Assembly: GCF_900218015.1 (NCBI RefSeq)
Contig: NZ_UFQQ01000025.1
Span: 1 to 64,000 of the forward strand
DNA: 64,000 nt
Origin: Rhodopseudomonas pentothenatexigens
Lineage (GTDB): Bacteria > Pseudomonadota > Alphaproteobacteria > Rhizobiales > Xanthobacteraceae
Direction of reading: 5' to 3'
Part shown: positions 1 through 64,000 of the stretch, piece after piece
How the letters are laid out: each line of letters begins with the position of its first letter
Position numbering within the stretch: the stretch's first letter is position 1
Made by a program: the position numbers and the translations under genes
Notes under the pieces: generated by a model
Seen by the model: the letters and a program-made list of their open reading frames with translations, nothing else
Databases searched by the model: none
What the model was told of the DNA's origin: nothing

Positions 1-278
1 CTCCCGGGCCACGTGGCTGCGAACCACGCAACGCAGGACGCCGCCCCTCTCCCCGCCTCAAGACGCCTCCGGAGGCGCCCCTCGATGGGAGAGGTGATGG
101 GTCTTTATTCCTATTCGACGTGCTTGTCAACGGCGATTTCTGCCGCTTGGTGGCCGGCGCATTTCCACTGCGCGTTTCGAGCCCGGTCGACGGCGGCCTG
201 ATGGCGAGGAATGCGTGAGGGCTATCCGCTAAGGGTAGCTCGGGCGATTAGTCGTCCGCGCCACGCCTCTCCCTGCAC

Positions 279-379
279 CGTCGTTCCGGGGCGCTCGCAA
301 CGCGAGCGAACCCGGAACCCCGAGCTGATTGCAAAGAGATTCCGGGCTCGCGAGCTTTTGGTTGCGCCCCGAAATGACG
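279..379. repeat. Dispersed inverted repeat (CCGGGGCG type)
   Basis: The left arm around 279-318 (CGTCGTTCCGGGGCGCTCGC) is inverted at about 337-379 (ends GCGCCCCGAAATGACG), so the unit can fold into an imperfect hairpin. It belongs to the same family as the element at 555-709. Repeats of this type are common in intergenic DNA of Bradyrhizobium and Rhodopseudomonas. No gene lies inside. Confidence 0.75.
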
Positions 380-427
380 CGGGGTGAGTGCGCCTCGCAC
401 GTCATGGCCGGGCTTGACCCGGCCATC

Positions 428-487
428 CATCCTTCGAGGCGCCCCTGCTACGCTCTTCGAGCTGCGCCGCGGCTCCTCAGGATGAGG
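428..487. repeat. Partial copy of the two-part palindromic repeat
   Basis: The segment runs from ATCCTTCGAG to CTCCTCAGGATGAGG. These are the ends of the repeat arm that also occurs at 2504-2548, 47718-47760, 50711-50753 and 55663-55707. The central part is longer and more diverged than in the other copies. Confidence 0.65.
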
Positions 488-554
488 CCGTGCTGTTGGG
501 TGAGTTGGGCGCTACGCGCTGATGGCGCGGCGTACGGTCGCACCCCTTACCCCA

Positions 555-709
555 CGTCATTCCGGGGCGCGCGAAGCGCGAGCCCGGAATCCATACGCCG
601 CAGTATCGGCGATGTGGCAGAGTCGCAGTGACGCCCGCCTCGACGTTACCACGAGCGCAGGGGTTATGGATTCCGGGCTCACGCGCTGCGCGCGTGCCCC
701 GGAATGACG
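555..709. repeat. Long inverted repeat with spacer
   Basis: The left arm at 555-594 (CGTCATTCCGGGGCGCGCGA and on to the GGAATCCAT end) is inverted at about 664-709 (starts ATGGATTCCGGG, ends GGAATGACG). About 70 bases separate the arms, so this is a potential large cruciform or stem-loop. It is the same family as 279-379. Confidence 0.8.
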
Positions 710-772
710 GGTCGAGAGTCCGTCGTGGTTCGCGCAGCATGGTTGTGCTACCGCGCACGCCTCACCACCACC

Positions 773-885
773 CGTCATCCCCGCGTAGGCGGGGATCCAG
801 TTTTCCAGAGCGCTCGCAGCAGAGCACTGCATTGCGACCGACGCTCTGGGATACTGGGTCGCCCGATCAAGTCGGGCGATGACGG
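773..885. repeat. Dispersed CGTCATCCCCGC-type repeat
   Basis: It begins with the short palindrome CGTCATCCCCGCGTAGGCGG at 773 and ends with GGGCGATGACGG at about 885. The GTCAT and ATGAC termini make the whole unit an imperfect inverted repeat. This motif is widespread in rhizobial and related intergenic regions. Confidence 0.65.
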
Positions 886-908
886 TGTGGGAAGGGTCGT
901 TTCGACGC

Positions 909-2363
909 CTACCTCGGCAGCGTCGTGCTACCCATCAGGAACCGGTCGATCGCCTGGGCGCACAGCCGGCCTTCCCGGATCGCCCAGACCACCAGGGATT
1001 GGCCGCGGCGCATGTCGCCGGCGGCGAACACCTTGTCGACCGAGGTGGTGAAGTGCGACAGGTCGGCCGCGACGTTGCCGCGCGGGTCGAGCGCGACGCC
1101 GAGCTGGGTGAGGAGACCTTCCTTGACCGGCGAGACGAAGCCCATCGCCAGCAGCACGAGGTCGGCTTCGAGCACGAATTCGGTGCCGGGGATCGGCTGG
1201 AACTTGGCGTCGACGCGGACGCAGTTCAGCTTCTTGACGACGCCGCCCTCGCCTTCGAACGACTGCGTCATCACGGCGAATTCACGCGCGGCGCCTTCGG
1301 CCTGGCTCGACGAGGTGCGCATCTTCATCGGCCAGTTCGGCCAGGTCAGCGCCTTGTTCTCGCGCTCCGGCGGCGCCGGCATGATTTCGATCTGGGTCAC
1401 CGACTTGGCGCCCTGACGGATCGAGGTGCCGATGCAGTCCGAACCGGTGTCGCCGCCGCCGATCACCACCACGTTCTTGCCGCCGGCGAGGATGTCGGTG
1501 CCGTTCACGGCTTCGCCGGAGACGCGGCGGTTCTGCTGGGTGAGGAAGTCCATCGCAAAATGGATGCCGGCAAGCTCACGGCCCGGGATCGGCAGATCGC
1601 GCGGCGCTTCGGCGCCGCCGGTCAGCGCCACGGCGTCGTACTGCTTCAGGAGCTCGGCCGGATCGACCGCACCCGGAGCGCTGCCGCCGACCGGCGCGCC
1701 ATAGTGGAAGGTGACGCCTTCGGCCTCCATCTGTGCGACACGGCGGTCGATCAGATGCTTCTCCATCTTGAAGTCCGGGATGCCGTAGCGCAGCAGGCCG
1801 CCGGCCTTGGCCAGCTTCTCATAGACGTGGACGTCGTGACCGGCGCGCGCGAGCTGCTGGGCGCAGGCGAGGCCCGCCGGGCCGGCGCCGATGATCGCGA
1901 CGCTCTGGCCGGTCTTGACCGCGGCGATCTCCGGCTTGACCCAGCCGTTGTCGAACGCGGTGTCGACGATCGCGCATTCGATCGTCTTGATGGTGACCGG
2001 GTTGTCGTCGATGTTCAGCGTGCACGACGCTTCGCACGGCGCCGGGCAGATCCGGCCGGTGAATTCCGGGAAGTTGTTGGTGGAGTGCAGGGTGCGCGAG
2101 GCCTCCTGCCAATAGCCGTTGTAGACCAGATCGTTCCAGTCCGGGATCTGGTTGTTGACCGGACAGCCGGTCGCGCCCGGCTGCGGCGAACCGGTGCCGT
2201 GGCAATACGGGATGCCGCAGTTCATGCAGCGGGCGGCCTGGTCGCGCAGGTCTTTCTCGCTGAGCGGCACCACGAATTCGTTGTAGCCCTTGATCCGCTC
2301 GGCGACCGGCGCATAGGCGCGATCGTGCCGCTCGATTTCCAGAAACCCCGTGACCTTGCCCAT
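909..2363 (-). CDS. gltD: Glutamate synthase [NADPH] small subunit
   Basis: This 484-residue protein is the beta subunit of glutamate synthase. It passes electrons from NADPH through FAD and two 4Fe-4S clusters to the large subunit. The N-terminal part carries the cysteine-rich ferredoxin-like pattern [10 protein letters not shown] followed by further cysteines ([15 protein letters not shown]). The dinucleotide-binding glycine motif GAGPAG follows, and a second nucleotide-binding site lies at GGGDTGSDC. The start [10 protein letters not shown] at 2363 gives the normal family length; the frame is open further upstream only because of high GC. It lies 197 bases downstream of gltB on the same strand, separated by a two-part repeat, and is presumably co-transcribed with it. 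Together the two subunits convert 2-oxoglutarate and glutamine to two glutamates. Confidence 0.97.
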
Positions 2364-2420
2364 CGAACTCTGACGCCTCGAATTCTTGTCTTCGACTTTA
2401 AGTCTTCGTTTCGTGGCCCT

Positions 2421-2548
2421 CATGGTTCGAGACGGCGCTTCGCGCCTCCTCACCATGAGGGGACTGTGCTGGTTGCCGGACAGCGGCACGCCGCGCGTCC
2501 AGCCCTCATCCTGAGGAGCGCGCCTGCGGCGCGCGTCTCGAAGGATGA
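2421..2548. repeat. Two-part palindromic repeat between gltB and gltD
   Basis: The first palindrome at 2421-2460 begins CATGGTTCGAGACGG and ends CACCATGAGG. The second at 2504-2548 begins CCTCATCCTGAGG and ends CTCGAAGGATGA. The same two modules recur together at 47718-47825, 50650-50753 and 55663-55768. On the gltBD transcript they would form strong stem-loops between the two cistrons. Confidence 0.85.
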
Positions 2549-2560
2549 TCGATCGAGAGC

Positions 2561-7294
<4,734 letters not shown>

Positions 7295-7721
7295 CTTCGT
7301 CCTCTTCATCCCGGGAGGGGATACACTATCCAGCATCGGCGCAGTTCGGACGCTCGCGGCACCCTCCGGGCCACCGCTCGCGCTCTGCGAGCCACGATTT
7401 GCGTATTCAGACCCCGGTGTCCATATCGCCCAACGGACAATGGGGTGCCGCGCGCGACGTCCATCGCCTCGCGTGACGCTGCAAACCCCGTGCCGGGCTA
7501 CCACCGTAAATGAGACAGCGATGCTGTCCTAGCACGACTTTGCCAAATTTTTGTCTAGCACACAAGCGCGGCCGAGTCCTCCGTTGGATCGACCCATCGC
7601 GCCCGCCGCTGCCGCGGATTCACGCCAAATGCGCCGCGATTGGGCCAAGCCCAGGCCAAATTCCCCCGCGAGGCTCCCGCCCGCACCAGAACGGGGCGGG
7701 CGCTGCAGGGAGCATCAAGCT
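7295..7721. other. Divergent intergenic region between gltB and a secreted protein gene
   Basis: About 430 bases separate two divergent genes, so promoters for both must lie here. Around 7530-7560 there is a local AT-rich patch (TTTGCCAAATTTTTGTCTAG). I cannot assign -35/-10 elements or a regulator site with confidence, and see no coding potential. Confidence 0.6.
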
Positions 7722-8501
7722 ATGAAATTCACCGGGTGGGTCATATCGGCCAGTCTCGCCGCAACCGCCGCGACCGCGGCTATGGCCGATCCGCTGCCCG
7801 TCGGCGGCGCCGCGCGGCCGCCCGTCACGAAGGTGTCCGACCTTCAGGGCTCGTACGCGGCGATGCCACCTCCGCCGCCGCGACGGGAATTGCGCCGCGT
7901 CGCGCCTGCGGTCGAGGCGCTGGAGGTCCTGTCGCCGGACGCCGTCACCCGCGCCGCCCGCGCCGAAGGCTTCGCGCCGCTCGGCTATCCGCGCCAGCGC
8001 GGCGTCGTCTACACCATGGCGGTGATCAATCCGGAGGGCGACGACGGCCGGCTGGTGATCGACGCCCGCACCGGGCGGCTGCTGCGATTCATGCCGGCAT
8101 GGCAGATGGGCGACCGCATGGAAGACGTGACCGTCGCCAGCTACGGCCGCATTCAGGGCCTGCCACGCTTCATCGAACGCAATCCGCCGCGGCCGCCGAA
8201 GCCGGTCGCGCGCGTCGCCACCCGGAATCCGGCCACTCCTCTGCCGCGCCCGGCGCCGCAGCACCCGGCGGGCGAAAAGGCGGCCAAAGCCGTGGGCGCC
8301 GACGCCTCCAAGGACGGCTCGAAGCCGGCGCTTGATCAGGCCAAGCAGGACAGCCCGAATACGGCCAAGCAGGACACCGCCGCGGCCCAGGCCCCGCCCA
8401 CCGTGACGCCGTCGGCCGCGGGTCCGGCACCGGCCCAGGCCAAGCCATCCGTCACCATACGCCCCACAGAAGCGATGCCGCCGGTGCAGACACTGGAGTG
8501 A
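7722..8501 (+). CDS. Putative secreted proline/alanine-rich protein
   Basis: This 259-residue protein begins with a clear Sec signal peptide (MKFTGWVISASLAATAATAAMA, cleavage near residue 22). A segment at about residues 55-140 contains YTMAVINPEGDDGRLVIDAR followed by TGRLLRFMP, which resembles the beta-hairpin pattern of PepSY-like domains (a weak similarity). The C-terminal 110 residues are a low-complexity linker rich in Pro, Ala and Lys (KPALDQAKQD, PPTVTPSAAG), suggesting a periplasmic, disordered tail. The start at 7722 is chosen because it begins the signal peptide; longer in-frame extensions are not plausible. It is monocistronic and convergent with the heat-shock gene. The function is not recognised. 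Confidence 0.75.
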   Translation: MKFTGWVISASLAATAATAAMADPLPVGGAARPPVTKVSDLQGSYAAMPPPPPRRELRRVAPAVEALEVLSPDAVTRAARAEGFAPLGYPRQRGVVYTMAVINPEGDDGRLVIDARTGRLLRFMPAWQMGDRMEDVTVASYGRIQGLPRFIERNPPRPPKPVARVATRNPATPLPRPAPQHPAGEKAAKAVGADASKDGSKPALDQAKQDSPNTAKQDTAAAQAPPTVTPSAAGPAPAQAKPSVTIRPTEAMPPVQTLE

Positions 8502-8519
8502 CGGCCGGGGCCATCATAG

Positions 8520-8545
8520 AAAAGCGCCCCGGTTGCCCGGGGCGC
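8520..8545 (-). terminator. Rho-independent terminator of the hsp20 gene
   Basis: GCGCCCCGG at 8524-8532 pairs with CCGGGGCGC at 8537-8545 around a four-base loop. On the minus strand the hairpin is followed by four T residues (8523-8520). It lies about 55 bases past the stop of the hsp20 gene. The plus-strand gene ends just upstream, but there the hairpin has no T tract. Confidence 0.75.
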
Positions 8546-8599
8546 CGTGTTGGCCAGAGGATCTATACAGCGAAGCAGAGTTCGCAATCGAACCGCGCG

Positions 8600-9076
8600 T
8601 TACGCGGCGGCCTTCTCGCTGTTATCGGTGACCACCTGCGGGGTCGCCTGAGCATTGATGCTGATCGGAATGCTGCGCGGCTTTTTCGCCTCGGGAATCT
8701 CGCGCACGAGGTCGACGTGCAGCAGACCGTTTTCGAGGCTGGCATTCTTCACCGTGACGTAGTCGGCGAGCTGGAACGCCCGCTCGAACGCGCGCGCCGC
8801 GATGCCGCGATACAGCACTTCAGCCTTGCCGGCCTCTTCGCCGCCCTTCTCGCCCTTGATGGTCAGCGTATTCTCCTTGCTGACGATCGAAAGCTCGGAC
8901 GGAGAGAATCCAGCCACCGCGACGGTGATGCGATACGCATTCTCGCCGGTCCGCTCGATGTTGTAGGGCGGATAGCCGGGCGCGGCCGCATCCGCAGCGG
9001 TCTGGTCGAGCAGGTTGAACAGCCGGTCGAAGCCGATGGTCGAACGATAGAACGGGGTGAGATCGAAGCTACGCAT
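8600..9076 (-). CDS. Small heat-shock protein, Hsp20 / alpha-crystallin family
   Basis: The 158-residue product has the class A rhizobial small-Hsp layout. The N-terminal arm is MRSFDLTPFYRSTIGFDRLF, a conserved start in alphaproteobacterial Hsp20/IbpA proteins. An alpha-crystallin domain follows at about residues 35-130 (YRITVAVAGF, LTIKGEKGG, RGIAARAFER, NGLLHVDLVREIPE). The tail carries the IxI-like motif IPISI used for oligomer contacts. It is an ATP-independent holdase that binds unfolding proteins in the cytoplasm. The start at 9076 is preceded by an AGGAGGA ribosome-binding site that is itself part of a likely thermosensing hairpin. A terminator follows at 8520-8545. Confidence 0.95.
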   Translation of the reverse strand: MRSFDLTPFYRSTIGFDRLFNLLDQTAADAAAPGYPPYNIERTGENAYRITVAVAGFSPSELSIVSKENTLTIKGEKGGEEAGKAEVLYRGIAARAFERAFQLADYVTVKNASLENGLLHVDLVREIPEAKKPRSIPISINAQATPQVVTDNSEKAAA

Positions 9077-9185
9077 GGTCAAAGTCCTCCTAGAAGCGAC
9101 TATGTGACGACCCGCCCGCCATCGGGCCGGGCCTTGTCCGTGCAGCCGGGGATCAGTTCCTGATCCCTTGGTGTGGCCTGCACGG
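9077..9185 (-). promoter_or_regulatory. Probable ROSE-type RNA thermometer in the hsp20 5' leader
   Basis: On the minus strand the leader folds into at least two elements. A large hairpin spans 9185-9138, with arms CCGTGCAG and TGCACGG and an inner GGGATCAG/CTGATCCC stem. A short hairpin at 9101-9083 buries the Shine-Dalgarno sequence: AGTCGCTTCTAGGAGGACT pairs AGTC with GACT. The strand opposite AGGAGG contains TCGCT, which fits the UYGCU signature of ROSE elements. ROSE thermometers precede small heat-shock genes in rhizobia and relatives, and melting would free the AGGAGG at high temperature. The fold was made by eye. Confidence 0.7.
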
Positions 9186-9293
9186 AAATGATATGGGAGG
9201 GGCGTTTCGGGGTTCAAGAGGGGGCCCGAAGCAGTTCGCGCCCGCCGCTTTCATCCCGATTTCCAGGTATTTGCCCTCCTCCGGACCCGGTCC

Positions 9294-10238
9294 ATGACGC
9301 TCGTCTCGACTCCTGCCAATCCGGTGCCCGAAGACGCCGTCTCCGGTTTCATCAAGACGCCCGACGGCGTCCAGCTCCGCTTCGCGCGGTGGGATCCGAC
9401 GGGGCATCGCAAGGGCACGGTGTGCGTTTTCACCGGGCGCACCGAGCAGATCGAGAAGTACTTCGAGACGGTGCGCGACCTGCGCGATCGCGGCTTTGCG
9501 GTTGCGGCGCTGGATTGGCGCGGCCAGGGCCATTCCGAGAGGCGGCTGCGCGATTATCGCAAGGGCTACGTCCGCAACTTTGCCGACTTCGAGGTCGACG
9601 TCGAAACCTTCGTCCGCGAGGTGGTGCTGCCGGACTGCCCGCCGCCGCATTTCGCGCTGGCGCATTCGATGGGCGGCGCGGTGATGCTGCGCGTCGCCCG
9701 CTCCGGCAAGCGCTGGTTCGATCGGATGGTGCTGTCGGCACCGATGATCGACCTGCCCGGCCGCGCCACTTCGTTGCCGGTGCGGCTGCTGCTGCGTGCG
9801 ATGCGGCTGGCCGGCCAGGGCGGTCGCTACGTGCCCGGCGGCAACGAGGTGTTGGCCAATACCGAGCCGTTTCTCGGCAACCGACTGACCTCGGACCCGG
9901 TGCGCTACGCCCGCAACGCCGCCATCGTCGCCGAAGACCCGACGCTCGGACTGGCCTCGCCGACGGTGGCCTGGGCCGACAGCGCCTTCCGTGCCATGCA
10001 CGCCTTCAAGGCAACCGACTATCCGTCTCAGATCCGGCAGCCGATCCTGATGATCGCTGCCGGCATGGACGGTGTGGTGTCGACACCGGCGATCGAGGAG
10101 TTCGCGTATCATTTGCGCGCCGGTTCACATCTGGTGATCCCCGGCGCCAAACACGAAATCCTGCAGGAGCAGGATCGCTACCGCCAGCAGTTCTGGGCGG
10201 CGTTCGATGCTTTCGTACCGGGGACGCCGCTGTTCTGA
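9294..10238 (+). CDS. Alpha/beta hydrolase, lysophospholipase/monoacylglycerol lipase-like
   Basis: The protein has 314 residues with an alpha/beta-hydrolase fold of the Hydrolase_4 (PldB-like) type. The oxyanion-loop region is FTGRTEQIEKY, and the strand VAALDWRGQGHSER follows. The nucleophile elbow is AHSMGGAVM, with the serine in the AHSMGG variant of GxSxG. The acidic residue is likely in AAGMDGVVSTP and the catalytic His in PGAKHEILQE near the C-terminus. There is no signal peptide, so it should be cytosolic. Lysophospholipid or monoacylglycerol hydrolysis is the family expectation; the substrate is not shown by the sequence. It stands alone between hsp20 (divergent) and galU. Confidence 0.85.
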   Translation: MTLVSTPANPVPEDAVSGFIKTPDGVQLRFARWDPTGHRKGTVCVFTGRTEQIEKYFETVRDLRDRGFAVAALDWRGQGHSERRLRDYRKGYVRNFADFEVDVETFVREVVLPDCPPPHFALAHSMGGAVMLRVARSGKRWFDRMVLSAPMIDLPGRATSLPVRLLLRAMRLAGQGGRYVPGGNEVLANTEPFLGNRLTSDPVRYARNAAIVAEDPTLGLASPTVAWADSAFRAMHAFKATDYPSQIRQPILMIAAGMDGVVSTPAIEEFAYHLRAGSHLVIPGAKHEILQEQDRYRQQFWAAFDAFVPGTPLF

Positions 10239-10359
10239 TGTGACATTCTGTCTCCGGCGAGGCTCCGCGCCGCGGTTCGGAACTTCACACATCCGCCTTG
10301 GTTGCAGGCTGCAAGACCTTCCGGTTCAGCCCTCCGTTCCTCTCGAAAGATCTCCAGTC

Positions 10360-11235
10360 ATGAAAATCCGCAAAGCCGTCTTCCCGGTCGCTGGCCTCGG
10401 CACCCGCGTCCTTCCCGCCACCAAGGCGATGCCGAAGGAGATGCTGACCATCGTCGACAAGCCGCTGATTCAGTACGTCGTCGACGAAGCCCGGGAAGCC
10501 GGCATCGAGCACTTCGTGTTCGTGACCGGCCGCAACAAGGGCATGATCGAGGATCACTTCGATCGTCAGTTCGAGCTCGATGTGACCCTGGAGAAGCGCA
10601 ACAAGAAGAATGAAATGGAGATCCTGGCGCGCGATCAGCCGGAGGCCGGAGCGATGAGCTTCACCCGCCAGCAGGCGCCGCACGGGCTCGGCCACGCGGT
10701 GTGGTGCGCCCGCGACATCGTCGGCAACGAGCCGTTCGCGGTGGTGCTGCCGGACGAGCTGGTGCTCAACACCCCGGGCTGCCTGAAGCAGATGATCCAG
10801 GCCGCCGAGAAGCTCGGCGACAAGGCCAACGTCATCGCGGTTGAGGAAGTGCCGGCCGACCGCACCCATCAATACGGCATCTGCGGCGTCGGCAAGCGCA
10901 CCGGCAAGGTGTTCGAGGTCGACGGCATGGTCGAGAAGCCGGCGCCCGGCACCGCGCCGTCGAACCTGTCGATCACCGGGCGCTACATCCTGCAGCCTGA
11001 GATCTTCAAGATCCTGGCGACGCAGGAGCGCGGCGCCGGCGGCGAGATCCAGCTCACCGACGCCATGATCGGGCTGTCGAAGACGCAGAAGTTCTACGGC
11101 GTCGAATTCGAGGGTGAGCGCCACGATTGCGGCTCGAAGGCCGGTTTTCTCCGCGCCAACATCGCCTTCGCGATGCAGCGAGACGATCTGCGCGCCGGCC
11201 TGATCGAAGACATGAAGCGTTATCTGGACAAGTAG
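10360..11235 (+). CDS. galU: UTP--glucose-1-phosphate uridylyltransferase
   Basis: The product is 291 residues, a typical GalU length. The N-terminal nucleotide-binding signature GLGTRVLPATKAMPKEML is complete, followed by VDKPLIQYVVDEA. The remaining conserved blocks are VVLPDELV and, near the C-terminus, ERHDCGSKAGF. It makes UDP-glucose from glucose-1-phosphate and UTP, a precursor for exopolysaccharide, lipopolysaccharide and glucans. The start at 10360 fits the conserved MKIRKAVFPVAG N-terminus; the frame is open upstream but that part has no family similarity. It converges closely (27 bases) with a diguanylate cyclase gene. Confidence 0.96.
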   Translation: MKIRKAVFPVAGLGTRVLPATKAMPKEMLTIVDKPLIQYVVDEAREAGIEHFVFVTGRNKGMIEDHFDRQFELDVTLEKRNKKNEMEILARDQPEAGAMSFTRQQAPHGLGHAVWCARDIVGNEPFAVVLPDELVLNTPGCLKQMIQAAEKLGDKANVIAVEEVPADRTHQYGICGVGKRTGKVFEVDGMVEKPAPGTAPSNLSITGRYILQPEIFKILATQERGAGGEIQLTDAMIGLSKTQKFYGVEFEGERHDCGSKAGFLRANIAFAMQRDDLRAGLIEDMKRYLDK

Positions 11236-11262
11236 TCGCGCTGCTCCGAAGCCCCGGAGAGG

Positions 11263-12771
11263 TTACGCCACCAGCGTGACCTCGCCGCGCACCGCGACGA
11301 CGCAGCGATTGCGGCCGAGCTCCTTGGCGGCGTACAGCGCGCGGTCGGCGGCTTCGACCAGATCGTGCCAGTGCTGCGGGGTCGTGGGCGTGGTGCTGGC
11401 GACGCCGATCGAGACGGTCACGCCGCCCTCGACGTCCGACCATTGCTCGACTTTGCGCCGGATCGTCTCGGCGACGGCTTCGGCGGCCGGCGCCGTGAGC
11501 CCCGGCAGCAACACCGCAAATTCTTCGCCGCCAAATCGAGCCGCGCAATCGCCTGCGCGATGTACCGTGTCGGCAATGCAGACGGCGACGCCGACCAGCA
11601 TCTGATCGCCGGCCTGATGACCGAAGCTGTCGTTGTAAGCCTTGAAGTGATCGGCATCGATCATCAACAGCGCGATCGGCGTATTCTGCCGGATGGCGCG
11701 GCGCCATTCGGTGTCGATCGCGGCGTCGAACTTGCGGCGGTTGGTCAGGCCCGTCAGCGGGTCGGTGGTTGCGAGCTCCTCGAGCCTGCGCTCGGCCTGG
11801 GCGCGACGTTCGATCTCGTGGATGAAGAACACCGTGACGGCAGCCACGAAGGTGGCGAGAACCAGCAGCACGATGCCGATCCAGGTCGCCTCCCGACGCC
11901 ACATCGCGTAGATGTCGTCCCACGATTTCGCCACCAGCACCACCAGCGGCTTGGTGCTGTCGCTCCAGACGAACATCCGTTCGACACGATCGAGCGTGCC
12001 GACCCCGTCGAACCAGCCGCTGCGGTGCTCGAACATCTTCTGGACGCCCGGCGTGAACATCATGTTCTTGCCGATCAGCTCCGGCGTGAACGGGGTGCGG
12101 ACGATCAGGGTGCCGTCCTGGGCGATCACCGCGATCATGTCGTTCGGTCGTAGCCGTAGCCGCTTGAACAGGTCCTGGAAGTAACCGAACTGGATCGATC
12201 CGGCGACGACGCCGAGGAACTGACCGTCGGGTCCGCTGATCCGGCGGCTGAGGACGACTGAATAGCGACCGTCGAGCTGCTGAGGGTCGCTGATGTACAG
12301 TCCGAAATACGGCTGGTCGCGGTGCACGGTGAAGAACGGCTGGTCGCTTCGATTGTCCTTCGTCGGGTGCAGCACCGCCGAGTCGCGGGTCAGGTCGCCG
12401 TACTGGTTGTAGACCCGGACCGTACCGAAATGCGGCGCCGACGCCAGATGATCGAACAGGATCAGGCGGGCGGTCGCCGGTTCGACGGAATCCAATTCGG
12501 GCAACAACAGATTGCTGGCGACGGATCGCAGCGAAGCGTCGTACAGCTCGACATTGCGGTCGATGTCGGCGCCGATCGAGGCGGCGAGGTTCTCCAGCAT
12601 TTGCCGCGCCAGATCTTCGGCACCGCGCCGCATATCGAGCAGCACGCTGCCGCACACAGCGGAAAATCCCAGGACGGTCACCACCGAAAACGCCACCATC
12701 AGCCGCGCCGACATTCGGCGTCGGCGGTGAATCTCTCTTCTGATGGTGTCGAGAAGACTGTGCGTGTCCAT
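11263..12771 (-). CDS. Membrane diguanylate cyclase with periplasmic Cache-type sensor
   Basis: This 502-residue protein has a cytoplasmic basic start (RREIHRRRR) and a first membrane helix at about 23-45. A periplasmic region of about 240 residues has dCache-like features (VRVYNQYGDL, LIVRTPFTPELIG). The second helix is at about 294-316, then a short linker and a GGDEF domain at about 335-495. The active-site motif is GGEEF at 414-418. An RxxD inhibitory site (RAGD, 405-408) sits five residues before it, so product feedback inhibition by c-di-GMP is expected. It should convert two GTP to c-di-GMP in response to a periplasmic small molecule. The GTG at 12786 is an alternative start; ATG at 12771 is preferred. 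Confidence 0.93.
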   Translation of the reverse strand: MDTHSLLDTIRREIHRRRRMSARLMVAFSVVTVLGFSAVCGSVLLDMRRGAEDLARQMLENLAASIGADIDRNVELYDASLRSVASNLLLPELDSVEPATARLILFDHLASAPHFGTVRVYNQYGDLTRDSAVLHPTKDNRSDQPFFTVHRDQPYFGLYISDPQQLDGRYSVVLSRRISGPDGQFLGVVAGSIQFGYFQDLFKRLRLRPNDMIAVIAQDGTLIVRTPFTPELIGKNMMFTPGVQKMFEHRSGWFDGVGTLDRVERMFVWSDSTKPLVVLVAKSWDDIYAMWRREATWIGIVLLVLATFVAAVTVFFIHEIERRAQAERRLEELATTDPLTGLTNRRKFDAAIDTEWRRAIRQNTPIALLMIDADHFKAYNDSFGHQAGDQMLVGVAVCIADTVHRAGDCAARFGGEEFAVLLPGLTAPAAEAVAETIRRKVEQWSDVEGGVTVSIGVASTTPTTPQHWHDLVEAADRALYAAKELGRNRCVVAVRGEVTLVA

Positions 12772-12939
12772 TGGAGCAGGTTCCACGCAATGTCTTGCAG
12801 AGCGCTTAAGTTGCGCTATTGACGTAACGCGGGGTTAACACGCGCTTTCACCGCAAGCCGTAAGCCTCGGCCGGCGAGCGCCCCTGCACTAGCCGAGGTG
12901 ACGAGCCCGCCCGATCCTCCGACCAACGTTGACCCTTCA

Positions 12940-13212
12940 ATGAAGAACTTCGAACCGTTACGAGAGTACCTTGCCCAGCAGACCGCCGCAGAGCTGGTGC
13001 TGAGCATGGCCGAGATCGAGGAGATGCTCGGGTTCGATTTGCCGCGGGCGTCGCAACGTGCCGCCTGGTGGGATTCGACCTACGCCCTGGACGAACAGAT
13101 GCCGCAGCGCGAGGCGTGCCTCGCCGCCGGCTATATCGCCACCCGGCTGCCGGACGGTTCCGGCGTGCGCTTCAGACGGATGAAGACCGGTCGCTCGCGC
13201 TGGCGGAGCTGA
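12940..13212 (+). CDS. Small DUF7662-like protein
   Basis: This 90-residue protein begins MKNFEPLREYLAQQTAAELV. The pattern is a short PLxxYL helix, then an IEEMLGFDLP segment, a conserved AWW (QRAAWWDS), then CLAAGYIATRLPDGSGVRF. That order resembles the small DUF7662-type domain found alone or next to nucleases and DNA-binding proteins; the assignment is from memory of the pattern. An in-frame GTG at 12898 would add 14 residues, but the conserved region begins at the ATG. It lies alone between a divergent diguanylate cyclase and a convergent outer-membrane gene. Function is unknown. Confidence 0.65.
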   Translation: MKNFEPLREYLAQQTAAELVLSMAEIEEMLGFDLPRASQRAAWWDSTYALDEQMPQREACLAAGYIATRLPDGSGVRFRRMKTGRSRWRS

Positions 13213-13340
13213 CGAGCCATCGGCTGAGCCGGCCGTCGACGGCTCGTTGGCGACCCGGCCGTCACTTCAAGCTGCCGACCTGTCTCAGCCGTTCGGCGAA
13301 GAACTTGCCGGCGATCGGCGAGTCGCGAGGCAGTTGGCAG

Positions 13341-15056
13341 TCAGTTCTGCAGCCGGACGCTGAGCATCGCCACGGTGGCGTTGTAGCTGCCGCCCACGAC
13401 ATTGGAATCGAGCTTGTCGTAGCGGAGCTGTCCCTTCACCCACAGCGAGCGGCTGAGCTTGTAGATCAGATTGCCTTCGATCGAATTGAGCCGATCGGAA
13501 CGGCCGGAACCCTGATAATCGTAGGTCGCGTAGGTGAACCGCCCGATCGCCGTCAGCCAGCGGCGGAAATCGTGGTCGACCTCCGCCGTGTAGGTCCGCG
13601 TGAACACGCCCGACACGCCGGCCAGCGGCGATTCGGAAATCTGGGTGTCGGCGTTGAACTTCACCGTGGTCAGCGGCGTCACCGTCCACACCAGCGAGGC
13701 GGCAGTGAGCAGCCCGCCGAGCTTCTCGAGCCGCGGATCGACGTATCTGCGCGCTGCATAGCCGATCGAAACTTCACCGGTCAGCAGCCGCGTCAGCTCG
13801 AAGCTGGTGCCACCCTTGACGTACCCACCGTCCGAGCCGCGCAAATACTGATAACGATCGACCGGCACGTCGTGGACGCGGGTGTCGCCTTCGATCTCGA
13901 CGAACGGCTTCAGACCCGGCTTGAGCTCGTAGCTGACCCGGCCGACGCCGCCGTATTGATTGTAGTTGCGGTCCTTGTTCGGGTAGCTGGTGCCGTCGGT
14001 CAGCTGCGAGTCCTGATACACGGTACGGTCGAAACTACCGACCGCGGTGACCTGCAGACGATTGAAATTCTGGTCGATTCCGCCGGAGAATCCCGTGGTG
14101 GTGAACAGCGGATATTTGGTCAGGCCGGCCTGAATGTTCGGGCTGCCGGGGTTGTCGGTGCCGACGATCAGCCGGCCCTGGCCGATCAGGCGGGTATCGC
14201 GGCTCACGTCGAGCCGGCCGTCGACATGGCCGTTGAATTCGGGCCGGTCGAGGCTGATCGGCGCCGGTGACACTGTCCCGGCCGGCGGATTGAAGTCGTG
14301 GCCGTAGCCGGTGAAGGCACCGCGCAGATCGGCCACCAGCGCGTGCCGCTCCCAATCCGACGTGATCATCAGCTCCGGCGCCACCTTGTAGAAGCCGGAG
14401 CTGCGCGGCGTGTTGGTGCGCGCGGGGTTGGTGTCGTAGCCGCCACCCACTTCGAGCGCGCCCTTGATCAGGAAGCTGCCGGCGTAATCGCCGACCGGAC
14501 CGAACGGATCGTCGTCGATCTTGAGCTGTCGCCGTGTCGGCTGCCCCGGCACCCGGCCGGCGAGCGCGGCCGGGAGCGGCGGCTTGGCGGCGGCCTGGGA
14601 CGGCGGCAGTGGCCGCGCCGGCGGCGGCGTCGGAGTGACCATCGGCGATCCCGGCCCCACCGCCTTTGGCCGCGGCGCGCCCGGATAGTATTTCGGCTTC
14701 TGGCGCTTGCGGTTGAGCGCGTCATAGGCGACGCCGGCATTGTCCGGATTGGCGCCGCTGGGCGGAGGCTGCAACGCCACCGTCGAGGTCGGCCGCAGCG
14801 GCGTGCTGGTGTCGTCGTCCTGAGGCTGCGCGAACAGGTTGCGGCCCCTGGATGCCGAGGTGGTGGCGGCGCCGGGCGTCGGCCGCAGCGGCAGGTCCTG
14901 GGCGGCGACGAAACCGCCGCGCTGCGGATTGAACAGATCGCGGGTCAGGCTCTGGGCTGCCGCCGGACTCGTGCCGATCGCAGCGAGCGCCAGACATGCG
15001 GAACCGGCGCACAAAGCTGTGCGAGGCCGGCGGCCCGGTGGCGGAGCCCACGTCAC
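13341..15056 (-). CDS. Outer-membrane beta-barrel protein (BBP2-like)
   Basis: The 571-residue product starts with an Arg-rich n-region and a hydrophobic signal (ALCAGSACLALAAIGTSPAAAQS). Residues about 35-190 are a low-complexity, Pro-rich linker. From about 190 on, alternating polar/hydrophobic strands ending in aromatic residues form a large barrel of the outer-membrane beta-barrel type seen in alphaproteobacteria (GAYDTNPARTN-like repeats, VKGQLRYDKLDSN near the end). The terminal strand TVAMLSVRLQN fits a barrel C-terminus for BamA recognition. The only start near the signal peptide is GTG at 15056. It is divergent from kdsD, with a perfect 10-base inverted repeat between the genes. Cargo is unknown; a role in polysaccharide or surface function is a guess. 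Confidence 0.8.
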   Translation of the reverse strand: MTWAPPPGRRPRTALCAGSACLALAAIGTSPAAAQSLTRDLFNPQRGGFVAAQDLPLRPTPGAATTSASRGRNLFAQPQDDDTSTPLRPTSTVALQPPPSGANPDNAGVAYDALNRKRQKPKYYPGAPRPKAVGPGSPMVTPTPPPARPLPPSQAAAKPPLPAALAGRVPGQPTRRQLKIDDDPFGPVGDYAGSFLIKGALEVGGGYDTNPARTNTPRSSGFYKVAPELMITSDWERHALVADLRGAFTGYGHDFNPPAGTVSPAPISLDRPEFNGHVDGRLDVSRDTRLIGQGRLIVGTDNPGSPNIQAGLTKYPLFTTTGFSGGIDQNFNRLQVTAVGSFDRTVYQDSQLTDGTSYPNKDRNYNQYGGVGRVSYELKPGLKPFVEIEGDTRVHDVPVDRYQYLRGSDGGYVKGGTSFELTRLLTGEVSIGYAARRYVDPRLEKLGGLLTAASLVWTVTPLTTVKFNADTQISESPLAGVSGVFTRTYTAEVDHDFRRWLTAIGRFTYATYDYQGSGRSDRLNSIEGNLIYKLSRSLWVKGQLRYDKLDSNVVGGSYNATVAMLSVRLQN

Positions 15057-15092
15057 GACTGCAAAAACTCCAACGAAATCAGAATCCTGAAC

Positions 15093-15127
15093 AACGATGA
15101 GGCGCAGACGCGCCGCTCCTCATCGTT
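15093..15127. promoter_or_regulatory. Perfect inverted repeat between divergent envelope genes
   Basis: AACGATGAGG (15093-15102) is repeated in inverse as CCTCATCGTT (15118-15127), with a GC-rich 15-base spacer that can extend the stem. It is 37 bases upstream of the outer-membrane barrel start, so it would be in that gene's promoter or leader, and 134 bases before kdsD. It could be an operator or an RNA hairpin; the sequence cannot say which. Confidence 0.5.
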
Positions 15128-15260
15128 AATGGAGTTAAAACAACTATGGTTAAGGAGCGGTTGAGAACGGCGGGAGGCTGCGACCGGCTGCGTCGCATCC
15201 CGCCCGGCGCCATGCTAGGAGAAGGCCCGGCCGCTTCGCGGCCCATGCCGGAGACCCTGC

Positions 15261-16274
15261 ATGGCACTGTCCAAAACCCACACCAAGATACCCGCAATGA
15301 GCGAGCAAGCCGCCGCAGCAATCCCCTCGGCCCTGCGCACCCTGGAGGCCGAAGCCAGCGGCGTGACCGCGCTCGCCGCCGCATTGCAGTCCGATCTGGG
15401 CGCCTGCTTCGCCTCCACCATCGACCTGATTCAGAGCGCCAAAGGCCGCCTGATCATTACCGGCCTCGGCAAGTCCGGCCATATCGGCCGGAAGATCGCC
15501 GCGACCTTCGCCTCGACCGGCACGCCGGCGTTCTTCGTCCATGCCTCCGAGGCAAGCCACGGCGACCTCGGCATGATCACCGCCGACGACATCATCCTGG
15601 CGCTGTCGTGGTCCGGCGAGCAGCCGGAGATGAAGAACCTGATCAGCTATGCCAAGCGCTTCAAGATCGCGCTGGTGGCGATGACCTCGGATCCGACGTC
15701 GACGCTGGCGAGCGCTGCCGACGTGTCGCTGACGCTGCCGAAGGCGCGCGAAGCCTGCCCGCACAATCTGGCGCCGACCACCTCGTCGCTGATGATGCTG
15801 GCGCTGGGTGACGCGCTGGCGATCGCGCTGCTGGAAAGCCGGGGCTTCACCCCGGGCGATTTCAGCGTGCTGCACCCTGGCGGCAAGCTCGGCGCGATGC
15901 TGAAATACGCCCGCGACCTGATGCACACCGGCGAGGCGGTGCCGCTGAAGCCGCTCGGCACCCGGATGTCGGACGCTCTCGTGGAAATGTCCGCCAAGGG
16001 TTTCGGCTGCGTCGGCATCATCGATGCGAACGGCCAGATCGCCGGCATCGTCACCGACGGCGACCTCCGCCGCAACATGCGGCCCGACCTGATGACCGCG
16101 ACCGTCGACGAGGTGATGACCCGCAACCCGAAGACGATCAGCCCGAACATGCTGGCCGGTCAGGCGCTGGAACTGCTGAACTCCTCGAAGATCACAGCGC
16201 TGCTGGTCGCCGAAGGCAGAAGACCGCTCGGCATCGTCCACCTGCACGACCTGCTGCGAGCCGGGGTGGCGTAG
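15261..16274 (+). CDS. kdsD: Arabinose-5-phosphate isomerase (KpsF/KdsD/GutQ family)
   Basis: The 337-residue protein has a SIS sugar-isomerase domain at about residues 45-185 (GRLIITGLGKSGHIGRKIA, FVHASEASHGDLGM, LSWSGEQPEM) and two CBS domains at about 215-335 (VIDANGQIAGIVTDGDLRR, VDEVMTRNPKTI). It interconverts ribulose-5-phosphate and arabinose-5-phosphate, the first step of Kdo synthesis for lipopolysaccharide. The first ATG at 15261 and a second at 15297 (MSEQAAAAIP) are both possible; the family N-terminus is variable. A GutQ-like role cannot be excluded, but no sorbitol genes are near. A frameshifted DUF3800 gene starts six bases after its stop. Confidence 0.93.
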   Translation: MALSKTHTKIPAMSEQAAAAIPSALRTLEAEASGVTALAAALQSDLGACFASTIDLIQSAKGRLIITGLGKSGHIGRKIAATFASTGTPAFFVHASEASHGDLGMITADDIILALSWSGEQPEMKNLISYAKRFKIALVAMTSDPTSTLASAADVSLTLPKAREACPHNLAPTTSSLMMLALGDALAIALLESRGFTPGDFSVLHPGGKLGAMLKYARDLMHTGEAVPLKPLGTRMSDALVEMSAKGFGCVGIIDANGQIAGIVTDGDLRRNMRPDLMTATVDEVMTRNPKTISPNMLAGQALELLNSSKITALLVAEGRRPLGIVHLHDLLRAGVA

Positions 16275-16280
16275 GCTACC

Positions 16281-17164
16281 ATGAGCTGGCTGTTCTTCAT
16301 CGACGAGAGCGGCCACGATCACAAGAACACGCCGCTCGAAGTCAGAGGCGGGATAGCGCTCCACACGGGGAAACTCTGGAGCTTCGTGCAGGGCTGGCAG
16401 CGGTTAGAGGAAGACGCCTTCGGGACACGGCTAGCTGTATACCAGAAGGAAGCCAAGGGCGCGAAACTGCTGAGCGGAGACCGCTTCAATTGGGCCGCTC
16501 AGGGCGAGCCACTGATCGGCCAGGAACGCCGAAAGCTTGCCCGCGCTTTTCTCGACAAGGGAGTCCGTCGGCAGCCGCCAACGCGGCCCGAGTTCACCGC
16601 CTACGGACAAGCCTGTTTGGAGATGGCGCGCGGCGCGTTCGAACTGATGATCTCCCACGAAGCCAGACTGTTCGCCTGCGCGATTCCGAGAGGGACCAAA
16701 CAGCCGAGCGGGTTCAAGCACGTTGACTATCTCCGTAAGGATCACGTCTTTCTGTTCGAACGCGTCTACTATTTTCTCGAAGCCCAGCATGAACACGGGC
16801 TGATCGTCATGGACGAGAGCGAGAAACGCTCGACAAGAAGTTCGTTTCAAGGATGGAGAGTTACTTCACGAGAACCGCAACAGGGCGAAATCGCTCCTAT
16901 TGGATCGTTCCTGCGCCACTTTTTGTATCATCGGAGATGACAGTCGCCGTCCAGGCCGCAGACATCTGCCTTTATTGCATAAACTGGGGCTTCCGCCCTG
17001 TGGCATGGGGAAAAGAACTAACGAGCCGCTCCGAGATCGCTCGAGAGTTCGGTCCGAAACTAGCTCGCTTGCAGTGGGAGGGAGATGGATACAGGGACCA
17101 ACAGGTCTTCAAGACACGGGGAATAGTCCTCGTGCTCGATCCGTATGGAGACGCCTCCAAATAG
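16281..17164 (+). pseudogene. Frameshifted DUF3800-family gene
   Basis: The first frame (16281-16940) begins MSWLFFIDESGHDHKNTPLE, the DUF3800 N-terminus with its FIDESG acidic motif, and carries GLIVMDESEK before diverging. The family C-terminal half continues in another frame (about 16830-17164): DKKFVSRMESYFTRTATG, then a segment ending in VQAADICLYCINWG. The frames join if one base is restored near 16829-16830 (KR-LDKKF), giving about 294 residues, a normal DUF3800 length. Either the gene is inactivated by a one-base deletion or the base is missing from the sequence. GC content is visibly lower than in the neighbours, suggesting recent transfer. DUF3800 proteins have an RNase H-like fold and occur near mobile and defence genes; their function is unknown. 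Confidence 0.85.
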
Positions 17165-17290
17165 AAAAGGAGGCAATGCTCCAACTGATTTCCGCAAGGG
17201 ATTTCAACCGGACCGAGCCTCCGTGTCAAATATGATCATAGCTGCGACCTATGTCAATGTGGCCATCTTGCGCGGCCAGAACGTTCGAGT

Positions 17291-17740
17291 CTAAATCGCA
17301 GCCACCGTCAGCTTCACCCCGTCCGCGGCGACGATTCGTACCCGGCTGCCGGCCGGCGTGTCCGGGCCGAAGACCCGCCAGACGGTGTCGTCGATCCGCA
17401 CCGTGCCGACGCCGCTTTCGATCGGCCTCTCCAGGGTGAATTCGCGGCCGACCAGGGCGTCGGTGCGGCGGTTGAGGAACGGATCGGCGGCGTGCGCCTC
17501 GGCGTCGCCGCCGCGCGCCATCCGCCGCCACAGCGGCACGGCAGCGACTGCGAACAGCGCAAACAGCAGGATCTGCGCCTGCCATCCCGGATCGAGCAGC
17601 AGCGCCAGCAGTCCGACCAGCAGCGCCGCCAGCCCGAGCCAGAACAGGAAGACGCCGGGGGCGAGCAGCTCCAGGGCCATCAGCAAGAAACCGAGAATCA
17701 GCCAGTTCCAGGCGCCGAGTCCGGTGAAAAGTGCGGCCAT
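17291..17740 (-). CDS. NfeD family protein (membrane, OB-fold)
   Basis: The 149-residue protein has three hydrophobic segments in its first 70 residues (WNWLILGFLLMALELLAPGV, FWLGLAALLVGLLALLL, ILLFALFAVAAVPLW). A C-terminal OB-fold of about 60 residues follows, starting DALVGREFTLERPIESG and ending in a beta strand (SRVRIVAADGVKLTVAAI). This is the short NfeD1b form, which lacks the ClpP-like protease domain. NfeD proteins sit beside SPFH/stomatin proteins and are thought to act with them in membrane microdomains. Here it lies 15 bases after the SPFH gene, as expected. Confidence 0.93.
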   Translation of the reverse strand: MAALFTGLGAWNWLILGFLLMALELLAPGVFLFWLGLAALLVGLLALLLDPGWQAQILLFALFAVAAVPLWRRMARGGDAEAHAADPFLNRRTDALVGREFTLERPIESGVGTVRIDDTVWRVFGPDTPAGSRVRIVAADGVKLTVAAI

Positions 17741-17755
17741 GATTGCGGCCCTGCC

Positions 17756-18763
17756 TCAGCGGACCGGCGGGGCCGGCGGCGTCGATCCCGTCCCGGGCAC
17801 CGAGCCACGGCGCGCGGCTGTCTGGGACGACGCGGCACCGTCGCCGAAGGTGGCCTTGGCGATCTCGCCGATGCCGGCAAGCGAGCCGAGCATGCTCATC
17901 GCCTCGACCGGCAGCATGATCACTTTCTGGTTCGGCGATTCGGCGAGCTGGCCGAACGCCTTGATGTATTTGTCGGCAATGAAGTAGTTCAGCGCTGCGA
18001 CGTCGCCTTTGGCGATCGCTTCGCTGACCATCTGGGTGGCGCGGGCCTCGGCCTCGGCGGAGCGCTCGCGCGCCTCGGCGTCGCGGAACGCAGCCTCGCG
18101 GCGGCCTTCGGCTTGCAGGATCTGGCTCTGCTTGGCGCCCTCGGCGCGCAGGATTTCCGATTGGCGCTGGCCTTCGGCCTGCAAGATCTCGGCGCGCTTG
18201 ACGCGCTCGGCCTTCATCTGCCGGCCCATCGCCTCGACCAGATCGGCCGGCGGCGCGATGTCCTTGATCTCGATGCGGTTGACCTTCAGTCCCCAGGGCG
18301 ACACCGCGGCGTCGACCACTTCGAGCAGCCGGACGTTGATCTCGTCGCGATGCGACAGCACCGCGTCGAGATCCATCGACCCCATCACCGAGCGGATGTT
18401 GGTCATGGTCAGCACCACGATCGCCTGATTGAGATCGGCGACCTCGTAGCTCGCCTTGGCGGCGTCGAACACCTGATAGAACGCGACGCCGTCCACCGTC
18501 ACGGTGGCGTTGTCCTTGGTGATCACCTCCTGCTCGGGAATCTCGATCACCTGCTCCATCATGTTCACCTTGCGGCCGACGCGATCGAAATACGGGATGA
18601 TCAGGTTCAGCCCCGGAGACAGCGTGCGGGTGAACTTGCCGAACCGCTCGATCGTCCAGTTGAAGCCCTGCGGCACCGTCTTGACGCCGGCGAACAGCGT
18701 CAGGATCACCAGCAGAACGAGCACGATGGTGAACACATCGAACCCGCTGAGATTGTAGAACAT
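17756..18763 (-). CDS. SPFH domain protein, slipin/QmcA-like
   Basis: The 335-residue product begins MFYNLSGFDVFTIVLVLLVI, a single N-terminal membrane anchor. An SPFH (band 7) domain follows at about residues 28-210 (VPQGFNWTIERFGKFTRTLSPG, VDGVAFYQVFDAAKASYEV, LLEVVDAAVSPWGLKVNRIEIKDI). A long Ala/Glu/Gln-rich coiled coil is at about 205-275 (EILQAEGQRQSEILRAEGAK). The C-terminus is Pro-rich. SPFH proteins form ring-like scaffolds at the inner membrane and often associate with FtsH or NfeD partners. The start at 18763 places the anchor at the N-terminus. The nfeD gene follows 15 bases downstream, so the two form an operon. Confidence 0.94.
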   Translation of the reverse strand: MFYNLSGFDVFTIVLVLLVILTLFAGVKTVPQGFNWTIERFGKFTRTLSPGLNLIIPYFDRVGRKVNMMEQVIEIPEQEVITKDNATVTVDGVAFYQVFDAAKASYEVADLNQAIVVLTMTNIRSVMGSMDLDAVLSHRDEINVRLLEVVDAAVSPWGLKVNRIEIKDIAPPADLVEAMGRQMKAERVKRAEILQAEGQRQSEILRAEGAKQSQILQAEGRREAAFRDAEARERSAEAEARATQMVSEAIAKGDVAALNYFIADKYIKAFGQLAESPNQKVIMLPVEAMSMLGSLAGIGEIAKATFGDGAASSQTAARRGSVPGTGSTPPAPPVR

Positions 18764-18902
18764 GCAGCGTCTCCTCACCGGTCGTCGGGCGCCAGAGGCC
18801 ATGGTGGGGCCTCCGCGCGACCGGCGCAACCACGGTTGGGTCGCTGCCGCGGTAAAGCAGGTTCGACGATAGCGGATTTGGTCGCGCCGCCGACGTAGCC
18901 GG

Positions 18903-19940
18903 CTACAGCCAGCCTTGCAGCTCGCGCAGCACGAGCTGGCGGATCACCTGGATGCCGGCGTCGGAATCGTTGAGGCAGGGAATCGCGGTGAACTCCTGAC
19001 CGCCGTGCTCCATGAAGATCTCGGCATTTTCCTGCGCGATCTCTTCCAGCGTTTCCAGGCAGTCGGCGGAAAATCCCGGCATCACCACCGCGATCCTGCG
19101 CACGCCCCTGCGGGCCAGCTCTTCGATCGTCTTGTCGGTGTACGGCTGCAACCACTGGTCGAAGCCGAACCGCGACTGGAACGTCAGCAGCAGCTTGTCG
19201 TCGGCCAGCCCCATCCGCTCGCGCAGCGCCTCCACCGTGGCGACGCATTGCGCCTGATACGGATCGCCCTTGTCGATATAGGCCTGCGGCATGCCGTGGA
19301 ACGAGGCGACGATCAATTCCGGCTCGAACGACAGCGAACCGAGGTGGGATTTGATCGAGGTCGCGAGCGCATCGATATAGGCGGTGTCGCGGAAATACGG
19401 CGGCGTCACCCGCAGGGTCGGCTGGGCGCGGAGTTCGCGCAGCACCCGGAACGCCTGGTCGCACACCGTCGCCGAGGTCGCGGCGGAATATTGCGGATAC
19501 AGCGGCACCACCAGCAGCCGGGTGCAGCCCTTGGCCACCAGCGCTTCGATCCGGTCACGCAGCGACGGATTGCCGTAACGCATGGCCCAGTCGACGATCA
19601 GATGTCCACGGTCGGACAGCGACGCGGCGAGCTTCTCGGCCTGGGCACGGGTGATGGTCTTGAGCGGCGACTCGTTCTTCTCGTGGTTCCAGATCTTCTG
19701 ATAGTCCTTGGCCTTGCGGGCCGGACGGGTGTTCAGAATGATGCCGTTGAGCGCCAGCTTCCAGAACAGCCCCTGGTTCTCGATCACCCGCGGATCCGAC
19801 AGGAACTCGCGCAGATAGATCCGCACGCCCTTGGTGTCGCAGCTGTCCGGGGTGCCGAGGTTGACCAACAGCACACCGACCCGCTCCGGCGCAGGCGCCG
19901 CGGCGATCGCAGGTCCATGGATCGGAATAATGACGCTCAT
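18903..19940 (-). CDS. hemH: Ferrochelatase
   Basis: The 345-residue protein matches class I ferrochelatase throughout. It begins near VGVLLVNLGTPDSCDTKGVR, then contains REFLSDPRVIE, the region AMRYGNPSLRD, LYPQYSAATSA, the metal-site strand VASFHGMPQAYIDKGDPY (catalytic His in FHG), and GFSADCLETLEEIAQEN. It inserts Fe2+ into protoporphyrin IX at the last step of heme synthesis, on the cytoplasmic face of the inner membrane. ATG at 19940 (MSVIIPIHGP) is chosen; a TTG at 19979 is less likely. It stands alone here, far from hemA (42769). I see no FNR-type site just upstream. Confidence 0.96.
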   Translation of the reverse strand: MSVIIPIHGPAIAAAPAPERVGVLLVNLGTPDSCDTKGVRIYLREFLSDPRVIENQGLFWKLALNGIILNTRPARKAKDYQKIWNHEKNESPLKTITRAQAEKLAASLSDRGHLIVDWAMRYGNPSLRDRIEALVAKGCTRLLVVPLYPQYSAATSATVCDQAFRVLRELRAQPTLRVTPPYFRDTAYIDALATSIKSHLGSLSFEPELIVASFHGMPQAYIDKGDPYQAQCVATVEALRERMGLADDKLLLTFQSRFGFDQWLQPYTDKTIEELARRGVRRIAVVMPGFSADCLETLEEIAQENAEIFMEHGGQEFTAIPCLNDSDAGIQVIRQLVLRELQGWL

Positions 19941-20115
19941 GTTGCTGCTTGGCTTCGCGCTTTGGCCTATCGTTGTCAAGACGACGCGGTGGCGGTCGGG
20001 AGTTCGTACACCGCATCGCTTCGGCGGTTCCGTGGTGTCCCGATCATCATCTACGCACGAACCGGCGCCGGGTTTTGCCGCAACCGGCGCAAAGCGCAGA
20101 TTTGCAGGCTGCTGG

Positions 20116-21285
20116 TTAAAGACACGTCACACGTTCGGCTGCGACATATCCTAGGAGAAGTCCGCAGCCCAGCAGCAGCACCAACCCGGCTGCGCCGAAC
20201 TCGAGACCTCGCATCACCAGCATGCCGCCGCCGTCGCGCTGCGCGGCCAGCTTGCGGGCCAGCCCCTTTGCCGACACCGCCGCCACCGCGATGGTCGCGA
20301 CCGTGATCGCGGTGCCCAGCGCCATCACGAAAGTGGCGACTATCCCCGCCCAGAACAAGCCCTGGGCCAGCGCGAACACCAGCAGCAGGATTGCGCCGGA
20401 ACACGGACGGATGCCGACCGTCAGCACCGCGCTCAGGCCGCGCCACCAGCCGCCGGGACCCGCGAGCGCGCTGGGTTCCGGCCCGTGTGAATGGCCGCAA
20501 TGGTCGCAGGCTTCGCCCGGACCGTGATGATGGTGATCTTGACGGGCGTGGCCGTGCGGATGGCCGTGGTCGTGCCCATGGTCATGATGGTGGTGCTCGC
20601 CGTGCGCAGCGCGAGCGTGGGCATGGCCGTGCCCGCCGTGGTCGTGATCATGGACGTGGTGGTGATGGCCGTGATCCGCCAGCGCCGCCGGCACGCCCGC
20701 CATCGCCAGTTGCGGCTTGCGCATCGAGGCCTGCAGGGCGCGAAAGAAGCCGCCGCCCTTGGCCCAGACCAGCCGCGCACCGAACAGCGCGATCAGTGCG
20801 TAGCTGCCGATCTCGATCGCGCGTTCCGCGCTGCACATCGTGCTGGCGGTGGCATTGAGCAGCCAGGCGCAGATTCCGACGATCGTCACCGCGACCACCG
20901 CCTGCAGCAGTGCCGAGACGAACGACAGCGCGATGCCGCGCCGCGCGGTCTCTTCATTGGCGACCAGATAGGACGAGATCACCGCCTTGCCGTGGCCCGG
21001 CCCGGCGGCGTGGAACACCCCATAGGCGAACGAGATCGCCAGCAGGGTCCACACCGCGCTGCCGTCGGCCTTGGCGGCGCGGATCGTCGCCGACATCTGC
21101 TTGTAGAACGCCGATTGCTGCGCCAGCAGCCAGCCGATGATGCCCCCGGCCTGCGGCTCCGCAGCGCCCTTCGGCGCACCGAACGGATTATGCGCCAGCG
21201 CCGCATGCAGCGTAGCGTCAGCGACCGCGAGCGTGGCAATGCAGACCATCAAGACCACGAACGCGAACCGGCGATGAGACATCAT
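20116..21285 (-). CDS. NicO/RcnA-type nickel-cobalt exporter with His-rich loop
   Basis: The 389-residue membrane protein starts with a signal-like helix and has the NicO-family motif FHAAGPGHGKAVISSYLVA near residue 95. Membrane helices flank a cytoplasmic or periplasmic His/Asp/Gly loop at about 203-263 (HGHHHHVHDHDHGGHGHAHA and similar), followed by CDHCGHSHGPEPS. The second motif GIRPCSGAILLLVFAL is also family-specific. It is likely an efflux pump or transporter for Ni2+/Co2+; the direction is inferred from RcnA. The start ATG at 21285 overlaps the stop of the DUF1007 gene (ATGA), showing translational coupling. Confidence 0.9.
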   Translation of the reverse strand: MMSHRRFAFVVLMVCIATLAVADATLHAALAHNPFGAPKGAAEPQAGGIIGWLLAQQSAFYKQMSATIRAAKADGSAVWTLLAISFAYGVFHAAGPGHGKAVISSYLVANEETARRGIALSFVSALLQAVVAVTIVGICAWLLNATASTMCSAERAIEIGSYALIALFGARLVWAKGGGFFRALQASMRKPQLAMAGVPAALADHGHHHHVHDHDHGGHGHAHARAAHGEHHHHDHGHDHGHPHGHARQDHHHHGPGEACDHCGHSHGPEPSALAGPGGWWRGLSAVLTVGIRPCSGAILLLVFALAQGLFWAGIVATFVMALGTAITVATIAVAAVSAKGLARKLAAQRDGGGMLVMRGLEFGAAGLVLLLGCGLLLGYVAAERVTCL

Positions 21286-21935
21286 GGGCAATTCACCGCG
21301 ATCTTGTTGGCGAACATCGCGCCATAGTTGGAATTGTCGCCGCTGAGGAAATTGTCCTCGCTCATCCGCTGCGCGGTGGCGGTGCCGTCGGTCGGCCGCT
21401 GGAAATTCAGCGCGCAGCCGGCCGGCGCACCCACGAGGCTGACCGGCTTGTCCTTGGCGAAGGAGAAGTCGATGAAGTAGCTCGGATCGAACACCTCGAC
21501 CATCAGCTCGCTGCTCTTGACCGGGGTCTTCAGCGGCAGGAAGAAGTGCAGCGTCAGCACGCTGTCCTTGTAGGACAGATAGTAGTCGACCGGCTCGCCG
21601 AACTTCTGCTTCTTGCCATTGACCTTGGCGAAGGTGAAGTAGGCGAAGTCCTTCAGCGACTCGACGTTGGTCTGCGCCAGCGGCGCCAGCTCTTCGCGGG
21701 TGTAGACACCCTTCTCCTTGGTCTCGATACCCTGCAGCGCATAGGTCGAGAACATGTCGTCGAACGCCCAGGCGTGGCGGACGCCGGTGAACGAGCCGTC
21801 CGGCGCATAGACCAGTTCGCTGGTCGAGGTCACCCAGACGTGCGGATGGGCCTCGGCGGCGGACAGACCGAACAAGGCCAGCACCGCCGCGACCAGCGCG
21901 GAGCGGACGGCGGCGCGGCGGAACAGGCCGATCAT
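21282..21935 (-). CDS. DUF1007 family periplasmic protein
   Basis: The 217-residue protein has a signal peptide (MIGLFRRAAVRSALVAAVLA, cleavage near AEA/HPHVW). The mature N-terminus HPHVWV is the DUF1007 hallmark and a possible metal-binding site. The rest is a single domain (HAWAFDDMFSTYALQG, FFLPLKTPV, FDPSYFIDFSFAKD, GCALNFQRP). DUF1007 genes are repeatedly adjacent to NicO-type nickel/cobalt transporters and are annotated as periplasmic components, though their role is unproven. The stop overlaps the transporter start by four bases, supporting a shared function. Confidence 0.9.
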   Translation of the reverse strand: MIGLFRRAAVRSALVAAVLALFGLSAAEAHPHVWVTSTSELVYAPDGSFTGVRHAWAFDDMFSTYALQGIETKEKGVYTREELAPLAQTNVESLKDFAYFTFAKVNGKKQKFGEPVDYYLSYKDSVLTLHFFLPLKTPVKSSELMVEVFDPSYFIDFSFAKDKPVSLVGAPAGCALNFQRPTDGTATAQRMSEDNFLSGDNSNYGAMFANKIAVNCP

Positions 21936-21939
21936 GCGG

Positions 21940-24030
21940 CTACGCGGCCTCCGGCGTGTCGAGCAGGCCGCGGCGGCGGAGCAGCGCGTCGGGCTCCGGC
22001 TTGCGGCCGCGGAACGCCACATAGGCTTCCTCCGGGTCGCGCGAACCGCCGGACGCATAGATGTCGTCGCGCAGCCGCTTGGCCACGTCGGCCGCGAAGA
22101 TGTCACCGGCCTCCTCGAACGCGCCGAATGCGTCGGCATCCATCACCTCGCTCCACATGTAGCTGTAGTAGCCCGAGGCGTAGTGGTCGCCGGAGAAGAT
22201 GTGGCCGAACTGGGTCGGCCGGTGCCGCAGCGCGATCTCTTCCGGCATGCCGATCTTGTCGAGTTCCTTGCGCTCGAACGCGCGGATCTCGCCGATGCTG
22301 GCGGCCGGCTGGGTGTGGAATTCGAGGTCGAGCAACGCCGAGGAGACGAATTCGACCGTGGCGAAGCCCTGGCCGAATTTGCGGGCGGCAAGGAAGCGTT
22401 GAAGCAGATCGTCCGGCAGCGGCTCACCGGTTTGGTAGTGACGGGCGAACTGCCGCAGCACCTGCGGCTGCTCCTGCCAATGCTCGTAGAGCTGCGACGG
22501 CAGCTCGACGAAATCGGTGAACACGCTGGTGCCCGACAGCGACGGATAGGTCACGTCCGACAGCATGCCGTGCAGGCCGTGGCCGAACTCGTGGAACAGG
22601 GTGCGGGCATCGTCCGGCGACAGCAGCGACGGCTCGCCGCCGGCGCCCTTGGCGAAGTTGCAGACGTTGATGATCAGCGGCGCCACCGCGCCATCGAGCT
22701 TCTGCTGGTCGCGCAGCGAGGTCATCCAGGCGCCGGAGCGTTTCGACGGCCGGGCGTAATAGTCGCCGTAGAACAGACCGCGATGTGCGCCATCCTGATC
22801 CTTCACCTCCCACACCCGGACGTCCGGATGCCACACCGGCACGTCCCTGCGCTCTGCGAAGGTGATGCCGAACAGCCGCGTGGCGGTGTCGAACGCCGCA
22901 GCGATCATGCCGTCGAGCGTCAGATACGGCTTGATCGCGGCGTCGTCGAAATTGGCGCGGCGCTGGCGCAGCTTCTCGGCGTAATAGCGCCAGTCCCACG
23001 GCGCCAGCTTGAAGTTGCCGCCTTCCTCGGCGACCAGCTCCTGCAGCGCGTCGCGGTCGGCGAGCGCACGGGCGCGGGCCGGCTTCCACACCCGCTCGAG
23101 CAGGCCACGCACCGCCTCCGGCGTCTTGGCCATCGAGTCCTCGAGACGATAGGCCGCAAACGTCGGATAGCCGAGCAGCTTGGCGCTCTCCTCGCGCAGG
23201 CTCAGGATCTCACCGATGATCGCGTTGTTGTCGTTGTCGTTGCCATTGTCGCCGCGGGCGATGAAGGCGCGGTACACCTTCTCGCGCAGATCGCGCCGGC
23301 TCGACATCTTGAGGAACGGCTCGACCGAGGAGCGCGACAGCGTGATCACCGCCTTGCCGGGCATACCGCGCTCCTCCGCCGCAGCCTTGGCCGCAGCCAC
23401 GAAGCTGGCCGGCAGCCCTTCGGTATCGTCCTCGCCGAGCTCCATCACCCAGTCCTGCTCGTCGCCGAGCAGATGATGGCTGAAGCTGGTGCCGAGCTGC
23501 GCCAGCCGCTCGTTGATCTCGGCCATCCGCGTCTTGGCGGCGTCGTCGAGACCGGCGCCGGAGCGGTGGAAGCGGGTGTAGGTGCGCTCCAGCAGCCGCT
23601 GCTGCTCGGGCGTCAGGTCGAGGCTTTGGCGCTTGTCGCGCAACGCCGCGATCCGGCCGAACAGCACAGCGTTCATCATGATCGGATTCCAGTGCCGCGC
23701 CATCCGCAGCGACACCTCTTCGTCGATCTTGAGCAGCTCCGGGCTCGAATGCGCCGACACCAGGTCGTAGAACACCGCCGCGACCTTGTTCAGCAGCTTG
23801 CCGGAGCGCTCCAGCGCCGTGACGGTGTTGTCGAAGTCCGGCTCTGTCGGGTCGTTGACGATTGCGGCGATCTCGGCGGCGTGGTCGGCGAACGCCCGCT
23901 CGAACGCCGGCACGAAGTGCTCCGGCCGGATCGTTTCGAAAGGCGGGGTTTCGAACGGTGTGGTCCAGGCGGCAAGCAGCGGATTGCCGGCGTCGACGGG
24001 TGCGGCAATCGGTCCGGTGCTGTCTGACAT
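21940..24030 (-). CDS. M3 family metallopeptidase (oligopeptidase A / Dcp type)
   Basis: The 696-residue protein has the M3 zinc site HEFGH at residues 480-484, within TLFHEFGHGLHGML. The third zinc ligand and other active-site residues lie downstream. Upstream are typical helical segments (FHRSGAGLDDAAK, RAFIARGDNGND, APWDWRYYAEKLRQ). The C-terminal region IFSGDHYASGYYSYMWSEVMDADAF contains the conserved Tyr-rich substrate loop. It cleaves short peptides, probably as a cytosolic oligopeptidase or dipeptidyl carboxypeptidase; the sequence does not separate PrlC from Dcp. Start 24030 (MSDSTG) has an AGGA-type site; 24069 is an alternative. It precedes the DUF1007 gene by only four bases, so co-transcription with the metal transporter is likely. 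Confidence 0.94.
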   Translation of the reverse strand: MSDSTGPIAAPVDAGNPLLAAWTTPFETPPFETIRPEHFVPAFERAFADHAAEIAAIVNDPTEPDFDNTVTALERSGKLLNKVAAVFYDLVSAHSSPELLKIDEEVSLRMARHWNPIMMNAVLFGRIAALRDKRQSLDLTPEQQRLLERTYTRFHRSGAGLDDAAKTRMAEINERLAQLGTSFSHHLLGDEQDWVMELGEDDTEGLPASFVAAAKAAAEERGMPGKAVITLSRSSVEPFLKMSSRRDLREKVYRAFIARGDNGNDNDNNAIIGEILSLREESAKLLGYPTFAAYRLEDSMAKTPEAVRGLLERVWKPARARALADRDALQELVAEEGGNFKLAPWDWRYYAEKLRQRRANFDDAAIKPYLTLDGMIAAAFDTATRLFGITFAERRDVPVWHPDVRVWEVKDQDGAHRGLFYGDYYARPSKRSGAWMTSLRDQQKLDGAVAPLIINVCNFAKGAGGEPSLLSPDDARTLFHEFGHGLHGMLSDVTYPSLSGTSVFTDFVELPSQLYEHWQEQPQVLRQFARHYQTGEPLPDDLLQRFLAARKFGQGFATVEFVSSALLDLEFHTQPAASIGEIRAFERKELDKIGMPEEIALRHRPTQFGHIFSGDHYASGYYSYMWSEVMDADAFGAFEEAGDIFAADVAKRLRDDIYASGGSRDPEEAYVAFRGRKPEPDALLRRRGLLDTPEAA

Positions 24031-24237
24031 CAATCCATCCTGAATTCGGGGCCGGTTAACGCCCGACATATACCATCGGGTGAGGCTTTTTTACGCCCGG
24101 TTTGTCGCGGCCGTGCTGGTAAATTGCACAGTTTGAACCTGGCGCCCCACTGCTGACACTTTGCGGGATCATGCGCTTTCGCTTGCCGCCGCGGGCGATT
24201 TCGCTAGATTGCGCCCGCCAGAAGGACCTTTCGAACC

Positions 24238-24498
24238 ATGAGCAAGCCTGCCACCGCCGCCGGATCACGTCAGATCGCCTGGCCGAGCGTCATCACCGTC
24301 GTCAGCGCCGCAATCCTGATCGGCGCCGAGGTGTTCGGAGCTGCGTTCGCGGGCGGGTGGGCCCTGGCGATCCTGTTCGGTCTCGGTGACGATGCCACTC
24401 ACATCCTGCAGGCGGTGCTGTTCGTGCTCGGCGTCGTGATCATGATCGGCTTCGTCCGCAACGCGCAGCGCATCGAGCCGTTCTTCAAACGCGCCTGA
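24238..24498 (+). CDS. Small two-helix membrane protein
   Basis: This 86-residue protein has two hydrophobic segments: SVITVVSAAILIGAEVFGAAF (about 17-37) and HILQAVLFVLGVVIMIGFV (about 55-73). The tail RNAQRIEPFFKRA is basic and should be cytoplasmic. The family is unrecognised. It has the size and spacing of alphaproteobacterial hypothetical membrane proteins. No obvious partner is near; it lies between the divergent M3 peptidase and the ornithine decarboxylase leader. Confidence 0.7.
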   Translation: MSKPATAAGSRQIAWPSVITVVSAAILIGAEVFGAAFAGGWALAILFGLGDDATHILQAVLFVLGVVIMIGFVRNAQRIEPFFKRA

Positions 24499-24725
24499 TC
24501 TGCCGCCGCAGCGCGTCGTCACACCGCCGCGTCGCCGTCGTACTTGTCCCCGTCGTTATTGGCGAACTTGAACGAACGTTCAGCTTCGCGCCGCGCGGTG
24601 TGATGGATCGGCAACGCTCCGCGACGCGGGCGAATAATTCCCGGGTTAAGACAAAAAAAATCTTGCGGCCCGGCATCGAAACACCTATTTGCACCCTTGC
24701 CCAATTTCGCACGTGCCTGTGGTCG

Positions 24726-24950
24726 TGTGTCAGTCGGTAGGTATCCGGACAAGAGGCCGGACAGCCGCCAAGGGATGAAGAGCCGAGGGTCCTCCGTTCA
24801 AGCGGATGGCCAGCATCTCTCTCAAGAGATGCCGTTGAAGGTGGCTTCTTCTCTTGCAACCGTGACTGACAGCCGGAGGCGAACCGGCGCACCTCGTTCT
24901 CAACGGGGGACGCGACTTAAAGCAACGACGGAGCGGGCTTTTTTGGTCTC
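24726..24950 (+). ncRNA. Structured 5' leader of the ornithine decarboxylase gene, probable speF motif
   Basis: A closed RNA domain is visible. TGTCAGTC (24728-24735) pairs with GACTGACA (24864-24871), enclosing about 130 bases. Inside, GCATCTCT (24813-24820) pairs with AGAGATGC (24825-24832) on a CTCA loop. Just outside, GCCGG/CCGGC forms a small hairpin at 24872-24888. A T6 run at 24939-24944 follows a GC-rich stretch and could end an attenuator. Alphaproteobacterial ornithine decarboxylase genes are known to carry a conserved speF leader; position and structure fit it. The exact consensus could not be checked here. Confidence 0.65.
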
Positions 24951-25160
24951 TGCCGGCTTTCCAACAGCCGGCGCGAATACCGAAGAGGCTTGTCCTTCAT
25001 TGCCAGGTGAGCGGGCGGGATCCCTCCCAACCAATCCACGGCAGCACTGTTGATCCGAGCTCATCGCTCGTTGCGCCTCCATCGCGCGACGGGCGCTTGA
25101 AGCATCGGATCGGCGTCATCGTCTGGAATGCGCCCGTCGCTGGGCGCGTGGGAGAGTGCC
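24951..25160 (+). other. Distal part of the ornithine decarboxylase leader
   Basis: This section has one more hairpin, GCCGGCT/AGCCGGC at 24953-24973, without a T tract. The remainder to 25160 is AT-poor sequence with no gene. A GAGAG sequence at 25152-25156 lies just before the ATG at 25161 and may be the ribosome-binding site. Confidence 0.5.
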
Positions 25161-26303
25161 ATGACCGAACGTATCCGCGAATTCCTGCGCGACCGCCGTG
25201 CCAAGGGTCTGGACGTCGAGCCGTGCCTGGTCGTCGACCTCGAAGTGGTGCGCGACAACTTCATGCATTTCGCCAAGGCGCTGCCGGACAGCCGTGTGTT
25301 CTATGCGATCAAGGCCAACCCGGCGCCGGAAGTGCTGTCGCTGCTGGCCTCGCTCGGCTCGTGCTTCGACTGCGCCTCGGTGCAGGAGATCCAGATGGCG
25401 CTGGCCGCGGGAGCGACCCCGGACCGCATCTCGTTCGGCAACACCATCAAGAAGGAGCGCGACATCGCGCGCGCCTACGAGCTCGGCATCCGTCTGTTCT
25501 CGGTGGACTGCACCGCAGAGGTGGAGAAGATCGCTCGCGTCGCGCCCGGCTCGAAGGTGTTCTGCCGCATCCTGTACGATTGCGCCGGCGCCGAGTGGCC
25601 GCTGTCGCGCAAGTTCGGCTGCGATCCGGAGATGGCGGTGGACGTGCTCGACGTCGCCAAGCGTCTCGGCCTGGAAGCCTACGGCATCTCGTTCCATGTC
25701 GGCTCCCAGCAGCGCAAGGTGAAGGCGTGGGACCGCGCGCTGGCGATGGCCGCGCAGGTGTTCCGCGACTGCGCCGAGCGCGGCATCAACCTGTCGATGG
25801 TCAACATGGGCGGCGGCTTTCCGACCAAGTACCTGAAGGAAGTGCCGGCCGTGGTGCAGTACGGCCGCTCGATCTTCCGGGCGCTGCGCAAGCACTTCGG
25901 CAACCAGATCCCGGAGACCATCATCGAGCCGGGCCGCGGTATGGTCGGCAACGCCGGCGTGATCGAGACCGAAGTCGTGCTGATCTCGAAGAAGAGCGAC
26001 GAGGACGAGTTGCGCTGGGTGTATCTCGACATCGGCAAGTTCGGCGGTCTCGCCGAAACGATGGACGAGTCGATCCGCTACGCGATCAAGTCGCGCCACG
26101 ACGGCGCCGAGATGACGCCCTGCGTGCTCGCCGGCCCGACCTGCGATTCGGCCGACGTGCTGTACGAGAAGCTGCCGTATCCGCTGCCGGTGACGCTGGA
26201 GATCGGCGACAAGCTGCTGATCGAAGGCACCGGCGCCTACACGTCGACCTACTCGGCGGTGGCGTTCAACGGCTTCCCGCCGCTGGCGACCTACCACATC
26301 TGA
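25161..26303 (+). CDS. Ornithine decarboxylase (PLP, group IV/fold III)
   Basis: The 380-residue enzyme is a fold-type III PLP decarboxylase of the eukaryotic-ODC-like group. The PLP lysine is K51 in VFYAIKANPAPEV. Other conserved parts are SFGNTIKKERDI, the substrate-site segment ISFHVGSQQRK, the glycine-rich phosphate loop VNMGGGFPTKY, EPGRGMVGNAG, and GPTCDSADVLYEKLPYP with the catalytic cysteine. It makes putrescine from ornithine; some members also accept lysine. Homospermidine synthase at 28536 uses putrescine, so the region supports a homospermidine pathway. It is probably controlled by the structured leader upstream. The start ATG at 25161 gives a standard N-terminus. Confidence 0.95.
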   Translation: MTERIREFLRDRRAKGLDVEPCLVVDLEVVRDNFMHFAKALPDSRVFYAIKANPAPEVLSLLASLGSCFDCASVQEIQMALAAGATPDRISFGNTIKKERDIARAYELGIRLFSVDCTAEVEKIARVAPGSKVFCRILYDCAGAEWPLSRKFGCDPEMAVDVLDVAKRLGLEAYGISFHVGSQQRKVKAWDRALAMAAQVFRDCAERGINLSMVNMGGGFPTKYLKEVPAVVQYGRSIFRALRKHFGNQIPETIIEPGRGMVGNAGVIETEVVLISKKSDEDELRWVYLDIGKFGGLAETMDESIRYAIKSRHDGAEMTPCVLAGPTCDSADVLYEKLPYPLPVTLEIGDKLLIEGTGAYTSTYSAVAFNGFPPLATYHI

Positions 26304-26311
26304 GCTTTCCC

Positions 26312-26450
26312 CTCCCCGCTTGCGGGGAGGCCGGACAGCAGGGTGAAACAGCGACTCGTGTCGCCCTCACCCCGGCCCTCTCCCGCGAGCGGGAGAGGGA
26401 GCAGAAAAGTCGAGGCCGGCTCGCCGGCCTCTCCCTGTCACATCTGCTTT
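26312..26450. repeat. Palindromic repeats after ornithine decarboxylase
   Basis: Two hairpins lie here: CCTCCCCGC/GCGGGGAGG at about 26312-26332, close behind the stop codon, and the CTCTCCCGC/GCGGGAGAG palindrome at about 26379-26398. The second belongs to the family in the tandem repeat at 29981-31550. A third GC-rich palindrome (GAGGCCGGC/GCCGGCCTC) follows. They may act as transcript ends; none has a T tract. Confidence 0.7.
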
Positions 26451-26505
26451 TGCTGACAACATGCTGCCGGCGCGGTTCGCCGGACAGTGTGGGGATCGAC
26501 GTGCC

Positions 26506-27093
26506 ATGACGAACACCATCGCCACCCTGACTGCCTTGAACGTCGCAGCCGTTCCGTTCGCGATCCGTGCGGAAAAGAGCTCCGACATTGCCGCGCGTGA
26601 GCGCCTGCTGGATGCGTGCTTCGGCGAAGGCCGGCATGCGCGCACCTGCCAGCGTTTGCGTGATGGACGCGCGCCCGCGGAAGGCCTCGCTTTCTCCGCG
26701 GTCCGTCAAGGCCGTCTGGTCGGCACGGTGCGGCTCTGGCACGTCGACGCAGGGGGCCGGGCCGCACTCGTGCTCGGCCCCCTCGCCGTCGATTCGTCCT
26801 GCCGGGAATTCGGCGTGGGCGGCGCGCTGATGCGCGCGGCGCTGGCGGAGGCCGCTGCGCGCGGCCACGGCGCGGTGATCCTGCTCGGTGACGCCCCGTA
26901 CTACGCGCGGTTCGGCTTCTCGTCCGACAAGATGGGAGCGCTGGCGCTGCCCGGGCCGTTCGAGCGCGACCGCCTGCTCGGCCTCGAACTACGCGAGGGC
27001 GCGCTCGACGGCGCCGCCGGCCTGATCGTCGCGACCGGTGCCGCCGCCAAACCGGCGCGCGCCGAGCGGGCGCGTCTTCGTCGCGCCGCGTAA
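26506..27093 (+). CDS. GNAT family N-acetyltransferase (YhbS-like)
   Basis: The 195-residue protein carries a GNAT fold: FAIRAEKSSD, then CFGEGRHARTCQRLRDGR, FSAVRQGRLVGTVRLWHV, GPLAVDSSCREFGVGGALMRAALAEA (acetyl-CoA loop with RxxGxG/A-type pattern REFGVGGAL), and AVILLGDAPYYARFGFSSD. The last segment is typical of YhbS-type acetyltransferases. The substrate is unknown. The ATG at 26506 follows a poor ribosome-binding site. It lies between ornithine decarboxylase and the RidA gene; a link to polyamine acetylation is only positional. Confidence 0.88.
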   Translation: MTNTIATLTALNVAAVPFAIRAEKSSDIAARERLLDACFGEGRHARTCQRLRDGRAPAEGLAFSAVRQGRLVGTVRLWHVDAGGRAALVLGPLAVDSSCREFGVGGALMRAALAEAAARGHGAVILLGDAPYYARFGFSSDKMGALALPGPFERDRLLGLELREGALDGAAGLIVATGAAAKPARAERARLRRAA

Positions 27094-27103
27094 GGAGGGA
27101 CCG

Positions 27104-27271
27104 ATGCGTTTTCTACGATTGCCGCGCCCGACTCACCGCGTCTTTGCACGGCGCGATCCGGCCAAGCGCCCGCGTGTCACGGTGCTGGTGCTCGCCGTGC
27201 TCGCACTCAAGATCGCGGTCGACGCCTGGCGCCGACGTCGGGGCCGTGGAGCCGAGACAACCGCAGCCTAA
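27104..27271 (+). CDS. Small basic single-helix protein
   Basis: The 55-residue product MRFLRLPRPTHRVFARRDPA continues with one hydrophobic helix (VTVLVLAVLALKIAVDAW) and an Arg-rich tail (RRRRGRGAE). The AAGGAGGG ribosome-binding site six bases upstream and the ten-base gap after the acetyltransferase stop support a real gene in the same transcript. I recognise no family. Its small size, helix and strongly basic ends suggest an inner-membrane protein. Confidence 0.65.
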   Translation: MRFLRLPRPTHRVFARRDPAKRPRVTVLVLAVLALKIAVDAWRRRRGRGAETTAA

Positions 27272-27368
27272 CCCGATCATGTGTCAGGGCTGAGACAGTC
27301 GGCCTTGATTTGCAAAACCGGACGCGGCATTGGCTGCCGGTCTCCCCTCAGTAACAGGATTGTTCTCG

Positions 27369-27755
27369 ATGTCGCGTCGCCTGATTTCCACCGGATCGCC
27401 GTTCGAAAAGACCGCCGGCTACAGCCGCGCCGTGGTCGACGGCGACTTCGTCTTCGTGTCCGGCACCACCGGCTACGACTACACCACCATGACTCTGCCG
27501 GAGGACGTCACCTCGCAGACCCGCAACTGCTTCAAGACCATCGCCGCCGCACTGAACGAAGCGGGCTTCGCGATGGAGGATATCGTGCGGGCGACCTACT
27601 ACATCACCGACCCGAAGGACGCGGACGCGGTGTTCGCGGTGTGCGGCGAGAACCTCGCCGAGATCCGCCCAGCGGCAACGATCGTCGCGGTTGCCGGCCT
27701 GTACAAGCCGGAGATGAAGATCGAAATCGAAGTCACCGCCAAGCGCCGCAGCTAA
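27369..27755 (+). CDS. RidA/YjgF family protein
   Basis: The 128-residue protein has the RidA fold: SGTTGYDYTTMTLPEDVTSQ, TRNCFKTIAAALNEAGFAMEDIVRATYYITD, and RPAATIVAVAGLYKPEMKIEIE, the conserved C-terminal strand with Arg. Family members deaminate reactive enamine/imine intermediates from amino-acid metabolism. This one resembles the longer Rid subgroup rather than the archetype, so the substrate is uncertain. It stands in a run of small genes between ornithine decarboxylase and homospermidine synthase. Confidence 0.9.
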   Translation: MSRRLISTGSPFEKTAGYSRAVVDGDFVFVSGTTGYDYTTMTLPEDVTSQTRNCFKTIAAALNEAGFAMEDIVRATYYITDPKDADAVFAVCGENLAEIRPAATIVAVAGLYKPEMKIEIEVTAKRRS

Positions 27756-28020
27756 GCCTATCCAATTGTACGATAATCGGCTTCCGGTTGACTTTCGGGC
27801 CGGGAGCCCTACGTTCCGACGATCATGACGATCTTGCCCCGCAACCGCTTGATGCTGCGCGCCGGTCGCCTTCACGCAGGAAGGTGACCCGGACGCGCGC
27901 GTGCGCCGTCCGGGCTGAACGATCTCGTCGACTGCTCCCCCTTCTGTTTTCAAACTGCTGCTTATCCAGAGAATGCCGGTGCGCATGACGCGTCCGGCGT
28001 GACAAGGACCCGTGAAACAC

Positions 28021-28425
28021 ATGATCCAATCAATTCCCGCCCAGCGCCCACCGATTACCATCCGCAATTGCGACGCCGAACGGCTCGGCCAGCTCGCCGA
28101 AGCCGCCGCGCAGCGCTACCCGACCACGGCCGAGTTTCTCGCCGGGGAGGTCGCGCGCGCCCATGTCGCGCCCGACAGCGATCCCCTGCCCGGGATCGTC
28201 TGCATGGAATCCACCCTCACCTTCCGGGACGATACCACCGGCAAGGAAAAGCACGTGACTCTGGTGTACCCGACCGAGGCCGACGTCGACGCTGGTCGTA
28301 TTTCGGTATTGACCCCGATCGGAGCCGCGCTTATCGGCCTCTCCGTCGGGCAGTCGATCAGCTTCGAGACCCCGTCGGGCGAGCGGCGCTCCCTGACGGT
28401 ACTCAGCGTGTCCGCGCCAGACTGA
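28021..28425 (+). CDS. rnk: Nucleoside diphosphate kinase regulator-like protein (Rnk / GreA-GreB C-terminal domain)
   Basis: The 134-residue protein has a short N-terminal helical part (RNCDAERLGQLAEAAAQRYP) and a GreA/GreB C-terminal FKBP-like domain at about residues 55-134 (MESTLTFRDD, KHVTLVYPTEADVDAGRISV, TPIGAALIGLSVGQSISFETPSGE). That is the Rnk arrangement: it binds RNA polymerase but lacks the coiled-coil finger of GreA. A GTG at 28012 is an alternative start with AAGGA three bases away. It precedes homospermidine synthase by 110 bases. I infer a general regulator, not a polyamine-specific one. Confidence 0.85.
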   Translation: MIQSIPAQRPPITIRNCDAERLGQLAEAAAQRYPTTAEFLAGEVARAHVAPDSDPLPGIVCMESTLTFRDDTTGKEKHVTLVYPTEADVDAGRISVLTPIGAALIGLSVGQSISFETPSGERRSLTVLSVSAPD

Positions 28426-28535
28426 CTACCGCGTCGCAGGTGACATTCGAAATTCACCTGGCCGTCACATTCCCGAACCGTCCTGTCCGCACATAGCGGC
28501 CTGATCCCTGTCCCCCTGTCCGGAGTCCAAACCTG

Positions 28536-29966
28536 ATGTCGTCCACTTCGAAGATCCACGCCAAGATCACCGGCCCCATCGTGATGATCGGCTTCGGCTC
28601 GATCGGCAAAGGCACGCTGCCCCTGATCGAGCGGCACTTCGAGTACGACAAGCAGCGGTTCGTGATCATCGACCCGCACGCCGACGGCGAACTCGCCGAG
28701 AAGCACGGCGTCCGCTTCATCAAGCAGGCGGTGACCAAGGACAACTACCGCGAGCTGCTGGTGCCGCTGCTGACCGAAGGCGGCGGCCAGGGCTTCTGCG
28801 TCAATTTGTCGGTCGACACCTCGTCGGTCGACATCATGACGATGTGCCGCGAGATCGGTTCTCTGTACATCGACACCGTGGTCGAGCCGTGGCTCGGGTT
28901 CTATTTCGACAAGAACGCCGGCCCGGAGAAGCGCTCCAACTACGCGCTGCGCGAGACCCTGCTGGCCGCCAAGGCCAAGAACCCCGGCGGCACCACTGCG
29001 GTGTCGACCTGCGGCGCCAACCCCGGCATGGTGTCGTGGTTCGTCAAGCAGGCGCTGCTCGACATCGCCCGCGACACCGGCCTCGAATTCAACGAGCCGA
29101 AGAGCCGCGAGGGCTGGGGCCAACTCGCGCAGAAGCTCGGCGTCAAGGGCGTCCACATCGCCGAGCGCGATACCCAGCGCGCCAAGACCCCGAAGCCGAT
29201 GAACGTGTTCGTCAACACCTGGTCGGTCGAAGGCTTCGTGTCCGAGGGCCTGCAGCCGGCCGAACTCGGCTGGGGTACGCACGAGAAGTGGATTCCGGAC
29301 AACGGCCGCAAGCACACCGAAGGCTGTCAGGCTGCGATCTACCTGCTGCAGCCGGGCGCCAACACCCGCGTCCGCACCTGGTGCCCGACGCCGGGCGCGC
29401 AATACGGCTTCCTCGTCACCCACAACGAATCGATCTCGATCGCCGACTACTTCACGGTGCGCGACGGCCAGAACGTCGTCTACCGGCCGACCTGCCATTA
29501 CGCCTATCACCCGGCGAACGACGCGGTGCTGTCGCTGCACGAGATGTTCGGCGCCGAAGGCAAGATGCAGCCGAAGTGGCACATCCTCGATGAGAACGAG
29601 ATCGTCGACGGCATCGACGAACTCGGCGTGCTGGTCTACGGCCACGCCAAGAACGCCTACTGGTACGGTTCGCAGCTCTCGATCGAAGAGACCCGCGAGG
29701 TCTGCCCGTATCAGAACGCCACCGGCATGCAGGTGTCGTCGGCGGTGCTCGCCGGCATGGTGTGGGCGCTGGAGAATCCGGAAGCCGGCATCGTCGAAGC
29801 CGACGAGATGGACTTCCGCCGCTGCCTCGAAGTGCAGAAGCCGTATCTCGGCCCGGTGAAGGGTTACTACACCGACTGGACCCCGCTCACCGACCGCCCC
29901 GGCCTGTTCCCGGAGGACATCGACACCTCCGACCCGTGGCAGTTCAAGAACGTGCTGGTGCGCTGA
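28536..29966 (+). CDS. hss: Homospermidine synthase
   Basis: The 476-residue protein is of the saccharopine-dehydrogenase-like family and matches bacterial homospermidine synthase. The NAD-binding motif is GFGSIGKGTLPLIERHFEYD. Conserved segments include CVNLSVDTSSVDIMTMCREI, TVVEPWLGFYFD, GANPGMVSWFVKQALLD, EKWIPDNGRKHTEGCQAAIY, and YWYGSQLSIEETREVCPYQNATGMQV. It condenses two putrescines (or putrescine and spermidine) to sym-homospermidine, a polyamine typical of many alphaproteobacteria such as Rhodopseudomonas and Blastochloris. With the upstream ornithine decarboxylase the window encodes the pathway from ornithine. Its end is followed by a repeat cluster carrying an IS. Confidence 0.96.
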   Translation: MSSTSKIHAKITGPIVMIGFGSIGKGTLPLIERHFEYDKQRFVIIDPHADGELAEKHGVRFIKQAVTKDNYRELLVPLLTEGGGQGFCVNLSVDTSSVDIMTMCREIGSLYIDTVVEPWLGFYFDKNAGPEKRSNYALRETLLAAKAKNPGGTTAVSTCGANPGMVSWFVKQALLDIARDTGLEFNEPKSREGWGQLAQKLGVKGVHIAERDTQRAKTPKPMNVFVNTWSVEGFVSEGLQPAELGWGTHEKWIPDNGRKHTEGCQAAIYLLQPGANTRVRTWCPTPGAQYGFLVTHNESISIADYFTVRDGQNVVYRPTCHYAYHPANDAVLSLHEMFGAEGKMQPKWHILDENEIVDGIDELGVLVYGHAKNAYWYGSQLSIEETREVCPYQNATGMQVSSAVLAGMVWALENPEAGIVEADEMDFRRCLEVQKPYLGPVKGYYTDWTPLTDRPGLFPEDIDTSDPWQFKNVLVR

Positions 29967-30298
29967 GGCCCCTCCCCGACCGCAGCGCGCTCCCTCTCCC
30001 GCGTGCGGGAGAGGGCTGGGGTGAGGGCGACGCGAGCACAATGCTTGTGTGGCACAACGCGCACTCAGTGCCTGGGGACCCCCACCCCCGCCCCCTCCCC
30101 GCAAGGGGGAGGGGAGAAGAGCGCTCCCACCCCTGATTGCAGAAATTGCGCCATCCCCGCTCCGCAGCGCGCTCCCTCTCCCGCAAGCGAGGCCTCTGCG
30201 AAACTGGCCGAGTTTGTTATTTTTGGTCGGTGAGGAGGCGATCTCGGGATGCGATGCGAGCGACGAGCGACGGCTGAGCGGCCCTGGCGGCGGCCTCG

Positions 30299-31099
30299 TC
30301 AGCGGATGGCGGCTGCGGTTCGCAGGTTGTAGGCGATCGAGATCAGATCGAGGTGGAATTCGTTGGCGGTGATGCCTGCGTAGCGCATGCGGGTGAAGCC
30401 GTAGCGGCCTTTGAGTTGCGAAAAGGTCCGTTCAATCGCCTGCCTCACGCGCCCGATCAGCTTGTTGCGTACGGCCTGCCATCGCGGCAGCGCCTTCTGG
30501 TGTTTGTTGCGACGATGCTGGATGCGATCCTTGATGCCGCGGGCCTTGAGAGCTTGGCGCCGAGCCCGTTTCTCGTAGGCCTTGTCGGCATAGACCGCCT
30601 TCTCGTCGCCGAGGACGAGATCGTCGGCGACTTCGCTCTCGGAGGTCTTCGCGCCGGTCAGGCGACGAGCCCGGATCAGACCAGATCCCTGATCGATCGC
30701 AACGTGCGCCTTGTAGCCGAAGAACAGTTGGCGCTTCGGGCCCTGCCTTGTCCAGTTGGCTTCCGGATCGTGTGACGAGCGGCTCTCGACCTCGCGCGGG
30801 GTCGAACCCGACGCCGGCGTTCGCCCCGAACTCTGAACCAGGGTTGCGTCAATCAAAGTCCCTGTCTTCAAGACATATCCGGCCGCTTCGAGCTGCCGGA
30901 GAACCTCATGGAACAGCGCCTCTCCCAGTCCCGCTTGCTGCAAGGCATTGCGAAACCGGCACAGCGTCGTCTCGTCGGGTGTCTGCGCATCCAGCGCAAA
31001 CCCGCAGAAGCGCCGAAACGAGACCCTATCGAGCAGCGCCTCTTCCAGGCCGGGGTCGGACAGTCCGTACCACTGCTGCAGCAACAGTGCTTTGAACAT
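30299..31099 (-). CDS. IS5-family transposase, main part
   Basis: This 266-residue frame holds most of the DDE transposase: MFKALLLQQWYGLSDPGLEE, the first catalytic region GTLIDATLVQSS, FFGYKAHVAIDQGSGLIRAR, the second Asp near VYADKAYEKRARR, and the YREK-like final block RQAIERTFSQLKGRYGFTRMRY. It lacks the N-terminal about 48 residues, which are in the other frame (31026-31262). Joining requires a one-base slip at the C run at 31115-31118, so activity depends on whether this is programmed frameshifting or a mutation. It moves the surrounding element by cut-and-paste in the usual IS5 manner. Confidence 0.85.
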   Translation of the reverse strand: MFKALLLQQWYGLSDPGLEEALLDRVSFRRFCGFALDAQTPDETTLCRFRNALQQAGLGEALFHEVLRQLEAAGYVLKTGTLIDATLVQSSGRTPASGSTPREVESRSSHDPEANWTRQGPKRQLFFGYKAHVAIDQGSGLIRARRLTGAKTSESEVADDLVLGDEKAVYADKAYEKRARRQALKARGIKDRIQHRRNKHQKALPRWQAVRNKLIGRVRQAIERTFSQLKGRYGFTRMRYAGITANEFHLDLISIAYNLRTAAAIR

Positions 31100-31262
31100 C
31101 GCCAGCGGCTCGTAGGGGCGGGCGGCCGGTCTCGCCCGGCCGCACCTTGCGGATCAACCCAGCAACGCGCTCCCAATCGATCAGGCCGGAAATGCGCTCC
31201 AGCCGCTCGTTGCGCCCAAACCCCGCCGGCAGCAAAGCCTCGATGAAACTGTCCTGCGCCAT
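31026..31262 (-). CDS. IS5-family transposase, N-terminal frame
   Basis: This 78-residue frame begins MAQDSFIEALLPAGFGRNER and continues as RISGLIDWERVAGLIRKVRP. That is the N-terminal region of the transposase, which should read on into PYEPLAMFKALLLQQ. The actual frame instead runs into unrelated Arg-rich sequence (LRAAGDVQST) after ETGRPP. It overlaps the main transposase frame by 74 bases. One extra C in the four-C run at 31115-31118 (plus-strand GGGG) would restore the reading frame. Either this is a +1 slippage site or the element is dead. Confidence 0.75.
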   Translation of the reverse strand: MAQDSFIEALLPAGFGRNERLERISGLIDWERVAGLIRKVRPGETGRPPLRAAGDVQSTVAAAVVRTVRPRPGRGAAR

Positions 31263-31550
31263 CCGATTCACCTCCGCATACCGAAGTGAATCATATCCAG
31301 AGCAAACAGTCAGGTTTTGCAGAGGCCTCGCTTGCGGGAGAGGGTTGGGGTGAGGGCGACGCGGGCACAATGCTTGTGTGGCACAACGCGCACTCAGTGC
31401 CTGGGGACCCCCACCCCCGACCCCTCCTCGCAAGGGGGAGGGGAGAAGAGCGCTCCCACCCCTGATTGCAGAAATTGCGTCATCCCCGCTCCACAGCGCG
31501 CTCCCTCTCCCGCCTGCGGGAGAGGGTTGGGGTGAGGGCCGACGCGGGCA

Positions 31551-31735
31551 CTGACTCAGCGACTCGTTGATAGGAGTGCCCTCACCCGGATCGCTACGCG
31601 ATCCGACCTCTCCCGCAATCGGGAGAGGTGCGCTGTGCTTGGGACTCCTCGCCGACGACCACTGATCACCAAAAGACCGAGCCCGCAGACGCGAGCCCGG
31701 TGAGGTGATCGTCGGCCGTTTCTTGGTGGCGGCGG
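31551..31735. other. Repeat-rich gap downstream of the small membrane protein gene
   Basis: It contains CTCTCCCGCAATCGGGAGAG (about 31609-31628) and a preceding CGGATCGCTACGCGATCCG palindrome (31587-31605), members of the CTCTCCCGC repeat family. No gene is apparent. Confidence 0.6.
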
Positions 31736-32089
31736 TCAGCCGCCCTTCGGCTTGATCGGCTCGCCGATCTTCTCCGGCGGGGCCGGCGGCAGCGCGGGCT
31801 TGGCGCCGGACTGGACCGCGTCCTGATCCGGACGGGCCGGCTGCGGCGGGATGTCGTGCGGACGCGCGCCGGTCGGTCCGGCGTCGTCCGGTGCGGTCGG
31901 CTTGGTCTCGGCGCCCGGGGTCGAGCTCGGCGGCTGCGGGGTGGCCTGGGCGAATTGCAGCCGGCCGGTGCGGCTGTCGACCTGGGTCAGCGACAGGCCC
32001 GACAGGGCCACGCCCGCCGCGATCAGCACGCCGGCCAGCAGCAGATCCCGCTTCAGGCCGCGCTCCTTGTCGTTGTCGTTCGGCGCCAT
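31736..32089 (-). CDS. Small membrane protein with Pro-rich periplasmic tail
   Basis: The 117-residue product starts MAPNDNDKERGLKRDLLLAG, with a single helix (LLLAGVLIAAGVALSGLSLT) at about residues 15-35. The rest is a Pro/Ala/Lys-rich, apparently disordered tail (PPSSTPGAETKPTAPD, PPAPPEKIGEPIKPKGG). The start has AGGA two bases upstream; an ATG three codons earlier is possible. The family is not recognised. It lies downstream of mgtC on the same strand. Confidence 0.6.
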   Translation of the reverse strand: MAPNDNDKERGLKRDLLLAGVLIAAGVALSGLSLTQVDSRTGRLQFAQATPQPPSSTPGAETKPTAPDDAGPTGARPHDIPPQPARPDQDAVQSGAKPALPPAPPEKIGEPIKPKGG

Positions 32090-32194
32090 GATCCTCATCC
32101 CTTGCTCGCCGAACCAACGGACGCGCACCGGCATCGTTCCGGGTTCCGGTGTCGCACCGGGTTCCGGAACGGCCGCAATTGCCTACAAGGTGAA

Positions 32195-32917
32195 TCAATC
32201 TTTAGTGCTGGTTTCCCAGGTGGCGAAGTCGACACCGGCTTCCCTGCCGAGTTCGTCGACCACCGCATCGAGTTCACTCGGGTCGATTGCGGTCGACACC
32301 AACGTGGCGACGATCTCGACCTTGTCCTCGGCATGCTCGAGCGCTTCGACCTCGACTTCCGCGACCGGATAGTCGGCTTGTTCCAGCCGCTCTTCGAGGT
32401 GCTCGCGCAGACGCCCGGCGGCGGCGCTGCCGGCGGTGAGCCGCACCGCATAGGTCGCCTCCGAGGTGCGCTCGTCGAACGGGATGCGGTTGATGGCGTT
32501 GACCAGCGGCCGCAGCAGCGTGTTGCCGGCGATCACGAACACCGTCAGCGCCACGGCCTGCGCCGCCATGTCTCCGCCGGCGCAGCAGCCGACCGCCGCC
32601 GAACTCCACAGCGTCGCAGCGGTGTTCAGGCCGCGGACGTTCATGCCCTCCTTCATGATCACGCCGGCGCCGAGAAAGCCGATGCCGGAGACCACATAGG
32701 CGATCACCCGGACCGCGCCGTCGGCGCCGGCCAGATGCATCGCCAGATCGACGAAGGCGGCGGCGCCGACTGCCACCAGCACGTTGGTGCGCAGGCCCGC
32801 AGCACGGGTCCGATACTGCCGCTCCGCGCCGATCAGCATCCCGAGCACGAACGCGACGGTGAGGCTGACCAGCGTGTCGAAGAAGTCCGCGGTCTGGAAG
32901 GTGGTGAGGAAACGCAT
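32195..32917 (-). CDS. MgtC/SapB family membrane protein
   Basis: The 240-residue protein has an MgtC N-terminal domain with four or five helices: DTLVSLTVAFVLGMLIGAERQYR (the conserved GxERQ), AGLRTNVLVAVGAAAFV, VSGIGFLGAGVIMKEGMNVRGLNTAATLW, and ALTVFVIAGNTLLRP. The C-terminal 95 residues form an ACT-like soluble domain (EDKVEIVATLVSTAIDPSEL). MgtC proteins help cells survive low Mg2+ and inhibit or tune the F1F0 ATPase in some pathogens. Here the gene follows the WD40 protein by 34 bases, so it may belong to the zinc-region transcript. No Mg riboswitch space exists upstream. Confidence 0.9.
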   Translation of the reverse strand: MRFLTTFQTADFFDTLVSLTVAFVLGMLIGAERQYRTRAAGLRTNVLVAVGAAAFVDLAMHLAGADGAVRVIAYVVSGIGFLGAGVIMKEGMNVRGLNTAATLWSSAAVGCCAGGDMAAQAVALTVFVIAGNTLLRPLVNAINRIPFDERTSEATYAVRLTAGSAAAGRLREHLEERLEQADYPVAEVEVEALEHAEDKVEIVATLVSTAIDPSELDAVVDELGREAGVDFATWETSTKD

Positions 32918-32950
32918 CGGAAGCCGCCTGCTGTCGGAGACGGCTTCCTC

Positions 32951-33970
32951 TTACAGCGGAAGGATGCCGGCCGCACCATCCTCGTCGGAAAACGCCAGCA
33001 GGGTGCCGGCGGCATTCCAGCCGAGCGCCGCGATCGCGGGCGTGCCGTTGCGGCGGCCGAGGATCTCGGCGCCGTCGTTCATCCGCACCAGCAGCACGGT
33101 GCCGTCGCTGTAGCCGGCGGCGAGGATGTCGTTCTTGGGATGGCAGGCGACCGCGCTGACCCGCGCCTCGAGCGGTCCCAGCATCGCCGGCTGCTTGCCC
33201 ATCGGGCCATCCTTGCTGGCGAACGGCCAGATGATCACCGCGTCGGCGCCGGAGGTGGCGAGACCCTTGCCGCCGACCGTCCAGGCCATCGACCGCACCC
33301 GGCCGGGATAGCCGGTCATCCGCATGTGCTTGGAATCGGCGAGCCGCCAGCCATGCAGCGCCGGCTCGTGCATCGCGGTGACCAGGAAGCGGTTGTCCGG
33401 GCTGAACATCACGCCGAGATGCGAGCCGGCCCATTCGAGGAATTCGGCGTTGCCGGCCATGTTCGGAAACCACAGCGTCACGCCGTTGTAGTGCGCGATC
33501 GCGAGCCGCAACCCCTTCGGCGCGAACGCGAGGCCGCCGACAGTTGACGGCACCTCGAAAAACTTGTCCTCGGCCTTGGGCGTCCGGACATAGGCGATCT
33601 TGCCGGCGGACCACGCCACCGCGCCGTCCGGATGCAGCGCGACATTGTCGATCCAGCGCCGCTTGGCATCGGTGGCGACGGTCTCGGCGTTGCCGGAGCC
33701 GTCCAGCAGCATCACCTTGCCGTCGTCGCCGCCGGTGACGATGCGCTTGCCGTCGCAGGCCGAGCTGAGAATGCCGCCGCCGTGCAGCGCGACGGTCGAG
33801 ACGGTGCCGTCGGCGGCGACCAGCGCCGCGTTCTCCTCGGTGCCGATGAACACCGCGGTGTCGCCGAGGAAGTGGACCGCACTGGCGCCGCCTTCGATCG
33901 TGACCGGCCTGACCCGGTCGGTTACCGACGCGATCGACCCGGCTTCGCCGGGCGCCTCGAAGCCGCTCAT
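32951..33970 (-). CDS. WD40-repeat protein coupled to the COG0523 metallochaperone
   Basis: The 339-residue protein is built of about seven beta-propeller blades: VTIEGGASAVHFLGDTAVF, CDGKRIVTGGDDGKVMLLDG, VALHPDGAVAWSAGKIAYVR, PKGLRLAIAHYNGVTLWFP, SPDNRFLVTAMHEPALHGWR, GGKGLATSGADAVIIWPFA, CHPKNDILAAGYSDGTVLLV, and a final blade. It has no signal peptide and should be cytoplasmic. Its ATG overlaps the stop of the COG0523 GTPase gene (ATGA), so the two are translationally coupled. A role with the metallochaperone, such as a scaffold for client proteins, is suggested by coupling alone. Confidence 0.85.
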   Translation of the reverse strand: MSGFEAPGEAGSIASVTDRVRPVTIEGGASAVHFLGDTAVFIGTEENAALVAADGTVSTVALHGGGILSSACDGKRIVTGGDDGKVMLLDGSGNAETVATDAKRRWIDNVALHPDGAVAWSAGKIAYVRTPKAEDKFFEVPSTVGGLAFAPKGLRLAIAHYNGVTLWFPNMAGNAEFLEWAGSHLGVMFSPDNRFLVTAMHEPALHGWRLADSKHMRMTGYPGRVRSMAWTVGGKGLATSGADAVIIWPFASKDGPMGKQPAMLGPLEARVSAVACHPKNDILAAGYSDGTVLLVRMNDGAEILGRRNGTPAIAALGWNAAGTLLAFSDEDGAAGILPL

Positions 33971-35016
33971 GACGCGATGCACTTGGCGAAGCCGTCGCGG
34001 ATCGCCTGCTCGGGCAGATCGCGGCCGATGAACACCACCCGGCTCTCGCGCGGTTCGCCGTCCTTCCAGGCGCGCTGATGATCGCCTTCCAGCATCATAT
34101 GCACGCCCTGGAACACGTAGCGGTCGTCGTCTCCCCTGAAGGCAAGAATGCCCTTGGAGCGCAGGATCTTGCCGCCTTCAGTCTGCACCAGTTGCTGCAG
34201 CCAGGGCATGAACTTGGCCGGGTCGAGCGGCTTGTCGCTCTTCAGCGACAGCGATTGCATGTCCTCGTCGTGATAGTGCTTGAGCCCGTGGCCGTGATGA
34301 TGATCGTGGCCGTGGTGATGGTCACCATGGTCGTGATCATGATGGTGATCGTGATCGTCGGCTTCGAGGAACGCAGGCTCGATCTCGAGAATGCGGTCGA
34401 GGTCGAACGCGCCGCGCTCCAGCACGTCGGCCAGCGCGACCTGGCAGCGCTGCGTCGGGTGCAGCTTGGCATAAGGATTGATCGCGCGGATTCGGGCCTC
34501 GACTTCGGTCAGTTCGGCCGGGCTCACCAGGTCGGTCTTGTTGAGCACGATGACGTCGGCGAAGGCGATCTGGTTCTTGGCTTCCGGCGCATCCTTCAGC
34601 CGCTCGCTCAGCCATTTGGCATCGGCGACGGTGACCACTGCGTCGAGCCGTGCGGCGTTCTGCACGTCCTCGTCGACGAAGAAGGTCTGCGCCACCGGCG
34701 CCGGATCGGCGAGCCCGGTGGTCTCGACGATGATCGCGTCGAACTTGCCCTTGCGCTTCATCAGGCCGGCGAGAATCCGCACCAGGTCGCCGCGCACCGT
34801 GCAGCAGACGCAGCCGTTATTCATTTCGAACACTTCTTCGTCGGCGCCGATGATCAGGTCGTTGTCGATGCCGATCTCGCCGAACTCGTTGACGATCACC
34901 GCATATTTCTTGCCGTGGTTCTCCGACAGAATGCGGTTCAGCAGCGTGGTCTTGCCGGCGCCGAGATAGCCGGTGAGCACGGTGACGGGAATTTTCGAGG
35001 CGGCGGTAGAGGACAT
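33967..35016 (-). CDS. COG0523 (CobW/YjiA/ZNG1-like) metallochaperone GTPase
   Basis: The 349-residue protein is a G3E-family GTPase. Walker A is GYLGAGKT at 16-23, the metal-binding CxCC is C69-V-C71-C72 in NNGCVCCTVRGDL, the Walker B/switch region is VETTGLADP, and the guanine motif is NKTD in VLNKTDLVSP. A His/Asp loop at about 217-250 (DDHDHHHDHDHGDHHHGHDH) probably stores or senses Zn2+. Then comes the CobW C-terminal domain (GGKILRSKGILAFRG, VFQGVHMML). Next to znuABC a zinc-transfer role is likely. It is 119 bases after znuA and overlaps the WD40 gene downstream. Confidence 0.93.
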   Translation of the reverse strand: MSSTAASKIPVTVLTGYLGAGKTTLLNRILSENHGKKYAVIVNEFGEIGIDNDLIIGADEEVFEMNNGCVCCTVRGDLVRILAGLMKRKGKFDAIIVETTGLADPAPVAQTFFVDEDVQNAARLDAVVTVADAKWLSERLKDAPEAKNQIAFADVIVLNKTDLVSPAELTEVEARIRAINPYAKLHPTQRCQVALADVLERGAFDLDRILEIEPAFLEADDHDHHHDHDHGDHHHGHDHHHGHGLKHYHDEDMQSLSLKSDKPLDPAKFMPWLQQLVQTEGGKILRSKGILAFRGDDDRYVFQGVHMMLEGDHQRAWKDGEPRESRVVFIGRDLPEQAIRDGFAKCIAS

Positions 35017-35135
35017 CAGGCACGAACTCCAGCACGGAAGCCCCGTCCTGAAACACGGCTTGCGCGTCTCGAAGGTCGGGGCCGGAAAGGGCGGGATTGC
35101 GCTCCGCCGGGCATGCCGGACGCAGCGGGACCGGG

Positions 35136-36959
<1,824 letters not shown>

Positions 36960-37715
36960 TCAGGCTGCCTGCGGGGCGGCGGTGCAGGCGGCGGCGCTGT
37001 CGTCGAACGCCTCGCACATCCGCCGCGCCTCGGTCTGGTTGTCGGTCGTCAATACGTCGGCGGTCGCGCCCCAGGCCACCGCGGTCCGCGCCAGCAGCAG
37101 CGTCTGCGGGAAGCTGGCATGCACCAGCTCCAGGTCGTGCAGCGCCGCGATCACGGTTCGCCCCTCGTCGTGCCAATGACGCACCAGATTGACGAGGTCC
37201 GCCGTCGTCCGGGCGTCGACGGCGTTGAACGGCTCGTCGAGCACGATGACGCGGGCGTCCTGCAGCAGCACGCGGGCGAACAGCATGCGCTGCATCTGGC
37301 CGCCCGACAGCGTGCCGATGTTCCGGCCTTCGAATCCCGACAGGCCGACCGCCGCGAGTGCGCGCGAGATCCGCTGCTTGGCATCCCCGCCGAGCCGCCC
37401 GAACGCCCCGGTCGTTCGCCACAGCCCAATGCCGACGAAATCGAACACCGAAATCGGAAACGAGCGGTCGATCTCGGCACTTTGCGGCAGATAGGCGATG
37501 TCGTGGACGTCGACCCCGTCGCGATCAATCGAGCCGGCCAGCGGTTTCAGGATACCGACGATCCCGCGAAACAGCGTCGACTTGCCGGCGCCATTCGGAC
37601 CGACCACAGCCAGCAGCGTCCCAGCCGCAATCTGCCCGGACAAGTGATGCACCGCGGGGTGACGGTCGTAGCCCAGGGTGACGTCGTGGAAGGTAAGCTG
37701 CGGCGTCATGGTCAT
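36960..37715 (-). CDS. znuC: Zinc ABC transporter ATP-binding protein
   Basis: The 251-residue ATPase has Walker A GPNGAGKST at 39-47, the signature GTLSGGQMQRMLFARVLLQ, Walker B VIVLDEPFNAVD, and the switch His in ALHDLELVHASF. The C-terminal tail has Cys and acidic residues. It drives ZnuB. The start at 37715 (MTMTPQL) overlaps the stop of the small upstream protein by four bases, so translation is coupled. The order small protein-znuC-znuB-znuA reads from the Zur site. Confidence 0.94.
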   Translation of the reverse strand: MTMTPQLTFHDVTLGYDRHPAVHHLSGQIAAGTLLAVVGPNGAGKSTLFRGIVGILKPLAGSIDRDGVDVHDIAYLPQSAEIDRSFPISVFDFVGIGLWRTTGAFGRLGGDAKQRISRALAAVGLSGFEGRNIGTLSGGQMQRMLFARVLLQDARVIVLDEPFNAVDARTTADLVNLVRHWHDEGRTVIAALHDLELVHASFPQTLLLARTAVAWGATADVLTTDNQTEARRMCEAFDDSAAACTAAPQAA

Positions 37716-37912
37716 CTCATTGCGGCCAGCACGAGCGCCCATAAGGCGGCGCTGATCGCGAGCGCCGCCCCGACTCGGCTGGCGAGGCCCATCCTCAGGA
37801 TCGACCAGGGGGCTGGCTGCGGCGGGTGCGGCGATTCGGCGCCATGGACATGCAAATGGACATGGCGCGCCGGCTGTCCCGGATTCGAGACGGGAGAAGG
37901 AGAATGGGTCAC
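37712..37912 (-). CDS. Small His-containing membrane protein, first gene of the zinc operon
   Basis: This 66-residue protein starts at a GTG (VTHSPSPVSNPGQ) and carries a His motif HVHLHVHGAESPHPP at about 17-31, followed by one C-terminal helix (VGAALAISAALWALVLAAM). The stop overlaps the znuC start (ATGA). It lies directly after the Zur site and shares the zinc operon. It may be a metal-binding accessory in the membrane, an inference from context and His content. The family is unknown to me, and the start is the least certain part. Confidence 0.65.
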   Translation of the reverse strand: MTHSPSPVSNPGQPARHVHLHVHGAESPHPPQPAPWSILRMGLASRVGAALAISAALWALVLAAMR

Positions 37913-37950
37913 GCTCGATCCATGAACGGGAGTTATCTTGTCGGCCTCTC

Positions 37951-37968
37951 GTAATACTATAACATCAT
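37951..37968. promoter_or_regulatory. Probable Zur box of the znu operon
   Basis: On the plus strand the site reads GTAATACTATAACATCAT, close to the alphaproteobacterial Zur consensus of two GTAAT half sites around TTATAA. The centre is 47 bases before the GTG start of the small protein on the minus strand. The match is by eye. Zur with Zn2+ would repress the operon in zinc-replete cells. Confidence 0.75.
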
Positions 37969-38002
37969 CCGGGCGACCTGAGGCAAGTGCCCGGCAGCGC
38001 AC

Positions 38003-38289
38003 ATAACCTCAACAGATCAAGGCCTTAAAACGCGAGCGGACGATTCCGTCCATCTTTTGAGCAGCCGGCCGAATCCGATGCTCTGGAAGGCGGCAGGCGA
38101 GGTTCCGAATTAAGGCGAAATTTAGATCTCTTTAAGGTTCCATTAGCCATAAAAAATTGTGCACCATCATGAGGTTAGTTCCAAAGGGAGTGTGGCCTCC
38201 CGGTGACAGCATTTTGCGTAAAATCCCGCTAAGCCATGAAGCAGATGGCGCCGACGAACGGTGCGTCTGACAAAGTCTGGAGACAACAC
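38003..38289. other. Upstream region of the porin-like gene
   Basis: About 290 bases with an AT-rich middle (38110-38165) that likely holds the promoter. I see no clear -35/-10 pair nor repeat. Confidence 0.5.
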
Positions 38290-38994
38290 ATGAAGAAGAT
38301 TCTGCTCGGCACCGTGGCCCTGGTCGCCCTCGGCGCGGCCCCGGCCCTCGCCGCGGACCTCGCTGCTCGTCCGTACACCAAGGCTCCGGCCTACGCCCCG
38401 GCCCCGATCTACAACTGGACCGGCTTCTACATCGGTGGTCACATCGGTGGCGCCTTCTCGGGCGACAACAGCATCGGCACTGGCGTCACCGCCAGCAACG
38501 ACGGCAAGTTCCTCGGCGGTGTGCAGGCCGGTTACGACTGGCAGTTCGCTCCGAACTGGGTGCTCGGTGTTGAAGGTCAGTACAGCTGGCTGAGCGGCAC
38601 CAACAGCTCGGTGTCGTGGGGTGCCCCGGGTGCGGTGTTCACCTATGCTGACAACCAGCGTGGTCTGGCCTCGGTCACCGGCCGCCTCGGCTACACCTGG
38701 GGTCCGGCTCTGCTCTACGTCAAGGGCGGTTGGGCCTACGCCGACTACTCGAGCAGCCTGACCTTCAATGGCGTCGGCGTTGCGGTCGACAGCAAGACCG
38801 ACGGCTACACCGTCGGTGGCGGTCTCGAATACCTGTTCGCTCCGAACTGGTCGGGCAAGATCGAGTACCAGTACTACGACTTCGGCAACGTCACCCTCGC
38901 CCCGGGCTTCACCGCGAAGAACGACGAGCACGTTGTCAAGGCCGGCCTGAACTACCGCTTCAACTGGGGCGGTCCGGTCGTCGCCAAGTACTAA
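38290..38994 (+). CDS. Outer-membrane beta-barrel porin family protein (Omp25/RopB-like)
   Basis: The 234-residue protein begins with a signal peptide (MKKILLGTVALVALGAAPALA). It has the alphaproteobacterial opacity/Omp25-type pattern: YNWTGFYIGGHIGGAF, GGVQAGYDWQFAPNWVLGVEGQYSWL, VTGRLGYTWGPALLYVKGGWAYA, GGLEYLFAPNWSGKIEYQYYDFG, ending in HVVKAGLNYRFNW with a terminal aromatic/charged strand. The coding sequence is strongly biased toward a narrow codon set, as in a very highly expressed gene. It is likely a major outer-membrane protein. A strong terminator follows. Confidence 0.93.
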   Translation: MKKILLGTVALVALGAAPALAADLAARPYTKAPAYAPAPIYNWTGFYIGGHIGGAFSGDNSIGTGVTASNDGKFLGGVQAGYDWQFAPNWVLGVEGQYSWLSGTNSSVSWGAPGAVFTYADNQRGLASVTGRLGYTWGPALLYVKGGWAYADYSSSLTFNGVGVAVDSKTDGYTVGGGLEYLFAPNWSGKIEYQYYDFGNVTLAPGFTAKNDEHVVKAGLNYRFNWGGPVVAKY

Positions 38995-39025
38995 GACCTG
39001 ATCACTTCCTTCTTCGGGAAGTTGG

Positions 39026-39053
39026 AAGGGCCGGCCTCGCGCCGGCCCTTTTT
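39026..39053 (+). terminator. Rho-independent terminator of the porin-like gene
   Basis: AAGGGCCGGC (39026-39035) pairs with GCCGGCCCTT around CTCGC, followed by T residues at 39051-39053 and then CATTTTT. It begins about 30 bases after the stop codon. Confidence 0.9.
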
Positions 39054-39207
39054 CATTTTTGAAACCATGTCGGGCGGCGACGAACCGATTGCTCAAATTG
39101 CGATCGATGCTCGTAGAACCACGTGAAGAATATTAACCCCCTAAACTGATACTCCCGCCGGCGTCGCCGAGATCGACGCGAAGTTGAATGAATCAGGTGG
39201 GGGAAGC

Positions 39208-41346
39208 ATGTCTGGGAAATTCGCGAAACTCCGACGGTTGCGGCCGAAATTTCCGCAGCTCGGAATTCGTGGCAGCCTTTTCGCCGCATTCGCCGTGATT
39301 GCCGGCATGGCGATCCTGATCAGCGCCTGGGCCGGCATGAGCCTGCACCAGCTCGGCAGGACGATGTCGGAGCTGAGCGGCCGTGACATTCCCAAACTCG
39401 CCGCCAGCCTGCAGCTCGCCACCGAAAGCGAAAGTCTCGCCAGCCAGGCGCCGATCCTGCTCGACTCGCTGTCCGCCGAGCAGCTTCAGGAGCGCTCGGC
39501 CCGGATGAAGGCGGCGCAGCAGGTGGCGATCCAGAAGCTCGCCGACATCACCACTTACGGCGGCGACAAGGCGGTCGTCTCGGCGCTGAACGAAACGCTG
39601 AAGAACATCGACGACACCATCCGCAGCCTCGGCTCCGCCGCCAAGGAACGGCTCGACCTGACCACCCGCCACGTCAAGCTGTACGACGACCTGCGGCGCT
39701 CGCACGACGCCTTCATCGCGGTCGCCAATCCGGCGATGCTCGATGCCCAGGCCCAGATGAACGCGGTGCTCGGATCGGCCAACCTGTCGCAGGACGACGC
39801 CACCTCCGCCGGCCGCCGCATCGAACAGCTCGGCAATGTCATCGCCCTGACCAATCTGATCGCCTCTGACCTGATGGCGGCGCTGTCGGCTTCCAGCTCC
39901 GACGATCTCGAGCCGGTGGAAACCAGCTTCAAGGAAGCCCGTCAGGTGGTGAACAGCAATCTCGACGGACTCCCGGACAACCAGACCACGGCCGAGATCA
40001 AGGCTGCGGCGCAGAAGCTGATGGCGCTCGGCGACGGCAAGACCGGCGCGTTCAAGCTGCGACAGCTCGAACTCGACGCCCGCGACTATCGTGACCTGCT
40101 GCTCGACGAGACCCGCAAGCTCAACGTCGGCCTCGGCATCAGCGTCAAGCAGCTCGTCGACAACGTTCGTAACGAAACAACGCGGGGCACATCGGACGCG
40201 CAAGCGCAGATCACCTTGGCCACCCGGGTGATGATCGCGCTCGGCGCCCTGACCCTGGTCGGCTCGGCACTGTTCGTCTGGCTGTATGTCGGGCGCAGCA
40301 TCGTGCGCCGGATCGTCGGCCTGCAGAAGTCGATGCAGAGCCTCTCGGCCGGCGATCTCGGGACCGCGATCGACCGCGGCAGCCGCCGCGACGAGATCGC
40401 CGTGATGGCCGAGTCGCTCGAAGTGTTCCGCGACAACATGATCCGGGCGCGGGCGTTGAGCGAGGAGCAGGACAAGGATCGCGCCGCCAAGGCCGAACGC
40501 ACCGAACGGATCGAGGCGCGGATCGCCGAGTTCGAGGCGACGGTGCGCAGCGCGATGGAGAAGCTGCAATCCTCCGCCGATCAGATGCAGGAAACCGCGC
40601 ACGCGATGGCCACCACGTCGGAGCAGTCGAGCGCGCTGGTCACCACCGTCGCCTCGGCCGCGGAGGAAACCTCGGTCAACGTCCAGACCGTGGCGACCGG
40701 CACCGAGCAGCTCGCCTCGTCGATCGCCGAAATCAGCCGTCAGGTCACCACCTCGGCGGAGATCGCCACCCGCGCGGTGCGCGAAGCCGGCGAGACCGAC
40801 AGCACGATGCAGGGGCTCGCCGACAACGCCGAGCGGATCAGCGCGGTGATCGACCTGATCCAGAGCATCGCCTCACAGACCAATCTCCTGGCGCTCAACG
40901 CCACGATCGAAGCCGCGCGGGCCGGCGACGCCGGCCGTGGCTTCGCGGTGGTCGCAGCCGAGGTCAAGGACCTCGCCAGCCAGACCGCCAAGGCGACCGA
41001 GGAGATCCGCGCTCAGATCGCGGCGATGCAAGGGGTGACCAGTTCGGCGGTGGGCGCGATCCGCAACATCGGCCAGACCATCACTTCGATCAACGAGGTC
41101 ACCACCGCGATCACCGCGGCGGTCGAGGAACAGGGCGCGGCGACCCGCGAGATCGCCCGCAACATCCAGCACGCCGCCGGCGGCACCAGCGAGGTCTCCA
41201 GCAACATCGTCGGCGTCAGCGCTGCTGCCTCGCAGGCCGGCTCGGCTGCCGCCGAGGTGTTGAACGCCTCCGGCTCCCTGCGCCAGGAAACGGCAGTGCT
41301 GCGCGAGGAAATCGACGCCTTCCTGGTCAACATCCGCGCCGCCTGA
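39208..41346 (+). CDS. Methyl-accepting chemotaxis protein with HBM-like sensor
   Basis: The 712-residue receptor has a first helix at about 25-45 ([20 protein letters not shown]). A large all-helical periplasmic domain of about 290 residues follows, of the helical bimodular (HBM) size and style. The second helix is at about 337-360 ([22 protein letters not shown]), then HAMP, and a signalling domain. The conserved hairpin tip [20 protein letters not shown] is near residue 550. Methylation helices surround it. It senses small molecules and signals through CheA/CheW. The start at 39208 has AGGTGGGGGA upstream; a TTG at 39184 is less likely. Confidence 0.94.
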
Positions 41347-41486
41347 CGGCGCGGCGAAATCGGGCGGCCGGTGGCGTACACCCCGGCCGCCGGTCCAGCC
41401 CTGTGATCGCTGCAGCCGGCCCGGCGGTTTTTCGGCTGGCGCCGCCGCTCCGCTGCCGCTAAGCCGGGTCAGGGAGCCCGCGCCGA

Positions 41487-42548
41487 ATGCATAAGAAGAC
41501 CGACGCCGCCACGCCGCACGACGAACTCCGCTATCTGCGGGAAAGCCATCCGGGTCCGGATCAGGCTGTCGAAATCGCGCCGGGGGTGCTGTGGCTGCGG
41601 CTGAAGCTGCCGTTCCGGCTCAATCACGTGAACATCTATCTGATCGCCGATGGCGACGGCTGGGCGATGGTCGATACCGGCTTCGGCAACGACGCCACGA
41701 TCGCCGCCTGGGACACGTTGTTCGACGGCGCGCTTGCCGGCTTTGCGATCAGCCGGGTGATCGTCACCCACGCGCATCCCGATCACGTCGGCATGGCCGG
41801 CTGGATCGTGCAGCGGTTCGGCTGTCCGTTCTATATGTCGCAGATCGAGTATCTGCAGGGCGTGTATCATCAGAACCGGCGCACCGACGAACGCCTCGTC
41901 AACAACCGCGCGTTCTTCCGCCGGCACGGCATTGACGAAAATGTGATCGAGCAATTGGTCGGACGCGGTCAGGACTACCTGAAGAAGACGGTGCCGCTTC
42001 CGGCGGCCTACCGCCGCCTCGCCGACGGACAGGACATCGGGATCGGGCAGCGCACGTTCCGGGTCATCACCGGCGCCGGCCACTCGCCGGACCAGGTGAT
42101 GCTGTACTGCGCTGCCGAGAAGCTGTTCCTCTCCGCCGACCAGGTGCTGAGCAAGATCTCGCCGAATGTCAGCGTCTGGGCTCACGAACCCGACGAGGAT
42201 GCGCTCGGCTCCTATCTGGCTTCGCTCGCCAGACTCGACGCACTGCTGCCCGACGACGTGTTGGTGCTGCCGGGACATGGACTGCCGTTTATCGGCGCCA
42301 AGACGCGCATTCACCAGCTCGCCGACCACCACGAAGAGCGCTGCGGGCTGATCGCCGATGCTTGCCGCCACAAGCCGATGAGCTCGGCGGAGCTGGTGCC
42401 GGTGGTATTTCACAAGCATGTGCTCGACGCCCACCAGACCGGCTTCGCGGTCGGAGAGCTGATCGCACACGTCAACTACATGCTGGCGCAGAACCGTTTG
42501 CAGGTTCTGCCGCTCAGCGACGGCGTGCTGCGGTTCACCAGCGCTTAA
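41487..42548 (+). CDS. MBL-fold metallo-hydrolase
   Basis: The 353-residue protein has the metallo-beta-lactamase motif THAHPDHVG at 94-102, other metal ligands at GAGHSPDQV and near VLPGHGLP, and a C-terminal extension (YMLAQNRLQVLPLS) typical of the family with a winged-helix-like tail. The N-terminal strand VLWLRLKLPFRLNHVNIYLIADG is common for hydrolases of thioesters or small metabolites. The substrate is not known. It lies between the chemoreceptor and hemA; no operon is implied. Confidence 0.88.
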   Translation: MHKKTDAATPHDELRYLRESHPGPDQAVEIAPGVLWLRLKLPFRLNHVNIYLIADGDGWAMVDTGFGNDATIAAWDTLFDGALAGFAISRVIVTHAHPDHVGMAGWIVQRFGCPFYMSQIEYLQGVYHQNRRTDERLVNNRAFFRRHGIDENVIEQLVGRGQDYLKKTVPLPAAYRRLADGQDIGIGQRTFRVITGAGHSPDQVMLYCAAEKLFLSADQVLSKISPNVSVWAHEPDEDALGSYLASLARLDALLPDDVLVLPGHGLPFIGAKTRIHQLADHHEERCGLIADACRHKPMSSAELVPVVFHKHVLDAHQTGFAVGELIAHVNYMLAQNRLQVLPLSDGVLRFTSA

Positions 42549-42602
42549 CGTTTGCGGCGTTGTCCGCGTGATCCCTGACAAGGCGGCATTCGCGCCAAGG
42601 CA

Positions 42603-42616
42603 TTGATCCTCATCAA
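42603..42616. promoter_or_regulatory. FixK/FNR box upstream of hemA
   Basis: TTGATCCTCATCAA is a perfect match to TTGATN4ATCAA. It is 152 bases before the hemA ATG, in the range for an activator site with a transcript start downstream. Crp/Fnr-type regulators FixK and FnrL control hemA and other heme and photosynthesis genes in related bacteria. Confidence 0.85.
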
Positions 42617-42768
42617 GCCTTGCCCTGCGGAACCGATGATATGGATCGCGTCGGGCGCAGCCCGATCCGTCGAATTGCGCCTCGACTTCGGTGATGGAAG
42701 AGTTCTAATAGTTTCGCCGGTTCTGCGGCGTTCCGTCGTTCGATCCGCCTCCCCAACAGGTCATCGCG

Positions 42769-43998
42769 ATGCAGTACAATCAATTCTTTCAAGACGCTCT
42801 CACCCGCCTTCACGACGAGCGTCGTTACCGGGTGTTCGCTGATCTCGAGCGGATTGCCGGCAGGTTCCCGCACGCCACGTGGCACTCGAACTCCGGACCT
42901 CGCGATGTCGTGATCTGGTGCTCCAACGATTACTTGGGCATGGGCCAGCATCCGAAGGTGGTCGGCGCGATGGTCGAGACCGCGACGCGGATCGGCACCG
43001 GCGCCGGCGGCACTCGCAATATCGCCGGCACGCATCATCCTCTGGTGCAGCTCGAGCAGGAAATCGCCTCGCTGCACGGCAAGGAAGCGGCGCTGCTGTT
43101 CACCTCGGGCTACGTCTCCAACCAGACCGGCCTCTCGACGCTGGGCAGGCTGATCCCGAACTGCCTGATCCTGTCGGATGCGCTCAACCACAACTCGATG
43201 ATCGAAGGCATCCGCCAGTCGGGTTGCGAACGCGTGGTGTGGCGCCACAACGATACGGCGCATCTCGAAGAGCTGCTGATCGCCGCCGGTCCGGACCGGC
43301 CGAAGCTGATCGCCTTCGAGAGCCTGTACTCGATGGACGGCGACACCGCCCCTCTGGCGAAGATCTGCGACCTCGCCGAGAAGTACAACGCGATGACCTA
43401 CTGCGACGAAGTGCACGCGGTCGGCATGTACGGTGCGCACGGCGCCGGCGTCGCCGAGCGTGACGGCGTGATGGCGCGCATCGACATCATCGAAGCGACC
43501 CTCGCCAAGGCGTTCGGCTGCCTCGGCGGCTACATCACCGGCAAGACCGAAGTGATCGACGCCGTACGCTCCTACGCGCCGGGCTTCATCTTCACCACCG
43601 CACTGCCGCCGCCGATCTGCGCCGCCGCGACCGCCGCGATCAAGCATCTGCGCAGCTCGACCTGGGAGCGTGAGCGCCATCAGGACCGCGCCGCGCGTGT
43701 CAAGGCGGTGCTGAACAACGCCGGCATTCCGGTGATGCCGACCGACACCCATATCGTGCCGGTGTTCGTCGGCGACGCCGAGAAGTGCAAGAAGGCGTCG
43801 GATCTGCTGCTCGAACATCACGGCATCTACATCCAGCCGATCAACTACCCGACCGTCGCCCGCGGCCTCGAACGCCTCCGCATCACGCCGTCGCCGTATC
43901 ACGACGACAAGCTGATCGACGCGCTCGCCGAAGCCCTGGTACAGGTCTGGAACGAGCTCGGCCTGCCGCTCGGAGCCAAGGCGATCGCTGCGGAGTGA
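42769..43998 (+). CDS. hemA: 5-Aminolevulinate synthase
   Basis: The 409-residue enzyme has the alpha-oxoamine synthase fold. PLP Lys is K247 in [16 protein letters not shown]. Other motifs are [65 protein letters not shown], and [11 protein letters not shown]. It condenses glycine and succinyl-CoA to 5-aminolevulinate, the entry to heme and bacteriochlorophyll synthesis. It is regulated by oxygen through the FixK/FNR site upstream. The ATG follows CATCGCG with no strong ribosome-binding site. Confidence 0.97.
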
Positions 43999-44035
43999 TC
44001 CGTACCGCTCGCGCGACGCTGTAACGATTTCGGCG

Positions 44036-44083
44036 GGGGCGCCCGCGGCTGGGAAAAATCCCTGTCGCAGGCGCCCCTTCTGT
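44036..44083 (+). terminator. Probable terminator of hemA
   Basis: GGGGCGCC (44036-44043) pairs with GGCGCCCC (44070-44077), followed by TTCTGTTTT. The loop is about 26 bases, so it is weaker than the other terminators here. Confidence 0.55.
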
Positions 44084-44186
44084 TTTGGTAGACTTGCGAT
44101 TGCGTCCCGCAGGCCGGCACCTGGCGGGCTGCGCGGGAAGTGGTTGATCGATCGCCTGCCGCCTGACGCGAGGGAGCACGACCGCG

Positions 44187-47100
44187 ATGCTGCACGACTG
44201 GGGCGTGATCGCAGCCGCCCTCGCCTACATCGGGTTTCTGTTCTACGTCGCGAGCTGGGGTGACCGGCTGTCGCAAGGCCAGCGCGAGCGTGCCGGCGGA
44301 CTGATCTACCCGCTGTCGCTGGCGATCTATTGCACCTCCTGGACTTTCTTCGGCTCGGTCGGCTCCGCCAGCCGCTCCAGCTTCGATTTCCTGGCGATCT
44401 ATGTCGGCCCGGTTCTGGTGGTCCTGGTCGCCACGCCGCTGCTGCGCCGCGTCATCCGGCTGGCGAAATCGCAGAACATCACCTCGATCGCCGACTTCAT
44501 CGCCGCGCGCTACGGCAAGAGCCAGAAGGTCGCGGCCGCGGTGGCGATCATCGCGATCATCGGCTCGGTGCCGTACATCGCGCTGCAACTCAAGGCGGTG
44601 TCGTCGTCGCTGCAGACCATCCTCGGCGACGGCCACAACATCGCCGACATCCCGATCGTCGGCGATATCGCGCTGATCGTGGCGATGGCGATGGCGGTGT
44701 TCACGGTGCTGTTCGGCACCCGCCAGGCCAGCGCCACCGAGCATCAGCACGGCCTGATGCTGGCGGTCGCCACCGAATCCATCGTCAAGCTGGTGGCGTT
44801 CCTCGCCGCCGGCATCTTCGTCACCTTCTGGATGTTCAGCCCGTCGGCGCTGATCGAGCGCGCAATGCAGATGCCGGAAGCGGTGCGCGCGCTCGACCAG
44901 ACTTCGCCGGCCAACTTCCTGACGATGACGGCGCTGTCGTTCTGCGCCTTCATGATGCTGCCGCGGCAATTCCACGTCAGCGTGGTGGAGAATTCCAACG
45001 ACGCCGAAGTCGGCCGCGCCCGCTGGCTGTTTCCGCTGTATCTGGTGGCCATCAATCTGTTCGTGATTCCGATCGCGCTGGCAGGGCTGGTCAAGTTCCC
45101 GTTCGGGAAGGTCGACAGCGACATGTACGTGCTGGCGCTGCCGATCGAGGCCGACGCGCCGATGCTCAGCGTCGCAGTGTTCATCGGCGGGCTGTCGGCG
45201 GCGACCGCGATGGTGATCGTCGAATGCGTGGCGCTGGCCGTGATGGTGTCGAACGATCTGGTGATGCCGCTGGTGCTGAAGCGCCAGGGCGCGCCACGGC
45301 CCGACGCGCAACGCAATTTCGGCCGCTTCCTGCTGACGGTGCGGCGGGTCGCGATCTTCGCGATTCTGATCCTCGCCTATCTGTATTATCGCGCCCTCGG
45401 CAACACCCAGCTCGCGGCGATCGGGCTGTTGTCGTTCGCCGCGATCGCGCAATTCGCACCGGCGTTCTTCGGCGGCCTGATCTGGCGTCGCGCCACCGCA
45501 CGCGGCGCGATCGGCGGACTCCTGGTCGGGTTCGCGGTGTGGGCCTACACGCTGTTCATTCCGAGCTTCATGGAGAACTCGACTGCCGGGCTGCTGCTGT
45601 TGCAGCACGGCCCGTGGGGGATCGAATCGCTGCGGCCGCAGGCGCTGTTCGGCGCCGATCTGCCGCCGCTGCTGCACGGCGTGCTGTGGAGCCTGTCGCT
45701 CAACCTCGTCGCCTATATCGTGCTGTCGCTGCTGCGGCAGCCGACGTCGATCGAGCGGCTGCAGGCCGAGGTGTTCGTCCCCGACGCGCTGACGCCGATG
45801 ACTCCGGCGTTCCGGCGCTGGCGCACCACCGTCACGGTGCAGGACATCGTCGGCGCAGTGTCGCAATATCTCGGCCCGGACCGCGCCCGGGACTCGTTCC
45901 GCAACTTCGCCGCCGGCCGCCGCATCACGCTCGATCCGGCCGCGCCGGCAGATTTCGAGCTGCTCAAGCACGCCGAGCATCTGATCGCCTCGTCGATCGG
46001 CGCGGCGTCGTCGCGGCTGGTGCTGTCGCTGCTGCTGCGCAAGCGCACCGTCTCGGCTGAAGCGGCGCTGAAGCTGCTCGACGACTCCCACGCCGCGCTG
46101 CATTTCAACCGCGAGATCCTGCAGACCGCCCTCAACCACGTCCGCCAGGGCATCGCGGTGTTCAATCCCGAGCTGCAACTGATCTGCTCGAACCGGCAGT
46201 TCGGCGAGATCCTCGGCCTGCCGCCGCACATCATCCAGATCGGCATTCCGCTGATCGAGATCCTGGAATTCCTCGCCAGCAACAGCATCGCCCCGATCGA
46301 CGCCGAAGCGCACACCCAGATGCGGATGGCGGCCTACACCACCGAGGGCGAGCCGTTCATCGAGCGGTTTCCCGAGCGGCATCTGGTGGTCGAGGTCCGC
46401 GCCAACCGGATGCCCGACGGCGGGCTGGTGATCACCTTCTCGGACGTCACCCCGAGCTTCGAAGCCGCCGAGGCGCTGGAGCGCGCCAACGCCACGCTGG
46501 AACGCCGGGTGCGCGAACGCACCGAGGAACTGACGCGGCTGAATTCGCAGCTCGCCTTGGCCAAGAGCACGGCCGAAGAAGCCAACATCTCCAAGACCCG
46601 CTTCCTCGCCGCCGCCAGCCACGACATCCTGCAGCCGCTGAACGCAGCGCGGCTGTACGCCACCAGCCTGGTGGAACGCCAGGCCGGCGGCGAAGACTCG
46701 CGGCTGGTCGACAACATCGACGAGTCGCTGCAGGCGATCGAAGAAATCATCGGCGCGCTGCTCGACATTTCCCGGCTCGACGCCGGCGCGATGACGCCGT
46801 CGCTGTCGAATTTCGTGATCGGCGATCTGATGCGCTCGCTGGAGATCGAATTCGCCCCGACCGCGCGTGCCAAGGGGCTCGACCTCACCTTCGTGCCGTG
46901 CTCGCTGCCGGTGCAGTCGGACCGGCTGATGCTGCGGCGGCTGCTGCAGAACCTGATCTCCAACGCGATCAAATACACCCCGCAGGGCCGGGTGCTGGTC
47001 GGCTGCCGGCGGCAGGGCCAGTCGCTGCGGATCGGCATCTACGACACCGGGGTGGGGGTGCCGATCCTCAAGCGCGGCGAGATCTTCAAGGAGTTCCATC

Positions 47101-47696
47101 GGCTCGAACAGGGCGCGCGGATCGCCCGCGGACTCGGGCTCGGGCTGTCGATCGTCGAGCGGCTGGCGCGGGTGCTCAACCACGGCATCGCGCTGGATTC
47201 CAACCGCGGCGGCGGCTCGTGCTTCTCGGTGACGGTGACGGTCGCCGAGGTCGTCAACCACACCGCCGCGGTGACCAGCGCTACGCCATTGTCCCGCGCG
47301 TCGATGAGCGGCATCCTGGTGGTCTGCATCGAGAACGACCCGGCGATCCTCGACGGCATGAAGACGCTGCTGACCACCTGGGACGCCAAGGTGATCGCGG
47401 TCGCCGACCCGGAAGCCGCGATCCGCGCGATCGAGAGCAGCGAGCAGCGCATCACCGGCCTCCTGGTCGACTACCACCTCGACCGCGGCAACGGCATTGC
47501 GGCGATCCGTGAAATCCGCCAGCGCTTCGGCCAGAGCATTCCGGCGATCCTGATCACCGCCGACCGCAGCCCCGGCGTCCGCGCCTCGGCGCGGCAGGAA
47601 GAAATCGCGGTGCTGAACAAGCCGGTGAAAGCCGCGTCGCTGCGGGCATTGCTGAGCCAGTGGCATGCCCAGCAGCAGGTGGCGGCGGCGGAGTAA
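44187..47696 (+). CDS. Hybrid histidine kinase with N-terminal sodium/solute symporter domain
   Basis: The 1169-residue protein starts with a 13-helix SSF (sodium:solute symporter) domain at about 1-520 (QNITSIADFIAARYGKSQKVA, MMLPRQFHVSVVEN, LAAIGLLSFAAIAQFAPAFFGGL). A linker leads to a PAS domain at about 640-760 (VRQGIAVFNPELQLICSNRQF) and a coiled coil. The HisKA domain has phospho-acceptor H812 in AAASHDILQPLNAARLYA. HATPase_c (NLISNAIKYTPQG, GLGLGLSIVERLA) follows, then a C-terminal receiver with D1095 in LLVDYHLD. CbrA/NahK-type kinases have this plan and sense nutrients or flux. It is convergent with a NarL-type regulator and may feed it. Confidence 0.95.
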   Translation: MLHDWGVIAAALAYIGFLFYVASWGDRLSQGQRERAGGLIYPLSLAIYCTSWTFFGSVGSASRSSFDFLAIYVGPVLVVLVATPLLRRVIRLAKSQNITSIADFIAARYGKSQKVAAAVAIIAIIGSVPYIALQLKAVSSSLQTILGDGHNIADIPIVGDIALIVAMAMAVFTVLFGTRQASATEHQHGLMLAVATESIVKLVAFLAAGIFVTFWMFSPSALIERAMQMPEAVRALDQTSPANFLTMTALSFCAFMMLPRQFHVSVVENSNDAEVGRARWLFPLYLVAINLFVIPIALAGLVKFPFGKVDSDMYVLALPIEADAPMLSVAVFIGGLSAATAMVIVECVALAVMVSNDLVMPLVLKRQGAPRPDAQRNFGRFLLTVRRVAIFAILILAYLYYRALGNTQLAAIGLLSFAAIAQFAPAFFGGLIWRRATARGAIGGLLVGFAVWAYTLFIPSFMENSTAGLLLLQHGPWGIESLRPQALFGADLPPLLHGVLWSLSLNLVAYIVLSLLRQPTSIERLQAEVFVPDALTPMTPAFRRWRTTVTVQDIVGAVSQYLGPDRARDSFRNFAAGRRITLDPAAPADFELLKHAEHLIASSIGAASSRLVLSLLLRKRTVSAEAALKLLDDSHAALHFNREILQTALNHVRQGIAVFNPELQLICSNRQFGEILGLPPHIIQIGIPLIEILEFLASNSIAPIDAEAHTQMRMAAYTTEGEPFIERFPERHLVVEVRANRMPDGGLVITFSDVTPSFEAAEALERANATLERRVRERTEELTRLNSQLALAKSTAEEANISKTRFLAAASHDILQPLNAARLYATSLVERQAGGEDSRLVDNIDESLQAIEEIIGALLDISRLDAGAMTPSLSNFVIGDLMRSLEIEFAPTARAKGLDLTFVPCSLPVQSDRLMLRRLLQNLISNAIKYTPQGRVLVGCRRQGQSLRIGIYDTGVGVPILKRGEIFKEFHRLEQGARIARGLGLGLSIVERLARVLNHGIALDSNRGGGSCFSVTVTVAEVVNHTAAVTSATPLSRASMSGILVVCIENDPAILDGMKTLLTTWDAKVIAVADPEAAIRAIESSEQRITGLLVDYHLDRGNGIAAIREIRQRFGQSIPAILITADRSPGVRASARQEEIAVLNKPVKAASLRALLSQWHAQQQVAAAE

Positions 47697-47717
47697 TCAC
47701 TTATCCTGGCACACCGA

Positions 47718-47825
47718 CCTCATCCTGAGGAGGCCGCGCAGCGGCCGTCTCGAAGGATGAGCTGGAAGGCAAGGCCGTGCCGCCTCATGGTTCGAGACGG
47801 CGCTTCGCGCCTCCTCACCATGAGG
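47718..47825. repeat. Two-part palindromic repeat after the hybrid kinase gene
   Basis: The first palindrome is at 47718-47760 (CCTCATCCTGAGG to GAAGGATGA), the second at 47786-47825 (CATGGTTCGAGACGG to CACCATGAGG). They are the same modules as at 2421-2548, in reverse order. They sit between convergent genes and could act as a bidirectional transcript end. Confidence 0.85.
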
Positions 47826-47859
47826 GAAAGGCTATCTCCGTCGTACAAAAGGACTAACT

Positions 47860-48537
47860 CTACGACGCGATCGGTTCTTCCTGGCGCCACTGGCTGCCGG
47901 AGATCTTGGCGGCGGCGATCACCGCCTGGGTGCGGCTTTCGACGCCGAGCTTCTGCAGGATCGCCGAGACGTGGGCCTTGATGGTCGCTTCGGAGACGCC
48001 GAGCTCGTAGGCGATCTGCTTGTTGAGCAGCCCCTCGGACAGCATCATCAGCACCCGGACCTGTTGCGGGGTCAGCGTCACCAGCCGGTCGCGCAGCTTG
48101 GACGTCTCCGGATCGGACGCGGCCGACAGATCGACATCCGGCGGAACCCAGACGTCGCCGTCCAGCACCCGCAGGATCGCCTCGCCGAGCTTCTCGACAC
48201 CGAACCGCTTCGGCACGAAGCCGGAGGCGCCGAAATCCAGTGAGCGGCGGATGGTCTCGACATCGTCGCTGGCGGACACCACCACCACCGGGATCGCCGG
48301 ATATTGCGCGCGCAGATAGATCAGCCCGGAAAAGCCGCTGATCCCCGGCATCTTGAGGTCGAGCAGCACCAGATCGACGTCGCCCTCGCGCTCGAGCATC
48401 GCCGTCAGGTCCTCGAACGAGCCGACTTCACCTATCTTGGCCGCGGAGACCACGCTGGCGACCGCCAACCGGAGCGCATCGCGAAACAACGGATGGTCGT
48501 CGGCAATGATCAAATGCGTGCTGGCGGGGGTGGTCAT
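47860..48537 (-). CDS. NarL/FixJ-family response regulator
   Basis: The 225-residue protein has a receiver domain (IIADDHPLFRDALRLAV, phospho-Asp in VLLDLKMPGISG) and a LuxR-type helix-turn-helix (LTPQQVRVLMMLSEGLLNKQIAYELGVSEATIKAHVSAIL). It should bind DNA as a dimer upon phosphorylation. The likely partner is the hybrid kinase encoded convergently on the other side; the MFS gene 336 bases upstream is divergent and a likely target. The start at 48537 is preferred over longer forms because the receiver begins there. Confidence 0.93.
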   Translation of the reverse strand: MTTPASTHLIIADDHPLFRDALRLAVASVVSAAKIGEVGSFEDLTAMLEREGDVDLVLLDLKMPGISGFSGLIYLRAQYPAIPVVVVSASDDVETIRRSLDFGASGFVPKRFGVEKLGEAILRVLDGDVWVPPDVDLSAASDPETSKLRDRLVTLTPQQVRVLMMLSEGLLNKQIAYELGVSEATIKAHVSAILQKLGVESRTQAVIAAAKISGSQWRQEEPIAS

Positions 48538-48873
48538 GATGTCCCTTACTCGCAAGCTGGAACCGAACCGTCTTCGTTCCCGGCTCGCGACAGCAAACCG
48601 GTGGCAAGGTGTGGTGGCAAGTGTCGCCCTGTGATGGACGGCTGGCAAGGCGGACGTGGCTGCCTTGTCCGTATCATCATGCCCTCGCGCGTCACCAAAA
48701 ACATTGAGCAAGCGCAACTATACGCGCTTTTGGCGTCGAAAGTCGTAATGCCGCAGGGCGGGAGCGGTGCTACGGTACACTGACGCACGGTGACCCCGCA
48801 CCTTTAGGCGCGGGCCAGTCCCAACAAAAACAACAACATAGCCCTCGAAACAACCTTAGGGAGGCAGACGCTG
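48538..48873. other. Divergent promoter region of the regulator and MFS genes
   Basis: About 336 bases. The region from 48690 to 48870 is AT-richer (CAACAAAAACAACAACATAG). An AGGGAGG ribosome-binding site precedes the MFS gene. No repeat or gene is seen. Operator sites of the regulator are expected here but none can be named. Confidence 0.5.
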
Positions 48874-50538
48874 ATGGCTACACTTGCCGCAACGAGCAAG
48901 CGTTCGGGTGGAATGACCCGCGACGAGCGGTTCGTTATTCTCGCATCTTCGCTCGGTACCGTTTTCGAATGGTACGATTTCTACCTGTACGGTTCGCTCG
49001 CTGCGATCATCGGAGCGCAGTTCTTCAGCGCCTATCCGGAGGCCACCCGGGACATTTTCGCGCTGCTCGCTTTCGCCGCCGGGTTCCTGGTGCGCCCGTT
49101 CGGCGCCATCGTGTTCGGCCGGGTCGGTGACATCGTCGGCCGCAAATACACCTTCCTGGTCACCATCCTGATCATGGGCCTGTCGACCTTCATCGTCGGC
49201 CTGTTGCCCAACGCGGCGACCATCGGCATCGCTGCGCCGATCATCCTGATCAGCCTCCGCCTGCTGCAGGGCCTCGCGCTCGGCGGCGAATACGGCGGCG
49301 CCGCGACCTATGTGGCCGAGCACGCGCCGCCCGGCAAGCGCGGCTACTACACCTCGTTCATCCAGACCACCGCGACGCTCGGTCTGTTCATGTCGCTGAT
49401 GGTGATTCTCGCCACACGCACCATCGTCGGCGAAGCCGCGTTCGCCGACTGGGGCTGGCGAATTCCCTTCCTGGTGTCCGTGTTGCTGCTCGGCGTCTCG
49501 GTCTGGATCCGGCTGCGGCTCAACGAGTCGCCGGTGTTCCAGAAGATGAAGGAAGAAGGCAAGAGCTCGAAGGCGCCGCTCACCGAAGCCTTCGCCAACT
49601 GGGGCAACGCCAAGATCGTGCTGATCGCGCTGCTCGGCGCGGTGATGGGCCAGGGCGTGGTCTGGTACACCGGCCAGTTCTACGCGCTGTTCTTCCTGCA
49701 ATCGATCCTGAAGGTCGACGGCTACACCTCGAACCTGCTGATCGCGTGGTCGCTGCTGCTCGGCACCGGCTTCTTCATCATCTTCGGCTGGCTGTCCGAC
49801 AAGATCGGCCGCAAGCCGATCATCCTGACCGGCTGCTTGATCGCGGCGCTGTCGTTCTTCCCGATCTTCCGGATGATCACCACCTACGCCAACCCGGCGC
49901 TGGAAAAGGCGATCGAGACCGTGAAGGTGCAGGTCGTTGCCGATCCGGCGGGCTGCGGCGACCTGTTCAATCCGGTCGGCACCCGCGTGTTCACAAAGCC
50001 GTGCGACACCGCACGCGACTTCCTGTCGAAGTCGTCGGTGAAGTACTCGACCGTGAACGGCCCGGCCGGCTCCGGCGTCAAGGTGATGGTGAACGACAGG
50101 GAAGTGCCCTACGCCGACGCCAAGACCTCGAATCCGCAGGTGCTCGCGGCCGTGCAGGAAGCCGGCTATCCGAAGGCCGGCAACCCGCAGATCATCAAGA
50201 TGTCGCACCCGTTCGACGTGTTCAATCCGAGCACCGCCGCGGTGATCGGACTGCTGTTCGTGCTGGTGCTGTTCGTCACCATGGTCTACGGCCCGATCGC
50301 GGCGCTGCTGGTCGAACTGTTCCCGACCCGGATCCGCTACACCTCGATGTCGCTGCCGTATCACATCGGCAACGGCTGGTTCGGCGGCCTGTTGCCGGCG
50401 ACCGCATTTGCGATCGTCGCCTCGACCGGCGATATCTACGCCGGCCTGTGGTACCCGATCGTGTTCGCCTCGATCACCGTGGTGGTCGGCCTGATCTTCC
50501 TGCCCGAAACCCGCAAGGTCGATATCAGCAAGACCTGA
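48874..50538 (+). CDS. MFS transporter of the metabolite:H+ symporter type with inserted domain
   Basis: The 554-residue protein has 12 predicted helices and MHS signatures: SLGTVFEWYDFYLYGSLA in helix 1, RPFGAIVFGRVGDIVGRKYTF (RxGDxxGRK) between helices 2 and 3, and GLSTFIVGLLP. It resembles ProP/KgtP-type symporters for organic acids or osmolytes. Between helix 8 and 9 lies an extra about 100-residue hydrophilic stretch (about residues 345-447: EKAIETVKVQVVADPAGCGD and on), not usual in the family. The start has an AGGGAGG site. It diverges from the response regulator and ends at a strong terminator. The substrate is unknown. Confidence 0.9.
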   Translation: MATLAATSKRSGGMTRDERFVILASSLGTVFEWYDFYLYGSLAAIIGAQFFSAYPEATRDIFALLAFAAGFLVRPFGAIVFGRVGDIVGRKYTFLVTILIMGLSTFIVGLLPNAATIGIAAPIILISLRLLQGLALGGEYGGAATYVAEHAPPGKRGYYTSFIQTTATLGLFMSLMVILATRTIVGEAAFADWGWRIPFLVSVLLLGVSVWIRLRLNESPVFQKMKEEGKSSKAPLTEAFANWGNAKIVLIALLGAVMGQGVVWYTGQFYALFFLQSILKVDGYTSNLLIAWSLLLGTGFFIIFGWLSDKIGRKPIILTGCLIAALSFFPIFRMITTYANPALEKAIETVKVQVVADPAGCGDLFNPVGTRVFTKPCDTARDFLSKSSVKYSTVNGPAGSGVKVMVNDREVPYADAKTSNPQVLAAVQEAGYPKAGNPQIIKMSHPFDVFNPSTAAVIGLLFVLVLFVTMVYGPIAALLVELFPTRIRYTSMSLPYHIGNGWFGGLLPATAFAIVASTGDIYAGLWYPIVFASITVVVGLIFLPETRKVDISKT

Positions 50539-50580
50539 TGATCAGCGGTCCGGCGCCTGCGCCGGACCGGCCAATCAGCA

Positions 50581-50613
50581 ACGGCCGCGGAGCGATCCGC
50601 GGCCGTTTGTTTT
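50581..50613 (+). terminator. Rho-independent terminator of the MFS gene
   Basis: ACGGCCGCGGA pairs with TCCGCGGCCGT around GCGA, followed by TTGTTTTT. It begins 43 bases after the stop codon. A second smaller hairpin (GGTCCGGCG/CGCCGGACC) lies just before it. Confidence 0.92.
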
Positions 50614-50649
50614 TGGCAGTAGGAGTGAGGCCGCCAACATCATGTCCAA

Positions 50650-50753
50650 CCTCATGGCGAGGAGGCGCGAAGCGCCGTCTCGAACCATCGACCACGGACA
50701 TTGCGTACCCTTCATCCTTCGAGATCTCCGGCTTCGCCGGCTCATCAGGATGG
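50650..50753. repeat. Two-part palindromic repeat after the MFS gene
   Basis: CCTCATGGCGAGGAGG to CTCGAACCAT at 50650-50688 is the inverse of the 2421 module; ATCCTTCGAGATCTCC to TCAGGATGG at 50711-50753 is the inverse of the 2504 module. The order and orientation indicate the whole two-part unit lies here on the opposite strand. Confidence 0.8.
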
Positions 50754-50778
50754 GGGCTCCGTGCATCTTGGCGAAGAG

Positions 50779-51255
50779 TTATTGCTCCGTCGTGCCGATG
50801 AACTGCAGCACCACCTCGCGGCGGTGCGGCCTGGCGCGGTGCTCGATCAGGTAGATGCCCTGCCAGGTGCCGAGCGCGAGCCGGCCCTGCAGCACCGGGA
50901 TCTGCAGCGACACCGACGTCAGCATGGTCTTGACGTGGGCCGGCATGTCGTCCGGCCCCTCGGTATCGTGGCGCCAGCCGGCATGTTCCGGCGCGAGCTT
51001 GTTCAGCACCGTGGCAAGATCGGCCAGCACCGTCGGATCGGCGTTCTCCTGAATCGTCAGCGAGGCCGAGGTGTGACGCACGAACACCGTGACGCCGCCG
51101 TCCTTGGCCCGCGCCTCTTTGACGAAGGCCGCGACCTCGCGGGTGATGTCGGAGAAGCCGGCGCCGCCGGTCTGCACGGTCAGCACCGACGAGGCCACGG
51201 TAGTGGCGGTCGCGTGCGCCAGCGGTGCGCGGCTCAGGGTGCGGGGTGAATTCAT
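50779..51255 (-). CDS. YjbQ family protein
   Basis: The 158-residue protein matches the COG0432/YjbQ fold: FVRHTSASLTIQENADPTVLADL, HDTEGPDDMPAHVKTMLTSVSLQIPV, and QGRLALGTWQGIYLIEHR. It contains His and Glu residues of a likely metal or phosphate site. Homologues have thiamine-phosphate synthase-like activity in vitro; the biological role is unclear. The start at 51255 (MNSPRTL) avoids a TTG at 51261. It is 23 bases after an exported protein gene and may be co-transcribed. Confidence 0.9.
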   Translation of the reverse strand: MNSPRTLSRAPLAHATATTVASSVLTVQTGGAGFSDITREVAAFVKEARAKDGGVTVFVRHTSASLTIQENADPTVLADLATVLNKLAPEHAGWRHDTEGPDDMPAHVKTMLTSVSLQIPVLQGRLALGTWQGIYLIEHRARPHRREVVLQFIGTTEQ

Positions 51256-51278
51256 CGACAACCTCGCGTCGCGGCCGG

Positions 51279-51869
51279 TCAGATCTTGTCGCCGCTGATG
51301 TCCCGCTGCACCCGGGTCGCCATGTCGATCAGCTTGCGCCAGGCGCGCTCGAGGAAGCCCATCACCCGATCGACGTCCTGATCGCTCGGCAGCGGGATTT
51401 CCAGCTTGCGCTGGCCGTCCTTTTCGGTGACCTGCGGCTGAGGCAGCCTGTCGCTCTTCGGCATCGCCTCATCGGTCTTGGCGCCCGGCTGCCCGGCGCT
51501 GGCGAGTTGCGCTTTCAGGCTGTCATTGGCGGCGCGCAGCGCATCGGCCTCCTTCTTCAGCCGGTCGATCTCGGCCTGCAGCCGGCCGGTCTCGGCATCG
51601 AATGCGGCGCGTTCGTCGGCGATCGCGTAGCAGGCCCAGCCGCTGCCCTTGTCGGTGCAGGTCGAGACCTTGCCGGTACGGGTGTCGAGCCGCACCACGC
51701 CGTCGGCCGACGGCGTGAAGGTGTAACGGCCGTTCTCGCTGTCCGGCAGCGGCGTCTCGGCCAGGGCGCCGCCGGCGCCGCCGAACGCGATCAGCAGCGC
51801 CAGCGCCGCGACCCGGGGGCTGCGACGGGCGACGCCGCTGGGCGCCACGGCCAAAGGTGCAAAGCTCAT
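51279..51869 (-). CDS. Exported coiled-coil protein
   Basis: The 196-residue protein has an N-terminal signal (VAALALLIAFGGAGGALA) and a short beta part (YTFTPSADGVVRLDTRTGKVSTCTDKGSGWACYAI). A coiled coil lies at about 85-120 (ERAAFDAETGRLQAEIDRLK), and an amphipathic C-terminus follows (VMGFLERAWRKLIDMATRVQRDI). Two cysteines (TCTDKGSGWACY) may form a disulfide. Family not recognised. It lies between a DsbA-like gene and the YjbQ gene on the same strand. Confidence 0.75.
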   Translation of the reverse strand: MSFAPLAVAPSGVARRSPRVAALALLIAFGGAGGALAETPLPDSENGRYTFTPSADGVVRLDTRTGKVSTCTDKGSGWACYAIADERAAFDAETGRLQAEIDRLKKEADALRAANDSLKAQLASAGQPGAKTDEAMPKSDRLPQPQVTEKDGQRKLEIPLPSDQDVDRVMGFLERAWRKLIDMATRVQRDISGDKI

Positions 51870-51903
51870 CGGGATGCTCCCGCCTTTCGGATGAAGACCC
51901 TGC

Positions 51904-52539
51904 CTATATGGGGCTTCGGTTCGCCGGCCGGTACGGGGCGCGGCCGGATTTCAACGCATCCTCGAGCAGTTCGATCCGGTCCTGGCCCCAGAACACCTCG
52001 CCGTCGAGCACATAGGCCGGCGAGCCGAACACGTCGGCCGCGATGGCGTCCTGCCGGTTCTGATCGTAGGCGGCGCGAATCTGGTCCGAACCGGCATGCG
52101 CCAACAGCTTCTCGCCGGGCAGGCCGGCCGCATCGGCGAGTTCGATCAGCACATTTGGCTGGGTGAGGTCGAGCTCGCGCTCCCACACCGCGGCATAAGC
52201 GCGCTGCAGATACGGCTCGGGGTCGAGCCCGGCGGCGAGCGCCGCGATCACCACGCCGTCGGCGAGCCGCGCGTCGAACGGCCAGTGCTTCGGCCACAAT
52301 TTGAAGTCGAGACCGCGCTTGTCGCGCCAGCGCTGCAGCTCGACCAGCCGGTAGTGCTGCCGCGCCGGATGCCGCTTGGCCAGCGGCAGGCCGCCGGTCT
52401 CGGAAAACAGCCCGGTCAACAGCACCGGCTTGTAGGTGAGATGAATGTCGTAGGTCTCCACCAGCCGCCGCAACTGCTGATGGCCGATATAGGCCCAGGG
52501 GGACTGGAACGAGAAGTAGTAGTCGATCCGACGCGGCAT
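51904..52539 (-). CDS. DsbA-family 2-hydroxychromene-2-carboxylate isomerase-like protein
   Basis: The 211-residue protein has a thioredoxin-like DsbA fold with an inserted helical domain. Key parts are YYFSFQSPWAYIGHQQL (Ser in the active-site position typical of kappa-class GST/HCCA isomerases), YKPVLLTGLFSETGG, and FGSPAYVLDGEVFWGQDRIELLEDAL. It likely uses glutathione for isomerase or reductase reactions; the naphthalene-degradation role is not implied. The start at 52539 is preceded by GGAGAG. It heads a three-gene minus-strand run. Confidence 0.88.
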   Translation of the reverse strand: MPRRIDYYFSFQSPWAYIGHQQLRRLVETYDIHLTYKPVLLTGLFSETGGLPLAKRHPARQHYRLVELQRWRDKRGLDFKLWPKHWPFDARLADGVVIAALAAGLDPEPYLQRAYAAVWERELDLTQPNVLIELADAAGLPGEKLLAHAGSDQIRAAYDQNRQDAIAADVFGSPAYVLDGEVFWGQDRIELLEDALKSGRAPYRPANRSPI

Positions 52540-52744
52540 GCGCTCTCCGATGGCGGGGGGGACCTTCCGTCCGCCGCTGCGAACGGCTCGCTGGAAGCGG
52601 CCGCATCGGATCAGAGCCATTCCCGTCGTGCAAGCCGGATCATGGCGCAGCGCCGCAAACGCGCTGCGGACAAGTTATCGCATCGACTCGCAAATCATCA
52701 ATAAAATCAGCCAAAACAACACTGTAGGCGGCTGCGACCGAATC

Positions 52745-52773
52745 TTGACTTGCCTACAGGTGGTCAGTATGGT
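52745..52773 (+). promoter_or_regulatory. Candidate sigma-70-type promoter of the atp F0 operon
   Basis: TTGACT (52745-52750) and TATGGT (52768-52773) are separated by 17 bases, upstream of atpI (52844). It is the best visible promoter between the divergent DsbA-like gene and atpI. The region before it (52680-52720) is AT-rich. Confidence 0.5.
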
Positions 52774-52843
52774 CCGCGCGGCTTTTAAGGGTTTCTGGGG
52801 CGTTATTTCATCGTTAGCGGCAGCTGGTTCGGGTCTCCACGAC

Positions 52844-53230
52844 ATGGCGGACGACACGCACGACAGCAGCCGACCAGCGCATGAACCGCGCGACGGATCG
52901 CCTGAGGAGGCTGCGCTTTCCGCACGGCTCGGAAGCCTGGAACAACGGTTGGCCCATTCTCGGGTGAACCGGAAACTCCAGTCGGATCAATCCGAAACAG
53001 GAAGTGAAAACGGACATGCCAAAGCCTCGGCGATGGCGCTCGGTTTTCGGCTTTCATCGGAGTTGATTGCGGGCGTTCTCGGCGGAGCGGCTCTCGGCTG
53101 GGGTATCGATCGTTTGTTTTCGACCTCGCCCTGGGGTCTCATCGCGTTTGCGCTGATCGGCTTCATCGCCGGTGTGGTCAATGTGATGCGGGCAGCAGGC
53201 GTCATGGCGAAACAGTCCGAGCGACTCTGA
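52844..53230 (+). CDS. atpI: ATP synthase accessory protein I
   Basis: The 128-residue protein has a charged N-terminal half (SLEQRLAHSRVNRKLQSDQS) and two C-terminal helices: LSSELIAGVLGGAALGWGID and LIAFALIGFIAGVVNVMRAA, matching AtpI (FF-type assembly factor). It helps assemble the c-ring and is usually first in the F0 operon. The start at 52844 is chosen because upstream Met codons have no family similarity. The F0 subunit a gene follows 69 bases later. Confidence 0.9.
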   Translation: MADDTHDSSRPAHEPRDGSPEEAALSARLGSLEQRLAHSRVNRKLQSDQSETGSENGHAKASAMALGFRLSSELIAGVLGGAALGWGIDRLFSTSPWGLIAFALIGFIAGVVNVMRAAGVMAKQSERL

Positions 53231-53299
53231 GCGGGATCCAAGGCGCACCGATCGTTCGAATCCCGCGCAAGCTCGCGACACCGACAGACTGAGAGACGA

Positions 53300-54046
53300 A
53301 TGGCCGCCGATCCGATCCATCAGTTCCAGATCACCAAGCTCTTCACCCTCGGTCACGTTGGCGGACAAGAAATCGCGTTCACCAACTCGTCGGCCTACAT
53401 GTTCGGCACGGTGGCGCTGATCGCCGTCCTGATGCTGGTGCCGGGCCGCCAATTGGTACCGGGCCGGTTCCAGTCGATCGCGGAGCTGTCCTACGAATTC
53501 GTCGCCAACATGATACGGTCGACGGCCGGCAAGGAAGGGCTGAAGTTCTTCCCGCTGGTGTTCTCGCTGTTCATGTTCATCGCCGTCTCGAACCTGATCG
53601 GCATCGTGCCCTACACCTTCACGGTGTCGAGCCACCTGATCGTCACCGTCGCGCTGGCGCTGCTGGTGTTCTTCACGGTGCTGATCTACGGGTTTTCCAA
53701 GAACGGCCTGAAGTTCTTCAAGCTGTTCGTGCCCTCCGGCGTGCCGATCTACATCCTGCCGCTGGTCGTCTTCATCGAAGTCATCTCGTTCTTCCTCAAG
53801 CCGGTTTCGCACTCGGTGCGTCTGTTCGCCAACATGCTGGCGGGCCACATCGCGCTGAAGGTGTTCGCGAGCTTCGTGGCGATGCTCGGCGCACTGGGCA
53901 TCGTCGGCTGGTTCGGCGCCGTGCTGCCGCTCGGCCTGACCATCGCGCTGACCGCGCTGGAGCTGCTGGTCGCGTTCCTGCAGGCTTATGTGTTCGCCAT
54001 TTTGACTTGCATCTATCTCAACGATGCAATTCATCCGGGCCACTAA
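53300..54046 (+). CDS. atpB: ATP synthase F0 subunit a
   Basis: The 248-residue protein has about six helices and the conserved proton-path motifs. The essential Arg lies in [15 protein letters not shown]; further family segments are [19 protein letters not shown] and [20 protein letters not shown]. It forms the stator half-channel for H+ beside the c-ring. It is the second gene of the F0 operon and precedes atpE. Confidence 0.97.
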
Positions 54047-54094
54047 AGACCCACTCGCAAACGACTACACCCAACCCCAACAGGAGTTCGTTAC

Positions 54095-54322
54095 ATGGAT
54101 CCGATTGCCGCGAAGTACATTGGCGCTGGTATTGCCTGCATTGGCATGGGCGGCGCCGGCGCTGGCGTGGGCATCATCTTCGGCAACTACCTCGCCGCTG
54201 CGGTGCGTAACCCCTCGGCCGCCCAGGGCCAGTTCGGCAACCTGATTTTCGGCTTCGCGGTGACCGAAGCGCTCGGCATCTTCTCGCTGCTGATCGCGCT
54301 GCTGCTGCTGTTCGCCCTCTAA
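54095..54322 (+). CDS. atpE: ATP synthase F0 subunit c
   Basis: The 75-residue protein is two helices joined by a polar loop ([12 protein letters not shown]). The proton-binding carboxylate is Glu58 in [19 protein letters not shown] in helix 1 is the helix-packing glycine motif. It forms the c-ring. It has an AGGAG ribosome-binding site and lies between atpB and the b' gene. Confidence 0.97.
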
Positions 54323-54379
54323 GATCCAAAATCCGGTCCTGACCTTCCGGGGTCGTGACCGGCCGAACAGGAGAAGCCC

Positions 54380-54937
54380 GTGGCTCAAGGTCATGGCGAC
54401 GCCAAGGGCACCACTGCCCACACGGAAGCGGGCGGAGGCCACAAGGCGCCGTTCCCGCCCTTCCAGCAGGAAACCTTTGCCTCGCAACTGGTGTCGCTGG
54501 CGATCGCATTCGTTGCGCTCTACCTGATCGTTTCCAAGATCGCACTGCCGCGCGTCGGCGGTGTGATCGAAGAGCGGCAGAAGACCATCGACGGCGATCT
54601 GGCGGCGGCTCAGAAGCTGAAGGGCGAGGCGGACGACGCGCTGAAAGCCTATGAGGCCGAACTCGCCGACGCCCGCGCCCGGGCCCAGGCGATCGGCGCG
54701 GAAACCCGCGAAAAGCTCAACGCGCAGGCGGAAGCCGAGCGCAAGACGCTGGAACAGCGGCTGGCGGCGAAGCTCGCCGACGCCGAAAAGACCATCGCAG
54801 CCACCCGAACGGCGGCGATGGGTAACGTGCGCAACATCGCTTCGGACGCCGCTTCGGCGATCGTCCAGCAGCTTGCCGGCGTCACGCCGGACGGCAAGGC
54901 GGTGGACAGCGCGGTCGACGCTTCGTTGAAGGGTTGA
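54380..54937 (+). CDS. ATP synthase F0 subunit b'
   Basis: The 185-residue protein starts at GTG with a long polar N-terminus and one helix ([21 protein letters not shown]), followed by a long coiled coil ([20 protein letters not shown]). This is the b' form found with b in alphaproteobacteria and cyanobacteria, forming the peripheral stalk. GGAG precedes the start. The stop is five bases before the b gene start. Confidence 0.93.
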
Positions 54938-54942
54938 GGCTG

Positions 54943-55434
54943 ATGGCAATCTTCGCAGAAGCAGAGACCTGGGTCGCCGTCGCGTTCGTGATCCTGCTCG
55001 CCGTGTTCGCTTATTTCGGCGTGCACCGCACCGTGCTGCAGGCGCTGGACAAGCGTCGCGACCGGATCAAGGCGGAGCTCGACGAAGCGCGCAAGCTGAA
55101 GGACGAGGCCGCCAAGCTGCTCGCCGACTATCGGGCGCGCCGGGCCTCGGCCGAACGCGAAGCGCAGGCGATCGTCGAGAGCGCCAAGGCGGATGCCGAG
55201 CGGATCGCGGCGGAAGCCAAGGCCAAGCTGGAAGACTTCGTCGCCCGTCGCACCAAGAGTGCAGAGAGCAAGATCGCCCTCGCCGAAGCCCAGGCGCTCG
55301 CCGACGTTCGTGCGGCGGCGGCCGAAGCCGCGGTGGCCGCAGCCTCCCGGATCCTGTCCGAGTCGGTCAAGGGCAACCTCGCCGACGAACTGCTCAACAA
55401 AGGCATCCAGGAAGTCCGCGGCAAACTCAATTGA
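54943..55434 (+). CDS. atpF: ATP synthase F0 subunit b
   Basis: The 163-residue protein has one helix ([19 protein letters not shown]) then a long Ala/Lys/Glu coiled coil ([20 protein letters not shown]). It joins b' in the peripheral stalk. ATG at 54943 is used; a TTG nine bases upstream is less likely. It is the last gene of the operon and ends at a strong terminator. The F1 genes are not in this window. Confidence 0.95.
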
Positions 55435-55457
55435 GCTGACGCCTCCTCGAGCAAATC

Positions 55458-55490
55458 AAAGGCCGGCGCGAGCGATCGCGCCGGCCTTTT
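55458..55490 (+). terminator. Rho-independent terminator of the F0 operon
   Basis: AAAGGCCGGCGCGA pairs with the inverse TCGCGCCGGCCTTT around GCGA, followed by T residues at about 55486-55491. It starts about 25 bases after the atpF stop. Confidence 0.93.
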
Positions 55491-55662
55491 TCGTTTGATT
55501 TGCCGATCGTCTCCGCCATCCCCTGGAGAGGAAAGGTCGACCAGCCGGCTGCGGAGCAGGATGCAGGGCGGGGGTGAGGGTGAGCCACGAATCCGGCGAT
55601 CCTGTATTTAGAGCGGTTCATCGTTTGATTGAAACGATCCAACCTTTCCGAAGACACTGAGT

Positions 55663-55768
55663 CCTCACCCTGAGGAGCCCGGCGAAGCCGGGCGTCTCGA
55701 AGGATGGGGCAACGCATTCCGTGCGTCACATGGTTCGAGACGGCGCTACGCGCCTCCTCACCATGAGG
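55663..55768. repeat. Two-part palindromic repeat after the F0 operon
   Basis: CCTCACCCTGAGG to CGAAGGATGG (55663-55707) and CATGGTTCGAGACGG to CACCATGAGG (55729-55768) are the same two modules as at 47718-47825 and in the same order. The gap 55491-55952 contains nothing else coding that I can see. Confidence 0.85.
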
Positions 55769-55952
55769 TTGTGCGTGTGGCAGGCGGTGCGGATCAGCTC
55801 CGATTCGATGAAAAGAAGAACTGCTCTAGCACGCGGAACGAGCCCGCCGGAACAGGCGCGGGCATGCCTCTCGGTCTTCTCACCAACCGACCCCGCGCTC
55901 GGTGCGCGAGCGCCCCTCCCCCTCCGGGGGAACGTGAAGGGGGGCGTCTCGC

Positions 55953-56606
55953 TTACTTCCGCCTGCTTCGCGGCTCCGGCTTCAGCGCCTGCGGATCGAA
56001 GCCGACATAGAACACGTAGGCATCGTTGGCCGCGACCGACGGTGCCGGATAGGCGACGTCCTCGGCCACCAGGCTGAACGGCACGCTGCCGTCAGGCTGC
56101 ATCGAGACGCTGGTACGGTATGCCTTGGTGAAGACCGTCTTCGGCGACACGCCTTCCTGAACCACGGCGACGCGCAGCGGCACGTCCACCGAGGTCGGCG
56201 CGCCGGCGGGACCGGCGATGATCCGGCCCTGGATGCCGATCTTGGCCGTGATGATGCCGGAGTTGAGATTGCATTCGCGCGCCGTGCGGCTGATGACCGC
56301 CTGATAGCGCAGATCGGCGCCGGCCGCCTCCTTGCCAGGCAGGCCGACCGCATAGGTCGAAGCCCCGGAGCGCACCGTCACCGAGGGGCAGGTCAATTGG
56401 CTCTCGACTGGCGGACCGTTGGAGACGGTCGGGTCCGGCTGCTGCTGCGAGGAGCCGCCGAACAGGCTCTTGAAACGATCGGTGATCGACTGCGACCACG
56501 CCGGCGTCGCCGCCAGCACCGCGCCGCAGAACCCCACCACGACAGTGACCCGCGCCGCTTGCCAAGCCCGCCGCCGCGCCGACACCCGTTCAATCTCCTG
56601 AGCCAT
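55953..56606 (-). CDS. Exported hypothetical protein
   Basis: The 217-residue protein has an N-terminal Arg-rich and hydrophobic signal (VTVVVGFCGAVLAATPAWSQS) followed by a short Gln/Pro linker. A beta-rich domain with two cysteines follows (QLTCPSVTVRSGASTYAVG, RECNLNSGIITAKIGIQGRI, VAVVQEGVSPKTVFTKAYRT). The family is not recognised. It may be a periplasmic or lipoprotein-like protein; there is no lipobox. It is on the minus strand after the GNAT gene. Confidence 0.75.
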   Translation of the reverse strand: MAQEIERVSARRRAWQAARVTVVVGFCGAVLAATPAWSQSITDRFKSLFGGSSQQQPDPTVSNGPPVESQLTCPSVTVRSGASTYAVGLPGKEAAGADLRYQAVISRTARECNLNSGIITAKIGIQGRIIAGPAGAPTSVDVPLRVAVVQEGVSPKTVFTKAYRTSVSMQPDGSVPFSLVAEDVAYPAPSVAANDAYVFYVGFDPQALKPEPRSRRK

Positions 56607-56703
56607 TCACCCTACCCGGTCCGTGCACTCGTTTCGACCGCCGGGGTTATAGCAAAGCAAAGCCGGCGAACCAAAGGCACCCGACGTTGCAATGCGTGTC
56701 GAA

Positions 56704-57291
56704 TCAGCCGCGAAAATCCTCGTGCAGCAGACCGAACAACAGATGGTCCTGCCAGACGCCGTTGATGCAGAGATAGCGCCGCGCCAACCCCTCCCGGGTG
56801 AAGCCGCATTTCTCCAGCACGCGGATCGACGGTGCATTGGTGGGGATACAGGCGGCTTCGACCCGGTGCAGGTTGAGCTCGCCGAACAGGGTCGGCAGCA
56901 GCACCCGCAGCGCGGCGGTCATATAGCCCTGGTGGGCGAACGGCTGGCCGATCCAGTAGCCGATGGTCCCGGCCTGGACGATGCCGCGCCGGACATTAGC
57001 CAGCGTGACGCCGCCGACCAGCTGGCCGCCCTGCTCGCGAAACACCAGAAACGGATAGGATCGGTCGGCGGCAATATCCTCGGCGTAGCGCCGCAGCCGC
57101 CGCCGGAAGCCGGCCCGGGTCAGATCGTCCGACGGCCAGATCGGCTCCCACGGCGTCAGATAGGCCCGGCTGTATTCGCGCAGCTCCGCCCATTGCGGAA
57201 AGTCCGCCATTTGCGGGGCGCGTAGCAGAAGCCCATGGCCGCGCGGCGCTAGTGCTGCAGGTCCGACGGACGGCATTCGAAACAGCGCCAT
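56704..57291 (-). CDS. GNAT acetyltransferase, RimJ/RimL-like
   Basis: The 195-residue protein has the RimJ-type layout: LLLRAPQMADFPQWAELREYSR, RSYPFLVFREQGGQLVGGVTL, the CoA-binding region GYWIGQPFAHQGYMTAALRVLL, and VEAACIPTNAPSIRVLEKCGFTREG. It likely acetylates an N-terminal residue of a protein (for example ribosomal) or a small amine. The start at 57291 avoids an extra upstream Met. It follows the M16 peptidase gene on the same strand by 59 bases. Confidence 0.9.
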   Translation of the reverse strand: MALFRMPSVGPAALAPRGHGLLLRAPQMADFPQWAELREYSRAYLTPWEPIWPSDDLTRAGFRRRLRRYAEDIAADRSYPFLVFREQGGQLVGGVTLANVRRGIVQAGTIGYWIGQPFAHQGYMTAALRVLLPTLFGELNLHRVEAACIPTNAPSIRVLEKCGFTREGLARRYLCINGVWQDHLLFGLLHEDFRG

Positions 57292-57350
57292 GGGCGGCAC
57301 TCCCGACCCGCGACCCGGCGGGCCTCGAACGCCGCGACTGCGGCGTCAGC

Positions 57351-58640
57351 TCAATGATAGGACGTCTTGGCCTTGGATTGTGTCAAGCCTTCCGCATGGC
57401 CGACAGCTCTGTCGAGACCGCGGCCGCTGCCGAGCGCCACCACCGCAGGCCGGCTGCGCGCCAGCAGCGTGCGCCCGGCTTCGCGTGCGGTTTCGATGGT
57501 GACGGCATCGATCCGCCCGACCAGTTCGTCGACCGGCAACGGCCGGCCATAGGCCAGGATGTGGCGGGCGAGTTGCTCGGCGCGCGACGAACAGCTCTCC
57601 AGCGCCATCAGCAGGCCGGCCTTCATCTGAGCCTTGGCACGGGAGATCTCGGCATCCGTCAGCGTGTCGACCGCCTCGTTGATGACGTCGACGATCACTT
57701 CCATCATCTCCGGCGCGTCGGCCGGATCGGTGCCGGTGTAGAGCCCGAAGAACCCGGTGTCGCTGTAGGGCGCGTGGAAGGTGTAGATCGAGTAGCACAG
57801 CCCGCGCTTTTCCCGCACCTCCTGGAACAGCCGCGACGACATCCCGCCGCCGAGAATGTTGGTGAACACCTGCATGCTGAACAGCGTCGGCGCCCCCTGC
57901 GGCAGCCCTTCCAGCGCCAGGGTGAGATGCGCCTGCTCCAGATCGCGATGCACCACGCGGGAGCCGCCGGCGCCGAACATCGCCGGCTGCGGCTTCGGAG
58001 CCGGGGTGGCGTCGAAGCTGGCGAAGCGGTGCGACACCTCTTCGACGATGCGGGCGTGATCGACGGCGCCGGCCGCCGCCACCACCATGTCGGGCCCGCG
58101 ATAATGCGTCGACAGATAGGATTGCAGTTTCTCGCGGCTGAAGCTCTTCAGCGTCTTGGCGGTGCCGAGCAGCGAGCGGCCGATCGGCTGCTCCGGATAG
58201 CAAAGCTCGTTGAGATACTCGAACACCACGTCGTCGGGGGTGTCCTGCGCGGCACCGATCTCCTGCACGATCACGCTCTTCTCGCGTTCGAGCTCTTCGG
58301 CCTCGAACGACGGATTGGCCAGGATGTCGGACAATACGTCGAGCGCCAGCGGCACATCGGCCTTCATCACCCGTGCGTAATACGCCGTGGTCTCGGTCGA
58401 GGTGCCGGCATTGAGGTCGCCGCCGACCGCCTCGATCTCCTCGGCGATCTCGCGCGAGCTGCGGCGCGTGGTGCCCTTGAACGCCATGTGTTCGAGCAGA
58501 TGCGAGATGCCGTGCTCGTCGGGCTTCTCGTCGCGGCCGCCGACGCCGGTCCAGACGCCGAGCGCCGCGGTTTCCAGATGCGGCATGGTGTCGGTGACGA
58601 CGGTGAGGCCGGAGGGCAGCTTGCTGACTTCGACGGTCAT
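57351..58640 (-). CDS. M16 family zinc peptidase (mitochondrial processing peptidase-like)
   Basis: The 429-residue protein has the inverted zinc motif HLLEH (H47-x-x-E50-H51) in HGISHLLEHMAFKGT, with the third ligand Glu in ELEREKSVIVQEI further on. The two homologous halves and the glycine-rich loop (GAPTLFSMQVFTNILGGGMSS) match MPP-beta-like bacterial peptidases. The ATG overlaps the thrC stop (ATGA), so it is translationally coupled to thrC. Such thrC-M16 pairs are common in alphaproteobacteria. It should act on peptides in the cytoplasm. Confidence 0.94.
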   Translation of the reverse strand: MTVEVSKLPSGLTVVTDTMPHLETAALGVWTGVGGRDEKPDEHGISHLLEHMAFKGTTRRSSREIAEEIEAVGGDLNAGTSTETTAYYARVMKADVPLALDVLSDILANPSFEAEELEREKSVIVQEIGAAQDTPDDVVFEYLNELCYPEQPIGRSLLGTAKTLKSFSREKLQSYLSTHYRGPDMVVAAAGAVDHARIVEEVSHRFASFDATPAPKPQPAMFGAGGSRVVHRDLEQAHLTLALEGLPQGAPTLFSMQVFTNILGGGMSSRLFQEVREKRGLCYSIYTFHAPYSDTGFFGLYTGTDPADAPEMMEVIVDVINEAVDTLTDAEISRAKAQMKAGLLMALESCSSRAEQLARHILAYGRPLPVDELVGRIDAVTIETAREAGRTLLARSRPAVVALGSGRGLDRAVGHAEGLTQSKAKTSYH

Positions 58641-60055
58641 CCGGCGGCTCCTTGCTTGGCGGCGCGGCTCACCGCCAGCACGTGACGTTCGATCGCGACC
58701 TGATCGCGCGGCATGATCTTGATCGACTCCGGCTTGCTCATCAGCCCGCCGAGCCAGGCCGGCAGCTCCGGCCGGATGCCGCAGGCGGCTTCCACCGCGT
58801 CCGGAAACTTCGCCGCATGGGCGGTCGACAGCACGATATTCGGCACCGTGGAATCGGTGGTGTCGCGGTCGGCCACCGCCAGCGCCACCGCGGTGTGCGG
58901 ATCAATCAGGTCGCCGGCCTCGCGCCAGGCGGCGCGGATCGCCGATTCGGTTTCCGCCTCGTCGGCGCGGCCGGCGTCGAACTCGTCGCGGATCGCGGCC
59001 AGCACCGCATCCGGCAGCACGAAGCGGCCGGACTGAGCCAGCGAGCCCATCAGCGAGCGGATCAGCGCGGCGTCGCGGCCGGAGGCCTCGAACAGCAGCC
59101 GCTCGAAATTCGACGACACCTGGATGTCCATCGACGGCGAGGTGGTGGCGTGGACTTCGCGCACCTCGTAGATCCCGGTCTTCAGCGTGCGCGCCAGGAT
59201 GTCGTTGACGTTGGCGGCGATCTTCAGCCGGCGCACCGGCAGGCCCATCTTCTTGGCGACATAGCCGGCGAAGATGTCGCCGAAATTGCCGGTCGGCACG
59301 GTGAAGTCGACCAGCCGGTTCGGCGCGCCGAGCGCCACCGCACTGGTGAAATAGTACACCACCTGAGCGACGATCCGCGCCCAGTTGATCGAGTTGACGC
59401 CGGACAGCGCCACCTGGTCGCGGAATTTATGGTGGTTGAACAGCCCCTTCACGATCGCCTGGCAATCGTCGAAATGGCCTTCGATCGCCAGCGGATGCAC
59501 GTTCGGCGCGCCGGACGTCGTCATCATCATCCGCTGCACATCGGAGATCCGGCCGTGCGGAAACAGCACCACCAGATCGACGTTGTTCAGATTGGCGAAG
59601 GCATCGACCGCGGCGCCGCCGGTGTCGCCGGAGGTCGCGACCACGATGGTGGTGCGCTGCCTGCGCTTCTCCAGCACGTGATCCATCAGCCGCGACAATA
59701 ACTGCATCGCAACGTCCTTGAACGCCAGCGTCGGACCGTGGAACAGCTCGAGCACGAACTGGCTCGGGCCGGTCTGGCGCAGCGGCACCACCGCCGGGTG
59801 GCGGAAGGTGGCGTAGGCGTCGCTGGCCATGCGGCCGAGTTCGGCGTCGGAAATCTCGCCGGCGACGAACGGCCGGATCACCTCGACGGCGACCTCCCAA
59901 TACGGCCGGCCGAACAGGCTGGTGATGGTGTCGGGGCTGAGCTGCGGCCAGACTTCGGGAATATACAGCCCGCCGTCACGGGCGAGCCCGGTCAGCATCA
60001 CATCGCAGAAGCCGAGGCGCGGGGCGTCGCCCCGGGTCGAAACATAGGTCGTCAA
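58637..60055 (-). CDS. thrC: Threonine synthase
   Basis: The 472-residue PLP enzyme has its lysine K113 in FHGPTLAFKDVAMQLL. Conserved segments include TTYVSTRGDAPRLGFCDVML, TSGDTGGAAVDAFANLNNVD, FTVPTGNFGDIFAGYVAKK and HPLAIEGHFDDCQAIVKGLF. It converts O-phosphohomoserine to threonine. The start is TTG at 60055, chosen because a GGAGG site lies seven bases upstream and LTTYVSTRGD is the family N-terminus; no ATG is suitable. A further TTG at 60067 overlaps the ribosome-binding site. It is coupled to the M16 gene. Confidence 0.95.
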   Translation of the reverse strand: MTTYVSTRGDAPRLGFCDVMLTGLARDGGLYIPEVWPQLSPDTITSLFGRPYWEVAVEVIRPFVAGEISDAELGRMASDAYATFRHPAVVPLRQTGPSQFVLELFHGPTLAFKDVAMQLLSRLMDHVLEKRRQRTTIVVATSGDTGGAAVDAFANLNNVDLVVLFPHGRISDVQRMMMTTSGAPNVHPLAIEGHFDDCQAIVKGLFNHHKFRDQVALSGVNSINWARIVAQVVYYFTSAVALGAPNRLVDFTVPTGNFGDIFAGYVAKKMGLPVRRLKIAANVNDILARTLKTGIYEVREVHATTSPSMDIQVSSNFERLLFEASGRDAALIRSLMGSLAQSGRFVLPDAVLAAIRDEFDAGRADEAETESAIRAAWREAGDLIDPHTAVALAVADRDTTDSTVPNIVLSTAHAAKFPDAVEAACGIRPELPAWLGGLMSKPESIKIMPRDQVAIERHVLAVSRAAKQGAAG

Positions 60056-60261
60056 GGGTGCCTCCAAAGGCCCGGCCTAACGCCCAAGCCTTTGATATTG
60101 ATCGAGTTCAGTCTCACGCGCGGGTGAAATCGGGCTCACCATAAAGGAGTTTGCCGCGCAGGGGAAATCGCTGCCCTCGGAGAAGCCCCCGATCGTGGCT
60201 CTGACCGGCAACGGGACATTGTCGCTGCACGTTGCCCCTATGCAGCAGGGGTGATGCCGCT

Positions 60262-60498
60262 TCAAAGAAGGTCGGTGAACTCCTCCACCGTCAGCCCGGT
60301 CTGCCGGATAATCGATCGCAGGGTGCCCGGCTTCAGATCTCGTCCTGCATGGACCGGAACCGTCACGGTGCGCGCCGGATCGCCCGGATAGACCAGAACA
60401 TGGTGGCTGCCGACGATCCGATCGACGACAAAACCCGTTCTCATGAGCGCCTGGATCACCCGCCTGCCGCCGACGACCGGCAGCCGGCCGTCACCCAT
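60262..60498 (-). CDS. hicA: HicA-family toxin
   Basis: The 78-residue protein has the dsRNA-binding-like HicA fold: RVIQALMRTGFVVDRIVGSHH, with the catalytic His in GSHHVLVYP, then PVHAGRDLKPGTLRSIIRQTG. HicA cleaves mRNA when free of HicB. The gene starts one base after the hicB stop (order hicB-hicA), so the antitoxin is made first. The pair lies between SURF1 and thrC. A small size and compact position are as usual for type II modules. Confidence 0.9.
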   Translation of the reverse strand: MGDGRLPVVGGRRVIQALMRTGFVVDRIVGSHHVLVYPGDPARTVTVPVHAGRDLKPGTLRSIIRQTGLTVEEFTDLL

Positions 60499-60499
60499 G

Positions 60500-60730
60500 T
60501 CAGGCGGCCACAGTCACGTGGCGAATTTCGGGATGCGCATCGGATGGAGGCGCCCTTCCCTGGTCCCGTCGGTAGGCGAGGACTGCACGGATCGCCTCCT
60601 CGGCGTTGGCGAGCGCTTCCTGCTCGCTGTCCCCCTCCGTCACGACCTCGGGCAGCGCCGGGACGAGCACCGTGAAACCGCCGCCTTCCTGGGGCTCGAG
60701 AATGACCGAGTAGCTGTAGCTTGACGGCAT
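60500..60730 (-). CDS. hicB: HicB-family antitoxin
   Basis: The 76-residue protein is a short HicB: SYSVILEPQEGGGFTVLVPALPEVVTEGDSEQEALANAEEAIRAVL, a partial RNase H-like fold that blocks HicA. It lacks a clear C-terminal DNA-binding domain, so self-regulation is not evident. The start is at 60730; an upstream Met at 60751 is possible. It is followed directly by hicA. Confidence 0.88.
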   Translation of the reverse strand: MPSSYSYSVILEPQEGGGFTVLVPALPEVVTEGDSEQEALANAEEAIRAVLAYRRDQGRAPPSDAHPEIRHVTVAA

Positions 60731-60821
60731 GAGGTGCTCCTGGACCCACAAGGACTGAACCAGACCAGCGCTTCCAGGCGGATCCTACACGATGCGCTGG
60801 AAGCTGGCCAAGCCCGCGGCG

Positions 60822-61601
60822 TCAACCGAGAACGGGGGTGGAGCCTCGGCGTTGGCCGTGCAGCCAGAACGCAAATGCGACCGCTACCGCCAGCGCCAGC
60901 CCTAACCAGGTGATTGCGTATTGCAGATGGTTGTCGCGCAGATGCACGCCGAGCCGCCCCGGCTTCGGCACGCCGGCGGCCGGGACCGGCGCTTCGAGGT
61001 CGACGTAGAACGGCGCGACCGCGGCCGGTCTGTCCCAACCGAGCGCGGCGGCCATCGCCGGCACGTCGCGGGTGAACCACAGCCGCTTGTCGAGATTCGG
61101 CGCCGGAGCGAACAGCCCGGGCTGCTCGGGAAACCGCAAGTATCCGGTCAGCATGACCGGCTCGCCGCTTCGAAGCGGCGCGACGGCGCGATCCTCGGCG
61201 CCGCGCTCCTGCATGGTGTTGGGCACGAAGCCGGCATTGATCACCACGATGCGGCCGTCCGCCAGCCGCGCCGGCAGGAACGCCCAGGTGCCCGGGCCGG
61301 CGACGTCGTCGCGCACCGCCGAGCCGGACGAGTACACCATCGCGCCCGGCAGCTTCAGATAGGTCGCGGCAAAGCGGACGCGGCGGAATTCGTCGTGCGC
61401 GGGATCGAGCGACGGCCAGTCGGGCGCGGCCGGCAGCGCCACCGGCTCGGCCGCGAGCCGCTCGTGCAGCGCCGTGATCAGCCGATGCTTCTCGTCCCGC
61501 CGCTGCAGTTGCCAAAACCCGAGCGACAGCAGCACCGCCACCATGGTCAGCGCGATCAGGCTCATCCCGGCGATGCTGCGCCGGCGCGCCGCGGCCGTCA
61601 T
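60822..61601 (-). CDS. SURF1 family cytochrome oxidase assembly protein
   Basis: The 259-residue protein has two helices, near residues 11-31 (IAGMSLIALTMVAVLLSLGFW) and at about 230-250 (YAITWLGLALAVAVAFAFWL), with a periplasmic domain between. Family signatures are LGFWQLQRRDEKHRLI, GTWAFLPARLADGRIVVINAGFVP, and LRDNHLQYAITWLGLA. It helps insert heme a into oxidase subunit I. Its ATG overlaps the DUF983 stop (ATGA). It is the last gene of the cox assembly cluster. Confidence 0.93.
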   Translation of the reverse strand: MTAAARRRSIAGMSLIALTMVAVLLSLGFWQLQRRDEKHRLITALHERLAAEPVALPAAPDWPSLDPAHDEFRRVRFAATYLKLPGAMVYSSGSAVRDDVAGPGTWAFLPARLADGRIVVINAGFVPNTMQERGAEDRAVAPLRSGEPVMLTGYLRFPEQPGLFAPAPNLDKRLWFTRDVPAMAAALGWDRPAAVAPFYVDLEAPVPAAGVPKPGRLGVHLRDNHLQYAITWLGLALAVAVAFAFWLHGQRRGSTPVLG

Positions 61602-61993
61602 GGCCGATCGCGGCCGACCAGCCGGCCCTCCTGCGCCTTGTGGTGGAATTGCAGCGCGATCAACAGCGCCTTGATCGAGCGCAGCGGCAACAGCGTGGTG
61701 ACCAGCACCAGCGGCAGCCACAGCACCGCATGCAGCCAGAACGGCGGCTGATACTTCACCTCGACGATCAGCGCACACAGCACCACGACCGCGCCGCCGA
61801 TCAGGATGGTGAACACCGCAGCGCCGTCGCCGACGTCGGTGAAGCCGAAGTCGAGCCCGCACACCTCGCAGCGCGGCGCCAGCGTCAGGAAGCCGGCATA
61901 CAGCCGCCCCTCGCCGCAGCGCGGACAGCGGCACGCAATGCCACGCAGCGCGCTCTGCAGGACGGTGGGAGCCTGATCGATCCGCTCCGTCAT
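61598..61993 (-). CDS. DUF983 family membrane protein
   Basis: The 131-residue protein has a zinc-ribbon-like motif CRCPRCGEGRLYAGFLTLAPRCEVCG at about 22-47 and two helices (AAVFTILIGGAVVVLCALIV and AVLWLPLVLVTTLLPLRSIK). DUF983 genes sit in cytochrome oxidase operons; a role in copper or zinc handling is suspected. The start ATG at 61993 lies within a REP-like repeat that covers 61988-62083. It overlaps SURF1 downstream. Confidence 0.9.
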   Translation of the reverse strand: MTERIDQAPTVLQSALRGIACRCPRCGEGRLYAGFLTLAPRCEVCGLDFGFTDVGDGAAVFTILIGGAVVVLCALIVEVKYQPPFWLHAVLWLPLVLVTTLLPLRSIKALLIALQFHHKAQEGRLVGRDRP

Positions 61994-62083
61994 TGCGAGC
62001 CGAAGGCGAGGCAATCCAGGGCCCGGTGCATGGCGCTCCTGGACTGCTTGGTCGCTTCGCTCCTCGCAATGACCGATTGGTGC
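61988..62083. repeat. GTCATTGCGAG-type dispersed repeat overlapping a start codon
   Basis: The element runs from CGTCATTGCGAGCCG (61988) with GGCAATCCAGG to the inverse CTGGACTGCTTGGTCGC and CTCCTCGCAATGACC (about 62083), an imperfect long palindrome. The DUF983 start codon (CAT at 61991-61993) is inside its first arm. On the minus strand the repeat ends in CTCGCAATGACGG, which provides ATG ACG. Confidence 0.8.
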
Positions 62084-62155
62084 CGGCTCATCATCGTGCA
62101 GCCTTGAAAGCAGGGAGGGCGGTCGCTGGCGCCGCTCCCCGCGGATCGGCCGGGC

Positions 62156-63010
62156 TCAGCCGCCGTGCGCCATGGTCGAGGCGCCGTGGCCCCAGACGTA
62201 GATGCAGACGAACAGGAACAGCCAGACCACGTCGACGAAATGCCAGTACCAGGCGGCGAATTCGAAGCCGAGATGCTGCTTCGGCGTGAAGTGCCCGGCA
62301 TAGGCGCGGATCAGGCACACCGCCAGGAAGATGGTGCCGACCAGCACGTGGAAGCCGTGGAAGCCGGTCGCCATGAAGAAGGTGGCGCCGTAGACGTTGC
62401 CGGCGAACGAGAAGCTGGCGTGGGTGTATTCGTAGACCTGCACGCAGGAGAACGTCGCGCCGAGCAGGATGGTGAAGATCAGCCCCTGCTTCAGCCCCTT
62501 GCGGTCGTTGTGCAGCAGGGCGTGGTGCGCCCAGGTCACCGTGGTGCCGGAGGTCAGCAGGATCAGCGTGTTGAGCAGCGGCAGATGCCACGGATCGAAC
62601 GTCTCGATCCCCTTCGGCGGCCACACCCCGCCGAACAGTTCGGCGCGGGCGGCGTGCACCGGATCGGCCGGGAACAGCGCCGCGTTGAAGTAGGCCCAGA
62701 ACCAGGCGACGAAGAACATCACCTCCGAGGCGATGAACAGGATCATGCCGTAGCGGTGGCTGAGCTGCACCACGCGCGTGTGGTCGTGCTGATACTCGGC
62801 CTCGCGGATCACGTCGCTCCACCAGCTCGCCATGGTGTAGAGCACGCCGACGACGCCGATGCCGAACACCATCGGGGCCCCCTGGAACATCTGGTGCATC
62901 CAGGCGACCGCGCCGAGCGCCATGACGAACGCCGACACCGAGCCGACGAACGGCCACGGGCTCGGATCGACGAGGTGGTAGTCGTGGTGCTTGACGTGCG
63001 CCGTGGCCAT
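62156..63010 (-). CDS. ctaE: Cytochrome c oxidase subunit III
   Basis: The 284-residue protein has seven helices. The conserved parts are [92 protein letters not shown]-type segments, and [20 protein letters not shown] with [20 protein letters not shown]. It is part of the aa3-type oxidase and stabilises subunit I. It follows ctaG by 74 bases. Confidence 0.96.
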
Positions 63011-63084
63011 TGTCGCTCTCCGTTTCGGTCCCTCCGGGACGGCGTTGCTTAAGTCCCGGTCTGTTCTTGTTGCAGCGTTTCCTG

Positions 63085-63705
63085 TCAGAGATTGCCCTTG
63101 CGCGGCGCCTGCTCGCTGGAAGCCACCGGCTTCGGCGCCGGATCGCGCACCGGGTAATAGGTGTAGGACAAGGTGATGGTCTTGACGGTGTCGTTTTCCG
63201 GATCGGCGGCGAACGCCGGATCGACGTAGAACACCACCGGCATGTCACGGCTCTCGCCCGCCGCCAGGCTCTGCTCGGTGAAGCAGAAGCAATTGATCTT
63301 GGTGAAGTAGGAGCCGACCGTCAGCGGCGTGACGTTGTAGGCCGCCTGCCCGGTGGTGTCGGAGCGCGACAGATTGGTGATGCGGTAATAGATCGTCACC
63401 ACCTTGCCGATCGGCACCTCGATCTCGCGCTGCTCCGGCTCGAATTTCCACGGCAGCCCGTTGACGTTGGCGTCGAACCCGACGGTCACGGTCCGGGTCA
63501 GCGGCGCGGCGCTCGGCGCCGCGCGCGCCACCTGGGTGGTGCCGTTGAACCCGGTGGTGCGGCAGAACCAGTTGTAGAACGGCACCGCGGCGAACGACGC
63601 CCCCACCATCAGCGCCACCACCAGGCCGCACACCGCCGCCACCGCGGTGTCACGCCCGAACCCGCGGCGCGGCGCCGGCGGAGCTTGGGGAAGCGGAGGC
63701 GACAT
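63085..63705 (-). CDS. ctaG: Cytochrome c oxidase assembly protein CtaG (Cox11)
   Basis: The 206-residue protein has one N-terminal helix ([21 protein letters not shown]) and a periplasmic Cox11 domain. It contains the Cu ligand motif CFCF in [14 protein letters not shown], and [19 protein letters not shown]. It delivers copper to the CuB site of subunit I. The start at 63705 ([10 protein letters not shown]) is after a small cox gene. It precedes ctaE. Confidence 0.96.
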
Positions 63706-63718
63706 CGAGGCGGCTCCC

Positions 63719-63901
63719 TTACATCGGCCGGTGCAGCACCGCCGGCCCCTTGACCAGGGTGACGGCGAAGAACAGCACCACCAGCACGCCGAGCGCCACC
63801 GCGATCGCGATCGAGCGCTCGCGCCGGCGCTTCTTCTGCGCCTCGGTGAGCACGATGCCGGGCGGCGGCTTGTGAACTGGCTCCATCGCGCCCTCCATCA
63901 T
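63719..63901 (-). CDS. Small cytochrome oxidase-associated membrane protein (CoxF-like)
   Basis: The 60-residue protein starts [20 protein letters not shown], with Arg/Lys-rich residues before one helix ([20 protein letters not shown]) and a short periplasmic end. It occupies the place of the small CoxF-type gene between ctaB and ctaG in related genomes. The start ATG overlaps the ctaB stop (ATGA). ATG 63886 (MEPVHK) is an alternative. Confidence 0.8.
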
Positions 63902-64000
63902 CCGATCAGCCGCAGCACGGCCGCCACGACCACCTCGACCAGCAGGATCGCGAACAGCGCGAACAGATACAGGATCGAGAACTTGAACAGGTTGCGGCTG
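63898..64000 (-). CDS. ctaB: Protoheme IX farnesyltransferase, C-terminal end (cut by window edge)
   Basis: Only the last 33 complete codons are in the window. They read RNLFKFSILYLFALFAILLV, then [12 protein letters not shown] and stop. The pattern is the C-terminal helix of heme O synthase. The stop overlaps the CoxF-like start. It makes heme O from heme B for oxidase. Confidence 0.8.
   Translation of the reverse strand, partial: SRNLFKFSILYLFALFAILLVEVVVAAVLRLIG

Follow-up and report, generated by a model that had tools for sequence, protein, structure and literature searches.

The stretch of DNA analysed here (the window) comprises 64,000 nucleotides of a Rhodopseudomonas pentothenatexigens contig, in which a structured leader precedes an ornithine decarboxylase (ODC) gene. 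The protein encoded by this gene matches Pfam PF02784 and PF00278 and has its best PDB matches among lysine/ornithine decarboxylases, in agreement with the original prediction that the leader lies upstream of an ornithine decarboxylase-type gene; its NCBIfam matches (lysA and others) all fell below the cut-offs, and its substrate is predicted from homology. The genes associated with speF have been described as COG0019-type ODCs (PMC1273637), and the window ODC is COG0019-like. The nearest named relative by ODC identity is Rhodopseudomonas rhenobacensis (93%). A homospermidine synthase gene lies at 28536-29966, 2.2 kb past the ODC (PDB matches to 4plp and others), placing a later step of the same pathway nearby, and a nucleoside diphosphate kinase regulator/GreA-like protein (NF004396) is encoded between the two at 28012-28425. 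The features of the leader and its gene are as follows.

24662-24690, + strand: putative promoter, CTTG-N-CACCTATTT, with transcription start expected near 24697-24699
24699-24944, + strand: ar45 (RF02347) sRNA/terminator domain, 246 nt (cmscan; fold z -2.64)
24699-24717, + strand: strand a, the 5' strand of the ar45 core (GCCCAAUUUCGCACGUGCC), from the fold of 24699-24944
24721-24728, + strand: 5' arm of the P4 helix, which bears the variable insert; 3' arm at 24910-24917
24728-24735, + strand: 5' arm of an outer helix within the insert; 3' arm at 24864-24871; two-sided changes across families
24813-24832, + strand: hairpin GCATCTCT-CTCA-AGAGATGC, found in 77 of 179 leaders with one-sided variation only
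24872-24888, + strand: hairpin GCCGG/CCGGC, from sequence and fold
24922-24933, + strand: strand b, the 3' strand of the ar45 core (GCAACGACGGAG), common to both folds
24935-24944, + strand: GGGC and U6, presumed 3' end of the ar45 sRNA, inside the long stem in the other fold
24951-25108, + strand: speF leader element RF00518 (cmscan, 99.4 bits)
24953-24971, + strand: speF hairpin CCGGCUUUCCAACAGCCGG, from sequence, with two-sided changes in relatives
24979-25003, + strand: strand b', ACCGAAGAGGCUUGUCCUUCAUUGC, the complement of 24922-24947
25072-25090, + strand: CUCCA-loop hairpin close to the ODC start, its loop complementary to a GGAG ribosome-binding site
25161-26303, + strand: ornithine decarboxylase, with ATG 25161 picked by homology and an upstream GGGAG

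Two Rfam families were identified by cmscan on the same strand, ar45 (RF02347) at 24699-24942 with 55.1 bits over a gathering score of 40, and speF (RF00518) at 24951-25108 with 99.4 bits over a gathering score of 37, the latter spanning the full model (1-153) and sitting in front of the ODC-type gene as a speF member should. The genome of the window contains one speF and one ar45 motif. The original prediction had assigned 24726-24950 to the speF motif and proposed a covariance-model search; a match does exist, but it begins one base past this segment, and the segment itself is ar45 minus its 5' strand. The assignment holds for the 'extended speF element' of 2005, which covered both the ar45 and the speF stretches (PMC1273637), and fails under the current Rfam boundaries. 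The window leader thus belongs to two known RNA families and is a well-formed, ordinary representative of each. That it adds an example of speF is correct, though the addition is modest since 205 of the 397 genomes sampled from the order have an Rfam speF match with an E value of at most 0.001, and in 173 the score exceeds the cut-off; among 385 sampled genomes of the class there were 15 such matches, large searches using stricter filters.

The structural elements read from the letters are all present: the outer 8-base helix (TGTCAGTC at 24728-24735 with GACTGACA at 24864-24871, the two arms starting 136 bases apart), the perfect hairpin (GCATCTCT at 24813-24820 with AGAGATGC at 24825-24832), the further hairpin (GCCGG at 24872-24876 with CCGGC at 24884-24888) and the T6 run at 24939-24944. 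Compensatory changes in two helices had been proposed as a check, and one of the two shows them. The outer helix has two-sided changes across families; searched with a regular expression, 112 of 179 leaders (counted as loci) yielded a candidate and 67 did not, 17 of the 24 distinct arm pairs match at 7 or 8 of 8 positions, and over all 24 pairs 154 of 192 cells are paired versus 17-48% when the arms are slid. Most of the other 7 arm pairs look like false matches of the regular expression. The GCATCTCT hairpin, found in 77 of 179 loci by a search that fixed its 5' arm, varies on one side only, its 3' arm showing U.G wobbles, a longer loop and a few broken pairs; judged by sequence it is conserved in the window's family, with covariation not proving its pairing. 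Another insert hairpin (24744-24761), with ACAAGAGGCC, is kept in several families whose inserts otherwise differ, and this motif resembles GAAGAGGC of speF. A 7-bp match in the window between GGACAAG of the insert hairpin and CUUGUCC of speF was set aside as coincidental; the hairpin motif also occurs where speF differs.

When folded with its natural ends (24698-24944), the RNA reached -104.4 kcal/mol with a z of -2.64 (1 of 200 shuffles as good). The segment 24726-24950, which lacks the core's 5' strand, gave a z of only -1.36 (20 of 200 shuffles as good). Two features were absent from the original prediction: a closing helix of the whole RNA, 24699-24702 with 24935-24938, and a competing pairing of the ar45 3' strand with speF.

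The leader was compared across 184 loci (L001-L184), consisting of the window's own leader, 80 leaders obtained by ODC similarity and 103 by speF matches, with up to 900 nt upstream of the ODC taken per locus. Some of these loci represent one genome fetched twice (e.g. L116/L183, L120/L181, L124/L182 and L085/L126); distinct rows were used for the P4 and core counts, the shuffles of 38 combinations, the ODC tree, the fold exchange and the 56-row count, while 167/170 (b:b'), 77/179 and 112/179 count loci. The ar45 element lies upstream of the ODC in 181 of the 184 leaders, 179 by core motifs and 2 by cmscan ar45 matches (L165 and L169, where the exact 5' motif is missing), the other three being cut contigs. 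Of 60 leaders chosen from the speF matches and scanned with Rfam, 56 had an ar45 match upstream of speF in the same orientation, and 55 of these matches exceeded the gathering score. The gap to speF was 8 nt in 46, 7 in 6, 9 in 3 and 6 in 1, which is too close for a second promoter. The Rfam ar45 model misses four leaders of the window's family (L125, L126, L129 and L184), in which both core strands are present 248-260 nt apart. A whole-genome search with the ar45 family missed the window's own copy, so a motif pattern was used instead; it matched 156 of 397 genomes of the order, at most one match each in the table, and in the 109 genomes for which both places were given, speF follows the ar45 5' motif in the same orientation, 81-301 nt further on. 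One match with a mismatch, in a genome not listed with speF (G556), is probably due to chance. Spacing between the core strands ranges from 24 nt (L153) to 275 nt (L014), with 211 in the window. Among 72 near relatives the insert is in large part invariant. Three leaders (L153, L154 and L155) possess a minimal ar45 of 57 nt in which the insert and P4 are gone and both core strands, the U-tract and speF are kept; given that the insert is nearly absent there, little room is left for a promoter inside ar45. For experiments, these three leaders would make good short constructs.

In the fold of 24699-24944, strand a is predicted to pair at 24699-24702/24935-24938, 24705-24709/24929-24933 and 24712-24716/24922-24927. 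This ar45 fold (fold A) brings GCCC...CACGUGCC near the start together with GCAACGACGGNNNGGGC directly before the U-tract. The GCCC of strand a is kept in 178 of 179 leaders, and the helices found only in the ar45 fold (P1-P3) show no covariation, both strands being nearly invariant. The P4 helix, which is compatible with both folds, has 93% of its cells paired over 7 pairs and 79 distinct rows, with 95 two-sided cells and 30-47% pairing when slid. The Rfam register of the core could not be separated from an alternative one, whose single varying pair gave 24 two-sided cells versus 29 in the slid control. A local terminator scan of the window made no call at the ar45 U-tract. Support for the ar45 fold therefore comes from invariance, folding energy and the sRNA sizes in the literature, and not from compensatory change. 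A proposed a:a' pairing (UCGCAC/GUGCGG) is frequent and nearly invariant among leaders; it is imperfect in the window, where the predicted long RNA pairs strand a elsewhere, and was rejected there and kept as a lead.

The second pairing connects the two families. The 3' strand of the ar45 hairpin together with the U-tract (24922-24947) is complementary to speF 24979-25003, with 23 pairs predicted in the window, and in this fold B GCAACGACGGNN, GGGC, the U-tract and GGU pair with ACNGAAGAGGC-NN-NNC-UUC-UUGC. For RNA cut at U6 the predicted fold joins strand b to strand a; for the longer RNA it joins strand b to 24993-25003. Covarying positions of b and b' read GGU/ACC, GUA/UAC, GGA/UCC, GAA/UUU (one G.U) and GUAA/UUAC. 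With a fixed spacer of 4 nt, 167 of 170 leaders (loci) pair at all three positions G26-X27-X28, and the sequences of the remaining 3, as well as 9 with shorter spacers, pair at a spacer of 2-3 nt. Among 38 distinct b/b' combinations, 29 pair at the fixed spacer versus a shuffled mean of 12.5 (highest 22 in 5000), and the b:b' duplex energy is -9.2 versus -6.8 for shuffled combinations (sd 0.29; 0 of 2000 as low). On a quickly built tree of 117 ODC rows, 7 changes of the ar45 dinucleotide are needed, each compensated in speF on the same branch; of 2 additional speF changes, one is a wobble (L081) and the other a register artefact (L096/L105).

Column counts gave the same picture. Over 56 rows 98.1% of cells were paired versus 35.7-55.0% when slid, with 88 two-sided cells versus 30.1 shuffled; these 56 rows were taken from an alignment of 92, leaving out the GGA/UCC class and the rows with other spacers, which favours a clean count. 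The GGA/UCC class, to which the window belongs, is out of register in the MAFFT alignment of 92 segments. Without any structure supplied, RNAalifold recovered the same long stem on both row sets, with 6 two-sided pairs on 92 rows (all in the upper hairpin) and 8 on 56. The stem formed by the U-tract has 258 of 286 cells paired over distinct rows versus 44-61% when slid, and all 6 pairs of the speF hairpin at 24953-24971 show two-sided changes in 56 relatives, the window's own class excluded. The regular expressions for strands b and b' require AGC[AG]ACGA and TTGCC, which makes selection by these demanded bases part of the reason why GCAA/UUGC is invariant; 179 of 184 loci passed, and cut contigs account for 3 of the 5 that did not. 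The b:b' pairing covaries between the ar45 and speF strands.

Because both folds use strand b, they exclude each other, and the predicted fold changed with the length of the RNA. When the RNA was cut at the U-tract, the ar45 closing helix (3 or more pairs) formed in 170 of 171 distinct RNAs, and when it was extended past speF the minimum-energy structure was fold B in 164, fold A in 2 and another in 5 of the 171. Constrained folding placed B below A in 170 of 171, by a median of -4.7 kcal/mol. Under a stricter rule applied to 106 leaders, the cut RNA adopted fold A in 87 and other folds in 19, whereas strand b was drawn downstream in 100 of the 106 extended RNAs of real sequence, versus 46 of 424 with dinucleotide-shuffled downstream sequence. 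These are single-strand energy predictions at 37 C for RNA free of proteins and ligands. Taken together, ar45 and speF appear to be alternative folds of a single leader, each excluding the other.

Upstream of the leader, when 159 distinct sequences are aligned on GCCC, 154 have TTG followed by A, C or T at -43 to -32, and a TA-rich block is conserved near -13. A sigma-70 scan gave no match, and the CTTG...CACCTATTT block, which we take to resemble heat-shock sigma (RpoH) promoters, is a putative promoter by its sequence. Of 106 distinct leaders, 88 have a counterpart of the hairpin close to the ODC start, with at least 3 stem pairs flanking YYTCCA and with varied stem sequences, versus 41 of 1060 mononucleotide shuffles. 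Several loop sizes were tried for each hairpin and the best one was counted, with the shuffles searched in the same way; a role of this CUCCA(U)-loop hairpin in translational control is possible.

We consider it fairly probable that the whole is one composite, two-fold ODC leader, filed as two Rfam entries, which gives either a terminated sRNA or a read-through mRNA. Transcription would begin near 24698, and the nascent RNA would first adopt the ar45 fold, in which a (24699-24716) pairs with b (24922-24938) across the structured insert, just before U6. RNA ending at U6, through a stop or through cleavage, would be the ar45 small RNA and leave the ODC off. In continued RNA, b' (24979-25003) would displace a from b, the U-tract would enter the 23-bp stem, and the resulting speF fold would belong to the ODC mRNA, so that the ratio of the two products sets ODC expression. 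The identity of the two elements, their adjacency, the b:b' covariation and the sharing of strand b by the two folds were computed here; that a small RNA exists and that speF lies within a longer transcript is carried over from literature on relatives, and we infer termination at U6 in R. pentothenatexigens, regulation of the ratio and its trigger, which may be a polyamine, a protein, or heat acting by way of the RpoH-like promoter. Two exclusive folds, one closing directly before a U-tract, are found here by prediction and covariation, as an attenuator would have them, but an attenuator's competing strand is made before the U-tract, and b' (24979-25003) follows U6 (24939-24944). Since polymerase is then already past or stopped, the speF stem is not a classical antiterminator; fold B may rather serve to secure RNA that has been read through, to release the 5' strand, or to influence translation jointly with the CUCCA hairpin.

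Other arrangements of the same parts can be conceived. The long speF stem might alone matter, the complementarity of the 5' strand serving as a weak constitutive terminator or a site of RNA processing, without regulation between the folds; the stem is the lower constrained fold in 170 of 171 RNAs and carries the covariation that the 5' strand lacks. However, GCCC (178/179) and CACGTGCC near the start are nearly invariant, take no part in the speF stem and are kept even in the insert-less L153-L155, and we regard this arrangement as unlikely. We find it less likely still that ar45 is an independent, Hfq-bound, trans-acting sRNA gene beside the ODC, with speF a separate leader under its own promoter. 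In Bartonella, ar45 was reported to be expressed independently of speF, in a paper that also cites Hfq co-immunoprecipitation in S. meliloti (PMC7717549); Rfam keeps two families, and the invariance of much of the insert within the 72 near relatives would suit an sRNA gene. Against it stand the gap of 6-9 nt in the 56 measured leaders, the constant adjacency in the 109 genomes compared and the covariation between the ar45 and speF strands, though ar45 may have a trans role on top of its cis role.

The speF of enterobacteria has a leader peptide, speFL. Attenuation of this type, with a ribosome on a short ORF picking the fold, has a precedent in Salmonella, where ODC is under leader elements and alternative mRNA conformations (PMC6386406), and among 72 close leaders, 49 retain the stop of a GTG frame at 24713-24778. 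In relatives as invariant as these, however, conservation of a frame carries little weight; any other frame retains both its start and its stop in at most 5 of the 72, the sole start shared by more than 35 of 106 divergent leaders is a TTG from the U-tract (79/106), and the minimal ar45 of L153 is devoid of ATG. With this single GTG frame as the candidate in near relatives, a conserved leader peptide was rejected, and we hold the peptide-driven arrangement to be very improbable. A coding role for a 118-aa frame at 24697-25053 was likewise discarded, as insert lengths vary between leaders without keeping phase.

The composite leader can be set beside published systems. It resembles the speF element (RF00518) in its place before a COG0019-type ODC and in its full-length model match, and the long stem was probably seen already in 2005; a competing pairing of the same strand, or a speF terminator, does not appear in the speF section of that paper (PMC1273637). 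The Rfam speF starts after strand b and so omits the 5' half of this stem. A literature search, run on names other than the Greek-letter ones, found no paper on ar45 and speF as competing folds. With ar45 (RF02347; S. meliloti smrC45/SmelC706, Bartonella Bbar45) the window shares the core sequences, the GCCC/GGGC closing helix and a 3' end at a U-tract; it differs by its 246 nt versus 148, owing to a larger insert, and in being read here as the terminated part of an ODC leader. The S. meliloti locus was detected as candidate sRNA smrC45 (PMC2573895), SmelC706 of S. meliloti is reported as 148 nt (PMC2873474, PMC7143759) and listed under RpoH1/2 (PMC7143759), and the Bartonella study detected ar45 separately from speF directly downstream, with a speF transcript of >700 nt, called the function of ar45 unclear and asked for further experiments on both elements (PMC7717549). 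Separate small ar45 transcripts ending at the U-tract are published for S. meliloti and Bartonella. In Mesorhizobium huakuii a 313-nt speF sRNA candidate was described (PMC5596092). The enterobacterial speF leader (PMC6386406) also controls ODC via alternative leader folds, unlike the window leader in that no conserved leader peptide was found in the latter.

Transcription-terminating riboswitches adopt mutually exclusive folds around a U-tract, and the window leader likewise has predicted exclusive folds around its own. It differs from these, and from the spermidine riboswitch of PMC10853860, in that its second strand follows the U-tract, and speF is listed with no known ligand in PMC3766115 and in a 2024 review (PMC11477304), in keeping with the original prediction that its ligand is poorly defined. 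The six compounds tried in 2005 on an A. tumefaciens RNA spanning -400 to +3 were negative, and homospermidine is absent from the compounds named as tested (PMC1273637). By the calculations on relatives, so long an RNA would sit in the other fold, and that screen could therefore have overlooked a ligand that binds the ar45 fold. We put forward as doubtful the proposal that the ar45 fold is the sensing and terminating half of the switch, with its near-invariant internal loops as candidate binding pocket; the signal might then be homospermidine, whose synthase gene lies 2.2 kb downstream, or a protein, and ar45 RNA on its own would be predicted to bind it and to terminate more.

What is added here is evidence that ar45 and speF together make up a single composite leader that is probably bistable. 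Since 2005 speF has counted as an orphan among cis-regulatory RNAs, as it still did in the 2024 review (PMC11477304). If the two are folds of one leader, both literatures would concern a single regulator of putrescine synthesis in alphaproteobacteria, the ar45 sRNA would be explained as the terminated product of an ODC leader, and the negative ligand screen of 2005 would have a concrete possible cause in a long construct favouring the other fold. The stalled question of the speF ligand would then become testable with one shortened RNA.
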